In this document: positions 1 through 50,448 of the stretch, piece by piece
Position numbering within the stretch: the first letter of the stretch is position 1
Layout of the letters: each line of letters begins with the position of its first letter
DNA from: an uncultured Roseovarius sp.
GTDB lineage: Bacteria > Pseudomonadota > Alphaproteobacteria > Rhodobacterales > Rhodobacteraceae
Direction: 5' to 3'
DNA: 50,448 nt
Assembly (NCBI RefSeq): GCF_913054395.1
Contig: NZ_CAJXIP010000009.1
Coordinates: 1 to 50,448 of the forward strand
Translations under genes and position numbers: made by a program
The notes under the pieces: model-generated
The model's input: the letters and a program-made list of their open reading frames with translations, nothing else
What the model was told of the DNA's origin: nothing
Database searches by the model: none

Positions 1-54
1 CCCCCAACCAAAGCGTTATGAGCGCTCTGCTCTAACCAATTGAGCTACAGGCCC
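1..54 (-). tRNA. tRNA with CAU anticodon (probably Ile2, alternatively Met), 3' part cut by window edge
   Basis: Read on the minus strand the segment begins GGGCCTGTAGCTCA (acceptor strand and D-stem start), continues with a D-loop containing TTGGTTA, and has the anticodon loop CTCATAA flanked by the GAGCG/CGCTT stem. The anticodon is CAU. The bases after the anticodon stem (CTTTGGTTGGGGG) resemble the CAU isoleucine tRNA (lysidine-modified) more than elongator methionine tRNA, but the T-arm and acceptor end lie outside the window, so the identity is not settled. Confidence 0.85.
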
Positions 55-161
55 GACCTGTTTGCCCTCGTAAAAGGTGGCGCTCGGGGCGTCAAGGCTT
101 TCACATTGCGAAGGTGCTGCCGATGGTCTAACCGGGTCGCAGCGAAAGACGGAGCACAGTC

Positions 162-1211
162 ATGACCGATAAGAAGACGGGTATAACCTACGCCGATGCG
201 GGTGTTGATATTGATGCGGGCAACGCGCTTGTCGAGCGGATCAAACCCGCCGCCAAACGGACCGTGCGCCCGGGCGTGATGTCGGGCCTTGGCGGGTTCG
301 GCGGGCTGTTTGATCTCAAGGCGGCCGGATATGACGACCCGATCCTTGTGGCAGCCACCGATGGTGTCGGCACCAAGCTTCGGATTGCGATTGATACCGG
401 GCATGTCGATGGCGTTGGCGTCGATCTTGTGGCGATGTGTGTCAATGACCTGATTTGTCAGGGTGCAGAACCGCTGTTCTTTCTGGATTACTTTGCCACC
501 GGCAAGCTTGAGCTGGATCAGGCGGCACGCATCATCGAGGGCATCGCGCGTGGCTGCGAAGGTTCTGGCTGTGCCCTGATCGGCGGCGAGACTGCGGAAA
601 TGCCGGGCATGTACCCCAAGGGCGATTTCGATCTGGCGGGCTTTGCCGTCGGCGCGATGGAGCGCGGCCGGGATCTGCCGCGTGATATCGCTGAGGGCGA
701 CGTTCTTTTGGGACTGGCCAGCGATGGCGTGCATTCCAACGGCTACAGCCTTGTGCGCCGCATCGTCGAGATGTCTGGCCTTGGCTGGGGCGATGATTGC
801 CCCTGGGCGACGGGCAGCCTTGGCGCGGCCCTGCTGACGCCGACGCGGCTTTATGTGCGCTCGGTTCTGGGCGCGATGAAGCAGGGCGGGGTCAAGGGCA
901 TGGCCCATATCACCGGTGGTGGCGTGACCGAGAACCTGCCGCGCGTTCTGCCCGAGGGGCTTGCGGCGACGGTCGATCTTGGGGCATGGCAATTGCCGCC
1001 GGTGTTCCGCTGGCTGGCCGAAACCGGCGGCATGGCCGAGGGCGAGCTGCTCAAGACCTTCAACTCGGGGCTCGGCATGATCGTGGTCGCCGACCCGGCA
1101 AAGGCTGCTGCGGTCAAGGGGGCGCTGGAAGGGGCGGGCGAAACCGTTTCCGAGATCGGCCATGTCACGCGCGGCGACGGAACGGTAAGCTATACGGGTG
1201 CCCTTCTGTGA
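162..1211 (+). CDS. purM: Phosphoribosylformylglycinamidine cyclo-ligase (AIR synthase)
   Basis: PurM uses ATP to close the imidazole ring of formylglycinamidine ribonucleotide, giving aminoimidazole ribonucleotide, step five of cytosolic purine synthesis. The 349-residue product has the usual family length. It shows the glycine-rich GLGGFGGLF segment (residues 42-50), the ATDGVGTKL motif (65-73) and the [17 protein letters not shown] core (94-110). The ATG follows an AAAGACGGAG stretch. The stop overlaps the GTG start of purN (GTGA), so the two are translationally coupled. The other purine genes of this window (purC-purS-purQ) lie 7 kb downstream on the same strand. Confidence 0.97.
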
Positions 1212-1801
1212 GCAAACGCGTCGCGATTTTTCTGTCCGGTGGCGGGTCGAACATGCGCAGCCTTGTCGTCGATATGGCGGGCGATCACCCGGCGCGCCCG
1301 GTTCTTGTGCTGTCAAACCGCGCCGATTCGGGCGGGATTGAATGGGCGAGGGGGCAGGGAATCGCGACAGAAGTGGTTGATCACCGCCCCTTCAAAGGCG
1401 ACCGCGCCGGTTTTGAGGCCGAGATCGCCGCGCGGCTGGTGCCGTATGACATTGACCTGATTTGCCTTGCGGGGTTCATGCGTGTTCTGACGGCGGGGTT
1501 TGTCGGGCCGTGGCAGGGCAGGATGCTTAATATCCACCCCTCGCTTTTGCCGAAGTATCGCGGCCTTAATACCCATGCCCGCGCGCTTGAGGCGGGCGAG
1601 AGCGAGGCCGGCTGTACCGTGCACGAGGTCACCGCAGAGCTTGATGACGGCCCCATCCTTGGACAGGCGCGCGTGCCGATCCTGGGAGATGACACGCCCG
1701 AAACCCTCGCCGCGCGGGTTCTGGAGCAGGAACATATCCTTTACCCGGCCGTTTTGCGGCGCTTTGCAGCGGGCGACCGCACCCCGCTTTTCCTGCCCTG
1801 A
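1208..1801 (+). CDS. purN: Phosphoribosylglycinamide formyltransferase
   Basis: PurN transfers a formyl group from 10-formyltetrahydrofolate to glycinamide ribonucleotide in purine synthesis. The product is 197 residues, typical of the family. The phosphate-binding loop LSGGGSNM is at residues 9-16, and the catalytic set is visible as N108 and H110 in [14 protein letters not shown] and D146 in ELDDGPI. The start is the GTG at 1208, which overlaps the purM stop by the pattern GTGA; an open frame continues upstream inside purM, but that part shows no homology and is a shadow. The pair forms a purMN operon. Confidence 0.96.
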
Positions 1802-1901
1802 GTGTGACCTGACGGTCCGGGGCATTCCATTTCGCCACTATCTGACCTATACCGCGCCCGGGACACCGCAGGGCACACACAAAAAGAGCAAGATCACCCG
1901 G

Positions 1902-3059
1902 ATGAAAACCATCACCACGACCGAAGAGCTGGCCCAGTATTGCGCCATGGCCGCAGAGCATGACTATGTAACCGTCGACACCGAGTTTCTGCGCGAGCGC
2001 ACCTATTATTCCAAGCTCTGCCTGGTGCAGCTTGCGGTGCCGGGCACCGATGACGACAGCGCCGTTCTGGTCGATCCGCTGGTTGGGGAAATGTCGCTTG
2101 AACCGCTTTACGACCTGTTCCGCGACACCTCGGTCGTAAAGGTTTTTCATGCCGCGCGACAGGACCTGGAGATTTTCTTTGTCGATGCCGGGGTGATTCC
2201 CGATCCGCTGTTTGACACGCAGGTTGCGGCGATGGTCTGTGGCTTTGGCGAACAGGCGGGGTATGAGACTCTGGTGCGCAAGATCTGCAAGCAGCAGGTC
2301 GACAAGACCTCGCGGTTCACCGACTGGTCGCGCCGTCCTCTGACCGATGCACAAAAATCCTATGCACTGGCCGATGTGACGCATCTGCGTCTGGTCTACG
2401 AATACCTGGCCAAGAAGCTTCAGACGACGGGGCGTGACATATGGGTCGCCGAAGAACTGCGCGTGCTGACCAATCCGGGCACCTACCGGGTGGAGCCGAC
2501 AGAGGCCTGGAAACGGATCAAGACGCGCAACACCTCTGGCAAATTCCTGGCGGTGGTGCGCGAACTGGCCCGTTTTCGCGAGGGATACGCCCAGTCGCGC
2601 GATGTGCCGCGCAGCCGGGTCTATAAGGACGATGCCTTGGTCGAACTGGCGTCGACCAAGCCCCAGACTCTTCAGGATCTTGGCCGCTCGCGGCTTTTGA
2701 TGCGCGAGGCCCGCAAGGGCGAGATCGCCGATGGCATCCTTGCGGCGGTCAAGACGGGGCTGGCCTGCCCGCCCGAGAAAACCCCGAAAGTCGATGCCAG
2801 CAATGACAAGTTGCAGGTCAACCCGGCGCTGGCCGATCTGTTGCGGGTCTTGCTCAAGGCCAAGACCGAGGATTACGGGGTGGCCTCCAAGCTTATTGCC
2901 TCGGCCTCTGATCTTGATCTGATGGCGGCGGGCAAGCGCGATGTGGCAGCCTTGCAGGGCTGGCGGTTTGATGTGTTCGGGCGCGATGCCATGCGCCTCT
3001 GCGATGGTGAAATCGCATTGGCGGTCAAAGGCCAGTCGATTGAGGTGGTCGATCTTTAA
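1902..3059 (+). CDS. rnd: Ribonuclease D
   Basis: RNase D is a 3'-5' exoribonuclease that trims tRNA precursors and other small structured RNAs. The 385-residue product carries the DEDD exonuclease signature: D26 and E28 in VTVDTEFLRE, the central Asp in FHAARQDLEIFF, and YALADVTHL at the end of the exonuclease domain. A helical HRDC-type region follows. The ATG at 1902 begins MKTITTTEELAQY. The reading frame is open further upstream to 1500, but that part lies inside purN in another frame. The gene starts 100 bases after purN and may be cotranscribed with purMN. Confidence 0.93.
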   Translation: MKTITTTEELAQYCAMAAEHDYVTVDTEFLRERTYYSKLCLVQLAVPGTDDDSAVLVDPLVGEMSLEPLYDLFRDTSVVKVFHAARQDLEIFFVDAGVIPDPLFDTQVAAMVCGFGEQAGYETLVRKICKQQVDKTSRFTDWSRRPLTDAQKSYALADVTHLRLVYEYLAKKLQTTGRDIWVAEELRVLTNPGTYRVEPTEAWKRIKTRNTSGKFLAVVRELARFREGYAQSRDVPRSRVYKDDALVELASTKPQTLQDLGRSRLLMREARKGEIADGILAAVKTGLACPPEKTPKVDASNDKLQVNPALADLLRVLLKAKTEDYGVASKLIASASDLDLMAAGKRDVAALQGWRFDVFGRDAMRLCDGEIALAVKGQSIEVVDL

Positions 3060-3065
3060 CAGGGA

Positions 3066-3599
3066 CTAGCGGGTGCTGCTGCGTTCGTTGCGCGCGCCGG
3101 TCACGATGATGGTGCGGGCTTCTTCCAAAGTCTGGGTCGAGATGAACTCGGCCACATGTACGGTGCGCGCACGCTCCGAGCCCTGAGGCTGGTTTTCCGG
3201 CTGGAGCGCCAGAAGTTTGTAGCGGAGCACGCCATTGACCGGCTCGCCCTTGTTGTCGGCAACGAGGCGCACGTCAAACGCCCCCTGACGCATGCTTAGC
3301 CCGGTCACACGTATGATGGCGCCGTCGGTTGTACGCTCGATCTTCATCTCGGTGATCTGGTCCACTGGCGTGCCGAGGTAGACCTCGGCCTTGTTGCGGC
3401 GGAAAATGCTGTCTTGCTTGACCGGAATGAGCGGGTTCACGTTTTCCGCAGGCGCCGTCGCCACCGGGCGTGATTTGCTTTTGCCGAACCAGTTGGCCGG
3501 GTTGACCCGCGAGTCGCGCAGACCGCCACAGCCCGCAAGAAGCATTGAGGAAACCATCGTGAGAGCAAGAAGGATGCGCATCAGTACCGCCTTTGACAT
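3066..3599 (-). CDS. Predicted lipoprotein, function unknown
   Basis: The 177-residue product starts with a short basic segment, a hydrophobic stretch and the lipobox LLAGC with the acylated cysteine at position 24, so it should be exported and anchored in a membrane by lipid. The mature part has an Asn/Pro/Arg-rich linker (residues 30-60) followed by a compact domain containing EVYLGTPVDQITEMKIERT, with no enzyme motif that I recognise. Similar small lipoproteins are common in Rhodobacterales next to sufE. The gene is convergent with rnd (6 bases between stops) and divergent from sufE, so it probably has its own promoter in the 3600-3700 region. An alternative start is Met7. Confidence 0.8.
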   Translation of the reverse strand: MSKAVLMRILLALTMVSSMLLAGCGGLRDSRVNPANWFGKSKSRPVATAPAENVNPLIPVKQDSIFRRNKAEVYLGTPVDQITEMKIERTTDGAIIRVTGLSMRQGAFDVRLVADNKGEPVNGVLRYKLLALQPENQPQGSERARTVHVAEFISTQTLEEARTIIVTGARNERSSTR

Positions 3600-3707
3600 C
3601 TTTTCCCTCGGTTACCCTATCCGGGCAGGGTTGAAAAGGTGCAAGCTGGGGCTGGACGTCGATCAACGCGGCGCCTAGGTCATAAGGCAAGCAAGAAGGA
3701 GCATGCG

Positions 3708-4118
3708 ATGGCCACGGAAACCTTTGAAGAGATTGTCGACGATTTCGAGTTTCTCGAGGATTGGGAAGACCGCTATCGCTATGTCATCGACTATGGCAAG
3801 GCGATGCCGGGACTTGACGAGGCGCTGAAGGTGCCCGCAACCAAGGTCGACGGCTGTGCCAGCCAGGTCTGGCTGCATCCGCGCATCGACGCCGGGCGGT
3901 TCAGCTTTGAGGGCGACAGCGATGCGATGATTGTGCGCGGGTTGATCGCGGTGCTGCGCGCGCTTTACAATGGCCTGCCGCTGGCCGAGGTCGTCAAGGT
4001 AGATGCGCCGGGAGAATTGGCGCGGCTCGGGCTTAATGACCATCTGTCCGCGCAACGCTCGAACGGGCTGCGGGCGATGATCGAGCGCATCCGGCTGGTG
4101 GCAAGCGAGGCGGCCTGA
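3708..4118 (+). CDS. sufE: SufE family cysteine desulfuration protein
   Basis: SufE takes persulfide sulfur from the cysteine desulfurase SufS and passes it to the SufBCD scaffold for Fe-S cluster assembly. The 136-residue product has the usual length. It shows the acceptor cysteine C50 in the conserved VDGCASQVW motif and the C-terminal helix region LSAQRSNGLRAMIERIR typical of the family. The ATG at 3708 is preceded by AGAAGGAG; the in-frame extension upstream to 3639 lacks this signal. No other suf gene is visible nearby, so the gene stands alone here. Confidence 0.93.
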   Translation: MATETFEEIVDDFEFLEDWEDRYRYVIDYGKAMPGLDEALKVPATKVDGCASQVWLHPRIDAGRFSFEGDSDAMIVRGLIAVLRALYNGLPLAEVVKVDAPGELARLGLNDHLSAQRSNGLRAMIERIRLVASEAA

Positions 4119-4156
4119 CCTGGCGGAGCGCCTGTGGCGCAGAGGTATGGCGTAAT

Positions 4157-4203
4157 GAGGGGTTTCACCCCTCAAACTCCCCAGAGTATTTAAGGAAAGA
4201 TGA
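4157..4203. repeat. Rhodobacterales-type intergenic repeat unit
   Basis: The segment holds a short hairpin, GAGGGG-TTTCA-CCCCTC, followed by AAACTCCCCAGAGTATTT and AAGGAAAGATGAA. The combination of a C/G hairpin, a CTCCCC(A/G)GAGTATTT core and a trailing AGATGAA is a form I recognise from many intergenic regions of roseobacter genomes. It lies between the convergent sufE and DUF1638 genes and may serve as a transcript end. I saw no second full copy in this window. Confidence 0.55.
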
Positions 4204-4209
4204 ACCTAA

Positions 4210-4860
4210 TCAGTGTTTTGCGGATTGACGTTCAAGTGATTTGGCAAGGTCCCCATATCCGGTGAAGCGATGCTCGAACCGCAGGCCGAGCCGGTCGGCG
4301 CAGGCGCGCGCCTTGACGATCAGAGCCGGGTCGTCGGTCTGGGCCTGGTAGATCAGGGTGGTGTAATTTCCGAAAATCATGTCGCGCAGTTCGGGATGGC
4401 GATCGAGGCCCATCGGTTTCCAGACGAAGGCATCGAACTGCCGGACCAGGAAATCGGTCAGGAAAAACGCGGTCATATCGGCGTCACCGCGTTCGGCAAA
4501 GCGGTCATTGCCTTCGAAAAACGAATAGCAATGCGGCCCCTCGACCATCTCGACGCCAAGTTCGGCGCATTTTGTCTGAAGCTCACCGCCGGTGCCGCAA
4601 TCGGCATAGACCACGAAGATATGATCATAGGCAGCGCGGTGCTTGAGCACGGCCTCTTCCACTGCGGCGGTGATCTTTTCGGGGTAGAGGTGAAGTTTGG
4701 CGGGCAGGCAGGTCAGATCCATGTGATCCCAGCCATTGAGCCGCTTGAGCGTCAGGATTTCATGCGCCAGGGCGCCGCAGGCGATCAACAGGATGCGCCC
4801 GCCATTGCGCGCCTCCAGGCCATGTTGGGTCAGCGTGTCATCGCTAGGCAGATCGGTCAT
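4210..4860 (-). CDS. DUF1638 domain protein, linked to corrinoid methyltransferase genes
   Basis: The 216-residue product matches the DUF1638 family by its Cys-containing motifs: LIACGALAHE (residues 25-34), LTCLPAKLHLYPEKI (49-63), VVYADCGTGGEL (83-94) and EGPHCYSFFEGN. The pattern of spaced cysteines and histidine suggests metal or cofactor binding, but the family has no assigned reaction that I know. DUF1638 genes often sit beside corrinoid protein and methyltransferase genes, and here the corrinoid protein is the next gene upstream on the same strand. A strong hairpin lies only 16 bases before the start, so read-through from the corrinoid gene would be reduced. The stop is next to the intergenic repeat shared with sufE. 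Confidence 0.85.
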   Translation of the reverse strand: MTDLPSDDTLTQHGLEARNGGRILLIACGALAHEILTLKRLNGWDHMDLTCLPAKLHLYPEKITAAVEEAVLKHRAAYDHIFVVYADCGTGGELQTKCAELGVEMVEGPHCYSFFEGNDRFAERGDADMTAFFLTDFLVRQFDAFVWKPMGLDRHPELRDMIFGNYTTLIYQAQTDDPALIVKARACADRLGLRFEHRFTGYGDLAKSLERQSAKH

Positions 4861-4875
4861 TGGGTCTCCGGTACG

Positions 4876-4905
4876 AAAAACGGCCCGCGAAGGACGCGGG
4901 CCGTT
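4876..4905 (-). terminator. Rho-independent terminator after the corrinoid protein gene
   Basis: A perfect 11-bp stem (AACGGCCCGCG paired with CGCGGGCCGTT, 5-base loop) is followed on the minus strand by a run of five T. It ends the corrinoid gene, whose stop is at 4929, and sits 16 bases before the DUF1638 start, where it could act as an attenuator for that gene. Confidence 0.85.
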
Positions 4906-4928
4906 AAGCTTGAAATCAGAGGTTCAGC

Positions 4929-5633
4929 TTAGCCAGCGGCCAGTTTGTTGTGTTTGCGCGCCATGAAGTCCTTGGCGGTTTCCACGGCCACGGCGGCATC
5001 GCGGCAATAGGCATCTGCGCCGATTGCCTTGCCGAATTCTTCGTTCAGCGGGGCGCCACCGACAAGAACAACGTAATCATCGCGCTTGCCCTGTTCAATC
5101 ATCGTGTCGATCACGACCTTCATATAGGGCATCGTGGTGGTCAAAAGCGCCGACATGCCAAGGATGTCGGGGGCCTCGGTCTCGAGCGCCTCGATGTATT
5201 TTTCAACCGGGTTGTTGATGCCGAGATCAACCACTTCGAAACCGGCGCCTTCCATCATCCTGCTGACGAGGTTCTTGCCGATGTCGTGGATGTCGCCCTT
5301 GACGGTGCCGATCACCATCTTGCCGACGCGCGGGGCGCCGGTTTCGGCCAGAAGCGGTTTGAGGATGGCCATGCCGCCCTTCATCGCGTTGGCGGCCAAA
5401 AGCACCTCGGGGACGAAGAGAATGCCGTCGCGGAAATCCTTGCCGACGATGGTCATGCCGCCCACAAGCGCCTCTGTCAGCACCTGATAGGGCTGCCAGC
5501 CACGCTCAAGAAGGATGTTCACGCCTTCCTCGATCTCTTCTTTCAGACCGTCGTAAAGGTCGTCAAACATCTGCTGAACAAGTTCTTCATTGTCCAGGTC
5601 CGACAGGATGATGTCGTCTTCTTGGTCAGACAT
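4929..5633 (-). CDS. Corrinoid (B12-binding) protein, methionine synthase module
   Basis: The 234-residue product is a cobalamin carrier for methyl transfer. Residues 15-95 form the helical cap domain (B12-binding type 2), and residues 103-225 the Rossmann-like B12 domain. The lower-axial-ligand motif DxHxxG is D114-H116-G119 in GDIHDIGKNLV, followed by SALLTTTM (161-168) and GGAPL (192-196). The sequence resembles the cap and B12 segments of MetH. In roseobacters such as Phaeobacter inhibens, methionine synthase is known to be divided into separate homocysteine-binding, folate-binding and B12-binding proteins. With the homocysteine methyltransferase gene 1.3 kb away, I infer that this is the B12 module. 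A role in another corrinoid methyltransferase, for example for methylamines or betaine, is the alternative. Confidence 0.88.
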   Translation of the reverse strand: MSDQEDDIILSDLDNEELVQQMFDDLYDGLKEEIEEGVNILLERGWQPYQVLTEALVGGMTIVGKDFRDGILFVPEVLLAANAMKGGMAILKPLLAETGAPRVGKMVIGTVKGDIHDIGKNLVSRMMEGAGFEVVDLGINNPVEKYIEALETEAPDILGMSALLTTTMPYMKVVIDTMIEQGKRDDYVVLVGGAPLNEEFGKAIGADAYCRDAAVAVETAKDFMARKHNKLAAG

Positions 5634-5845
5634 TACGCAAATCCTTGATTGCTGTGCGTGAAGGCACGGAGTGTTGGTTTCTTATGCAGCTTTCGTCAAT
5701 TTGTCGCGGTTTCACTTTCCGGAATACGACACTGGCTGCGCTGCAACCGACTTATAGCGATGAATTGTGGGCCGACACACTGCAAACTTGTCATGATCTA
5801 TATAAGTCTGTTGCATATGTTCCCCTTATGTTCCATTAATCGTCA

Positions 5846-6934
5846 ATGGCTGAGAGTGAAACGATACCACCGGACCTGCGGATCAGGGCGCGCGGCGCCT
5901 GTAGCAATGCCGCCGGGCGCTATGAGAAAAGCCAGACGCGCTTTGACGCGGACGGATGGGCGCAAGAGGTGGGGGATAATCTGCTGTGCACCCATGTCAC
6001 GACCGAGGTCGCGCGCCGGATCATTACCTATAACCGCTCGCCCGACCTGCCGTTTGACCGGTCTGTCAATCCTTATCGCGGCTGTGAACATGGATGTATC
6101 TATTGTTTTGCCCGTCCAACGCATGCCTGGCTTGGAATGTCGCCGGGGCTCGATTTTGAAACCCGGCTGATTGCGCGGCCGAATGCGTCAACTCTGTTGG
6201 ATAAAGAGTTACGCCACCCGCGCTATGTGCCGCGCCCGATCGCCATCGGCACGAATACTGATCCCTATCAGCCGATAGAGCAGGAGCAGGCTATCACGCG
6301 GGCCTGCCTTGAGGTGCTGCGGCGCTTTAGCCATCCGGTGGCGATTGTGACCAAGGGCACATTGATTGAGCGTGATCTTGATATCCTGGCGGATATGGCA
6401 GGCCAGGGGCTGGTGCGGGTTGGTATTTCGGTGACCTCGCTTGATGCGGACCTGGCGCGCAGGCTTGAGCCGCGCGCACCGTCGCCCAAGCGCCGGCTGG
6501 CCACGATTCGCGCGTTGAGCGATGCAGGCGTGCCGGTGCGTCTCATGACCTCGCCGATCATTCCGGGGCTGACGGATCACGAGATCGAGGCGCTGCTTGC
6601 TGCCGGGCAGGAGGCCGGGGCGGATGCGGCCAGCTGGATCATGCTGCGCCTGCCGCTGGAGGTCGCGCCGCTGTTTCAGGAGTGGTTACAGGCGCATTAC
6701 CCCGACCGCGTCAACCGGGTGATGAACCGGGTACGCGAAATGCATGGCGGCAAGGACTATGAGGCCGAATGGGGCAGACGGATGCGCGGAACCGGCGTTT
6801 ATGCCCGCCTTATCGCCCGCCGGTTCGAGGCGGCGGCGGCGCGGCTTGGGTTGAGTGGTGACCAACCGGGGCTGCGGCTCGATCTTTTCGAGCGCCCTTT
6901 TGAGAAGGGCGCCCAGATGTCGCTTTTCGGGTGA
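5846..6934 (+). CDS. PA0069-family radical SAM protein (spore photoproduct lyase-like)
   Basis: The 362-residue product has the radical SAM cluster motif CxxxCxxC at C80, C84 and C87 within YRGCEHGCIYCFARPTH, which binds a [4Fe-4S] cluster and S-adenosylmethionine. The following segments, RPIAIGTNTDPYQPIEQ and VTKGTLIERDLDIL, are those of the SPL/Rv2578c/PA0069 group. The substrate of this group is not established. The gene is divergent from the corrinoid gene (212 bases between starts) and convergent with the homocysteine methyltransferase (30 bases between stops). This position inside the split methionine synthase block may be meaningful or a chance. The ATG at 5846 is the first Met of the conserved frame. 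Confidence 0.87.
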   Translation: MAESETIPPDLRIRARGACSNAAGRYEKSQTRFDADGWAQEVGDNLLCTHVTTEVARRIITYNRSPDLPFDRSVNPYRGCEHGCIYCFARPTHAWLGMSPGLDFETRLIARPNASTLLDKELRHPRYVPRPIAIGTNTDPYQPIEQEQAITRACLEVLRRFSHPVAIVTKGTLIERDLDILADMAGQGLVRVGISVTSLDADLARRLEPRAPSPKRRLATIRALSDAGVPVRLMTSPIIPGLTDHEIEALLAAGQEAGADAASWIMLRLPLEVAPLFQEWLQAHYPDRVNRVMNRVREMHGGKDYEAEWGRRMRGTGVYARLIARRFEAAAARLGLSGDQPGLRLDLFERPFEKGAQMSLFG

Positions 6935-6964
6935 CGCGCTTGTCAGACCTTATGAGCGCTGTGT

Positions 6965-7975
6965 TTATGCGCGCCGACGCCGTGTGCGGCGCGGCTCTGG
7001 CGTGTCATCGCCGGTGCCATCCGCCGCCGAGGAAAACGGCCCAAGCGCATCGGTGATCTGATCCAGCGTCGGTCGCTCGCCAAGCGGGCGGGTTTCCAGC
7101 GCCTCGCGCATTTTGGACAGGTGCTCGGGCATGGTGCCACAGCAGCCGCCAATGATCGTCGCGCCCGCATCGCGCGCCAGAACCGCATATTCGGCCATCA
7201 GATCGGGGGTTCCGTCATAATGGATATGCCCGTCATGGTATTTCGGGATACCGGCGTTTCCCTTCGCAATGATCGGTCGCTCGCTGCCTTGCGCGACAAA
7301 CCCAAGCACGGTGCGCAGCAGATCGGATGCGCCGACCCCGCAATTGGCGCCATAGGCCAGCGGCGGATTGGCCAGCTTTTCCACCATCGTCACCATATCG
7401 GCCGAGGTCAGCCCCATCATCGTGCGCCCGGCCGTGTCAAAGCTCATCGTGCCACACCACGGCATATCCGCAAGTTTGAACGCCTCGGCGGCGGCCTTGT
7501 ATTCTTCGGGGGCGGAAATCGTTTCAAGCCAGAGCACATCGGCCCCGCCTTCCTTCAGGCCCTCGGCCTGTTCGTGAAAAATCTCCACCGCCAGCTCGTG
7601 GGTCAGCGCACCCATCGGGGCCATGATCTCTCCGGTTGGGCCGACAGAGCCGGCCACGATCACCGGGCGGTCATAGCGGTCGGCAACCTCGCGGCCAATT
7701 TCGGCGGAAATGCGCGACAGTTCGCCCGCGCGTTTCTCCGCACCATGCAATTTGAGTCGCGCAGCGTTGCCGCCAAAGGAGTTGGTCAGGAACAGGTCAC
7801 TTCCCGCATCGACCGCCTGTTTGTACAAACGCTCGATCCGGTCGGGGTGCTGATCGTTCCACATCTCGGGGGCATCCCCCGATTGCAGGCCCATGTTGAA
7901 AAGATTCGTCCCAGTGGCGCCGTCGGCAAGGATCCAGTCGCGCGCGGCCAGCATTTGGGAAAAGGCATTTGTCAT
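6965..7975 (-). CDS. Homocysteine S-methyltransferase module (betaine-homocysteine methyltransferase-like; split MetH)
   Basis: The 336-residue product folds as a zinc-dependent homocysteine-binding barrel. Motifs are LADGATGTNLF (16-26), the first zinc ligand C212 in GANCGVGASD and the ligand pair C278-C279 in GGCCGTMPEH. It matches the first domain of MetH and the BHMT-like enzymes annotated in roseobacters. Together with the corrinoid protein at 4929-5633 it likely forms part of a split B12-dependent methionine synthase; the pterin-binding part is not in the window. The C-terminus carries an unusual basic tail, TPEPRRTRRRRA. The ATG at 7975 begins MTNAFSQML; the frame extends upstream to 8047, but the extra residues do not resemble the family. 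Confidence 0.88.
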   Translation of the reverse strand: MTNAFSQMLAARDWILADGATGTNLFNMGLQSGDAPEMWNDQHPDRIERLYKQAVDAGSDLFLTNSFGGNAARLKLHGAEKRAGELSRISAEIGREVADRYDRPVIVAGSVGPTGEIMAPMGALTHELAVEIFHEQAEGLKEGGADVLWLETISAPEEYKAAAEAFKLADMPWCGTMSFDTAGRTMMGLTSADMVTMVEKLANPPLAYGANCGVGASDLLRTVLGFVAQGSERPIIAKGNAGIPKYHDGHIHYDGTPDLMAEYAVLARDAGATIIGGCCGTMPEHLSKMREALETRPLGERPTLDQITDALGPFSSAADGTGDDTPEPRRTRRRRA

Positions 7976-8171
7976 CGGTACATCCCGGATAAAGTCACCG
8001 CGTGTCCTGTCACGAATGATGCTTTTGCGCAAACTCATTTTCTTCATGACAATTGTGAGGCCGCTTCCGATTGGCCGCAGATGCCCCCGGATGCAGCGCC
8101 CCGGTCACAAGCTGCACCATCCGCCGAAAGGTGGGGGCCCATCGGCCTGGCGGTCGAATATGCAAATAAGA

Positions 8172-8197
8172 AAGGCGCACCCGTCGGGGCGCGCCTT
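8172..8197 (-). terminator. Terminator hairpin after the zeta-subunit gene
   Basis: The minus strand reads AAGGCGCGCCC-GACG-GGTGCGCCTT followed by TCTTATTT. The stem is 11 bp with one G-U pair that is favourable only in the minus-strand transcript. It lies 26 bases after the stop of the zeta-subunit gene. Confidence 0.75.
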
Positions 8198-8222
8198 GCA
8201 AAGGTCAACAGGGCAAAATCCC

Positions 8223-8537
8223 TTAGACTTCTTTCATAAGCTGGTCTTTGGCGATCCGGAGCAGCTCTGCCATCTTGCCGCGGATGGTGTCGGCATCGGC
8301 GATATCGCCAAGGTCGGCGGCAACTTTGCGCACCACGTCCTCGTGGCCGGCCTCTTCGAAATCGGCCTTGACGACCTCTTTTGCATAGGCGTCGGCGTCA
8401 TCGCCGGTCTTGCCCAGAAGCTCTGCCGCCCAAAGGCCCAAAAGCTTGTTGCGGCGGGCCTCGGCGCGGAATTTCATTTCCTCGTCATGGGCGAATTTGT
8501 TTTCAAATGCGTTTTCGCGTTCGTCAAAAGTGGTCAT
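8223..8537 (-). CDS. F1-ATPase inhibitor zeta subunit (DUF1476)
   Basis: The 104-residue product belongs to DUF1476, which in Paracoccus denitrificans is the zeta inhibitor of the F1FO-ATPase; it blocks wasteful ATP hydrolysis by inserting its N-terminal helix into F1. The sequence begins MTTFDERENAFENKFAHDEE, matching the conserved inhibitory segment, and continues as a helical bundle (KFRAEARRNKLLGLWAAELL). I chose the Met at 8537 because the conserved DERE segment starts right after it; seven further codons upstream are open but unlikely. It is a single gene with its own terminator, divergent from purC. Confidence 0.9.
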   Translation of the reverse strand: MTTFDERENAFENKFAHDEEMKFRAEARRNKLLGLWAAELLGKTGDDADAYAKEVVKADFEEAGHEDVVRKVAADLGDIADADTIRGKMAELLRIAKDQLMKEV

Positions 8538-8699
8538 AGGTCCATTCCCCATTAGCAAGGCGGTGATGTTTTATCAGATATGCAATCCTGCGCGTCAAAG
8601 GGCAAGGGGCCAACGTGATCTTGCGACAATGCTGCCCATGCACTATGAGGACGCAACGGTACGGGGGACTCGGCCCCTGACCCAACCGGCGGAGTTGGC

Positions 8700-9461
8700 A
8701 TGGCGCGGCGCAAGAAAATCTACGAAGGCAAGGCGAAGACCCTTTATGAAGGGCCTGAACCCGGTACGATCATTCAATATTTCAAGGATGACGCCACGGC
8801 GTTCAACGCCGAGAAAAAGGCCGTCATCGAAGGCAAGGGCGTGCTCAACAACATGCTTTCGGAATATTTCATGACCGGTCTGAACACGATCGGCGTGCCG
8901 ACGCATTTCATCAAACGCATCAATATGCGTGAGCAACTGGTGCGCGCCTGCGAAATCGTCCCGCTTGAAGTGATCGTGCGCAACTATGCCGCAGGCACCA
9001 TGGCCAAGCGGCTTGGCATCGAAGAGGGCACGCAACTGCCGCGCCCGATCGTCGAATATTGCCTCAAGGACGACGCGCTTGGCGATCCGCTGGTGACCGA
9101 AGAACATATCGCGGCCTTTGGCTGGGCCAGCCAGCAGGACATGGACGACATCCTGAGCCTTGCACTTCGGGTCAATGATTTCATGGCCGGCGTGATGTTC
9201 GGTATCGGCATCAAGCTGGTTGATTTCAAGATCGAGATCGGCCGCGTCTATGACGGTGATTTCCAGCGCCTGATCATCGCCGACGAGATCAGCCCCGACA
9301 GCTGTCGCCTGTGGGATATCGAGACCGGTCGCAAGCTTGACAAGGACGTGTTCCGCCGTGATCTCGGCAGCCTAACGGATGCCTATAGCGAAGTGGCAAA
9401 CCGTCTTGGCATCATGCCCAAAGGCGCCACCCCGATGGCACGTCCGACGCTGATCAACTGA
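8700..9461 (+). CDS. purC: Phosphoribosylaminoimidazole-succinocarboxamide synthase
   Basis: PurC joins aspartate to carboxyaminoimidazole ribonucleotide using ATP. The 253-residue product has the family length and shows [12 protein letters not shown] at the N-terminus (ATP site), the SAICAR signature [13 protein letters not shown] (around residues 89-101) and [10 protein letters not shown] followed by [16 protein letters not shown], which carries the metal-binding acidic residues. It is the first gene of the purC-purS-purQ group, with 64 bases to purS. Confidence 0.97.
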
Positions 9462-9525
9462 ATGCGGGCCTGTGCCCGATGACCATCCGGCGCGCCGCGC
9501 CGCCAAAAGACATAGGAAAGACGCC

Positions 9526-9765
9526 ATGAAAGCTCGCGTGCATGTCATGTTGAAAAACGGGGTTCTCGATCCGCAGGGCGAGGCCGTGCGCCACGCGCTC
9601 GGGTCCTTGGGCTTTGACGGGGTGAACGGTGTTCGCCAGGGCAAGGTGATCGAGCTTGACCTGTCCGAGACCGACGCCGCCAAGGCAAAAGAGACAGTGA
9701 CCGCCATGTGCGACAAGCTTCTCGCCAATACCGTGATCGAAAGCTACAGCGTGGAGATCCTCTGA
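9526..9765 (+). CDS. purS: Phosphoribosylformylglycinamidine synthase subunit PurS
   Basis: PurS is the small structural subunit of the three-part FGAM synthase (PurL-PurQ-PurS). The 79-residue product starts [20 protein letters not shown], a conserved PurS N-terminus, and ends SYSVEIL. The ATG at 9526 follows the ribosome binding site AGGAAAG; the frame stays open upstream to 9472, but that part is not family sequence. Its stop overlaps the purQ start by one base (TGATG), indicating translational coupling. Confidence 0.96.
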
Positions 9766-10433
9766 TGCATGCCGCCGTCATCGTCTTTCCCGGCTCGAAC
9801 TGTGACCGTGACCTGGCCGTCGCTTTTGAGCGCGCAGGCGCGCGGGTGTCGATGGTCTGGCACAAGGATACGGACCTTCCGCAAGGGGTTGATATCATCG
9901 GCGTTCCGGGCGGGTTCTCGTTTGGCGACTACCTGCGTTGCGGGGCGATTGCGGCCAATTCCCCGATCTGCCGGTCGGTGATCGGACATGCGAAAAAGGG
10001 CGGTTATGTGCTTGGCGTCTGCAACGGTTTTCAGGTGCTGACGGAAACCGGTCTGTTGCCCGGTGTCCTGCTGCGCAACGCGGGGCTGAAATATATCTGC
10101 AAGCCGGTGTCGCTTACCGTGGAAACCGCCGATAGCGCGTTCACCCATGGCTATGCTGCAGGCAGCCATATCACCATTCCGATTGCCCATCACGATGGCA
10201 ATTACTTTGCCGATGCGGACACCCTTGACCGGCTTGAGGGCGACGACCGGGTGGCCTTTACCTATGACGACAATCCTAACGGGTCGGCCCGCGACATCGC
10301 CGGTATCCTGTCGGAGAACCGCCGGGTTCTCGGCATGATGCCGCATCCCGAGCGGATGGCAGAGCCGCTTCAGGGTGGCACCGATGGCGCGCCGATGTTT
10401 GCATCGCTGGTGGACCAGCTTGCTCTCGCCTGA
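9765..10433 (+). CDS. purQ: Phosphoribosylformylglycinamidine synthase, glutamine amidotransferase subunit PurQ
   Basis: PurQ hydrolyses glutamine and feeds ammonia to PurL for the formation of formylglycinamidine ribonucleotide. The 222-residue product is a class I amidotransferase with the nucleophile C86 in GVCNGFQVL and the partners H194 and E196 in MMPHPERM. The start PGSNCDRD (residues 9-16) is diagnostic. The ATG overlaps the last base of the purS stop. purL is not in the window; the next gene downstream is dctB. Confidence 0.97.
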
Positions 10434-10503
10434 GCCTCTGGCGCGCTGCACCCCGTTGCCTGGCACCTTGAGGCGCGCGCGCTTGCGCCCTAGACTTTAG
10501 GCT

Positions 10504-12273
10504 ATGAACACCTCATTGAGCAAACCCCCGCTACCGCGGACGCGCACCATAAGCTGGCGCGCGCGCCTGGTGCTTTTGGTGCTTGTGGTGCTGGCGGTAT
10601 CGGTGGTGGTGATCACCAACCGGCTGTTGACCGACCGCTTTACCGAAAACACCCGCAACCGCGCCGAATTGCGCCTTGTGCTTTATAGCGGCAACCTGCT
10701 GAGCGAGTTGCGCCAGAACGCGATTGTGCCCCAGCTTCTGGCGCGCGACCCGGCACTTATCCGTGCGCTGAGTACCTCTGATTATGCTCAGTCCACGCAG
10801 CGGCTCATTTCCTTTCTCAGCGAGATCGGCGCCGCCTCGTTGACATTGCTCGACAAGGACGGGCGTACCGTCGCCGCGACAGAGCGAAGTTCGCTTGGCA
10901 AGTCTTTGAAACAAGAGCCGTATTTTGTAGATGCGCTGCGATCCAGGGATACCGTTTTCAAGGTGTTGCGCCAGGAATCCGGGCAATACAACTTTTACTA
11001 TTCGCGCCGGATCGACACCCAGAACGAGGTGCTTGGCGTGATCCTTGTCGAGGTCGACCTGCGCAAATACGAGCGGGCCTGGGCGGGGATTTCGGATGCG
11101 GTGATGGTCACCGACAGCGAGGGCCAGATCATCCTTGCGACCGAGCCCCGCTGGCGCGGTGTGACCGAGGCCGACGCCCTGCGCCGCGAGCCCGCCAACA
11201 GTGCGATCCAACGCGCCATTCAGGCCACCGCCGACTGGACCGCGCTTCCGCCCGATGCCTATGTGCGTGGCGAGGCGGTGATGCGGGTCGAGGGACGGGT
11301 GGCGTTTCGTGGCTGGCGGATCGCGAGTTTCACCACCTATGCCGCGGTTCGCGACAAGGTAAACGGTTATCTTGCGCTTGAAATCATGGGTTTTGCGATT
11401 CTCCTGGCGCTTGCGTTTTACTTTCTGAACCGGCGCACGGTCCTGCGGATGACGCTGTTTCAGCGGGAATCGGCAGAGCTTCGCGCATTGAACGCCCGCC
11501 TCCAGCGGGAAATCGCCGAGCGTCAGAGGGTGCAGGAGAACCTTGCCGTGGCCGAACAGACGCTTCAGCAAAGCTCGAAACTGGCGGTGCTGGGCGAGAT
11601 GTCGGCGGCTGTCAGCCACGAGTTGAACCAGCCTCTGGCGGCGATGAAAACCTACCTTGCCGGCGCCCGGCTTTTGCTGACCCGCAACCGCCCGGACGAG
11701 GCGCTGTCGTCGTTCCAGCGGATCGACGACCTGATCGAGCGGATGGGCGTGATCACCAAACAGCTCAAGTCCTATGCGCGCCAGAGCGGCGACACGTTCG
11801 AGCCTGTAAACATGGGCGATGCGCTTGCCTCGGCGCTTGCGATGATGGAACCGCAACTGCGTCTGCGCAAGGTCAGGATCGACCGCACCCTGCCCAGTGA
11901 ACCGGTGATGATCATGGGCGATCGGGTACGGGTGGAACAGGTGATGATCAACCTGTTGCGCAACGCCATGGATGCCACCGAAAACGTCGAGGATGCGACC
12001 ATCGACATCCTCCTCGCCGCAGGCGAAACCGCGATCCTGACAGTGCGCGACAATGGCACCGGAATTGTCAACTTCGAGAACCTCTTCGAGCCGTTTTACA
12101 CCACCAAGCTTCCCGGTGACGGGGTTGGGTTGGGGCTTGCCATTTCATCGGGTATCGTGAACGACCTTGGGGGCCGCCTGACGGCGCGCAATGCGACCGG
12201 TGGGGGGGCTGTATTTGAGATGCAACTTCCTATCTTACAGGAAGACCCCGAAGAGACCCGTGCAGCGGAGTGA
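10504..12273 (+). CDS. dctB: Sensor histidine kinase, DctB type (C4-dicarboxylate sensing)
   Basis: The 589-residue product is a membrane sensor kinase. A first membrane segment (about residues 19-39) is followed by a periplasmic tandem-PAS-like sensing region (about 45-290) with the DctB-type stretch SGQYNFYYSRRID, a second membrane segment (about 294-310), a coiled coil (about 325-360), the phosphoacceptor H372 in VSHELNQPLAAMK, and a HATPase domain with N-box LLRNAMDAT and G-boxes DNGTGI and GVGLGLAIS. In rhizobia DctB senses C4-dicarboxylates such as succinate and controls the DctA or DctPQM transporters; no transporter gene is adjacent here. The partner dctD starts 7 bases after its stop. 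Confidence 0.9.
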   Translation: MNTSLSKPPLPRTRTISWRARLVLLVLVVLAVSVVVITNRLLTDRFTENTRNRAELRLVLYSGNLLSELRQNAIVPQLLARDPALIRALSTSDYAQSTQRLISFLSEIGAASLTLLDKDGRTVAATERSSLGKSLKQEPYFVDALRSRDTVFKVLRQESGQYNFYYSRRIDTQNEVLGVILVEVDLRKYERAWAGISDAVMVTDSEGQIILATEPRWRGVTEADALRREPANSAIQRAIQATADWTALPPDAYVRGEAVMRVEGRVAFRGWRIASFTTYAAVRDKVNGYLALEIMGFAILLALAFYFLNRRTVLRMTLFQRESAELRALNARLQREIAERQRVQENLAVAEQTLQQSSKLAVLGEMSAAVSHELNQPLAAMKTYLAGARLLLTRNRPDEALSSFQRIDDLIERMGVITKQLKSYARQSGDTFEPVNMGDALASALAMMEPQLRLRKVRIDRTLPSEPVMIMGDRVRVEQVMINLLRNAMDATENVEDATIDILLAAGETAILTVRDNGTGIVNFENLFEPFYTTKLPGDGVGLGLAISSGIVNDLGGRLTARNATGGGAVFEMQLPILQEDPEETRAAE

Positions 12274-12279
12274 AGCAAA

Positions 12280-13614
12280 ATGCCAAGTGCGATGAAAATT
12301 GCGATTGTTGACGATGAAAAAGACATGCGTCAGTCGATCAGCCAGTGGCTGGCCCTGTCGGGCTATGACACCGAGGCCTTTCCAAGTGCCGAAGAAGCGC
12401 TGAAATCGCTTGGGGCGGATTATCCCGGTATCGTCGTCACCGACATCAGGATGCCCGGCATGGACGGCATGCAGTTCCTCAAAAAGCTGATGGGCGCGGA
12501 TTCAAGCCTGCCGGTGATTATGATCACCGGACATGGCGATGTGCCGATGGCGGTCGAGGCGATGCGGATCGGCGCGTTCGATTTTCTGGAAAAGCCGTTC
12601 AACCCCGACCGCATGACCGAACTGGCCAAGAAGGCCACCAATGCACGCCGCATGACCCTTGATAGCCGCGCCCTGCGCAAAGAGCTGTCGGATGGCGGCC
12701 AGCTCATGAAAAAACTGATTGGCACAAGCCAGGCGATGGAGCGGCTGAAAGAGGACATCCTTGATCTGGGGCAGGCCGATGGCCACGTCCTGATTGAGGG
12801 CGAGACCGGCACCGGCAAGACGCTCGTGGCGCATGCCCTTCATGCGGTCGGTGCACGTGCCGGCAAGAAATTCGTCTCCGTGTCCTGCGCCGCCTTCGAG
12901 GAAGACGCGCTGATCAAGCGACTGTTTGGCCCGATGCAGCCCGACGACAACCAATTGCCCGCCGTTGAAGAGGCGCGCGGTGGCACGCTTGTGCTTGAGG
13001 ATATTGAATCCCTGTCCGAGGCCGCGCAGGCCCGACTTCTGACCCATATCAACCAGGACGGCACCCCGCCCGAAACCCGGATTGTCGCCATTTCCAACAT
13101 GCAGGACGAGGGCCGCACCTGTGAAGACGCGTTGCGCCCGGATCTGTTTTACCGGCTGGCCTCGCTGCGTATCACCCTGCCGCCGCTGCGCCAGCGGGGC
13201 GAGGATATCCTGACGCTGTTCACCCGGTTCAGCGACCAGTTTGCCGATGATTACGGCTGTGATGCGCCACAGGTTTCGGCACAGGAGGCGACCCAGCTTT
13301 TGCAGTCTCTATTGCCCGACAATGTGCGCCAGTTGTTCAACGTGGCCGAGCGCGCGGTGTTGCAATCGCGCCGTGGCAGCGGCACCATCGCCTCGCTTCT
13401 GATCTCGGATCATCAGGACATGCAGCCGGTGATGACCACCGAGGGCAAGCCGCTCAAGGAATATGTCGAGGCCTTCGAGAGGATGCTGATCGACAACACG
13501 ATGCGCCGCCACAAGGGATCAATCGCGGCGGTGATGGATGAATTGTGCCTGCCGCGCCGCACGCTGAATGAAAAAATGGCGAAATACGGTTTGCAGCGCT
13601 CCGACTATCTCTGA
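12280..13614 (+). CDS. dctD: DctD-like response regulator lacking the GAFTGA motif
   Basis: The 444-residue product has the NtrC/DctD layout: receiver domain with acceptor D55 in VVTDIRMPG (residues 52-60) and the Thr and Lys of ITGHG and LEKPF, an AAA+ domain with Walker A GETGTGKT (174-181), and a Fis-type helix-turn-helix at the C-terminus (RRHKGSIAAVMDELCLPRRT). The GAFTGA loop that contacts sigma-54 should lie near residues 217-226, but the sequence there reads FGPMQPDDNQLP. The Walker B region reads GGTLVLEDI instead of the usual GGTLFLDEI. By analogy with Rhodobacter capsulatus NtrC, which works with the housekeeping sigma factor, this regulator probably does not use sigma-54. It is coupled to dctB. 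Confidence 0.88.
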   Translation: MPSAMKIAIVDDEKDMRQSISQWLALSGYDTEAFPSAEEALKSLGADYPGIVVTDIRMPGMDGMQFLKKLMGADSSLPVIMITGHGDVPMAVEAMRIGAFDFLEKPFNPDRMTELAKKATNARRMTLDSRALRKELSDGGQLMKKLIGTSQAMERLKEDILDLGQADGHVLIEGETGTGKTLVAHALHAVGARAGKKFVSVSCAAFEEDALIKRLFGPMQPDDNQLPAVEEARGGTLVLEDIESLSEAAQARLLTHINQDGTPPETRIVAISNMQDEGRTCEDALRPDLFYRLASLRITLPPLRQRGEDILTLFTRFSDQFADDYGCDAPQVSAQEATQLLQSLLPDNVRQLFNVAERAVLQSRRGSGTIASLLISDHQDMQPVMTTEGKPLKEYVEAFERMLIDNTMRRHKGSIAAVMDELCLPRRTLNEKMAKYGLQRSDYL

Positions 13615-14021
13615 GCGTGCAATCGGTCTGTTTGGCATTTTGGCCATTGTAATTACTCTATATGACGCTTTAGTGTAAAAGCATCGAGAGGTGTGCATTG
13701 ACGCACCTCTCGCGAGAGTTTCGCTGTTGGATGCGCGTCAAGGGTGATTGCCCACCGTTCCCAACAGACCGATTGGGCCCTTTAGAACGGGCCAAATACA
13801 CGCCTGACCCCTGAAATTCGGGGTGGTCAGGCCCTGAATTGGCGCCCTTACGGGTGCCGGAGTAGAAGAACCGCGATGAAGCGCGCGACACATCAAATCG
13901 TCATGGCCGGGGCCGGTATCGGCACCCTTGGCTGCGCGCACGCTATCGCCCTTATCAGACATCTCCCGCAACACGCCGCTCCTCCGGGGCAGGTGCCTGC
14001 GCCGCGATGCAAACGGAAAAC
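13615..14021 (+). promoter_or_regulatory. Structured 0.4 kb leader/intergenic region before rne
   Basis: No convincing gene is present. Three inverted repeats occur in a row: CGAGAGGTG/CACCTCTCG (13684-13711), TTGGGCCC/CGGGCCAA (about 13772-13795, one mismatch) and CCTGACC/GGTCAGG (13803-13831). A further GC-rich stretch leads to the rne start. The first hairpin may end the dctBD transcript. RNase E genes in other bacteria have long 5' leaders through which the enzyme controls its own mRNA, and this arrangement would fit such a leader. A small open frame at 13876-14154 overlaps rne and is not credible. Confidence 0.5.
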
Positions 14022-16712
14022 ATGGCTAAGAAAATGCTCATTGATGCCACCCACGCGGAAGAAACCCGCGTTGTGGTGGTCGACGGAAACAAGGTCGAGG
14101 AATTTGATTTTGAATCCGAAAACAAACGCCAACTTGCAGGCAATATCTATCTAGCAAAGGTTACACGGGTCGAACCGTCGCTTCAGGCGGCGTTCATCGA
14201 CTATGGCGGCAATCGCCACGGGTTCCTTGCCTTTTCGGAAATCCACCCCGATTACTATCAGATTCCGGTCGCCGATCGCGAAGCTCTGATGGAAGAAGAG
14301 CGCGCCTATGCCGAGGCGCAATCCGAGGAAGAGGAAAAGCCCAAGCGGCGCACCCGCTCACGGTCCCGCACCAAAGCCAAGGCGGAAACCACCAAGTCCG
14401 ATGACGCGGTGGTGAATGCCGAGATTTCCGGCATGGAAACCATCGATCTCGAGGACGAGAGCGAAGAAGGCTCGTCGCCGATGGAGCGTGTCGCCGAAAC
14501 CCCCGTGGAAGAGCCCGAAAGCGAATCCGCAGAGGCGCAAACCGCAGAGGCCGATGCCACCGACACCGGTGAAGATGGCCAGGACGACGACAGCGATAGC
14601 GATGGTGACGATACCACCAACACACGTGACCATGCGTCGCGCGATGACGACATCGAATCCGTTGCCGATGAAGACGACAGCGAAGACATCCGCCCGGTGC
14701 GCAAACCGCGTCCGCGTCGCTACAAGATTCAGGAAGTGATCAAGGTCCGCCAGATTCTTCTGGTGCAGGTCGTCAAGGAAGAACGCGGCAACAAAGGCGC
14801 GGCACTGACCACATATCTTAGCCTCGCAGGCCGCTATTGCGTGCTTATGCCCAATACCGCGCGCGGTGGCGGCATCAGCCGGAAGATCACCAATGCCGTT
14901 GATCGCAAGAAGCTCAAGGAGATCGCCAACGAGATCGACGTGCCAAGTGGTGCCGGTCTTATCGTGCGCACCGCCGGGGCCAAACGCACCAAGGCCGAGA
15001 TCAAGCGCGATTACGAATATCTTCAACGCCTCTGGGAACAGATCCGCGAGCTGACGCTGAAATCCATCGCGCCGGCCAAGATCTACGAGGAAGGCGACCT
15101 GATCAAACGTTCGATCCGCGACCTTTACAACCGCGACATCGACGAGGTTCTGGTCGAGGGCGAACGCGGATATCGCATCGCCAAGGACTTCATGAAGATG
15201 ATCATGCCGTCCCATGCCAAGAACGTGAAACATTACGTCGATCAACAGCCGCTCTTCGCGCGCTATCAGGTCGAATCCTACCTGTCGGGCATGTTCAATC
15301 CCACGGTTCAGCTCAAGTCCGGCGGCTATATCGTCATCGGCGTGACCGAGGCGCTTGTCGCCATCGACGTCAACTCTGGCCGGGCCACCAAGGAAGGTTC
15401 GATCGAGGAAACCGCGACCAAGACCAACCTTGAGGCCGCTGATGAGGTCGCCCGCCAATTGCGCCTGCGCGATCTGGCCGGCCTGATCGTCATCGACTTT
15501 ATCGACATGGACGAGCGCCGCAACAACTCGGCCGTCGAAAAGCGCATGAAGGACAAGCTCAAGACCGACCGCGCGCGCATTCAGGTCGGGCGGATTTCCG
15601 GCTTTGGCCTGATGGAAATGTCGCGTCAGCGCCTGCGCCCCGGCATGATCGAGGCGACGACCCAGCCCTGTCCGGCCTGTCACGGCACTGGTCTGATCCG
15701 TTCGGATGACAGTCTTGCGCTGTCGATTCTGCGCCAGATCGAGGAAGAGGGCGTGCGCCGCCGCTCGCGCGAGGTTCTGGTTAAATGCCCGGTGGGCATC
15801 GCCAACTATCTTATGAACCAGAAGCGCGAACATGTGGCCGGGATCGAAACCCGCTATGGGCTGTCGGTGCGTATCGAGGGTGACCCCACCCTTGTCAGCC
15901 CCGATTTCACGCTTGAAAAGTTCAAGACAGCGACCCGTGCCGTGCCTGAAATGGTCGTGCCGCAATTCGTTTCGGCCAACAGCTCTTTGATGGAAGACCT
16001 TGAAGAAGAGGTCGAAGAGGATGTGACCACGGACGAGGGCGAGGCTGACGCCGAGGCCCCCAAGGGCAATGGGGATACGGGCGGTGAAGACGGTGAAAAG
16101 CCGAAAAAACGGCGTCGTCGGCGTCGTCGTCGCTCCAAGTCGGGTGGCAATGGTCAGGACGACAACGGCGAGAATGCTGATAACGGTCAGGCCGAAGAGA
16201 CAAGCGAAGAACCCGCGCCCGAGGCTGATGCCACGCCCGTAGAACCGGCCGCAGAGACCGCAGCCGAGCCCGAGGCCGAGGAAAAGCCCAAGCCCAAGCG
16301 CACGCGCAAACCTCGCAAAAAGCCCGAACCGAAGGTGGCCGAAACCACAGAGGCCACAGAGGCCGAGGCGGCAGAGACCAGTGCCGAGGCAGAGGCGCCC
16401 GCCGCCGAGGCAGAGCCCAAGCCGAAACCCAAGCGCACCCGTGCGCCGCGCAAGAAGAAAGAGCCCGAAGTGACGGCCGCGCCTGCCGCCGAGGCCCCGA
16501 TCGAAGCGCCGGTCGAGCCCGCGCCCGAGGTGACCCCCGAAGTAACCCCGGAGGCAGCACCAGAGCCCACTCCGGAACCGGTTGCAGCGGTGGTAGAGCC
16601 CGAGCCGGAACCCGCACCCGTTGCCGCCGCAGAGCCTGCGCCGGTGGTCGAAGAGACCGCAGAGCAGGAGGCCAAGCCGAAACGGCGCGGCTGGTGGTCA
16701 CTTGGCAGCTAA
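14022..16712 (+). CDS. rne: Ribonuclease E
   Basis: RNase E is the main endoribonuclease for mRNA turnover and rRNA/tRNA processing and the scaffold of the degradosome. The 896-residue product starts MAKKMLIDATHAEETRVVVV. Its S1 domain (about residues 36-270) is split by a roughly 140-residue acidic, low-complexity insertion (about 90-230, rich in Glu, Asp and Ser), as in other alphaproteobacterial RNase E proteins. The catalytic DNase I-like part contains LVAIDVNSGRATK and VIDFIDMDERRNN, the acidic metal-binding motifs. The Zn-link is CPACHGTG near residue 550. The C-terminal third (about 650-896) is disordered, alternating Ala/Pro/Glu-rich stretches with basic patches such as KKRRRRRRRRSKS, and ends in RRGWWSLGS. 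The ATG at 14022 fits better than one five codons upstream. Confidence 0.95.
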   Translation: MAKKMLIDATHAEETRVVVVDGNKVEEFDFESENKRQLAGNIYLAKVTRVEPSLQAAFIDYGGNRHGFLAFSEIHPDYYQIPVADREALMEEERAYAEAQSEEEEKPKRRTRSRSRTKAKAETTKSDDAVVNAEISGMETIDLEDESEEGSSPMERVAETPVEEPESESAEAQTAEADATDTGEDGQDDDSDSDGDDTTNTRDHASRDDDIESVADEDDSEDIRPVRKPRPRRYKIQEVIKVRQILLVQVVKEERGNKGAALTTYLSLAGRYCVLMPNTARGGGISRKITNAVDRKKLKEIANEIDVPSGAGLIVRTAGAKRTKAEIKRDYEYLQRLWEQIRELTLKSIAPAKIYEEGDLIKRSIRDLYNRDIDEVLVEGERGYRIAKDFMKMIMPSHAKNVKHYVDQQPLFARYQVESYLSGMFNPTVQLKSGGYIVIGVTEALVAIDVNSGRATKEGSIEETATKTNLEAADEVARQLRLRDLAGLIVIDFIDMDERRNNSAVEKRMKDKLKTDRARIQVGRISGFGLMEMSRQRLRPGMIEATTQPCPACHGTGLIRSDDSLALSILRQIEEEGVRRRSREVLVKCPVGIANYLMNQKREHVAGIETRYGLSVRIEGDPTLVSPDFTLEKFKTATRAVPEMVVPQFVSANSSLMEDLEEEVEEDVTTDEGEADAEAPKGNGDTGGEDGEKPKKRRRRRRRRSKSGGNGQDDNGENADNGQAEETSEEPAPEADATPVEPAAETAAEPEAEEKPKPKRTRKPRKKPEPKVAETTEATEAEAAETSAEAEAPAAEAEPKPKPKRTRAPRKKKEPEVTAAPAAEAPIEAPVEPAPEVTPEVTPEAAPEPTPEPVAAVVEPEPEPAPVAAAEPAPVVEETAEQEAKPKRRGWWSLGS

Positions 16713-16737
16713 GCCAGGGCCCTGACAGGAAAACAAC

Positions 16738-16768
16738 AAACGCCGCGCCCTGAAAAGCGCGGCGTTTT
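16738..16768 (+). terminator. Rho-independent terminator after rne
   Basis: The sequence AAACGCCGCGC, an 8-base loop, then GCGCGGCGTTTT forms a perfect GC-rich stem ending in T. It begins 26 bases after the rne stop. Confidence 0.9.
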
Positions 16769-16853
16769 GGCTTTGCGCGCCCCAGAGAGTCCCCAACATG
16801 CGCATTCAACACGCCAAAGCGGATCGCATGACGTCGAATGAAGGCGCCACGCG

Positions 16854-17081
16854 CTAGGATTTGCGGATGATATAGGTCTGAACGCCGTCCGCCTCTTTGG
16901 CCTCGACAAGGTCATGCCCGGCCTCGGCGCAGAAATGCGGCACGTCGATCACCGCCGCCGGATCATCGGCCTGCATCGCGATCAGATCGCCAACTTCAAG
17001 CGATTTCAACCGCTTGCGCAGTTTCAGAACGGGCAGGGGGCATAAAAGCCCGGTGGCATCCAGCGTGTCTTTCGGTGTCAT
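16854..17081 (-). CDS. TusA family sulfurtransferase
   Basis: The 75-residue product is a TusA/SirA-like protein that carries sulfur as a persulfide on a single cysteine. The conserved CPxP motif is C14-P15-L16-P17 in LDATGLLCPLPVLKLRK, near the N-terminus as expected, and the full length equals that of the family. TusA relays sulfur to tRNA thiolation, molybdenum cofactor synthesis or sulfur oxidation; which applies here cannot be told from the context. It is divergent from the ccdA-like gene, with about 90 bases between, and follows the rne terminator on the opposite strand. Confidence 0.9.
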   Translation of the reverse strand: MTPKDTLDATGLLCPLPVLKLRKRLKSLEVGDLIAMQADDPAAVIDVPHFCAEAGHDLVEAKEADGVQTYIIRKS

Positions 17082-17174
17082 ACCCGCCAGATAGCGGCCT
17101 TGTTACAGCCTGTCCACAAGGATGTGACGCAATGCCGGGTGACGCGCGGCTTTGAACGGGCTATGTCACGAGGC

Positions 17175-17927
17175 ATGTTTGGAATCGAAATCATAGACGC
17201 CGGTCTTTTGCCCGCGATGATCGTGGCCCTGATGGCCGGGATCATCTCATTCCTGAGCCCCTGCGTGCTGCCGATCGTGCCACCTTATCTTGCCTATATG
17301 AGCGGGGTCAGCCTGAGCGAGCTGTCCGACGGCTCGGGCAAGCGCGCCCGCGCGGTTGTGCCGGCCCTGTTCTTTGTCCTGGGCCTTTCGACAGTGTTCC
17401 TGTTCCTGGGATTTACGGCCTCGGCCATCGGCACGGTGTTCTTGCAATACCAGAGCTATTTCAACACGGTAGCGGGCGTTCTTGTGATGGCGTTCGGGGC
17501 GCATTTCATCGGCATCTACCGGATTTCCTTTCTTGATCGCGAAGCCCGGATTGATGCCGGGGATCAGGGCGGATCGTCCTTTGGCGCCTATATCCTGGGG
17601 CTGGCCTTTGCCTTTGGCTGGACACCCTGCATCGGCCCGCAGCTTGGCGCGATCCTGTCGCTTGCGGCCTCTGAGGCCAATGTGGCGCGCGGCACAACCC
17701 TTTTGGCGGTCTATGCCATCGGACTTGGCGTGCCGTTCCTTCTGGTGGCGGCCTTCCTGCCGCGTCTGACCGGGCTCATGGGGTGGATGAAACGCCACAT
17801 GGAACAGATCGAGCGGGTCATGGGCCTGTTGCTCTGGACGATCGGCCTTCTGATGCTGACCGGCGGCTTTTCGGCATTTTCCTTCTGGCTGCTTGAAACC
17901 TTTCCGGCGCTTGCGGTGCTCGGTTAA
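17175..17927 (+). CDS. ccdA: Cytochrome c biogenesis protein CcdA family (thiol-disulfide transporter)
   Basis: The 250-residue product is a six-helix membrane protein that moves reducing equivalents across the inner membrane to periplasmic thiol proteins used in cytochrome c maturation. The two redox cysteines lie in the paired motifs FLSPCVLPIVPPYLAY (first helix) and GWTPCIGPQLGA (fourth helix), as in CcdA. The start at 17175 (MFGIEIIDAGLLPA) gives the usual length. An in-frame ATG four codons upstream is also possible, and the frame stays open to 17100. The TusA-like gene next to it, divergently arranged, suggests a loose link through sulfur and thiol chemistry, but nothing firmer. Confidence 0.88.
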   Translation: MFGIEIIDAGLLPAMIVALMAGIISFLSPCVLPIVPPYLAYMSGVSLSELSDGSGKRARAVVPALFFVLGLSTVFLFLGFTASAIGTVFLQYQSYFNTVAGVLVMAFGAHFIGIYRISFLDREARIDAGDQGGSSFGAYILGLAFAFGWTPCIGPQLGAILSLAASEANVARGTTLLAVYAIGLGVPFLLVAAFLPRLTGLMGWMKRHMEQIERVMGLLLWTIGLLMLTGGFSAFSFWLLETFPALAVLG

Positions 17928-17980
17928 GTCTTACTCTTGCCAAGGTCCTGCGCTAGGCTTGCCCGCGCAAGAGGTAAGGT

Positions 17981-19189
17981 ATGAGCAGCCATAACGCCCC
18001 CGAGGTGCGCCGCAGGCGTGTGTTTTACATTCCGGGATATGATCCCATTCCACCCCGCCGCTACCGCGAGCTTTACCGCAAGGAAAGCGCCGCGCAGGCG
18101 GGGCTGTCGGGCTATGACATCGCGCTTGGTGGGGGCACATCCGGCGCGCGCTTTGGCTGGACGGTGGAGGCAAATTTTAATGGCAAGACCGTGCAGAGCG
18201 AGGTCGCGGTGCTGGTCTGGTCCGATATCGTCAAGGACAGCATGGCACGCGGGATCGCCGCCACCTATCTGCAACTGATCCGCACGGCGGCAACCTATAT
18301 CGGCTCGGGGGCGCTGTTCCGGCTGATGCGGTTGCGCAAGGGGCCGGTGATCGCGGCGCTTTACCCGGTCGGCTTTCTTATCGTGCAACTGGTGCTCGCG
18401 CTGCTGTTGGCCTGGGGGCTTGGGCACCTCCTAGCCCTCTGGCAGCCCTGGGCAGCCTGGGGCGGGCTTTTGGTCGTGCCGCTGGTGCTCGAATGGTTCC
18501 GGCGCATGGATGGCCGGTTTTTCGCCTATTACCTGATGCATGACTACGCCTATTCGGCGCGCCACCTCGGGGCCAACCCGCCCGAGCTTGAGGCGCGCCT
18601 TGCCGAGTTTGCCACCGAAATCGCAGAGGCGCTGACGCAGGACAGCGACGAGGTGCTGGTGGTCGGGCACTCTTCCGGCGCACATCTCGGGGTGTCGATC
18701 CTGGCCGATCTCATCCGCGCGGGCAGGGTGCCCGAGAACGGCCCGGCGCTGTCGTTCCTGTCGCTGGGGCAGGTGGTGCCGATGGTGTCTTTCCTGCCGC
18801 GTGCGCATCGGCTGCGCGCCGATCTTGCCTATCTTTCGGCCCGCGATGAACTGACCTGGGTGGATGTCACCGCGCCGGGCGACGGTTGTGCCTTTGCGCT
18901 TTGCGATCCGGTGGCCGTGACCGGCGTTGCCCCGGCTGGCAAGCGCTGGCCGCTGGTTCTGTCGGCGGCCTTTTCCCAAACCCTAAGTCCCGAGCGCTGG
19001 AAGGCGCTGCGGTGGCGGTTTTTCCGGCTGCATTTCCAGTACCTCTGTGCCTTTGATCGCCCCGGCGATTATGATTACTTCCAGATTACCGCGGGCCCGG
19101 TGAGGCTTGGCGCCCGGTTTGCCGGGCGCGCGCCCTCCAAAAGCCGAATTGAGCGGCCGACCTCTGGTTATCGGGACATGACACCGTGA
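17981..19189 (+). CDS. Membrane-associated alpha/beta-hydrolase-like protein, function unknown
   Basis: The 402-residue product begins RRRRVFYIPGYDPIPPRRYRE, a first beta strand and oxyanion-type loop (YIPGYDP). It has two hydrophobic segments around residues 125-170 and a nucleophile-elbow-like motif VVGHSSGAHLG (about residues 226-236, candidate Ser in GHSSG). The remaining hydrolase residues may be D305 or D311 and a later His such as that in RLHFQYLCAFD, but this is uncertain. I do not recognise a named family. The stop overlaps the GTG start of the cytochrome P450 gene (GTGA), so the two are translationally coupled and may act on the same substrate, perhaps a lipid given the membrane segments. 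Confidence 0.75.
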   Translation: MSSHNAPEVRRRRVFYIPGYDPIPPRRYRELYRKESAAQAGLSGYDIALGGGTSGARFGWTVEANFNGKTVQSEVAVLVWSDIVKDSMARGIAATYLQLIRTAATYIGSGALFRLMRLRKGPVIAALYPVGFLIVQLVLALLLAWGLGHLLALWQPWAAWGGLLVVPLVLEWFRRMDGRFFAYYLMHDYAYSARHLGANPPELEARLAEFATEIAEALTQDSDEVLVVGHSSGAHLGVSILADLIRAGRVPENGPALSFLSLGQVVPMVSFLPRAHRLRADLAYLSARDELTWVDVTAPGDGCAFALCDPVAVTGVAPAGKRWPLVLSAAFSQTLSPERWKALRWRFFRLHFQYLCAFDRPGDYDYFQITAGPVRLGARFAGRAPSKSRIERPTSGYRDMTP

Positions 19190-20565
19190 CCCTGCCGCCA
19201 AAACCAAGCCCGCGCGCGGGGCGGGTGTCGCTCTGGCGCTATTTGCGGTTGTTTCGCGAGGACATTCTCTCGGCCCAGCCCGCGCGGCTCTATCGCGCGT
19301 GGATGGCCGAATTCCGCACGCCGTTCTTTCGCTCTTACCTCTGCAATCAGCCCGAGTTGATTGATCTGGTCCTCAAGCAGCGGCCCGATGATTTCCCGAA
19401 ATCCGACCGCATCGGCGAGGGATTGCGCCCGCTGTTGGGGCAATCGGTCTTTGTGACCAATGGCGATCTGTGGAAGCATCAGCGCCGCATCATTGATCCG
19501 GCCTTTGAGGGCGGGCGCCTGCGCGATACCTTTGATGCCATGGTCAGGGCCGGGCAGGGCGCCGTTGCGCGACTAGGGCCGCTGGCCACCGGCAAGCCGG
19601 TCGAGATCGAGGCCGAAGCCAGCCATGCGGCGGCGGATGTCATCTTTCGCACGCTGTTTTCGATCCCGATAGAAGACGGCACAGCCACCCGCGTATTTGA
19701 CGAATTCCGCGCCCACCAGCGGAGCCAGCCGGTGTTGAACCTTGCCGCTTTCGTGCCCCTGCCGCGCTGGTTTCCCCGCTTTCATCGTCGCCGGACGCGC
19801 CAGACCGCGCGTGCCATTCGTGCGCTGATCACCGGGTTGACCGAGGCCCGGAAGCAGCAGATCACCAATGGCACCGCGCCAGACGATCTTGCCGCCAAGA
19901 TCATGACCACCGCCGACCCGGTCACCGGTCAGCGGTTTCAGACCGAAGAAATGGTAGATCAGGTGGCTATCTTTTTCCTGGCCGGGCATGAAACCAGCGC
20001 CTCTGCGCTGGCCTGGGCGCTTTACCTCTTGGCGATGCACCCCGAGTGGCAGGCCAGGGTCGCCGCCGAGGCGCAGGCCGTGACCGGCGCGCGCAGCCCG
20101 GAATTTGGCGATATGGCGCGGCTTCGGGTTGCGCGTGATGTCTTTCGTGAGGCGCTTCGGCTTTATCCTCCGGTGCCGATGATGGTGCGCGAAACCACCT
20201 GTCCCGAGCGCTTTCGCGACCGTGACATTCCGACCGGATCACAGATCGTGCTTAGCCCCTGGCACCTGCACCGCCATGAGCGGCTTTGGGATGACCCCGA
20301 CGGCTTTGACCCGGCGCGATTTCAGACCGAGAATGGCAAGATCTGCCTGCGCGGTGCCTATATGCCGTTTTCAGCAGGGCAGCGGGTCTGTCCCGGCGCC
20401 GGGTTTGCAATGATCGAAGGGCCACTTTTGCTGGCGATGCTGGTGCGGGCCTATCGGTTTGAGATCGTGGCCGAGCGCCCCGCCGTGCCGGTGGCGCATC
20501 TGACAGTGCGCGGGCGCGACGGGATATGGCTTGCCATCCACCCGCGCGCGCCGCTTGAAAAATAG
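19186..20565 (+). CDS. Cytochrome P450
   Basis: The 459-residue product is a bacterial cytochrome P450 monooxygenase. The I-helix oxygen-activation motif is AGHETSASAL (about residues 266-275), the K-helix ExxR lies in REALRLYPP (about 322-330), and the heme-binding loop is FSAGQRVCPGAG with the axial ligand C402. The meander DPDGFDPARF is also present. No membrane anchor is evident, and the sequence resembles the CYP4/CYP102-like group of class II bacterial P450s with the 'PFSAG.R.C.G' loop. No ferredoxin or reductase gene is nearby, so electron donors must be encoded elsewhere. The GTG start at 19186 overlaps the stop of the hydrolase-like gene. The substrate is unknown. Confidence 0.92.
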   Translation: MTLPPKPSPRAGRVSLWRYLRLFREDILSAQPARLYRAWMAEFRTPFFRSYLCNQPELIDLVLKQRPDDFPKSDRIGEGLRPLLGQSVFVTNGDLWKHQRRIIDPAFEGGRLRDTFDAMVRAGQGAVARLGPLATGKPVEIEAEASHAAADVIFRTLFSIPIEDGTATRVFDEFRAHQRSQPVLNLAAFVPLPRWFPRFHRRRTRQTARAIRALITGLTEARKQQITNGTAPDDLAAKIMTTADPVTGQRFQTEEMVDQVAIFFLAGHETSASALAWALYLLAMHPEWQARVAAEAQAVTGARSPEFGDMARLRVARDVFREALRLYPPVPMMVRETTCPERFRDRDIPTGSQIVLSPWHLHRHERLWDDPDGFDPARFQTENGKICLRGAYMPFSAGQRVCPGAGFAMIEGPLLLAMLVRAYRFEIVAERPAVPVAHLTVRGRDGIWLAIHPRAPLEK

Positions 20566-20578
20566 CTGCATCGCCCCT

Positions 20579-20606
20579 TTGCAAGCCGCCCGGCAAGCCC
20601 TATATG
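20579..20606 (+). promoter_or_regulatory. Promoter of the tmRNA gene
   Basis: TTGCAA (20579-20584) and TATATG (20601-20606) are separated by 16 bases and resemble the -35 and -10 elements of the housekeeping sigma factor. Transcription would begin near 20613, at the expected 5' side of the tmRNA acceptor piece. Confidence 0.6.
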
Positions 20607-20612
20607 TGTCCT

Positions 20613-20930
20613 GTCTCTTCGGGGACTATGGACATAAACGCGCTCGTAATAAGCGGATCGGACCCGGGGGCGGTACCCGGCGACTCCACCAATAATCCCT
20701 TCATTTGGGGGATCCTGGGGTCGAAACAGGATCGACGAACGTCTAAAGGGGTATGCTTTGTCTCGGTGAGGTACCACCGTTATCGGTCCGAAAAGTACAA
20801 TTGCAAATGACAATCGTGCTCCGGTAGCTCTCGCAGCGTAAGCTGTTAGACAAGCCGAAACTTAAGCCCTTGCGCCTAGCCGCGTAAGGCGGGGTTCGCA
20901 GGCACCTGGCAACAGAAGCCTGCACTTACC
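20613..20930 (+). ncRNA. ssrA: Circularly permuted (two-piece) tmRNA, alpha-proteobacterial type
   Basis: tmRNA with SmpB rescues stalled ribosomes and adds a degradation tag. The gene is permuted: the acceptor piece comes first and ends CGACTCCACCA at 20681-20691. A 25-base spacer (20692-20716) follows, then the coding piece begins GGGGTCG (20717-20723), which pairs with CGACTCC of the acceptor stem allowing one G-U pair. Next comes AGGATCGACG, matching the conserved 5' region of tmRNAs. The tag frame at 20803-20841 reads ANDNRAPVALAA and a TAA stop. A hairpin GCAGGC/GCCTGC at 20898-20923 probably marks the 3' side. Ends are estimated; the tag and acceptor pairing are certain. Confidence 0.93.
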
Positions 20931-21119
20931 CCCAAAAACCTGACCCCGATTGACAGGCCCCTGCAATCGTGCAGATATCGCCCTAGCGATCCTGCGGGCC
21001 CTCTGTGCGAGGCCCTGATTGAAAGCCGCCTTCATCGGGCACCCGGCCAAAGGGTGCCTCTTGTCAGGTCTGAGTGACATCGCTGCCGGAAACTCTCGCC
21101 AGGCAAGGTGAAAAGCGCG

Positions 21120-22367
21120 ATGCAAGGCCCTGAATTCTCACATATGTTCCGGGTCTTTGGACGCATCGGCCTGTTGTCATTTGGCGGCCCTGCGGCGCAG
21201 ATATCAATGATGCACGAAGACCTCGTTGTGCGCCACAAATGGCTCAGCGAGCAGCAATTCCTTGGTGCGCTGTCGTTCTGCATGCTGTTGCCGGGCCCCG
21301 AGGCGATGCAATTGGCGACCTATGCGGGCTGGCGCTTGCGCGGGGTGCCCGGCGGGTTGATGGCGGGGTTGTTGTTCGTGCTGCCGGGGGCATTTGTCAT
21401 TCTGGCCCTGGCATTGGGATATGCCTATTACGGTCAGCTGCCGCTGGTGCAGGCGCTGTTTCTGGGGGTCAAGGCGGCGGTCGTGGTGATCGTGCTTCAG
21501 GCGCTGTTGAACCTCGCACGCCGCGCGCTTGTCGGGCGCCAGAGCTGGGTCCTGGCGGTGCTTGGCTTTGCGGCAATGTTCTTCTTGTCGGTGCCCTTTC
21601 CGCTGATTATCGGCGCGGCGGCGATGTGGGGCTATCTGGCAAGCCGGGGGCAGGTGAACAGGCCATCCCCGACGACGCCGGTGCCGCTGGCCGCGACCCT
21701 GCGCACGGCCACCCTTTGGGGCGCTCTCTGGGGGGCGCCGATTGTCGTGGCATGGGCGCTTGGGGCGGCTTTTCTGACCGATCTTGCGCTGTTCTTCAGC
21801 AAATTGGCGCTGGTGACCTTTGGTGGCGCCTATGCGGTGCTGGCCTATATGACCGAGACCGTCGTCGCGACCAAAGGCTGGCTGAGTACGGCCCAGATGA
21901 TCGACGCGCTTGGTCTGGCCGAAACCACGCCGGGGCCGCTTATTCTCGTGACCGAGTTTGTCGGTCTCCTCGCGGGCTTTGCCCAAGGCGGGCCGGGGCA
22001 GGCGGTTCTGGCCGGGGCGCTGACGCTCTGGGTGACGTTTACACCTTGTTTCCTGTGGATTTTCACCGGAGCGCCCTATATCGAACGACTGCTTGAGCGG
22101 CCTCGTCTCAAGGGCGCACTGGCCGGGATTTCGGCGGCGGTGGTCGGGGTCATCGCGAATCTGTCGGTGTGGTTTGCGCTTCATGTTCTGTTCAAACGCG
22201 TTCAGCAGACACGGTTTGGCCCGGTGCCTGACCTGACAAGCTTTTCGCCGCTCAGCCTTGTCATGATGGTGATCGCCGGCGTCTTCCTGCTTGGTCTGCG
22301 CCAGTCGATGCTGCGGGTTTTGGCGGGAATGGTGCTGTTTGCTGGGGCTATCTATGGTTTGCGATAA
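21120..22367 (+). CDS. chrA: Chromate ion transporter family (ChrA/CHR)
   Basis: The product, 415 residues, has the two-fold CHR architecture: an N-terminal chromate-transport half with FGRIGLLSFGGPAAQISMMHEDL and ALSFCMLLPGPEAMQLATY, and a C-terminal half repeating the pattern in LVTFGGAYAVLAYM and ALGLAETTPGPLILVTEFVG, each with about five or six membrane helices. CHR proteins export chromate or related oxyanions in resistance and in sulfate-like transport. The ATG at 21120 has AAGGTG 9 bases upstream; a GTG at 21108 in the same frame is the alternative. It lies alone between ssrA and sspB with no regulator nearby. Confidence 0.9.
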   Translation: MQGPEFSHMFRVFGRIGLLSFGGPAAQISMMHEDLVVRHKWLSEQQFLGALSFCMLLPGPEAMQLATYAGWRLRGVPGGLMAGLLFVLPGAFVILALALGYAYYGQLPLVQALFLGVKAAVVVIVLQALLNLARRALVGRQSWVLAVLGFAAMFFLSVPFPLIIGAAAMWGYLASRGQVNRPSPTTPVPLAATLRTATLWGALWGAPIVVAWALGAAFLTDLALFFSKLALVTFGGAYAVLAYMTETVVATKGWLSTAQMIDALGLAETTPGPLILVTEFVGLLAGFAQGGPGQAVLAGALTLWVTFTPCFLWIFTGAPYIERLLERPRLKGALAGISAAVVGVIANLSVWFALHVLFKRVQQTRFGPVPDLTSFSPLSLVMMVIAGVFLLGLRQSMLRVLAGMVLFAGAIYGLR

Positions 22368-22440
22368 TCCGGCGCATTGCGGTCTTTTGTTTTGGATCGA
22401 ATCCCCTATGCTGGATCGCAGCAATTCGCCGGGGTAAACA

Positions 22441-22905
22441 ATGTCTCGCTCAATAGATTATGGAAATTTGATGCATCGGGCCATGCGCGGCCTGATTCAA
22501 GAGGTTTTGACCGGCGTTCGCGACAACGGTCTGCCCGGTGCGCATCACTTTTTCATCACCTTCGACACCACCCATCCCGATGCAAAGCTCGCCGATTGGC
22601 TGAAAGAGCGGTATCCGTCGGAAATGACCGTCGTGATGCAGCATTGGTATGACAATCTTGAGGTTACCGATGACGGGTTTTCGGTCACGCTGAATTTCGG
22701 CGATGCGCCAGAGACACTTTATGTTCCCTATGATTCCATTCAGACATTTGTCGATCCTTCGGTCGAATTCGGCCTGCGGTTTGAAACCCAGGATGGCGAT
22801 GATGACGAGGACGGCGATGACGATCCTTCTGATCCGTCAAGCCTGGAGGTCGAGCCGGAAAAGACCGAGGCCGATGTCGTCAGTCTGGACAGTTTCCGTA
22901 AATAA
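22441..22905 (+). CDS. sspB: SspB family ClpXP adaptor protein
   Basis: The 154-residue product is the alphaproteobacterial SspB, which binds ssrA-tagged proteins and delivers them to the ClpXP protease. The substrate-binding fold includes HHFFITFDTTHPDAKLADWL, VVMQHWYDNLEV and LNFGDAPETLYVPYDSIQTFVDPSVEFGL. An acidic flexible linker (GDDDEDGDDDPSDPS) leads to a short C-terminal ClpX-docking tail ending ADVVSLDSFRK. It is encoded 1.5 kb from ssrA, the gene for its tag, and shortly before fumC. The start at 22441 directly precedes the conserved MSRSIDYGNLM. Confidence 0.9.
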   Translation: MSRSIDYGNLMHRAMRGLIQEVLTGVRDNGLPGAHHFFITFDTTHPDAKLADWLKERYPSEMTVVMQHWYDNLEVTDDGFSVTLNFGDAPETLYVPYDSIQTFVDPSVEFGLRFETQDGDDDEDGDDDPSDPSSLEVEPEKTEADVVSLDSFRK

Positions 22906-22936
22906 CCCGACCTCACCTTGGTGTTCAGGCGCGACA

Positions 22937-22966
22937 CAATACTGTATCCCGTAGTATACAGTATTG
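22937..22966. promoter_or_regulatory. Perfect 11-bp inverted repeat upstream of fumC
   Basis: CAATACTGTAT (22937-22947) and ATACAGTATTG (22956-22966) are exact reverse complements separated by 8 bases. The site is AT-rich in a GC-rich background and lies 56 bases before the fumC start and 31 bases after the sspB stop. It could be an operator for a dimeric repressor or a hairpin ending the sspB transcript; no T-run longer than three follows it. Confidence 0.6.
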
Positions 22967-23021
22967 ATCTTTCCGTTGCGTGCGGTATGAACGGCACAAA
23001 CCGCCAGAGAGAGGCTTTGCC

Positions 23022-24413
23022 ATGACCGCGACCCGCACCGAAACCGATAGTTTTGGCCCGCTTGAAGTTCCTGCAAACAAATATTGGGGCGCGCAGACAC
23101 AGCGCTCGGTCCTCAATTTCCCGATCGGCTGGGAGAAACAGCCCGTCGCCATCGTGCGCGCTCTCGGCGTGATCAAAAAGGCCTGCGCGCAGGCGAACAT
23201 GGCCTCGGGCAAGCTTGACCAGACCCTTGGCAATGCGATTGTAGAGGCCGCAGGCGAGGTGATCGAGGGCAAGTTCGACGACAACTTTCCGCTTGTCGTC
23301 TGGCAGACCGGATCGGGCACGCAATCCAACATGAATGCCAACGAGGTGATCGCCAACCGCGCGATCGAAATCCTCGGCGGCGTGATCGGCTCCAAGGATC
23401 CGGTGCATCCCAATGACCATTGCAACATGGGCCAGTCGAGCAACGATACCTTCCCCACTGCCATGCATATCGCCACCGCGATGAGCGCGCGCGACGTGCT
23501 TTTGCCGGGGCTGGAAAAGCTGTTGGCAGGGCTTGATGCCAAGGCTGAGGAATTCAAGGACATCATCAAGATCGGCCGCACCCATACCCAGGATGCCACG
23601 CCGCTGACCCTTGGGCAGGAATTCTCGGGCTATGCCCATCAGATCCGTCAGGGGATTGCCCGGATCAAGGCCACGCTGCCTGGTATCTACGAACTGGCGC
23701 AGGGCGGCACCGCCGTCGGCACCGGCCTGAATACGCAAGCGGGCTGGGGCGAAACCGTGGCCGCCAATATGGCCGCGATCACGGATCTGCCGTTCGTCAC
23801 CGCGCCCAACAAGTTTGAATCGCTCGCCGCGCATGACGCGATGGTGTTCATGTCCGGCGCGCTGGCGACAGTGGCCGGCTCTTGCTACAAGATCGCCAAC
23901 GACATCCGGTTTCTGGGCTCCGGTCCGCGGTCGGGCCTGGGCGAGCTGATCCTGCCCGAGAACGAGCCGGGCTCTTCGATCATGCCAGGCAAGGTCAACC
24001 CGACCCAGGCCGAGGCGCTGACCCAGGTCGCGGCGCATGTCATGGGCAATGACGCGGCAATCAAGTTCGCCGGAAGCCAGGGGCATTTCGAATTGAACGT
24101 CTATAACCCGATGATGGCCTATAACCTTTTGCAGTCCATTCAGCTTTTGGGGGACGCCGCCGATAGCTTTACCGAGCGGATGCTGAACGGCATCAAGGCC
24201 AACGAGCCGCGGATCGACAAGCTGATGAAGGAAAGCCTCATGCTGGTCACAGCACTTGCACCGACTATCGGCTATGACAACGCGACCAAGGTGGCCAAGA
24301 CCGCGCATAAGAACGGCACAACCCTCAAGGAAGAGGCGATTGCCCTTGGTCTTGTCGATGCCGAAACCTTTGACCGTGTCGTGCGCCCGGAAGACATGAT
24401 TGGCCCGAAATGA
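23022..24413 (+). CDS. fumC: Class II fumarate hydratase
   Basis: FumC interconverts fumarate and malate in the citric acid cycle and needs no iron-sulfur cluster. The 463-residue product has the family length. Diagnostic segments are [22 protein letters not shown] at the start, [12 protein letters not shown] (substrate site), [11 protein letters not shown] with the catalytic His region, [10 protein letters not shown], and the signature loop [13 protein letters not shown]. The ATG at 23022 is preceded by an AGAGAGAGG purine stretch. Its stop overlaps the start of a DUF4169 gene (ATGA), which in turn overlaps a ribbon-helix-helix gene, so the three form one unit. Confidence 0.97.
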
Positions 24414-24589
24414 CTTCGGGGCCGGTCAATCTGAACCGGTTCCGGAAAGACAAGGCGCGGGCCAGAGACAAGGCCCGCGCTGATGAAAACGCCGTGAAAT
24501 TCGGGCGCAGCAAGGCGCAAAAGGATATTGAAAAGGCGCGCGCCGACAAGGCCGCGCGCGATCTTGATCAGCTCAAGGGCGAGGAATGA
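24410..24589 (+). CDS. DUF4169 small basic protein
   Basis: The 59-residue product starts [20 protein letters not shown] and is almost entirely charged (Lys, Arg, Glu, Asp), predicted as one long helix with the pattern NLNRFRK...[15 protein letters not shown]...L of the DUF4169 family. No function is established. It is coupled to fumC by the overlap ATGA at its start and to the next gene by an overlap at its stop, which places it in the fumC operon. Confidence 0.82.
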
Positions 24590-24804
24590 GCACCCGCCCG
24601 GTCAAGCATTCGCTGACCCTGCGGGGCCATCGCACCAGCGTATCCCTTGAGGCCGAATTCTGGCAGGCGTTCCGCGAGATCTCTGCCGAAAAACAGATAC
24701 CGATAAACGCCCTGGCCGCCGAAATTGATGCGGATCGCGGCGTTGATATCGGGCTGGCCTCGGCGATCCGGCTTTACGTTCTGCGCCATTACCGCAACCG
24801 CTAG
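24586..24804 (+). CDS. Ribbon-helix-helix domain protein
   Basis: The 72-residue product, [20 protein letters not shown] at its start, has a beta strand followed by two helices (EAEFWQAFREISAEKQIPINALAAEIDAD), as in the ribbon-helix-helix family fused to no other domain. Such proteins bind DNA as dimers, though this group (often annotated ribbon-helix-helix domain-containing, RHH_4) has no known target. The start overlaps the stop of the DUF4169 gene by four bases. The inverted repeat upstream of fumC would be a natural operator to test for autoregulation of this operon. Confidence 0.82.
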   Translation: MSTRPVKHSLTLRGHRTSVSLEAEFWQAFREISAEKQIPINALAAEIDADRGVDIGLASAIRLYVLRHYRNR

Positions 24805-24813
24805 CGCAACGAA

Positions 24814-24842
24814 AAATGGCGCCGCGGGATGCGGCGCCATTT
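24814..24842. terminator. Bidirectional terminator between the fumC operon and the BCCT gene
   Basis: AAATGGCGCCGC, a 5-base loop GGGAT, then GCGGCGCCATTT is a perfect 12-bp stem. A-rich sequence (GAAAAA) on one side and TTT on the other let it work for both convergent transcripts. Confidence 0.88.
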
Positions 24843-24863
24843 CGGGGTTCAAGAGGGTGGCGA

Positions 24864-26699
24864 TCACTCGGCTGGCACGGGCTCTGCGTTGCCGTGCTTG
24901 TCGCGCAGGCTGTCGCGGTAAAGCGCCTTGCTCAGCGCGACCATCATCAGCACCATCACCATGGTAAAGGGCAGGGCCCCGATGATCATGGCGTTTTTCA
25001 GCGCCTCGAACGGATCCGCTGCTGCGCCCGAGTTGCCGGCAATGATCAGCGAGCCGATCACCAGCGTCAGGATAAGCCCCCAGATGATACGATGCTTGAT
25101 CCCGGTTTCGGCCTGGCCGCCCGACATGATCGTATTCATCACAAGGATGCCCGAATCCGCCGAGGTCACCAAAAAGGTCATGATCAGCACCACGCACATG
25201 ATGGTGATGCCGGTCAGAAGGCCGCCGTCGATCATGAAGCTGAGCGTCGCAAACAGCTTGTTTGTATTCGTCGCGCCGATGATCGCACCATTGGCCACGC
25301 CGCTTAGTTCAAGGTCGATTGCCGTGGCGCCGAGAATGGTCATCCAGGCAAAGCACACGAGCGCCGGGGCGATGACACAGCCAAGGATGAATTCGCGCAC
25401 CGTGCGCCCCCTGGAAATGCGCGCCAGGAACAGGCCGACGAACGGCGAGAAGGCGATCCACCAGGCCCAGTAGAACGTGGTCCAGCCGGACTGCCAGCCA
25501 AACAGACGCCCCTGGGTGCCTGCCTCATAGGCGGCGATCTTGGTTGCCTCGGGCAATTCGGCGGCGGCGCCGGTCAAGCCACTGGCAAAGCCTGCATAGC
25601 TGCCCCAGGCATTGGTGGCCCCGCCATAGAGATCACCGGCAAGCGGCGCGGCCTCGGCGGGCAGGGCGGCGGCAAAGGCATCCGACGACAACGGTCCGAA
25701 GGCATTGAACGACAGCGATACGAAATGCAGGATGTAATCAACGAAAGCGGTCGCATATTTGGTCATCGCAAAGGCAAAAGAGCCAAAGATCACGAAGACC
25801 ATAAGCAGGATGAACGACAGCACGAGGTTGAGGTTCGACAGGTACTTGATCCCGCGTCCGACACCCGACACCGCCGACATGACCGACATGCCCATGATGA
25901 CCAGAAGCGCCGCGATCAGGCCCACGGTCGAGGGTTTCGGTGTCTCGAGCGCTGAATTCATCAGCCATTCCATCCCGGTGACCGCATAAACGCCGTCAAC
26001 GAACTGCGACACGCCAAAGCCGATGGTAACCGACACGCCAAGAATGGTCGCCACAACGCCAAGAATATCGACAACATCGCCAATGATGCCATTCGCCGCT
26101 CGCCCAAGAATGGGCGTCAGCGCCGAGCGGATGGTCAGCGGCATGTCGCGGGTATAGGCATAATAGGCAAGGCTAAGACCGGTCACCACATAGATGGCCC
26201 AGGCATGAAAGCCGTAATGCGCGAAGGTATAGCGATAGGCCGAAGTTACCGCCTCGGGCGTATTGCCCTCGACGCCGCCCGCGACGACAACCGGGTTCGA
26301 TCCCCAGAGGCCAAGCGGTTCGGCGGTGGCAAAGACCATAAGGCCCACGCCCAGACCCGCGCCGAACATCATCGAGAACCATGAAAAGTTGGAAAACTCG
26401 GGCTTTTCCCCTTCGCGGCCCATCAGGCGGCGGCCCGTGGCCGGGATCAGCGCGACGATAAAGAGGAAAAACGCGAAAAGGCCGGTGGCGATGATGTAAA
26501 AGGTATTGAAGCCTTCCAGAAGCTTCCAGTTCAGGCTTGAAAGCGTCGAATTCGCATTCAGCGGAAAGACCAGCGCCCAGATCACCAAAAGCACCATGGC
26601 CATTTTCGAGATAAGCGCGATCGGAATGCTATAGCCTTCGTAAAAACCCGATGGCGCGGTCTTGATTTCAAGCTTGGTAAAAGGTGGTTTTATACTCAT
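24864..26699 (-). CDS. BCCT family betaine/choline/carnitine-type transporter
   Basis: The 611-residue product is a 12-helix transporter of the BCCT family. The signature tryptophan segment reads SGWTTFYWAWWIAFSPFVG and the glycine-rich stretch of the unwound helix reads FGAGLGVGLMVFATAEP. BCCT carriers import quaternary ammonium or sulfonium compounds (glycine betaine, choline, carnitine, DMSP); the substrate cannot be decided from sequence alone, and a marine bacterium might use DMSP. A loop of about 60 Ala/Gly-rich residues (around 335-400) is longer than usual. It is divergent from a second, distantly related BCCT gene, with a 584-base region between the starts. Confidence 0.92.
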   Translation of the reverse strand: MSIKPPFTKLEIKTAPSGFYEGYSIPIALISKMAMVLLVIWALVFPLNANSTLSSLNWKLLEGFNTFYIIATGLFAFFLFIVALIPATGRRLMGREGEKPEFSNFSWFSMMFGAGLGVGLMVFATAEPLGLWGSNPVVVAGGVEGNTPEAVTSAYRYTFAHYGFHAWAIYVVTGLSLAYYAYTRDMPLTIRSALTPILGRAANGIIGDVVDILGVVATILGVSVTIGFGVSQFVDGVYAVTGMEWLMNSALETPKPSTVGLIAALLVIMGMSVMSAVSGVGRGIKYLSNLNLVLSFILLMVFVIFGSFAFAMTKYATAFVDYILHFVSLSFNAFGPLSSDAFAAALPAEAAPLAGDLYGGATNAWGSYAGFASGLTGAAAELPEATKIAAYEAGTQGRLFGWQSGWTTFYWAWWIAFSPFVGLFLARISRGRTVREFILGCVIAPALVCFAWMTILGATAIDLELSGVANGAIIGATNTNKLFATLSFMIDGGLLTGITIMCVVLIMTFLVTSADSGILVMNTIMSGGQAETGIKHRIIWGLILTLVIGSLIIAGNSGAAADPFEALKNAMIIGALPFTMVMVLMMVALSKALYRDSLRDKHGNAEPVPAE

Positions 26700-27283
26700 G
26701 TTTGACTTTCCCTGTTCCGTTTCTCTTTGGTTGGAGGTGGATCCTCAGCCGCGCAGATATTGGTAATGGGCCCTGCAAAATGCGGCGTTTCGCCCCATCG
26801 CAAGAGTGTCTCATGCATCGATCTTCGTGCGATGCGGGAAATGCGGCGCTCGACCATCGCTTTGCGACCCTTTTCATTGGCGCAAAGACGACAGGCTGGC
26901 TGTAATTCAAGATTTCTTTAGTCCCGCTCAGCGGTTATTAAGTTTTGATGAACTACCCCAAGTTGGGGGCGCAAATTTGGCAATGTGCGATTCTGCAGGG
27001 CTTTAAGTGCGCATTTACGACCTTAAAAACGTCGGTTTCAGGCCGAAACCGCCTCTCTCACGGTTGCGTGAGTCCGCGCGCGCTTGTTAGGCTGACGTAC
27101 CAAGCGGGTCGTTTTCGGATCAGCGGGCAGGGCTGTGACGCCGCCCCGTTTCCCCAATATACGGCCCAGAATGAAACAATAGCCGTCGCGTCTTGCGCGG
27201 CCATCATTCGGAAAATCCAGCCCGTCGGCGGGCATTTTCTGCGCGTAAGATTAAACGAGCGGCTAAGATAAAAGGGGGCCGTG
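26700..27283. promoter_or_regulatory. 584-base intergenic region between divergent BCCT genes
   Basis: No gene is supported. The region contains several small hairpins: CGGTTTC/GAAACCG (27029-27047), CTCACG-GTTG-CGTGAG (27057-27072) and GCCCG-TCGG-CGGGC followed by ATTTTCT (27220-27239), the last resembling a terminator 44 bases upstream of the second BCCT start. Overlapping open frames on the plus strand (26684-27271) look like noise. Promoters for both genes are expected here, and the final hairpin might attenuate the plus-strand gene. Confidence 0.45.
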
Positions 27284-28996
27284 ATGGCCGAGGAAACAGC
27301 AAATCAGGGCATTCCCATGCCCGATGGTCAATCCGACCTGATAGACACCGATTACGAGGTCGGCCAGGACAACGTGCAGCCGCAGGTGGGGCCGTTCGGA
27401 CTTGATATCCACAACCCGGTGTTTTTCATCTCGGGGATGTCGATCGTCCTCTTCGTGTTCTACGCATTGGCCTTGCCCGATCAGGCCACAAGCGCCTTCA
27501 GCTGGCTGTTCTCGGCCGTCACCAAGGGCTTTGACTGGTTCTTTCTGGGGGCGGCGAACATCTTTGTGCTGTTCTGCCTGTTCCTGATCGTTAGCCCCTA
27601 TGGCAAGATCCGGCTTGGCGGGGCGGATGCGACGCCCGATTACGGCTATGTCGGCTGGTTCGCGATGCTGTTTGCGGCGGGCATGGGCATTGGCCTGATG
27701 TTCTTTGGCGTTTCCGAACCGATGAGCCATTTCGCAAGCTCGATGGGGGGCACGTCTTTGGGCGAGGGTGGCGCGCGCTCCGACTGGGCGCCGCTTGGCG
27801 CGGCGGCAGGTGATGCGGATGCGGCGACGCGGCTTGGCATGGCGGCGACGATCTTTCACTGGGGTTTGCACCCTTGGGCGATCTATGCGGTCGTGGCCCT
27901 GGCCCTGGCGCTGTTCAGCTATAACAAGGGCTTGCCGCTTACCCTGCGCTCGGCGTTTTATCCGATCTTCGGCGAGCGGGTCTGGGGCTGGACCGGGCAT
28001 GTGATCGACACGCTTGCGGTCTTTGCCACGCTGTTTGGCCTCGCAACCTCGCTTGGCTTTGGGGCCGAACAGGCCGCCTCCGGGCTGACCTTCCTTTACG
28101 GCAGCGGCGTTGCCGAAGAGGGCACGCGCACCCTGATGGGCATTCCCTATGGCAATAGCGAGGACAGCGGCGTTGAAAATTCAAGCCTGCTTCTGGTGCT
28201 GCTGATTTCCGGGATCACGGCGATTGCCCTGATCTCGGTGGTGCGCGGTCTCGATGGCGGGGTCAAGCTCTTGTCCGAGATCAACATGGGGCTGGCGGCG
28301 CTGTTGCTTGTCTTCGTGTTCTTCGTCGGCGGGCCTATTTTCCTGCTGACCTTCTTCTTTGACAGCCTCTGGGCCTATCTTCAGAACCTCATCGCGCTCT
28401 CCAACCCGTTTGGCCGCGAGGATGTGAACTTCAGCCAGGGCTGGACCGCGTTCTACTGGGCCTGGTGGATAAGCTGGTCCCCCTTCGTGGGCATGTTCAT
28501 CGCCCGCGTCAGCCGCGGTCGTTCGGTGCGCGAGTTCATCATCTGCGTGCTGTTGATCCCAAGCCTCGTCTGTGTCCTCTGGATGAGCGTCTTTGGCGGC
28601 ACCGCGATCAATCAGGTGGTAGCCGACGGGTTTGAGGCCGCCAAGAATGCGCCGCTTGAACTCAAGCTGTTTCACATGCTGGATCCGCTGCCGCTGGCGA
28701 CGATCACCTCGACCATCGGGATCATCCTTGTGGTGGTGTTCTTCGTCACCTCGTCGGATTCCGGCAGCCTTGTGATCGACACGATCACGGCAGGCGGCAA
28801 GATTGACGCGCCGGTCACGCAGCGCGTGTTCTGGTGCGTCTTCGAGGGCGCGGTTGCCATTGTGCTTCTGGTTGGCGGCGGGCTTGCCTCGCTGCAATCG
28901 GCGGTGATCTCGACCGGCCTGCCATTCACGCTTGTGCTCCTGGTGATGTGCTGGGCGATCTTCCGGGGGCTGCAAAGCGAAAAAAGCAGCCTCTAA
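27284..28996 (+). CDS. BCCT family betaine/choline/carnitine-type transporter (second copy, different subgroup)
   Basis: The 570-residue product is a second BCCT carrier. The signature segment reads QGWTAFYWAWWISWSPFVG, and the unwound-helix stretch FAAGMGIGLMFFGVSEPMSHF is the classical BetP/BetT-like form, differing from the FGAGLGVGLMVF form of the neighbour. A long segment after the third helix (SSMGGTSLGEGGARSDWAPL) is also present. The two BCCT proteins therefore probably differ in substrate or ion coupling. The ATG at 27284 is preceded by AAAGGGGG; a GTG one codon earlier is too close to that site. A terminator follows the gene. Confidence 0.93.
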   Translation: MAEETANQGIPMPDGQSDLIDTDYEVGQDNVQPQVGPFGLDIHNPVFFISGMSIVLFVFYALALPDQATSAFSWLFSAVTKGFDWFFLGAANIFVLFCLFLIVSPYGKIRLGGADATPDYGYVGWFAMLFAAGMGIGLMFFGVSEPMSHFASSMGGTSLGEGGARSDWAPLGAAAGDADAATRLGMAATIFHWGLHPWAIYAVVALALALFSYNKGLPLTLRSAFYPIFGERVWGWTGHVIDTLAVFATLFGLATSLGFGAEQAASGLTFLYGSGVAEEGTRTLMGIPYGNSEDSGVENSSLLLVLLISGITAIALISVVRGLDGGVKLLSEINMGLAALLLVFVFFVGGPIFLLTFFFDSLWAYLQNLIALSNPFGREDVNFSQGWTAFYWAWWISWSPFVGMFIARVSRGRSVREFIICVLLIPSLVCVLWMSVFGGTAINQVVADGFEAAKNAPLELKLFHMLDPLPLATITSTIGIILVVVFFVTSSDSGSLVIDTITAGGKIDAPVTQRVFWCVFEGAVAIVLLVGGGLASLQSAVISTGLPFTLVLLVMCWAIFRGLQSEKSSL

Positions 28997-29022
28997 CGCC
29001 GCGAGGCGAATTGCGCAACATG

Positions 29023-29053
29023 GCTCCCCGGTGCTTGCGTGCCGGGGGGCTTT
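29023..29053 (+). terminator. Terminator after the second BCCT gene
   Basis: GCTCCCCGG and CCGGGGGGC form a 9-bp stem with one G-U pair around a 10-base loop, followed by TTTGCTGTTTT. It lies 26 bases after the transporter stop and before the PLP enzyme gene. Confidence 0.75.
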
Positions 29054-29099
29054 GCTGTTTTGTGCAGGCAACCAGAAAACAAATAAGGGGGATATCACG

Positions 29100-30320
29100 G
29101 TGACATTGGATATAGAGTTTGTACGCTCCCGGTTTCCGGCCTTTGCCGAGCCGTCCCTTCAGGGGCAGGCATTTTTCGAGAACGCCGGCGGCTCTTATAC
29201 CTGCGCGCCGGTGATTGCCCGGCTTGAACGCTTTTACCGTCAGCGCAAGGTGCAACCCTATGCCCCCTACGAGGCCAGCCGCCTTGCAGGCGAAGAAATG
29301 GACGAGGCCCGCGCCCGGCTGGCCGCCATGCTGGGGGTGGCCAGCGACGAGGTAAGCTTTGGGCCCTCGACCACGGCCAATACCTATGTCTTGTCACAGG
29401 CGGTGCGCCAATGGATGAATCCGGGCGATGCCATCGTTGTCACCAACCAGGATCACGAGGCCAATTCAGGCCCCTGGCGGCGTCTGGCCGAGGACGGCAT
29501 TGACGTGCGCGAATGGTCGGTGGACCCGGAAACCGGCCTGCTCAATCCCGAAGACCTTGAAAACCTGCTGGACGAACGCGTGCGCCTCGTGTGTTTTCCG
29601 CATTGTTCCAATGTTATCGGTGCGATCAATCCGCTTGTTGAGATCACCGCTGTGGCCCATGCCGCCGGTGCTTTTGTCTGTGTCGACGGGGTAAGCTATG
29701 CGCCGCATGGCCTGCCGGATGTCGGCGGATTGGGGCCGGACATCTATCTCTTTTCGGCCTATAAGACCTATGGGCCGCATCAGGGGATCATGGTGATCCG
29801 CCGCGAGCTGGGCAATCTCCTGCCCAATCAGGCGCATTATTTCAACGCCGATACGCTTTACAAGCGCTTCACCCCGGCAGGTCCGGATCACGCACAGGTG
29901 GCGGCGAGTGCGGGGATTGCGGATTATATTGACGAGCTTGCCGGGCATCATGGCATCACCGGGGATGCCCCCGCGCGGGCGGGCGGCGTGCACGACCTGA
30001 TGCGTGGCCATGAGATCACCCTGTTGCAGCCGCTTCTGGATTATCTCAAGGACCGCAACTCGGTGCGGCTTTTGGGGCCGGATCGCGCCGAAGGCCGCGC
30101 GCCCACCGTGGCGGTTGTGCTGAATCGGGCGGGCGAAGACGCGGCGGCAGAGCTTGCCAGACACGGCATCATGGCGGGGGGAGGCGATTTCTACGCGGTG
30201 CGCCCGCTCAAGGCGATGGGCATTGATGCAGAGCGCGGTGTGCTGCGGCTGAGTTTCGTGCATTACACAAGCCGCGAAGAGATTGATAAACTAATGACGG
30301 CCCTCGACGATATTCTTTGA
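29100..30320 (+). CDS. Cysteine desulfurase-like class V aminotransferase-fold enzyme (VC1184 subfamily)
   Basis: The 406-residue product is a PLP enzyme of the class V aminotransferase fold. It shows AFFENAGGSYTCAPVI near the N-terminus, FGPSTTANTYVLSQA (cofactor phosphate site), VTNQDHEANSGPWRRL, VCVDGVSYAPHG with the Asp that holds the pyridine ring, and LFSAYKTYGPHQGIM with the PLP-binding Lys. The set fits the group annotated as cysteine desulfurase-like, VC1184 type, whose substrate is unknown. The GTG at 29100 has AAGGGGGA 7 bases upstream; the frame upstream to 29031 runs through the terminator and is not coding. It could work on compounds brought in by the neighbouring transporter, but this is speculation. 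Confidence 0.85.
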   Translation: MTLDIEFVRSRFPAFAEPSLQGQAFFENAGGSYTCAPVIARLERFYRQRKVQPYAPYEASRLAGEEMDEARARLAAMLGVASDEVSFGPSTTANTYVLSQAVRQWMNPGDAIVVTNQDHEANSGPWRRLAEDGIDVREWSVDPETGLLNPEDLENLLDERVRLVCFPHCSNVIGAINPLVEITAVAHAAGAFVCVDGVSYAPHGLPDVGGLGPDIYLFSAYKTYGPHQGIMVIRRELGNLLPNQAHYFNADTLYKRFTPAGPDHAQVAASAGIADYIDELAGHHGITGDAPARAGGVHDLMRGHEITLLQPLLDYLKDRNSVRLLGPDRAEGRAPTVAVVLNRAGEDAAAELARHGIMAGGGDFYAVRPLKAMGIDAERGVLRLSFVHYTSREEIDKLMTALDDIL

Positions 30321-30368
30321 TCCGCCCCCCGCGCCGCGCCGTATGCCTTGAAAACATCGGGGCAGGAC

Positions 30369-31790
30369 ATGAGCGATACAAGACCGACTATCTTATGGCT
30401 GCGGCGCGATTTGCGTCTGGCGGATCATCCGGCCCTTGTTGCAGCCTGCAAAATAGGTGGCCCGGTTATTCCGGTGTTCATTCATGACGACAGTGTCGCC
30501 CGTCTTGGTGCTGCGCCCAAGTGGCGGCTTGGCCTGTCCCTGGCCGAAATGGGCCGCGCTCTGGCGGGCAAGGGCAGTCGGCTGATCCTGCGCCGGGGCG
30601 ATCCGCTGACGGTGTTGCGTGCGTTGGTGGCGGAAACCGGGGCAGGGGCGGTGCGGTGGTCGCGCCTTTATGATCCGCAGTCGATTGCGCGCGACAAGGC
30701 TGTCAAGTCGGCCCTGCGCGACGAGGGTGTCGATGCCCAGAGCCATGCCGGCCACCTGATGTTCGAGCCCTGGACTGTCGAAACCAAGACCGGCGGCTAT
30801 TACAAGGTCTACAGCCCGATGTGGCGCGCGGTTAAGGATCGTGACGTGGCGGTGCCGCTGTTTGCCCCCTCAAACCTTCCCGCCCCGGATCGCTGGCCCG
30901 ACAGCGACAGGCTTGAGGATTGGAACATGGCGGCGGCGATGCGGCGCGGCGCCGCGATCTGCGGGCCCTATCAACGAGTTGGCGAAGCGGCGGCGATGGA
31001 TCGGTTGCACGAGTTCACCAGCGATGCGATCCGCGATTACAAGGAGGATCGCAACCGTCCGGGCGTAGATGGCACATCGTCCCTGTCCGAAAATCTTGCC
31101 CTGGGCGAGATTTCCCCGCGCCAATGCTGGCACGCGGGCCAACGCGCGTTGCACGAGGGCGCGAAGGGCGCGGAAACCTGGCTCAAGGAGTTGGTCTGGC
31201 GCGAATTTGCCTATCACCTGATGTATCACACGCCGCATATCCTGCATGACAACTGGCGCCGCGAATGGTCGGCCTTCCCCTGGAACGAGGATGGCGATGC
31301 GCCGCAGGTGCTGGCCTGGAAGCGGGGGCGCACCGGCGTGCCCTTTGTCGATGCCGCCATGCGCGAGATGTATGTGACGGGCCGCATGCACAACCGCGCG
31401 CGAATGATTGTGGCAAGCTATCTGACCAAGCATCTGATGACCCATTGGCGTATAGGGCTTGATTGGTTCGCCGACTGCCTGACAGATTGGGATATCGCGG
31501 CCAATGCCATGGGCTGGCAATGGGCGGCGGGCTGTGGTCCGGATGCGGCGCCCTATTTCCGGGTGTTCAATCCCGAAACCCAGCTTGATAAATTCGATCC
31601 CAAGCGGGTCTATGCCAACCGCTGGATCGCAGAGGGGCAGCCCGAACCGCCTGAGACGGCGCTCTCCTACTTCGCCGCGATTCCGAAACGCTGGGATCTT
31701 GATGCAAGCGATAAATACCCGGCCCCGCTGGTGAATCTGGCAGAGGGACGCAACCGCGCCTTGGCGGCCTATAGCGACCGGGATTTCTGA
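30369..31790 (+). CDS. phrB: Deoxyribodipyrimidine photolyase (class I)
   Basis: The 473-residue enzyme uses blue light and FADH to split cyclobutane pyrimidine dimers in DNA. The N-terminal antenna domain begins TILWLRRDLRLADHPAL. The FAD domain has GTSSLSENLALGEISPR, WLKELVWREFAYHLMYH, GVPFVDAAMREMYVTGRMHNRARMIVASYLTKHL and the family end DWDIAANAMGWQWAAGCGPDAAPYFRVFNP. The triad of tryptophans used for photoreduction is consistent with these segments. The ATG at 30369 follows GGGGCAGGAC. It is followed closely by a cyclopropane fatty acid synthase, a pairing seen in many proteobacteria in light-stress clusters. Confidence 0.95.
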   Translation: MSDTRPTILWLRRDLRLADHPALVAACKIGGPVIPVFIHDDSVARLGAAPKWRLGLSLAEMGRALAGKGSRLILRRGDPLTVLRALVAETGAGAVRWSRLYDPQSIARDKAVKSALRDEGVDAQSHAGHLMFEPWTVETKTGGYYKVYSPMWRAVKDRDVAVPLFAPSNLPAPDRWPDSDRLEDWNMAAAMRRGAAICGPYQRVGEAAAMDRLHEFTSDAIRDYKEDRNRPGVDGTSSLSENLALGEISPRQCWHAGQRALHEGAKGAETWLKELVWREFAYHLMYHTPHILHDNWRREWSAFPWNEDGDAPQVLAWKRGRTGVPFVDAAMREMYVTGRMHNRARMIVASYLTKHLMTHWRIGLDWFADCLTDWDIAANAMGWQWAAGCGPDAAPYFRVFNPETQLDKFDPKRVYANRWIAEGQPEPPETALSYFAAIPKRWDLDASDKYPAPLVNLAEGRNRALAAYSDRDF

Positions 31791-31864
31791 ACATCATGAA
31801 AAATATTGATCAAATGGGGCCTGACGCCCTAGCTTATGGACAAGAGACACCGGGGACGCTGCGC

Positions 31865-33073
31865 ATGATCCTGACCGACACCACCGGCCAGACCGACCTG
31901 CCGCGCTATTTCGCGCAGGTCTTTGAGGTGACGAAAAAGATCAATGCCGGGCGGCTTGACTTTGTGCTGCCCGATGGCCGCGTGTTTCGTGCCGAGGGGC
32001 CGAACCCTGGCCCGGTGGCCGAGGTGGTGGTGAAAAATGCCGACTGCTTTGCCCGGCTGATCCGCGAGGGCGACCTCGGCTTTTCGGATGCCTATCTTGA
32101 TGGCTGGTGGGACACGCCCGATCTTCAGGCTTTGATGGATTTCGTGCATACTGACAACGATGTGATCTATGACGGGTTTCCCGGCATGTCGCTGGTGCGC
32201 GCCTATGAGCGGTTGCGCCATTTCCTGAAAGGGAATTCCAGGCGACAGGCGAAAAAGAACATCAGCCATCACTATGACCTTGGCAATGATTTCTATCGCC
32301 TCTGGCTTGATGATACGATGACCTATTCCAGTGCGCTGTTTGAAACCGGGCAGGAAAGCCTTGAGCACGCGCAGACCGCCAAATATGCCAGCATGGTTGA
32401 TCAGATGGGGGTAAAGCCCGGCGATCACGTGCTTGAAATCGGCTGTGGCTGGGGCGGGTTTGCCGAATATGCGGCGCGCGAGCGGGGTTTGCGCGTGACC
32501 GGCCTGACCATCAGCCGCGAACAGCTTGCCTATGCCCGTGACCGGATCACCAAGGCCAACCTGTCGGATCTGGTCGAGCTCAAGCTTCAGGATTACCGCG
32601 ATGAGCGCGGCACTTATGACGGCATCGCCAGTATCGAGATGTTCGAGGCGGTGGGTGAAAAATACTGGCCGTCGTATTTTGAAACCGTCCGCGAACGCCT
32701 GCGCCCCGGTGCCATGGCCACACTTCAGGTGATCACCGTCGAGGACCGCCGCTGGGAGGCCTATCGCAAGGGGGTCGATTTCATCCAGAAATACATCTTT
32801 CCCGGCGGCATGCTTCCAAGCCCGACGGTGCTGCGCGCCGAGGCGGAAAAAGCCGGTCTCGTGGTCGCGCGGTCGATCGAGTTTGGCCAGGGCTATGATC
32901 AGACGTTGCGCCGCTGGCATGACACCTTCAACGCAAAATGGGACGAAATCGCCGCCATGGGCTTTGACGAGAGGTTTCGGCGGATGTGGAATTTTTATCT
33001 CACCTCTTGTGCCTCGACCTTTCACGTGGGTAACTGTGACGTGACACAAATCACGATCACAAGGCCAAGGTAA
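31865..33073 (+). CDS. cfa: Cyclopropane-fatty-acyl-phospholipid synthase
   Basis: The enzyme adds a methylene group from S-adenosylmethionine to unsaturated acyl chains of membrane phospholipids. The product has 402 residues from this start. An N-terminal lipid-binding part holds REGDLGFSDAYLDGWWDTPDL, then the methyltransferase part with KKNISHHYDLGNDFYRLWLD, the SAM site VLEIGCGWGGFAEYAA, SIEMFEAVGEKYWPSYF and YIFPGGMLPSPT. I chose Met at 31865 because homologues begin with this segment. The frame continues to an ATG at 31796, but that AT-rich part contains a possible promoter (TTGATC, 17 bases, CTAGCT) and does not look like family sequence. The stop abuts the trgA start. Confidence 0.92.
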   Translation: MILTDTTGQTDLPRYFAQVFEVTKKINAGRLDFVLPDGRVFRAEGPNPGPVAEVVVKNADCFARLIREGDLGFSDAYLDGWWDTPDLQALMDFVHTDNDVIYDGFPGMSLVRAYERLRHFLKGNSRRQAKKNISHHYDLGNDFYRLWLDDTMTYSSALFETGQESLEHAQTAKYASMVDQMGVKPGDHVLEIGCGWGGFAEYAARERGLRVTGLTISREQLAYARDRITKANLSDLVELKLQDYRDERGTYDGIASIEMFEAVGEKYWPSYFETVRERLRPGAMATLQVITVEDRRWEAYRKGVDFIQKYIFPGGMLPSPTVLRAEAEKAGLVVARSIEFGQGYDQTLRRWHDTFNAKWDEIAAMGFDERFRRMWNFYLTSCASTFHVGNCDVTQITITRPR

Positions 33074-33532
33074 ATGCCCGTAACAGACAAAATGCCAACC
33101 GCAGGCAAGATAGTTGCGGCCGTCGGATTTGGGGCCTTGGGATGGATCGCCTCGCAGGTCTTCCGCCCGCTGATGCCGCCCGAGACGAATTTCGGCATTT
33201 TCAATGAAGTGAACCTTGTTCTGGGCTTGCTCTGCGGCTGGTTCGTGACCGGCAAACGGCTTGGCTTTGGGTATTCCGAGGGCTTTAGCGCGGGCCTGAC
33301 CGGGCTTGGCGCGCTGGTATTCTGGGCGCTGTTTCTGCAAAGCTTCAACGAGATGCTGCGGCGCGCGCTGGACAATCGCTATGGCGGCCCCGTCGAGGGG
33401 CTGACGGCGGTGATGGAGCTTGGCGTCGAATATGGCTCCTATATGCTGAACGGGCCGCTGATTGGGCTTTTGGTGACGGGGGGCATCCTGGTTGGCCTGG
33501 CGGCGGAATGGGTGTCGCACCGTTGGTCTTGA
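33074..33532 (+). CDS. trgA: TrgA family membrane protein (tellurite resistance locus)
   Basis: The 152-residue product has four predicted membrane helices (about residues 12-30, 44-62, 72-92 and 122-145) and matches TrgA of the Rhodobacter sphaeroides trgAB-cysK locus, which contributes to tellurite resistance. The biochemical role of TrgA is unknown. The ATG follows the cfa stop without a gap, and the stop overlaps the trgB start by 25 bases, so translation is coupled through the cluster. Confidence 0.85.
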   Translation: MPVTDKMPTAGKIVAAVGFGALGWIASQVFRPLMPPETNFGIFNEVNLVLGLLCGWFVTGKRLGFGYSEGFSAGLTGLGALVFWALFLQSFNEMLRRALDNRYGGPVEGLTAVMELGVEYGSYMLNGPLIGLLVTGGILVGLAAEWVSHRWS

Positions 33533-34641
33533 ACGGGCCGCTTTTCATCTATGGACCGCTTGGCTGGACACCGCTTTTGCAAAAAGTGCTGGGGCAGGAC
33601 GGATTAGACCGGCTTCGCATTGCGCATCTGGGCGGCTTTGCCGTTACCTCGCGCGAAGGTGCCGCCGTCATGGCCGGGCTTTCTGCCGGGACCGGGCAGG
33701 CCGAGGGCTGGTTTGTATCCGATCCCGATGCGGTTGAGCGCCTTTGCTATCTGGCCGAAGTCTTTGCCATGGGCCCGCCGGTCCCGGTCGTGGTGGATCA
33801 CGCCGGAGCTCAGGCCGACGCCCTGACTTTTCCCGGCCAGCCCGGCGATACGCCCTGGCATCAGGGGGGCTGGGCCAAGCTCTCGGGTGATCTGCTTTTG
33901 GTGGCGGCGGATGAAATCGCCGAGGTTTGCACAGATGTTCCTGCCGCCGAACTGGCGGGGCGCCTGCAAATGGTTCTGTCACGGGCTTCGGCGCGACTGG
34001 CGGCCAGAGCCGCTGTTCCGGCCGATCTGCGCAGCGCGACCACGGCGGGAGAGGTTGAAGAGATTGCCTGTTCCGTAACCCATGCCGGATACTTTCTGAG
34101 CCGCGAATATACCCTGCGCCACCCGCGGTTTGACGGCACCATGAGCGCGCCGGTGCGCCGCGAGATATTTGTAGCCACCGATGCCGCGCTTGTGCTGCCC
34201 TATGATCCGGTCCGCGACCGGCTTTTGCTTGTGGAACAGTTCCGCATGGGCGCCTACGGGCGCGGCGATCCGCGCCCCTGGATGCTTGAGCCGGTGGCGG
34301 GCCGGATGGACGCGGGCGAGACCCCCGAACAGACCGCCCGCCGCGAATGTCTCGAAGAAGCGGGCCTCGATCTGCAAAACCTGGAGCCGATTTCAAGCCA
34401 TTATTGCACGCCGGGCTATTCGACCGAGATGTTCCACCTGTTTCTCGGGGTGTGCGATCTGCCTGACGAAGCGGTCGGGCAGGGTGGTCTGCCCAGCGAG
34501 CACGAGGATATTCGCACCCATGTCATCGGATTTGAGCGCGCGATGGCTCTTGTGGACAGCGGCGAGGCCAATAATGGGCCACTGATCCTTAGCCTTTTGT
34601 GGCTGGAGCGGGAACGCGCGCGCCTGCGTGCATCCGCTTGA
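33508..34641 (+). CDS. trgB: TrgB-like protein: GGCT-like N-terminus plus NUDIX hydrolase
   Basis: The 377-residue product has two parts. The first (about residues 8-160) begins VLNGPLFIYGPLGWTPLLQKVLG, resembling the gamma-glutamylcyclotransferase-like fold often fused to this NUDIX group. The second (about 190-360) has a full Nudix box, G-x5-E-x7-REUxEExGU, in the segment from GRMDAGE to RECLEEAGL, in a context (LPYDPVRDRLLLVEQFR and SSHYCTPGYSTEMFHLFLG) typical of ADP-ribose pyrophosphatases. It corresponds in place to trgB of the R. sphaeroides trgAB-cysK cluster. The start overlaps trgA. A sugar-nucleotide or ADP-ribose hydrolase activity is likely; how that aids tellurite resistance is not known. 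Confidence 0.85.
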   Translation: MGVAPLVLNGPLFIYGPLGWTPLLQKVLGQDGLDRLRIAHLGGFAVTSREGAAVMAGLSAGTGQAEGWFVSDPDAVERLCYLAEVFAMGPPVPVVVDHAGAQADALTFPGQPGDTPWHQGGWAKLSGDLLLVAADEIAEVCTDVPAAELAGRLQMVLSRASARLAARAAVPADLRSATTAGEVEEIACSVTHAGYFLSREYTLRHPRFDGTMSAPVRREIFVATDAALVLPYDPVRDRLLLVEQFRMGAYGRGDPRPWMLEPVAGRMDAGETPEQTARRECLEEAGLDLQNLEPISSHYCTPGYSTEMFHLFLGVCDLPDEAVGQGGLPSEHEDIRTHVIGFERAMALVDSGEANNGPLILSLLWLERERARLRASA

Positions 34642-34698
34642 GTTTCCGGGGCCGAGGGCCTAAGTGTGAACAGCAATTTTACAACAGGAGAACGGGTG

Positions 34699-35730
34699 AT
34701 GCGCATTGCAAAGGATCTGGCCTCGGCCGTCGGGAATACCCCGCTAATTCGGCTGCGGCAGGCCAGCGAAGAGACCGGCTGTGAAATCCTCGGCAAATGC
34801 GAATTTCTGAATCCCGGCCAATCGGTCAAGGATCGTGCGGCGCTGTTCATCATCCGCGACGCCATTGCGCGGGGCGATCTGAAACCCGGCGGCACGATTG
34901 TCGAGGGTACGGCCGGCAATACCGGGATCGGTCTGGCGCTTGTCGGCGCCTCGCTTGGATTCAAGACGGTGATCGTGATCCCCGAAACCCAGAGTCAGGA
35001 AAAGAAGGACATGCTCCGCCTGGCCGGGGCCGACTTGGTTCAGGTTCCGGCTGCACCCTATTCAAATCCAAACAATTTCGTCCGCTATTCCGAGCGTTTG
35101 GCGCATGAACTTGCCAAAACCGAACCTAACGGCGCGATCTGGGCCAATCAGTTCGACAATGTTGCCAACCGTCAGTCGCATATCGAAACCACCGGCCCGG
35201 AGATATGGGAACAGACCGGCGGCAAGGTTGACGGCTTTATCTGTGCGGTCGGATCGGGGGGCACGCTCGCCGGGGTCGGTATGGCGCTTCAGCCCAAGGG
35301 CGTGAAAATCGGTATAGCCGATCCGATGGGGGCCAAACTTTATTCCTATTATACCACCGGCGAACTTGCCTCTGAAGGCAGCTCGATTGCCGAGGGTATC
35401 GGTCAGGTACGCATCACGGCCAACCTTGAGGGCTTTACCCCCGATTTCGCCTGTCAGGTACCTGACGCCGAGGCGCTTCCGATCGTGTTCGACATGCTCG
35501 AACATGAAGGCCTGTGCATGGGGGCCTCGACCGGGGTCAACGTGGCCGGGGCGATCCGCATGGCCCGCGAGATGGGGCCGGGCCATACCATCGTGACGAT
35601 CCTGTGTGATTATGGCACGCGCTATCAGTCCAAGCTGTTCAACCCTGAATTCCTGCACGCCAACAACCTGCCGGCACCGGCCTGGCTGGATCAGGCCCCG
35701 CGCAGCATCCCCGGAGTGTTCGCCGAGTGA
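34699..35730 (+). CDS. cysK: Cysteine synthase A (O-acetylserine sulfhydrylase)
   Basis: CysK makes cysteine from O-acetylserine and sulfide. The 343-residue product shows VGNTPLIRL (residues 11-19), the PLP-binding K44 in NPGQSVKDRAA, the substrate loop EGTAGNTGIGLA (69-80) with Ala in place of the usual Ser, and the phosphate-binding GSGGTLAG. The ATG at 34699 has AGGAG 8 bases upstream. In R. sphaeroides cysK belongs to the trgAB tellurite resistance locus, and the order here is the same. The stop overlaps the GTG start of the MscS-type gene. Confidence 0.92.
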   Translation: MRIAKDLASAVGNTPLIRLRQASEETGCEILGKCEFLNPGQSVKDRAALFIIRDAIARGDLKPGGTIVEGTAGNTGIGLALVGASLGFKTVIVIPETQSQEKKDMLRLAGADLVQVPAAPYSNPNNFVRYSERLAHELAKTEPNGAIWANQFDNVANRQSHIETTGPEIWEQTGGKVDGFICAVGSGGTLAGVGMALQPKGVKIGIADPMGAKLYSYYTTGELASEGSSIAEGIGQVRITANLEGFTPDFACQVPDAEALPIVFDMLEHEGLCMGASTGVNVAGAIRMAREMGPGHTIVTILCDYGTRYQSKLFNPEFLHANNLPAPAWLDQAPRSIPGVFAE

Positions 35731-38171
35731 CATCCGTCATCCGCACCCTCTGCGTCATCCTGGCGCTTTGCTTTGCCGGACTGTCGGTGTCGGGGCCGGG
35801 CCAGATGGCCTATGCCCAGCAAACCATCGAGGGGCCGGATTTCGCCGCATGGGAAGATACCGCGACCCGCGTTGAAAACGCCGTCGAAAATGGCGAAGTC
35901 AGCACAGAGGTGCTTGAGGACCTGCGCCGCGAGCTGTCGCAGTGGCGGCAACGTTTTGTCGATGCGCAAGGCACCAATGCGACGACGATCAAGACCGTTC
36001 AGGATCAGCTTGCGGCCCTTGGCCCGGTGCCGGAAAGCGGCGAGGAGGCCGCTGATGTCGCCGCGCAGCGCGATGAGTTGAACCGCCGCCTTGCCCGGCT
36101 TCAGGCACCGGCGCGCACCGCCGAACTGGCGCGCAGCCGCGCCGATGCTCTCATGCAGGGCATCGACGAGATCATTCGCAACCGTCAGACTGCTGAATTG
36201 CTGCGGCTGGGGCCGCCTCCGGTCAATCCGCTGCATTGGCCCGAAGGGCTTCGGGTGCTCTATCAGCTTGCGGATTCCATTCAGCGTGAGGTCCTGGCGG
36301 ATTGGGACTCTCCGGTTGCGCAAACCGAGTTGAAGGACAATCTGCCGGTCATTCTGGCCTGGTTTCTGGCGGGGCTCGTTCTGTTGGTGCGGGGGCGGTA
36401 CTGGTCCAAGCAGCTAATGCGTCACGTCGCCAAGGATGAGGTCAGTGCCGGGCGCTGGATCGGCACCTTTGTGATATCGCTTGGCGAATGGCTTTTGCCC
36501 TATGCGGGGGTCTATGCGCTTGTCAGGGCGTTTTCTGCGACGGCCCTGTTTGGTCCGCGCGGGACGCTTGTCCTTGATACGATCCTGCCAGCGGCATTCA
36601 TTTTCCTGCTGGCGCGCTGGCTTGCCATTCAGATTTTCCCGCGCAACGAAAAGCGCGCACCGCTGCTTAATCTCGATGACAGGTGCCGCTATTCAGGGCG
36701 TCTTTACGGCGCGTTGATGGGGCTTGTGATCGCGGCCTTCTATTTCCTGCGCACCATCGCCGAAAGCAGCAATTGGACCGAGGCAGCCACGAACGTCGTT
36801 CTGTTCCCGGTTCTGGTGCTTGCGGGGCTGTTGCTTTTCAAGCTGGCCAGGCTGTTGCTGATGCACAGCCGCGCCGCGCGCGGCGACAGCGATGTCGAGG
36901 AAACCTTTCGCGACCGCCTTGCCCGGCTCTTGTCACGGGCGTTGATGGTGATGGCGGTGCTGGCGCCGCTGCTGGCGGCCGTGGGCTATGTCAAGGCGGC
37001 GCAGGCGATGATGCTGCCGGCCTTGTTGTCGATGATGCTGCTGGCGGTGCTCTTGGTGCTGCAACGGGTTTTCACCGAAGTTTACGTCATGCTCAGCGGC
37101 AACCGGGAAGGTGCCGAGGACGCGCTTGTTCCGGTTCTGGCGGGCTTTGTGCTTGTCATCCTGTCGTTGCCGTTTTTTGCGCTGATCTGGGGCGCGCGGT
37201 GGGCGCAGCTTACGGAAATCTGGGTGCGGTTTACCGAAGGCGTCACGATTGGCGGCACACAGATTTCGCCGTCGATCTTCCTGACGCTGGCGATGGTGTT
37301 CATGTTCGGCTATGTGCTGACGCGGCTGGTGCAGGGGACGCTAAAGAACACGGTTCTGCCCAAGACCCGGCTGGACGCTGGCGGACGCAATGCCATTGTC
37401 TCGGGCGTCGGCTATGTCGGTATTTTCCTGGCCGCGCTGATCGCGATCACCAGCGCGGGCATCGACCTCAGCTCGCTTGCGATTGTTGCCGGTGCTCTCT
37501 CGGTCGGGATCGGTTTCGGCCTTCAGAACATCGTGTCGAACTTCGTGTCCGGCATCATCCTGTTGATCGAGCGCCCGATTTCCGAGGGCGACTGGATCGA
37601 GGTTGGCGGCAAGCATGGCTATGTGCGCAGCATCAGCGTCCGTTCGACCCGGATCGAGACCTTTGATCGCACCGATGTGATCGTGCCCAATGCCGATTTC
37701 GTCAGCGGCACGGTTACCAACTATACCCGTGGCAATACCGTGGGCCGGGTGATCGTGCCGGTCGGTGTCGCCTATGGCAGCGATACCCGCCGGATCGAAA
37801 CCATCCTGCAAGAGATCGCCGAGGCGCATCCGATGGTTCTTGCGGTGCCGCCGCCGAATGTCGTTTTCAGGGGCTTCGGGGCCAGCTCGCTTGATTTCGA
37901 AATCCGTGCCATCCTGCGCGACGTCAACTGGGTGATGTCGGTTCACTCGGATATGAACCACGAGATCGCGCGCCGGTTCGTCGAAGAGGGCATCGAGATT
38001 CCCTTCCCGCAACAGGATGTCTGGTTCCGCAACGGCGAGGCCCTGTCGGGCAAACCGGCCCCCGCCCAGGATAGTCCGCCAAGCGAGGCCGAGACTCCGG
38101 CATCGAGCGCGCCCGTGCAAAAGACCGAGGCCGATTATGACGCCGAGGGCGGCGAGGGGGACGGGCGATGA
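35727..38171 (+). CDS. Large mechanosensitive channel, DUF3772/MscS type
   Basis: The 814-residue product has a signal peptide (about residues 1-30, ending AYAQQ), a periplasmic helical domain of the DUF3772 kind (about 35-190, EDLRRELSQWRQRF and coiled-coil pattern), about ten membrane helices, and the MscS pore and beta domain (about 545-760). The pore region reads VAGALSVGIGFGLQNIVSNFVSG, with RPISEGDWIEVGG and the VRSTRIETFDRTDVIVPNA segment following. It protects cells from osmotic downshock. The GTG start overlaps the cysK stop, and its stop overlaps the alaX start (ATGA). Confidence 0.92.
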   Translation: MTSVIRTLCVILALCFAGLSVSGPGQMAYAQQTIEGPDFAAWEDTATRVENAVENGEVSTEVLEDLRRELSQWRQRFVDAQGTNATTIKTVQDQLAALGPVPESGEEAADVAAQRDELNRRLARLQAPARTAELARSRADALMQGIDEIIRNRQTAELLRLGPPPVNPLHWPEGLRVLYQLADSIQREVLADWDSPVAQTELKDNLPVILAWFLAGLVLLVRGRYWSKQLMRHVAKDEVSAGRWIGTFVISLGEWLLPYAGVYALVRAFSATALFGPRGTLVLDTILPAAFIFLLARWLAIQIFPRNEKRAPLLNLDDRCRYSGRLYGALMGLVIAAFYFLRTIAESSNWTEAATNVVLFPVLVLAGLLLFKLARLLLMHSRAARGDSDVEETFRDRLARLLSRALMVMAVLAPLLAAVGYVKAAQAMMLPALLSMMLLAVLLVLQRVFTEVYVMLSGNREGAEDALVPVLAGFVLVILSLPFFALIWGARWAQLTEIWVRFTEGVTIGGTQISPSIFLTLAMVFMFGYVLTRLVQGTLKNTVLPKTRLDAGGRNAIVSGVGYVGIFLAALIAITSAGIDLSSLAIVAGALSVGIGFGLQNIVSNFVSGIILLIERPISEGDWIEVGGKHGYVRSISVRSTRIETFDRTDVIVPNADFVSGTVTNYTRGNTVGRVIVPVGVAYGSDTRRIETILQEIAEAHPMVLAVPPPNVVFRGFGASSLDFEIRAILRDVNWVMSVHSDMNHEIARRFVEEGIEIPFPQQDVWFRNGEALSGKPAPAQDSPPSEAETPASSAPVQKTEADYDAEGGEGDGR

Positions 38172-38887
38172 CCAAGCTTCTGTTTCGTGATGATCCCTAC
38201 CTGACCGAGGTCAGCGCCAAGGTGGTTGCGCATACGCCGGAGGGGGGCGTGGTTCTGGACCGCACAGTGTTTTATGCAACTGCGGGCGGACAGCCCGGCG
38301 ACAGCGGACGCCTTGTCTGGGATGGGCGCGCGTTGCCGATTGCAACGGCCGTCAAGACCGATACGGCAGAGATAGCCCTTGTTCCGGCGGAACCTGCGGC
38401 CCTGCCGCCGGTGGGGGCGATTGTCGTGCAACACCTGGATTGGGCGCGGCGGCACAAGTTGATGCGCATGCACACCGCGCTTCATCTTTTGTCGGTGGTC
38501 ATCCCGCTGCCGGTCAGCGGTGGGGCAATCGGCGAAGAACGAAGCCGCCTTGATTTCGATATGCCAGAGGCCCCCGAGGATCGCGAGACGCTGCAAGAGC
38601 ACCTCAACCTGCTGGTGGACCGCGATTTGCCGGTTACCGATGAGTGGATCACCGACGACGCGCTGCGTGCCAATCCGGGGCTGGTCAAGACCATGTCGGT
38701 GATGCCGCCGCTTGGATCGGGGCATGTGCGCCTTGTGCGGATCGGGCAGGGGCGCGATCAGGTCGATCTCCAGCCTTGCGGTGGCACCCATGTGGCGCGC
38801 ACCGGAGAGATCGGCCGGTTGCGTCTTGGCAAGATTGAAAAGAAAGGCCGCCAGAACCGCCGGGTTTACCTGCACCTCGACAGTTAG
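38168..38887 (+). CDS. alaX: Alanyl-tRNA editing protein AlaX
   Basis: The 239-residue product is a free-standing editing domain that hydrolyses mischarged Ser-tRNA(Ala) or Gly-tRNA(Ala). The zinc ligands are H102 and H106 in MHTALHLL and C204 and H208 in LQPCGGTHVA. The N-terminal beta-barrel (FYATAGGQPGDSGRL) shows that it is the longer, type II form. The ATG overlaps the stop of the mechanosensitive channel gene, and its stop overlaps by four bases the stop of the convergent exporter gene. Confidence 0.92.
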   Translation: MTKLLFRDDPYLTEVSAKVVAHTPEGGVVLDRTVFYATAGGQPGDSGRLVWDGRALPIATAVKTDTAEIALVPAEPAALPPVGAIVVQHLDWARRHKLMRMHTALHLLSVVIPLPVSGGAIGEERSRLDFDMPEAPEDRETLQEHLNLLVDRDLPVTDEWITDDALRANPGLVKTMSVMPPLGSGHVRLVRIGQGRDQVDLQPCGGTHVARTGEIGRLRLGKIEKKGRQNRRVYLHLDS

Positions 38888-40062
38888 GCCGCGCGGTCAT
38901 CCTTTGAGCGTGGCGTGCGCGCCTCAAGGTCGGTGGTGCTTTCCGGAAGCCCTTCGCGCGACAACAGGATCGCCACCGGGCGCAAGCCCGGCACGTGGCT
39001 GCACACGATCATCAGCGCCACCATGATCGGTACCGACAGGAACATCCCCGGAATACCCCAGACCGCCCCCCAGAACGCGAGGCTGATGATGATCCCGAAG
39101 GACGACAGCCGAAGCGCCCGTCCCATCAACATCGGGTCGATGACGTTGCCGTTCATGAACTGGATCGCGCCGACAAGGATGAAAATTGCCAGCGCCAGGG
39201 TGCCATCTGCAAGCTGCACATAGGCCACGAGCGCCACAAGAACCGTGGCTACGATCGAGCCGACATTGGGAATATAGTTGAGCACGAAGGCAAGAATTCC
39301 GAGTGGCCCGGCAAGATCAAGGTCAAAGAAGCGCGCCACCGCATAGACCATCAGGCCGGTCACGGCGCTGACCGCGCTTTTGACCAGTAGATAATAATTC
39401 ACCCGGTGGATGATCGAGCTGACGATCTGGCTTACCTTGCGGGCCTGGCCTGCATCGCCAAAGAAATTCTCGAGCTTGGTGCTGAACCAGATTCGTTCGG
39501 CAAACAGAAAACCGACAAACAGGATGACCAGAACCGTGCCCTGCATCAGGTTGCTCGCCTGTCCCGCAAGGGCGCGCAGATAGCCCGCCACATCCAGCGT
39601 CGAGACCGAATCCAGCACCGATTGCTCGGCATCCGGGCCAAGCCAGGCAAACATCGCCGCAATCGCCTGTGGCGCGCGGTCGGTATAGGCCAGCGTTGTC
39701 GAGAGAACCGTGTTGACCTGTGACAGGATGATCGCCGAGAGCGACAAAAGCGCCATCGAGATCATCAAAAGCGCGACCACGCTTGCCAGCCAGTTGGGAA
39801 CGCGCACCGGCCCGACCCGCACCCGCGCGATCGAGCTGATCGCATCCGAGGTCAGACTGAACAGAACAATCGCCGTGGCCAGCGATATCAGCAGGAAACG
39901 CGCCTGAACCAGCAGGAAAAGAACGACCGCAAAGGCGATGATCACCTGCGCGACGGTTCTGATGCGCTGCAAGTCAGAGGTTGGCAGGCCGGGATTTGGC
40001 TGCGGGTCTTGGCTTTGGGGCACGGGTACGCCTATTTTGATGTGTCTTTGGTGGGAGTTCAC
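38884..40062 (-). CDS. AI-2E (PerM) family transporter
   Basis: The 392-residue product has about eight membrane helices with the family pattern: an N-terminal pair (AQVIIAFAVVLFLLVQARFLL), a central amphipathic region, SAVTGLMVYAVARFFDLDLA, LAFVLNYIPNVGSIVATVLV and the C-terminal IPGMFLSVPIMVALMIVCSHVPGLRPVAILLSREG. Family members include the AI-2 exporter TqsA and sodium/proton antiporters, so the substrate is open. It is convergent with alaX (4-base overlap of stops) and lies 110 bases from tRNA-Ser, which is divergent from it. Confidence 0.9.
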   Translation of the reverse strand: MNSHQRHIKIGVPVPQSQDPQPNPGLPTSDLQRIRTVAQVIIAFAVVLFLLVQARFLLISLATAIVLFSLTSDAISSIARVRVGPVRVPNWLASVVALLMISMALLSLSAIILSQVNTVLSTTLAYTDRAPQAIAAMFAWLGPDAEQSVLDSVSTLDVAGYLRALAGQASNLMQGTVLVILFVGFLFAERIWFSTKLENFFGDAGQARKVSQIVSSIIHRVNYYLLVKSAVSAVTGLMVYAVARFFDLDLAGPLGILAFVLNYIPNVGSIVATVLVALVAYVQLADGTLALAIFILVGAIQFMNGNVIDPMLMGRALRLSSFGIIISLAFWGAVWGIPGMFLSVPIMVALMIVCSHVPGLRPVAILLSREGLPESTTDLEARTPRSKDDRAA

Positions 40063-40172
40063 CGGATATCGCCCTGATTATTCAGAATTTTCACGAAAGT
40101 TACAATCACTTGCGCACAGAACACAAAGACCCCTTGCAAATCCTATGCCCCAGCGTCTAGAAACCGCGCAAC

Positions 40173-40262
40173 GGAGCGGTGGCCGAGTGGTCGAAGGCGC
40201 ACGCCTGGAAAGTGTGTAGGCGGGAGACCGTCTCCAGGGTTCGAATCCCTGTCGCTCCGCCA
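40173..40262 (+). tRNA. tRNA-Ser(GGA)
   Basis: The 90-base gene starts GGAGCGGTGGCCGAGTGG, has the anticodon loop CTGGAAA (anticodon GGA, reading UCC and UCU), a long variable arm (GCGGGAGACCGTCTCC region), the T-arm GGGTTCGAATCCC, and an encoded CCA end. The long variable arm and acceptor stem (GGAGCGG/TCGCTCC, one G-U pair) are those of serine tRNAs. Its 3' side borders the accessory-looking region. Confidence 0.97.
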
Positions 40263-40937
40263 CTACATAACGCTTTGATTTACATGGCCTTATGATTCGC
40301 GCACTGTGGCGTGATGTGCGCAGCATGCGAAGCAAACTTCCCCTTGGAGACCTGAAATTGCGGGCAAAATAGCCGCCCAAGATGCCGCGAGTCTCTGTTT
40401 GGCATTTGGCGCGATACGGTTTTCAGGCGGGGCATCGGGCGTTACTCCTGACTTCTGGCGATTTCGCTCGCCCTGTGGGATATATCCCTTAAGGCTGTAT
40501 GATCTGGTCGGCACGGGTGGTCGTCGAGCGCCGCAGGATTCTCGTCAGGATGCGTCTCCACGTGGCTTTCGTCCGAGGCCCCGTATCGCGCTTGAAATCG
40601 CCGCTGTCGCTGCTTGCCCCGATGTCGGTCTCCTTGCCTCAAAAGTCGGGGCATGCGTTTACAAACCTAGGGGCGCCTTACTTATCAAATTGCCTAATTT
40701 GGGCCCATAAAGCCTCATGTCAGACAACAACCGGAACCCGAAAGGATCAGCATCAGTTCAAATTTGACCTTGCGTAAACTGGGTTGTACACAAATAACAT
40801 GACCCCAGCACGGTCCTGCATAGGCCCGGCCTTATGATGCTTTGTCATACAGAACATTCGAATTGCGGCGCGCTTTGATGATGGTCAGGGCATTGTGTCC
40901 GCATTGAAAGAAATCAGGAAAGGGGCGATAGAACCGG
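40263..40937. other. 0.67 kb without a confident gene between tRNA-Ser and the cyclase gene
   Basis: The stretch has several short open frames on both strands (for example 40399-40710 plus), but their translations are Arg/Pro-rich and lack any motif. Base composition is more uneven than in the preceding genes. A short palindromic element GGGATATATCCC is present (40477-40488). No integrase, no copy of the tRNA 3' end and no transposon end is visible. It may be decayed DNA at the edge of an inserted region. Confidence 0.6.
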
Positions 40938-43268
40938 ATGTCGGATAGCGTAGGCAGTTGGCTGGCGGATCATGAACTGGCGGAATACGCGCCCCTATTT
41001 CACGACAACAAGATCGACATGTCCATTCTCACCGAACTGACGGTGGAAGATCTCAAGGATATGGGGATTGCGGCGGTGGGCGACCGGCGTCGCATCATGC
41101 GGGCCATCGCGGCCCTCGACAGCGGCGCCTCTGACCCGCTGTCGCGCGCGAGCCATCCGGTCGCGGCCAAGCGGCAGGTCACGGTGATGTTCGTCGATCT
41201 GTCTGGCTTCACAAAGTTGACGGGGGGTATGGACGTTGAGGATGCTCACGATCTTCTCAACGCCTTTTTCGCAGCTACCGATGGAATCTTCGAAACCTTC
41301 GGCGGCCGGATCGACAAGCATATCGGCGATGCCGTCATGGCCGTTTTCGGCGTTACGGCCTCCAACGTCAACGATACGGAACGGGCCGCGCGGGCCGCGC
41401 TTGAAATTCACACGGCGCTTCAGTCGCTCGAGGTCCCGCTGGCCTGTCACATTGGCATCGCGTCGGGGCAGGTGATCGCAAGTGCGATTGGAAGTGAGGT
41501 GCATACCGAATACACGCTTGTCGGCGACGGCGTAAACCTTGCGGCTCGGATTACCGATCAGGCGAAGGGCGGCGAGACGCTGATCTCGGACAATATACAT
41601 GTCGCCCTCGGCTCGCTTTTTCTGGGCGACGACATGGGCGAGGCCAGGCTTGCGGGCATAGACCAGCCGCAGCGCTTGTGGCGCCTGAGGGGAATTTCCA
41701 GCAGCCTGAGAACCCAACGCCACCGCTTCGTGGGGCGCAGGCGCGAGCTTTCGATGTTCCGGGCGGTATTAGAGCGTTGCCGCGATCACAAGGCTGGCGA
41801 AGTGCATGTGGTGCTGGGCGAACCGGGCATCGGCAAGAGCCATCTGTCCGAGGAGATAGCGGCGAACGCCCGCGAAATGGGCTATGCCATCCACAGCGCG
41901 GCGGTAACGGATTTCGGCGCACGCGAAGGGCATTCTGCTGTGCAAGTCCTGCTGCGCAGCCTGCTTGGCCTTGATGCGGACGCAACCGGCGAAATCGTGC
42001 AGGCCGCAGTCGAACAGGCCAGCAACATCGGCTGGATTGATCCGTCCAACCGGGTGCATATCAACGCGCTGCTTGATTTGAGCCAGGATGCGGGCGTGGC
42101 TGAAGTGTACGCCAATATGGATAACGCGACCCGGATGCGTGGCTGCCGCGCCGTATTCGACGAGTTGATCCGCGCCCGCAGCGCAGTCTCCCCACTGCTG
42201 CTCCAGATCGAAGACATCCACTGGGCCGCGCCGGACATCCTGTCGACTTTCGCGCATATAGCCTCTACCATCCGCACTCTGCCCTGCCTTCTGATGATGA
42301 CAAGCCGGATCGACGGCGATCCGCTGGATCTCGATTGGCAATCGCAGACGCGCGGTGTCCATCTGACCAAGATCGAGCTGTCGGGCCTGTCGGCGGCCCA
42401 CGCCCGCGACCTGGCCCAGGCCATCTTTGATAGCGGGGTGGACAACGTCGACGCCTTGATTGAGCGCGCCGAAGGTAATCCGTTGTTTCTGGAGCAGCTC
42501 TTGCGCAGCCGTGAGGCGATTGCGGGCGGTGGTCTTCCCGGCAGCATCCAGGCCATCGTTCAATCGCGGCTTGATTCGATCGCCCCCGAGGCGCGGCGCG
42601 CTATGCAGGCGGCCTCCGTGCTTGGCCAGCGCCTGTCGCCGGAGGCGCTGAACTTCCTGCTGGGGGAAATCACCTCGGATGTCCAACCCATGCTCAGATC
42701 CGGGCTGATGCGTGAAGACGGGGCCGATATCGTCTTTTCCCACGCGCTGATCCGTGACGGCTCTTACGAAAGCCTCTTCAAGGCCGAGCGTATTCGGCTG
42801 CACGAGCGCGCCGCCGAGTGGTTCTCGGGCCGCGATGCGACCCTGAGGGCGCAGCATCTCGACCGCGCGCAATCGCCCGAGGCCGGGCAGGCCTATCTTG
42901 ACGCGGCGACCAACCTGATCCACTCCTACCAGTTCCAGTCGGCAGAGCCGCTTCTTCAGCGCGCGCTCGAGCTGCCTGTCAAGCCCGAGATAAAGGTCAG
43001 CTTGCTCGGCGCGCTAGGCAAAGCGATGCGTCTGCAAGGGCGGTCGGACGAGGCGTTGGCGCAATGCGATGCCGCAGCCTCACTGGCCGAGACAGACGCG
43101 CAGATCTGTCGTATCCATATCGAACGCGCGCAGTCCGCGCGCCAGACCAGCCGGTATCAGGATGCGCTTGAAAGCCTGCAACTGGCTGAGGACGCGGCCC
43201 GCCGGACAGGCGATGAGCCGAACCTTGCGCAGGTCTATTACCTGCGCGGAAGAGGCGCTGGCCAGTAA
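40938..43268 (+). CDS. SAM-domain adenylate/guanylate cyclase with AAA ATPase and TPR region, frame broken near its 3' part
   Basis: The 776-residue product begins with a sterile alpha motif (residues 5-58; VGSWLADHELAEYAPLFH and LTVEDLKDMGI), followed by a class III nucleotide cyclase domain (76-250) with metal-binding Asp residues D87 in FVDLSGF and D131 in IGDAVMAVFG. Next comes an AAA/NACHT-like ATPase with Walker A GEPGIGKS (294-301) and Walker B-like SPLLLQIEDIHW, then TPR helices. It is a bacterial signalling cyclase that would make cAMP under control of the ATPase and TPR regions. The frame ends at 43268 with RGRGAGQ, while homologous TPR sequence continues in the next frame to 44178, so a small frameshifting deletion near 43250 is likely. 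Confidence 0.85.
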   Translation: MSDSVGSWLADHELAEYAPLFHDNKIDMSILTELTVEDLKDMGIAAVGDRRRIMRAIAALDSGASDPLSRASHPVAAKRQVTVMFVDLSGFTKLTGGMDVEDAHDLLNAFFAATDGIFETFGGRIDKHIGDAVMAVFGVTASNVNDTERAARAALEIHTALQSLEVPLACHIGIASGQVIASAIGSEVHTEYTLVGDGVNLAARITDQAKGGETLISDNIHVALGSLFLGDDMGEARLAGIDQPQRLWRLRGISSSLRTQRHRFVGRRRELSMFRAVLERCRDHKAGEVHVVLGEPGIGKSHLSEEIAANAREMGYAIHSAAVTDFGAREGHSAVQVLLRSLLGLDADATGEIVQAAVEQASNIGWIDPSNRVHINALLDLSQDAGVAEVYANMDNATRMRGCRAVFDELIRARSAVSPLLLQIEDIHWAAPDILSTFAHIASTIRTLPCLLMMTSRIDGDPLDLDWQSQTRGVHLTKIELSGLSAAHARDLAQAIFDSGVDNVDALIERAEGNPLFLEQLLRSREAIAGGGLPGSIQAIVQSRLDSIAPEARRAMQAASVLGQRLSPEALNFLLGEITSDVQPMLRSGLMREDGADIVFSHALIRDGSYESLFKAERIRLHERAAEWFSGRDATLRAQHLDRAQSPEAGQAYLDAATNLIHSYQFQSAEPLLQRALELPVKPEIKVSLLGALGKAMRLQGRSDEALAQCDAAASLAETDAQICRIHIERAQSARQTSRYQDALESLQLAEDAARRTGDEPNLAQVYYLRGRGAGQ

Positions 43269-44178
43269 CGCGCAGGCGCTGGACCTTGCGCGCGCCGTCG
43301 GCTCGGCTCGGCTCGAGGTTGGGGCACTCAGCGGCTTTGGCGATGCCTATTTCATGAGCGCCGCGATGAAAACGGCGGTCAGCTATTACACCCAGGCCGT
43401 TGAGCGCGCCCGCTCCGATGGGCTGGTACGCGATGTGGCCGCCAACCTGCATAATCTGAGTGTGGCGCGCAGCTATAGCGGCGACGTGGTGCAGGGCCGC
43501 AAGGATGGGATCGAGGCGGTCGAGGTCTCGCGCAGCTATTTCGCACTGGTGCCCGAATGCGTCGCGCTCACCTGCCTTGGTGTCGCCCACACGTTGCTCG
43601 ACGAGATAGAAGACGCGCTTGAGGTTTTCGCCAACTCGGCCGAAGTGGGCGCGCGGGTGGGGGCCAAGCGGCTTGAAGCACAGGCGCTCGAACATCTTGC
43701 GCGCACTCAGGTCTATGCCGGACTTGCAGAGGAAGCCGAGAAAACCGGCCGCAAAGCCGTCGGGGTCGCGCTTGAGCACGGGCCGAATTTCGTCGGGCCA
43801 AAAGCGATCTCCGCGCTGGCGCTCGCCATTTCCGACGCCGATGAGCAGGACCGCCTGCTGGAACAAGGAGAGGCCCTTGTTGCCAAGGGATGCGTGGGCC
43901 ACAATTACTTGCATTTCTACCCCGATGCCTGCGCGATCATGATCGACCGGGGCGAGTGGGAGCGCGCGCTGGCCTATGCCGATGCGCTGGAGCGCGTCAC
44001 CCAAAAAGAGCGGCTTCCCTTGGTGGACCTCACCCTGCGCGAAATCCGTTGTCTTGCCGAAGCCGGGCAACACGGGAATGCGCCTACAGAGGGGGAGGGC
44101 GCCGACACCCTGCGCACCGACTTTGCTCGCACGGGGGTGCGTCGAAGCCTCTCCGGCCGGACCGATTTCATCATCTGA
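43241..44178 (+). pseudogene. Frameshifted continuation of the cyclase gene (C-terminal TPR part)
   Basis: In the +1 frame relative to the cyclase, the translation from about 43248 continues the TPR pattern: EEALASNAQALDLARAVGSA, then LSGFGDAYFMSAAMKTAV, LHNLSVARSYSGDVVQGRKD, LGVAHTLLDEIEDALEVFAN and EHLARTQVYAGLAEEAEKTG. This is the tail that such ATPase/TPR cyclases normally have. The break falls at CTGCGCGGAAGAGGCG, and roughly ten codons expected between the two TPR helices seem absent, which suggests a deletion of 3n+2 bases rather than a sequencing slip of one base. No ribosome binding site precedes it, so independent translation is unlikely. Confidence 0.7.
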
Positions 44179-44321
44179 ACCCCGACCCGCGCAGGCCCGA
44201 CAAGGCGGCCCCCGCTTTTTCTTTTCAAGGGGGGTAGGCTTCTGTAACCTCGGGAAAAATCATACGAGGCTGATCGCAACACCAGGCGCGGCGGCCCATT
44301 CTACGGGGAGCGGCAGGCAAG

Positions 44322-45449
44322 ATGAGTGTAGAGAGCAAGATCTGGATTTTATCCTGCGTGGTGTCGGCCGTATTGGCCTCTATCCTGTTCATGCTGTGGG
44401 TGGAGATGAACCGGTTCGAAGGCGACCCGACCCAGATATACGATAAGGCCGCCGTCACAGAGTATTTTGAGACCGCCGGGGTTGACCCCGCTTACCGGGT
44501 TAAAACCGGCGTCTACATCCAGTCGCTTGAATATACGGGGGCCACGGATGTGAACGTGAGCGGCTATGTCTGGCAGCTTTACGAAGACGGTGTGCATGAT
44601 GCGATCAAACCTGCCCCCGGTGAGATCGGCTTTATTCTGCCCGAACGGGTCAATGTAGGAGATGGGGTGATCGAAGAGGCCTATCGGCTCAGGCGCGGCA
44701 ATGGTGATCTCATTGGCTGGTATTTCGAGCAAACCCTGCGCCAGACCTTCGATTACACCGCTTACCCGTTCGACCACAAAACCGTCTGGGTCCGGCTCTG
44801 GCCCGGCACCTTTGGCGAGGATGTGGTGCTGGTGCCCGATTTCGAGGCTTACCCGGCCACCGGTCCCACGGATGTTTTCGGCATCGACGAGCGCATCGTT
44901 CTGGGCACATGGGAACGGGAGAATACCTATTTTGACTACAAGCCTTCCGACCTCGGCACCAGCCTGGGGCTTGATCGCCCCCCCCAGCAAACGGGCTTTC
45001 CCGAGTTGCATTACAACATCGTGGTGAAGCGCAAATTCGGCAACGCCTTCATCGTGCACATGGTGCCGCTTTTCGTGGTTTCGACGCTGCTTTTTGGCGC
45101 GCTGATGACGGTCACCCGCAAGGAAGATCTGGCCGCGCGGCATGATTTCAGCACCTCCGGCGTGATCGAAACCGCCTCGGTGCTGTTCTTCGTCGTGCTT
45201 CTTGCGCATGTCCAACTGCGCGAATCCATTGCCGGGTCGGAAGTGATATATATGGAGTATTTTTACTTCCTGATGTATTTCCTGCTGCTTGGCGTGTCGG
45301 TGAACACCTATTTCTTCGTCTCCGGCATCATGCCCTCATCGCGCCTGCTGAATTACCACGACAACCTTATTCCCAAGGCCGCGTTCTGGCCTGCGGTTCT
45401 GGCGGCGATGATCGTGATCACGCTCTATAGCATTGTGCTTCACATGTGA
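44322..45449 (+). CDS. Pentameric ligand-gated ion channel-like membrane protein
   Basis: The 375-residue product has an N-terminal membrane anchor (residues 7-27), an extracytoplasmic beta-rich region (about 40-240) and four C-terminal membrane helices (241-263, 278-299, 309-333 and 352-373). This is the layout of Cys-loop-type pentameric channels with an added anchor. The segment DYTAYPFDHKTVWVRLWP (144-161) matches the conserved (Y/F)PFD..T..(I/V).L stretch of the ligand-binding domain, and HMVPLFVVSTLLFGAL carries the helix-1 proline. The paired cysteines of animal channels are absent, as in the other prokaryotic members. The ion and ligand are unknown. The gene is codirectional with the broken cyclase gene and convergent with the 1199-residue gene. 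Confidence 0.65.
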   Translation: MSVESKIWILSCVVSAVLASILFMLWVEMNRFEGDPTQIYDKAAVTEYFETAGVDPAYRVKTGVYIQSLEYTGATDVNVSGYVWQLYEDGVHDAIKPAPGEIGFILPERVNVGDGVIEEAYRLRRGNGDLIGWYFEQTLRQTFDYTAYPFDHKTVWVRLWPGTFGEDVVLVPDFEAYPATGPTDVFGIDERIVLGTWERENTYFDYKPSDLGTSLGLDRPPQQTGFPELHYNIVVKRKFGNAFIVHMVPLFVVSTLLFGALMTVTRKEDLAARHDFSTSGVIETASVLFFVVLLAHVQLRESIAGSEVIYMEYFYFLMYFLLLGVSVNTYFFVSGIMPSSRLLNYHDNLIPKAAFWPAVLAAMIVITLYSIVLHM

Positions 45450-45491
45450 CGCACCGCGGCTTGTGCGCCACCTGTGAAAGCCAGACAGCAC

Positions 45492-45511
45492 AGCCCGCTA
45501 CTGCGCGGGCT
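45492..45511 (-). terminator. Hairpin around the stop codon of the 1199-residue gene
   Basis: AGCCCGC and GCGGGCT flank the stop region as a 7-bp stem with a small loop, between the convergent channel and multidomain genes. No clear T-run follows, so its action as a terminator is uncertain. Confidence 0.4.
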
Positions 45512-48500
45512 CAAATCCGGGCTTGAGGTCGCCCCGCGCCATGTCTTCGGTGTAAACCGCCACTGTCTCGGCCTCGCCCGCTTCCAGTGCCGCCAGATGC
45601 GGGGTTGGATCGGCAATGACATAGGCATAGGCGTGCTCGACCGCCCCCTCAACGACCACGGTGATCTTCTTTCGAAGGTAGACGTTTTCGGTTGAGGCGG
45701 GGCCGTGATAGCCCTCAAGCTGGTCGAGCGCCCGCAGGCCCGCCGCCGTCACGCGGTACACCTCGCCCTCTACCTGCTGGCCTTTGCCCTTGAGGTCTAC
45801 AAGCGTGGCCATGCGGTGCAGATAGGCGCAATTGGGGTTGTCACAGCGCGGCTCCTTCTGAACGATGAGCGGCATCGACTGACGCGTATTCGCGGGGCCT
45901 ATAAATGTGCCGAGGTGCTCGGCGTGGGCCTCGTGGTTCGGAAAGCCGCGCTTGAGCGAACCGTAGGTGAAATAGAGATAGCTTTCCTCGGCGCTTTTCG
46001 TTTCCGACCCGGATGTGGCCTGAGCAGCGGAAGTTGCCACAGAGATCCCCTTGGCCTGTGCCCAGTCCATGAGGCGCGCGCGAATGGCCTCCGGCACGGC
46101 CTTGTCCTGCGCGAAATGCAGGCAAGGGCCCGCATCAATCCCCTCGGCCCCCAGCAGAATATCCACCATCTCGGACGAGGCGTTGGCGATTGCCACATGG
46201 AGCGCGGTGAAGCCCATATCATTTTGGGCGTTCAGGTTGATGCCCCGCGCAATGAGATCGCGCGCCGCCTCAAGGTCTGGCACGCCGCGCGCAATGCCGT
46301 TCTCGGTCATCTCACCCTCGCCACCGGCAGCGAAGTGCAAGAGCGAGTCACCCGTCAGATCGTCGATCACGTCGATGCCCACCACCCCCTCGTCGATGGA
46401 GCGGAAAACCCGCTTCCATTGCGCGTATTCGTCAGAGGCGGCAGCGTCGCGCGCCCAGCGGATGATCCGCTGTTCCTGATCGTCAAGCTGCTCGAAGGCC
46501 CCCTCCAGCGCCATCATGACCTGATCGGGCGTGGCCATCATGCCAACCCCCATCGTCCCGTTCGAAAGCATCCCCTCGCGCGGGCCCACAAACTCAACAC
46601 CAAGTGTTTTCAACGCCGCCACGTTGTTCTGGGTGGTTATATTGTTCCACATATGCGTGTTGCAGGCCGGGCACAGAACGACGGGCTTGCGTTGGTATTG
46701 CCAGGCGACAAAGATCGACGACAGCAGATTGTCGGCGATACCATTGGCGATCTTGCCCATGGTGTTGCATGTGACGGGGGCCAACACGATACAATCGGCC
46801 CAGTCGCAAAGCGCCAGATGCGAGGCCCGCAGGGGCATTCCGTAGTTGATATAATGAAAGTTCCACTCATCGTCATCGCGGTAAATGTCGTGCGCGCGGA
46901 TCCGGGATAAAATTCGGTCGGCCGCGTGATCCTTGAAGAATTTCTCTGCCGCGACCGAAGGAATAAGCTTCACATTGTGCCCCGCGTCGGTGATCCGTTC
47001 CACCAGTTCGGGGATCTTGTCAGCCGCAGAAGAGCCGCAAGCGGCCAGCAGAACGTTGCGTTTGCCATCGGGCGGCTCGTTCAGCCCGCCCTTGGGATAT
47101 CCAAAGATGTTCTTGTCGAGACTGGGCGATTCGTGGCGCAGAAGCACCGGAAGCCCCTCTTCGGCGATCCGCGCCTGAAGGCTGCCATCCATGACCATGC
47201 CCACGATATCGTCGCGCGCACCAAGCCATTCACCCCTGAAAAACAGGTAAGGCACGGAATCCTGCCCGGTCATGGCCACCAGTTGCCGCCGCATCTTTAT
47301 CGAGCGCAACGCATGGCCCGAAACGTCTATGGCGGCCAGTTCGGTCACGCCGATATTGTCGAGGATATTGCGCAGCATGTTCGACCATGGATCCTCGTCG
47401 TCGTAAAAGAGCGCGATCGTGTTGGCCTGGACAATGCCCGGGGCGTCATCGGCCACCTGGACCTGCGCGCGTTCCTCTATCATCAGCATCTCGGGGTTGT
47501 GCAAATCCCTCAAGCCGCGGAAAATCTGCGACCTCGGTGCCTGCCAGACCTGCGAGGTTGCCGGGCTCATATCAACCAAAGTCACCAGGTCGTCGGCCTC
47601 GTCATATGCGATGCAGATGCACCAGAACTCTTCCAGAAGCGCCGTTTCGCGGTACAGGTTGTCGGGCGCTTTGATCACGTCGAATCCGAGCACGCGGTTG
47701 AGATCTATATTTATCATCAGGTGACGACCGTCGTGATCTTCAAGGCTGCTGAGTTGCGCCTTGAACCAGTCCTGCGGTGACAACTCGCGGTGTTCTTCCG
47801 CCCGTTCGTTATAGTTGCGGAACTCGCTGCCGAGATGCGTATGAACCGCCTGTGCCAGATACATCTTGGCAATCCGGTCCATCTCGCGCGCATCCGACAC
47901 GCGGCTCAGCGTCTCGCTGTAGGCGGCGGTCGAGGAGAGCAGCAGTTTGTCCTCGTTCACGTCTGGATCGCCAAGGATAGCAAGGCTTTCCGAAAGCACG
48001 CCCAGACTGTTCAGGTTGGGGCTGGCGCGGCGGAAAAGGTTGCGCTTCTTGCGCCGTCCACTCGACAGATAGCGCGTCGTGTCCACGTAATGGCAGGGCG
48101 GCTTGAGAGATTTCAGCCGTGTCTTGACCGCTTGGCGCGCGGAGAACCGCAAGAGCCCGCGCGCGCGCATCGAGGTACCGTCACGGTCCGACATCGCCGC
48201 ATAGAGCCGGTCCACGGTCGTCACCCAGAGCTTGCCGTATTTCTCCGGGTGCACATCCATCATATGAACCAAACCGGTACTGGGGTTGCACTTGGCTATA
48301 ATGGCGAAATGGCCGCCGGGCATATTCTCTCTGCCATGGGCCATGCCGACCTGAAAGTTGGCCACGAGGATGTCGTTATCGCCGCCAAGCCGGTTCGATT
48401 CTTCGATTGCGGCCAGAAGTTGCTCGGGCGAGGTGGTGGCCGTATCCATGAAATAGGTGTGCACCTGAACCATCTCGCGCAGGCCCAGCTTGTAGATATA

Positions 48501-49097
48501 GGTGCAGGCCACGTCGAACAGTTCGGCCAGCGAAATCCCGTCGCTGACCACGAAGCTTGCGGGCAACTCGCATTCCCGGAAGATGTCGTTCACCTCGCAA
48601 GAAAACCCGAGCGCAGACATGCTCAACGCCGCAGCCGTCACGCTACAGCAATTGATGGGTTGCTGGAAATTCTGCATATGAACCGAAACCAGATCGCCAA
48701 AGAGAGTGGCGAACGCGGCGGTGCGCAGGTTCTCAGGCAGCGCGAACCATTCAGCGCTGGAGAGATAGGCAAGCCGCGTTCCCGGCGCGGCGAGCGCCTC
48801 CATCGTTACCGGGATGTTGAATATTTCGAGGTGTTCCTCATAGAAGTAATCGCCCGCATCTGCGGTCGCGAGCGTGGTTTCGTTCTGCCGAAGTGCCACC
48901 GCACCATCGAGCACCACGTACATGCCATCGGGCGCAAGGATCGCGTCGGCCGCAACCTCGAGCATGCGGAACCTTGGCCGGATGTCTTCAAAATCAACCA
49001 TGCTTGCGTCGCCCTGGAAGGCAGACAAGATCATGCCGAAATCCGCGTCGGACAGATTTGAGGCATCGCGCGTCATGATGGGCTGTCTCGAATTCAT
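45498..49097 (-). CDS. 1199-residue multidomain protein: phytochelatin synthase fold, HFCD flavoprotein, ankyrin and gamma-glutamylcyclotransferase domains
   Basis: Domains by eye: Crp-like beta-roll without the cAMP-binding motif (about 35-135); phytochelatin synthase/papain fold (141-320) with triad C150 (QPINCCSVTAAA), H263 (GGHFAIIAK) and D281 (MMDVHP); a degenerate second copy (about 360-545) keeping D509 but not Cys or His; a glutaredoxin-like fold (555-650) whose active-site Cys is lost (YDDEDPWSN) but which keeps VPYLFFRGEWLGARDDI; an HFCD flavoprotein (679-865) with H760 (ASHLALCDWAD), APVTCNTMGKIANGIADNLL and CPACNTHMWNN; ankyrin repeats (915-1010); gamma-glutamylcyclotransferase/AIG2-like domain (1039-1165) with YGSLKRG and E1128 in LDQLEGY. 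No signal peptide or membrane helix is seen, so it is probably cytosolic. The ATG at 49097 has AAGGAG 7 bases upstream; a GTG seven codons earlier is weaker. Confidence 0.85.
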   Translation of the reverse strand: MNSRQPIMTRDASNLSDADFGMILSAFQGDASMVDFEDIRPRFRMLEVAADAILAPDGMYVVLDGAVALRQNETTLATADAGDYFYEEHLEIFNIPVTMEALAAPGTRLAYLSSAEWFALPENLRTAAFATLFGDLVSVHMQNFQQPINCCSVTAAALSMSALGFSCEVNDIFRECELPASFVVSDGISLAELFDVACTYIYKLGLREMVQVHTYFMDTATTSPEQLLAAIEESNRLGGDNDILVANFQVGMAHGRENMPGGHFAIIAKCNPSTGLVHMMDVHPEKYGKLWVTTVDRLYAAMSDRDGTSMRARGLLRFSARQAVKTRLKSLKPPCHYVDTTRYLSSGRRKKRNLFRRASPNLNSLGVLSESLAILGDPDVNEDKLLLSSTAAYSETLSRVSDAREMDRIAKMYLAQAVHTHLGSEFRNYNERAEEHRELSPQDWFKAQLSSLEDHDGRHLMINIDLNRVLGFDVIKAPDNLYRETALLEEFWCICIAYDEADDLVTLVDMSPATSQVWQAPRSQIFRGLRDLHNPEMLMIEERAQVQVADDAPGIVQANTIALFYDDEDPWSNMLRNILDNIGVTELAAIDVSGHALRSIKMRRQLVAMTGQDSVPYLFFRGEWLGARDDIVGMVMDGSLQARIAEEGLPVLLRHESPSLDKNIFGYPKGGLNEPPDGKRNVLLAACGSSAADKIPELVERITDAGHNVKLIPSVAAEKFFKDHAADRILSRIRAHDIYRDDDEWNFHYINYGMPLRASHLALCDWADCIVLAPVTCNTMGKIANGIADNLLSSIFVAWQYQRKPVVLCPACNTHMWNNITTQNNVAALKTLGVEFVGPREGMLSNGTMGVGMMATPDQVMMALEGAFEQLDDQEQRIIRWARDAAASDEYAQWKRVFRSIDEGVVGIDVIDDLTGDSLLHFAAGGEGEMTENGIARGVPDLEAARDLIARGINLNAQNDMGFTALHVAIANASSEMVDILLGAEGIDAGPCLHFAQDKAVPEAIRARLMDWAQAKGISVATSAAQATSGSETKSAEESYLYFTYGSLKRGFPNHEAHAEHLGTFIGPANTRQSMPLIVQKEPRCDNPNCAYLHRMATLVDLKGKGQQVEGEVYRVTAAGLRALDQLEGYHGPASTENVYLRKKITVVVEGAVEHAYAYVIADPTPHLAALEAGEAETVAVYTEDMARGDLKPGFEPAQ

Positions 49098-49572
49098 GCT
49101 TGGCTCCTTAATGTTCACGCGGTTTTCATTGGCTGTGCCTGTTGGCCAAGTGGGAACCGGTTGAATAAATATAACTAAGCGAAATTAAACCAGTTTTTCT
49201 AAATTTTGCAAACGCGCTGAGTGGGCCCCGGTGTTTAATCTCGGGTCTCGATGGCGTGGTCCGTTTTTTGTGTAGGGTGCGGCGACCCTTGGGACATCTT
49301 TTTTATCCCTTTTCGCGGATAGCGCCCTGGGGCCGAGACTGCCGTTAAGGGCGCCTGTGGCGAGACCCGACCCCAGCAAGGTGGCTTATCCGGAAACCTT
49401 CGCTTTCACCGTGGGATTGCGCGTGTCAAGGCTCCAAGAAACTCCGGCGCGTTAGCAGGAGCAAGCCATCTCATCACGGCGACCACTTCGTCTTCAGGTG
49501 TCCGTCGTCAGAGATATTGGGCTAGTTGGCCGCATGAACTAAGAGAGGGTCTGGCTCATCTGGTTAGTCTGA
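49098..49572. other. 0.47 kb AT-richer intergenic stretch, no confident gene
   Basis: Next to the multidomain gene it is AT-rich (about 49160-49215) and holds a probable promoter. The remainder, up to the GGT fragment, has no open frame with a recognisable product and several small hairpins such as CTTCAGGTG-type repeats that I could not assign. I saw no transposase sequence or terminal repeat. An in-frame stop at 49570-49572 borders the GGT homology. Confidence 0.55.
49184..49211 (-). promoter_or_regulatory. Probable promoter of the 1199-residue gene
   Basis: On the minus strand TTGCAA (-35) and TTTAAT (-10) are separated by 16 bases, in an AT-rich stretch. The -10 element ends 87 bases upstream of the chosen start codon. 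The spacing and elements fit the housekeeping sigma factor. Confidence 0.55.
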
Positions 49573-50397
49573 TTATGCGGCGGATTACTGACCTCCGCCG
49601 ATCTGGAAGGCTGCGCCCCGGACTGGACCACCCCGATCGAAGGCAGCTATCGCGGACGGCGTATAGTGACCAACCGCCCACCCGGTGGCGGAGTGATGCT
49701 TCTTGAAATGCTCAATATTCTCGAGAATTTCGAACTTTCGAACTATGAACATAACAGCCCGGCCTATATCGCGCTTGTGTCGGAGGCCATGAAACGCGCG
49801 ACAATCGACAAGGATAAACGCGTTGGTGATCCTCGCTTTGTTGACGTACCGCTAAGCAAACTCACCGGCAAGGAGCATGCGGCGAACCTCGCCAATGAGA
49901 TACGTCGCGGCGAACGGGCCACAGTCCGGCGGTTGCCGCCCGCAGATGCCGTTCCGCGCGACACAACACATATTTCCGTGGTCGATAGCGATGGCAACTG
50001 CGTGGCAATGACCCATTCGCTTGGTATGCCGGCCGGCGTGATAACGCCCGGTCTTGTCTTCATGTACAACGGGTGCATGGGGGTATTCGATCCCCCTCCC
50101 GGCCGCGCGGTTTCAATCGCACCGGGGAAATCGCGCTTTAGTGCAATATGCCCCACAATCATGTTTGAAGACGACACGCCAGCGCTGGTGCTGGGCGCGC
50201 CCGGAGGGACGCAGATTGTGATGGGCGTGCTGCAAACCATCCTGAACACGGTCGATTTCGGCATGTCGGTGACAGAAGCAGTTTCAGCACCGCGATTTTC
50301 TTCGACGGGCAATGCGATTGATGTCTCCAACCGGATTCCGCGCTCAGTCACCCGGACGCTGGAGGCTGACGGTCGCAACGTCATTCGCAATCCCTAG
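49573..50397 (+). pseudogene. 5'-truncated gamma-glutamyltransferase (C-terminal part with the catalytic Thr)
   Basis: The frame contains the end of the large subunit (GGLLTSADLEGCAPDWTTPIEG, then IVTNRPPGGGVMLLEMLNIL) and the small subunit beginning at the catalytic DTTHISVVDSDGNCVAMT, followed by SIAPGKSRFSAICPTI and LGAPGGTQI. GGT cleaves the gamma-glutamyl bond of glutathione. The homologous part starts abruptly after an in-frame stop at 49570-49572, so about half of the large subunit, including any signal peptide, is missing. A TAG at 50395 also ends the frame some 30-40 residues short of a normal C-terminus. The longest ATG/GTG-start reading begins at 49666. It is therefore a remnant, unless a start outside the usual set is used. 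Confidence 0.8.
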
Positions 50398-50448
50398 GCA
50401 CCTCTTACAGCGAATGACTGGATCGAGCCCGAACCTCCCAAATGCTGC

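Follow-up and report, generated by a model that had tools for sequence, protein, structure and literature searches.

The window analysed here, 50,448 nucleotides from an uncultured Roseovarius sp., carries on its minus strand a single open reading frame (45498..49118) coding for 1206 residues from a GTG, with an internal ATG at 49097 as an alternative start. It places a phytochelatin-synthase domain, an HFCD flavoprotein and a gamma-glutamylamine cyclotransferase (GGACT) on one polypeptide, as the initial annotation had proposed for three such enzymes, and the order is kept in relatives. We consider it probable, at a little under 60%, that the product is a single-chain glutathione-dismantling enzyme whose three domains act in sequence. 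From homology we infer the reactions, their order and the roles of the non-catalytic parts. The phytochelatin-synthase domain, working like Alr0975 through C158, H270 and D288, would cleave the glycine off glutathione and so expose the C-terminal cysteine of the resulting gamma-glutamylcysteine. The HFCD domain, with FMN and residues H767, N820 and M823, would oxidise the thiol and then decarboxylate the intermediate to gamma-glutamyl-aminoethenethiol or, if C819 lets FMNH2 reduce this product, to gamma-glutamyl-cysteamine. Either product would be a gamma-glutamylamine, from which the GGACT domain (E1135) would free 5-oxoproline and an aminothiol. A degenerate phytochelatin-synthase copy and a redox-dead glutaredoxin fold may bind the gamma-glutamyl-thiol substrate or pass it on. 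Regulation may fall to the Crp-like domain and ankyrins, tied to an adjacent class III cyclase, and sensing or transport of the product to a channel-like protein encoded next to the fusion.

Several points argue for this reading. The domain order equals the proposed reaction order. The nearest solved relatives form a logical series: 2bu3 (Alr0975 acyl-enzyme with glutathione), 1mvn (PPC decarboxylase with pantothenoylaminoethenethiol) and 3juc (gamma-glutamylamine cyclotransferase with 5-oxoproline). Predicted catalytic residues are unchanged in three domains, while the glutaredoxin fold has lost its cysteines and the second phytochelatin-synthase copy its Cys and His. Each domain has a known relative, and it is the combination that predicts a reaction series; we did not find the series from glutathione via gamma-glutamylcysteine and a decarboxylated gamma-glutamylamine to a free aminothiol in the open-access literature. 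The same genome encodes a glutathione synthetase; a search of it for the cysteamine-dioxygenase family (PF07847) gave no match, as did the control.

Architecture and distribution of the fusion

The domains run in the order Crp-like, phytochelatin synthase, degenerate second copy, glutaredoxin fold, HFCD flavoprotein, ankyrin repeats and GGACT. Orthologues with this order, which the initial annotation had suggested seeking, comprise 38 full-length relatives and one ending at a contig edge. The distribution is patchy and mainly among marine bacteria. As 27 of the 40 loci are from Ruegeria or Silicibacter, the loci are not independent (match coordinates in genomes G460 and G688 are identical to those of loci L023 and L026). 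Residue conservation was counted over the query and 39 loci, omitting the split locus L061. The full-length alignment A1, which excludes L061 and L050 (contig end), has 24 rows: those below 90% identity (25 of 39), minus L045 and L047 (undetermined bases), plus L051.

In a cyanobacterial metagenome bin, the only genome in which a split version was seen, the same pieces are coded by three genes. These correspond to residues 68-551, the glutaredoxin, HFCD and ankyrin part, and the GGACT part (41%, 53% and 48% identity respectively), and the latter two genes overlap by 4 bases. Their boundary falls in a fast-evolving linker (residues 1016-1044; 45987..46073, minus strand), where dN/dS is 0.32-0.84 versus 0.04-0.22 in folded domains where it is computable (4 comparisons). 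Each folded domain with computable dN/dS is under purifying selection (4 of 40 loci tested), and values against the two nearest relatives are lowest in the first phytochelatin-synthase domain and HFCD. The structure model of the whole fusion (pTM 0.46) is too low in confidence for domain placement or channelling, and its VIA-align list spans mainly residues 666-1003, with the Crp-like, second phytochelatin-synthase and glutaredoxin regions unlisted.

That the fusion is phage or plasmid cargo was rejected: none of the viral contigs matched the fusion search patterns, the plasmid and phage matches listed (30 of 59, 8 of 60 and 10 of 28) concern the flavoprotein part and its edges only, and the first phytochelatin-synthase domain alone had no plasmid match.

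Catalytic domains and the predicted reactions

The first phytochelatin-synthase domain (residues 135-330; 48129..48716, minus strand) scores 38.5 bits against PF05023 (curated cut-off 24.9), a family matched by all 24 fusion rows at E <= 0.01. The predicted papain-like triad C158/H270/D288 is invariant in 14 of 14 rows of alignment A8, which include four stand-alone homologues and the split copy, the cysteine being placed by alignment only. The second copy (residues 340-555; 47454..48101, minus strand) is related to the first by hhalign (E 9e-06, probability 83) and is degenerate, with Asn and Phe at the catalytic Cys and His positions and the Asp retained; F498 and D516 are invariant in 40/40 rows. 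The nearest described enzyme is Alr0975, the primitive phytochelatin synthase of Nostoc (2btw, 2bu3, 6tho), whose profile match reaches only the His/Asp half of the first domain. Unlike Alr0975, a solved protein of 218-254 residues, the fusion domain has a QQPINCC signature, is followed by the degenerate copy and is fused to two further enzymes. A phytochelatin-synthase-like enzyme, NsPCS, has been described as converting GSH to gamma-glutamylcysteine (PMC12065762), and the first domain is likewise predicted to take glycine off glutathione.

By both profile score and fold, the next enzyme domain (residues 680-880; 46479..47081, minus strand) belongs to the HFCD flavoproteins (PF02441), and it appears to be of the cysteine decarboxylase type. 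Its H767, N820 and M823, which we take to be the catalytic His and the substrate-binding Asn and Met of PPC decarboxylase, are present in 40/40 rows and shared with AtHAL3a (1mvn/1mvl) and CoaBC, at 36% identity in the Foldseek alignment. Two features nevertheless set it apart from PPC decarboxylase. The PxMNxxMW motif reads PACNxxMW, with C819 in 40/40 rows where CoaBC-like matches in this genome and its relatives all have Met (20 of 20), and the position of the reducing Cys175 of AtHAL3a is Asn853 in 40/40 rows, versus Cys in 19 of those 20 matches. We therefore do not class the domain as a PPC decarboxylase; scores against the NCBIfam CoaBC and CoaC equivalogs are below cut-off (128.2 versus 219.7 and 95.7 versus 261.4 bits). 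An ordinary CoaBC duplicate is ruled out by these motifs and by a separate CoaBC-like gene on another contig of the same genome. The initial annotation's statement that the three enzymes keep their catalytic residues thus holds for the predicted residues, invariant in aligned relatives, but not for the flavoprotein's reducing cysteine and motif.

These substitutions bear on the product of the flavin step. With Asn in place of the CoA-type reducing cysteine, the product may be aminoethenethiol, and there is a substantial chance, though one short of even, that the step is purely oxidative, as in EpiD, giving 2-aminoethenethiol or aminothioacetaldehyde and not cysteamine. This is a sub-case of glutathione dismantling, not an alternative to it; its product would break down to sulfide or serve as a sulfur donor. 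Consistent with it, both Foldseek and VIA-align place the pantothenoylaminoethenethiol-containing C175S mutant first among solved structures, and EpiD-type chemistry is compatible with loss of the reducing cysteine. On the other hand, the invariant new C819 directly before the catalytic Asn could take over the reducing role, making it possible that cysteamine is still the product, and a released thioaldehyde would be highly reactive. The peptidyl-cysteine decarboxylases EpiD, MrsD and TvaF, which act on ribosomal peptides, are only 20-28% identical to the domain, below AtHAL3a. Given the altered motif and the Asn at the reducing position, the fusion's HFCD domain could differ from known HFCD enzymes in substrate or product.

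The C-terminal enzyme domain (residues 1045-1200; 45519..45986, minus strand) scores 58.4 bits against PF06094 (Pfam cut-off 22.8), and its YGSL motif (Y1052-L1055) and catalytic Glu, E1135, are present in 40/40 rows. Originally called a gamma-glutamylcyclotransferase, it is indeed a cyclotransferase, but one closest to gamma-glutamylamine cyclotransferase (1vkb, 3jub, 3juc), with 1vkb the best solved match. That the nearest solved relative acts on gamma-glutamylamines fits a decarboxylated substrate, and specificity for gamma-glutamylamines over gamma-glutamyl-amino acids is predicted. GGACT (A2LD1) was solved as a stand-alone protein, whereas the domain here is fused and carries an invariant C-x4-C-x3-H insertion. 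With this refinement, the domains and their conserved catalytic residues support a small-molecule thiol pathway, which may be, as first suggested for the chain, a complete one.

Non-catalytic parts and conserved neighbours

The N-terminal domain (residues 30-134; 48717..49031, minus strand), first read as Crp-like, resembles the cyclic-nucleotide-binding family PF00027 weakly (E 0.03; 14.7 bits, below the curated cut-off of 27.5), although 13 of 24 fusion rows match at E <= 0.01 (best E 3.5e-5). The usual cassette Arg seems absent on visual inspection of the corresponding position in a set of fused members; together with the low score, this makes simple cAMP binding doubtful. The glutaredoxin-like domain (residues 562-660; 47139..47435, minus strand) lies just under the PF00462 cut-off (E 1.6e-4; 22.3 versus 22.9 bits) and retains the VPY proline. 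Its CPxC position reads DPWS (D576, W578 and S579 in 40/40 rows, P577 in 39/40), so that it is a glutaredoxin fold with neither CxxC nor CxxS and is predicted to be redox-inactive. Ankyrin repeats (residues 885-1015; 46074..46466, minus strand) are recognised by Pfam and by structure.

Two plus-strand neighbours had not been mentioned in the initial annotation. The first, a SAM - class III cyclase - AAA ATPase - TPR gene by Pfam (40908..44178), lies in two frames here (tblastn pieces 40908-43244 and 43249-44172) and is a single frame of about 1100 residues in relatives. A homologue adjoins the fusion, in several arrangements, at 33 of 40 loci, the other seven having none within the fetched flank; in the cyanobacterial split bin, a cyclase of another type and a FIST protein lie nearby. 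The second gene (44322..45449), convergent with the fusion, has homologues beside it at 32 of 40 loci, with none in the fetched flank of the other eight. Its product matches no Pfam family at E <= 0.1 and no PDB chain at E <= 10. The AlphaFold2 model (m169b2a40092e; pLDDT 68, helices weaker) has a beta-sandwich ligand domain and four membrane helices, and its best Foldseek match is GLIC (E 3.5e-11, 338 columns, TM 0.44-0.52, rmsd 8.8). We call the protein a divergent pentameric ligand-gated channel-like protein, by predicted fold only. It shares that fold with GLIC and ELIC at about 15% identity; unlike them, it has an extra N-terminal helix and is invisible to Pfam. Its alignment (A3) was built from the window and 23 of the 32 homologue-bearing loci; L043 has a Cache-fused form.

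Distant channel-like homologues occur without the fusion in 6 of 394 family genomes, and the flanks fetched for them (short in L110 and L111) contain homologues of neither the cyclase nor the fusion. Conversely, G590 has the fusion but lacks a channel-like gene, so that linkage between channel and fusion is limited to a subfamily. In Acaryochloris, a plasmid bears a channel-like gene of 42% identity, and nothing within 12 kb of it is annotated as a glutathione or decarboxylase enzyme.

In PADLOC the cyclase matches Pycsar cyclases (E 2.7e-19), which may reflect no more than a class III cyclase domain in common. No match there was obtained for the channel-like protein, and the fusion has a single one, in the ankyrin region (E 0.009); a role in anti-phage defence was rejected on these grounds. 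Also set aside as a system member was the gamma-glutamyltranspeptidase next door, which has no homologue in the fetched relatives. Among the 18 neighbourhoods listed, whose gene calls are longest-frame guesses rather than gene-finder predictions, only the cyclase and channel-like gene have homologues near more than 22 loci. The Rhodospirillaceae/SAR116 bins have further neighbours in common with one another, an aminotransferase and a MetE-like protein being two of them.

Competing readings and biological meaning

Rather unlikely, in our judgement, is a role in natural-product or sulfur-transfer metabolism in which gamma-glutamyl is a carrier group and the substrate is either a glutathione S-conjugate or a dedicated precursor borne on that group. 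HFCD chemistry requires a free thiol, so S-conjugates would stall before the second step, and the limited set of recurring neighbours also argues against this reading, although it could apply to the Rhodospirillaceae/SAR116 bins with their extra shared genes. In its favour, phytochelatin synthases are reported to act on glutathione S-conjugates too (PMC3561135), and roseobacters, the bacterial group shared with the fusion, use TdaF, an HFCD-like protein, in tropodithietic acid synthesis, with cysteamine as a proposed co-product (PMC7497051). In the producing strains, which have TdaF and the TdaR resistance genes, a gamma-glutamyl-cyclotransferase homologue is adjacent; unlike in the fusion, the Tda proteins are separate, TdaR3 is ChaC-like, and the available excerpt of that paper mentions no phytochelatin-synthase domain.

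We think it improbable that the chain is a glutathione or thiol sensor, its catalytic folds serving mainly as ligand-binding modules that report to the cyclase and channel-like protein. The recurrent cyclase adjacency in several arrangements, the cyanobacterial bin with its different cyclase and FIST protein, and the degeneracy of two of five enzyme-like domains would suit a sensor; yet the other three have invariant catalytic residues and two of these have the lowest dN/dS, which is unusual for pure binding modules, and at seven loci the fetched flank contains no homologue of the cyclase. Finally, the segments do not fall into unrelated folds, and the idea that separate genes were joined by chance or in assembly, for all that a split version exists, is refuted to near certainty by the 39 same-order relatives, one cut by a contig end, and by a genome on one contig that has a copy at 53% identity.

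If glutathione dismantling is correct, bacteria would have a route of aminothiol production that bypasses coenzyme A, the fusion of a gamma-glutamylamine cyclotransferase to a cysteine decarboxylase would be explained, and a natural ligand of a bacterial channel would have a candidate source. The sole experimental hint for the channel-ligand step comes from ELIC, another bacterial channel of that fold, which opens with cysteamine and responds most strongly to it at low concentration (PMC3119659). We regard as unlikely the fuller proposal of a new one-chain, cyclase-controlled route from glutathione to cysteamine (or aminoethenethiol) whose product acts as ligand on the channel-like protein next door. 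Were it true, the locus would be a bacterial system for both producing and sensing an aminothiol signal of its own.

The fused chain and its relatives

The minus-strand frame 45498-49118 encodes 1206 residues, in which a phytochelatin-synthase domain, an HFCD flavoprotein, ankyrin repeats and a GGACT cyclotransferase all score above the Pfam cut-offs; a glutaredoxin match misses its cut-off narrowly, a cyclic-nucleotide-binding match by a wide margin. When the 24 rows of a full-length alignment (49-84% identity to the window protein) were scanned individually, the three enzyme families and Ank were found in every row, cNMP_binding in 13 and Glutaredoxin in 11. Residues 340-555, which carry no Pfam name, resemble the first phytochelatin-synthase domain in profile comparison (E 9e-06, probability 83); this second copy has Asn at the Cys position and Phe498 at the His position, with the Asp (D516) retained.

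One scan of genome contigs gave 40 loci. The frame is closed, stop to stop, over at least 1190 residues in 38 of them, the others being L050, which begins at a contig end, and L061, where the protein is split. The single chain with these enzyme domains reported in the initial annotation is confirmed, and strengthened by closed frames in 38 relatives. By record title, 27/40 loci are from Ruegeria or Silicibacter; others are from Roseivivax, Seohaeicola and Roseibacterium, from metagenome or single-cell genomes titled Rhodobacteraceae, Rhodospirillaceae, SAR116 or Alphaproteobacteria, and from two gammaproteobacterial bins (Aestuariirhabdus, Halieaceae) and a cyanobacterial bin. The distribution is patchy: the fusion is present in 0/35 same-genus genomes, where matches are to the flavoprotein part, except for a single weak fragment that falls in the glutaredoxin part; in 1/398 genomes drawn from the phylum, namely the window's own; and at full profile length in 5/394 family genomes, again counting the window's own, with one further weak match.

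Across the window protein and 39 loci (all except L061), H270, D288, H767, N820, M823, YGSL and E1135 are present in 40/40 rows, and C158 in all 39 rows covering the position. At the cysteine previously named as nucleophile (C157 in our numbering) two rows have Ser, which makes C158 the stronger candidate, and the stand-alone homologues agree with this choice. DPWS occupies the position of the glutaredoxin CPxC. Within the GGACT domain, residues 1092-1101 (45816-45845) form an invariant C-x4-C-x3-H insertion, a gap in two aligned mammalian sequences, which is perhaps a metal site.

A split version and stand-alone homologues

In the cyanobacterial metagenome bin G828, locus L061 has a glutaredoxin-HFCD-ankyrin gene (488 aa) overlapping by 4 bases with a GGACT gene (162 aa, 48% identical to its fused counterpart). 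Elsewhere in this bin, on a different contig, a third gene (503 aa) corresponds to fusion residues 68-551 (41% identity), a span that takes in the two phytochelatin-synthase copies and a portion of the Crp-like domain. This split version is known from one genome, and bins may carry contamination. Its second gene boundary coincides with a fast-evolving linker of the fused protein, for which dN/dS is 0.32-0.84, as against 0.04-0.22 for the folded domains where computable (four comparisons). Upstream of the split enzyme genes (L061 6015-9229) lie OsmC, FIST and a GAF-linked cyclase, which differs from the SAM-type cyclase found beside the fusion; together they are possibly a sensor set.

Stand-alone homologues of the first domain were detected in 4/292 genomes drawn from the phylum of the cyanobacterial bin, with a weak match in a fifth. 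These four proteins (L083, L084, L085 and L086; 191-219 aa, 33-35% identical to the fused domain) bear the QQPxxCC signature and the triad, and nothing else in their fetched flanks matches the fusion protein.

Gene neighbourhood and possible mobility

A SAM-cyclase-AAA-TPR homologue accompanies the fusion at 33/40 loci. It lies downstream on the opposite strand in 31 loci, and on the same strand after the fusion in L043 and before it in L059 and L087; none was found in the fetched flanks of L045, L047, L049, L050, L051 and L058, where some contigs are short. The window cyclase, 40908-44178 (+), is broken into frames of 776 and 369 aa, the reading frame shifting near 43245. In L025 a single uninterrupted protein of about 1100 aa matches both pieces; the window gene may be a genuine pseudogene, or the shift may stem from a sequencing error.

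The single-contig genome G590 carries a fusion 53% identical to that of the window, with a cyclase gene ending 33 bases before it. At this locus (L087 5001-16349) the cyclase, the fusion and a 571-aa frame are flanked by two transposase-like frames, 91% mutually identical, in an arrangement resembling a composite transposon, which suggests that the cyclase-fusion group moved as a cassette. Elsewhere, a 329-aa frame in L088 2263-8209 matches phytochelatin synthase weakly; about 1.7 kb from it lies a further SAM-type cyclase.

The second recurrent neighbour, with a homologue at 32/40 loci, gave no Pfam match and no PDB sequence match. Its model (pLDDT 68) matches the channel GLIC with E 3.5e-11, but with rmsd 8.8 and TM about 0.5; the window gene, 44322-45449 (+), and L098-L104 represent a divergent GLIC-fold channel-like family with an extra N-terminal helix. 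Strong orthologues (E < 1e-200) occur in 4/394 family genomes, all four with the fusion; G590, the fifth fusion genome, has none, and six other genomes of the sample, all lacking the fusion, carry a distant homologue. A 42% identical protein is encoded on an Acaryochloris plasmid. In L043 (10695-12866) a dCache (Cache) sensor domain precedes a fused channel-like protein, of which that genome has a second copy on a different contig (L113 3-1025). In L112 (7528-9731), a pair of small frames of 201 and 138 aa, resembling an inserted element, separates the two matching parts of a distant channel-like gene.

L049 and L047, from Rhodospirillaceae/alphaproteobacterial genomes, are without cyclase and channel-like genes nearby; L049 has a MetE-like (Meth_synt_2) gene upstream of the fusion (3278-4438) and an aminotransferase downstream (8589-9788), with similar frames in L047. 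Near the window end, a gamma-glutamyltranspeptidase frame divergent to the fusion, 49666-50397 (+), extends over no more of its 512-position profile than positions 226-480; the fetched relatives yielded no homologue of it.

A flavoprotein variant and a proposed pathway

The HFCD domain is 36% identical to the PPC decarboxylase AtHAL3a, whose C175S mutant with bound pantothenoylaminoethenethiol is the best solved structure by both Foldseek and VIA-align. The reducing residue of AtHAL3a, Cys175, is replaced by Asn853, and the Met before the catalytic Asn by Cys819, both invariant in fusion rows. Among 20 CoaBC-like matches in this genome and related ones, 19 have Cys at the reducing position and all 20 have Met before Asn. 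On these residue differences we therefore do not file the domain as a PPC decarboxylase; by sequence it is a variant of its own.

The earlier suggestion of a complete small-molecule thiol pathway is partly supported, and can be made specific. Glutathione would be trimmed to gamma-glutamylcysteine, the exposed cysteine would be decarboxylated, and the amine would be released with formation of 5-oxoproline. This order is sensible and matches the domain order, although we infer every reaction; the product may be an enethiol or a saturated thiol, and the final product is the weakest point of the reading. The most telling detail is that the last domain, with best solved matches 1vkb, 2kl2, 3jub and 3jud, is of the gamma-glutamylamine cyclotransferase type, because the substrate would become a gamma-glutamylamine only after decarboxylation. 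The phytochelatin-synthase-like NsPCS converts GSH to gamma-glutamylcysteine (PMC12065762), cysteamine is proposed as a co-product of the HFCD-like TdaF (PMC7497051), and cysteamine gives the strongest response at low concentration in ELIC, a bacterial channel of the fold predicted for the channel-like neighbour (EC50 0.365 mM; PMC3119659). A link between that response and the channel-like protein of this locus is an idea rather than a finding.

Our literature search, which covered mainly openly accessible papers, found none that joins these parts, and a description elsewhere is possible; five terms sought in a computational survey of phytochelatin synthases from cyanobacteria and algae (PMC11314372) were all absent. 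The fusion is a new combination of known families, including a new flavoprotein variant.
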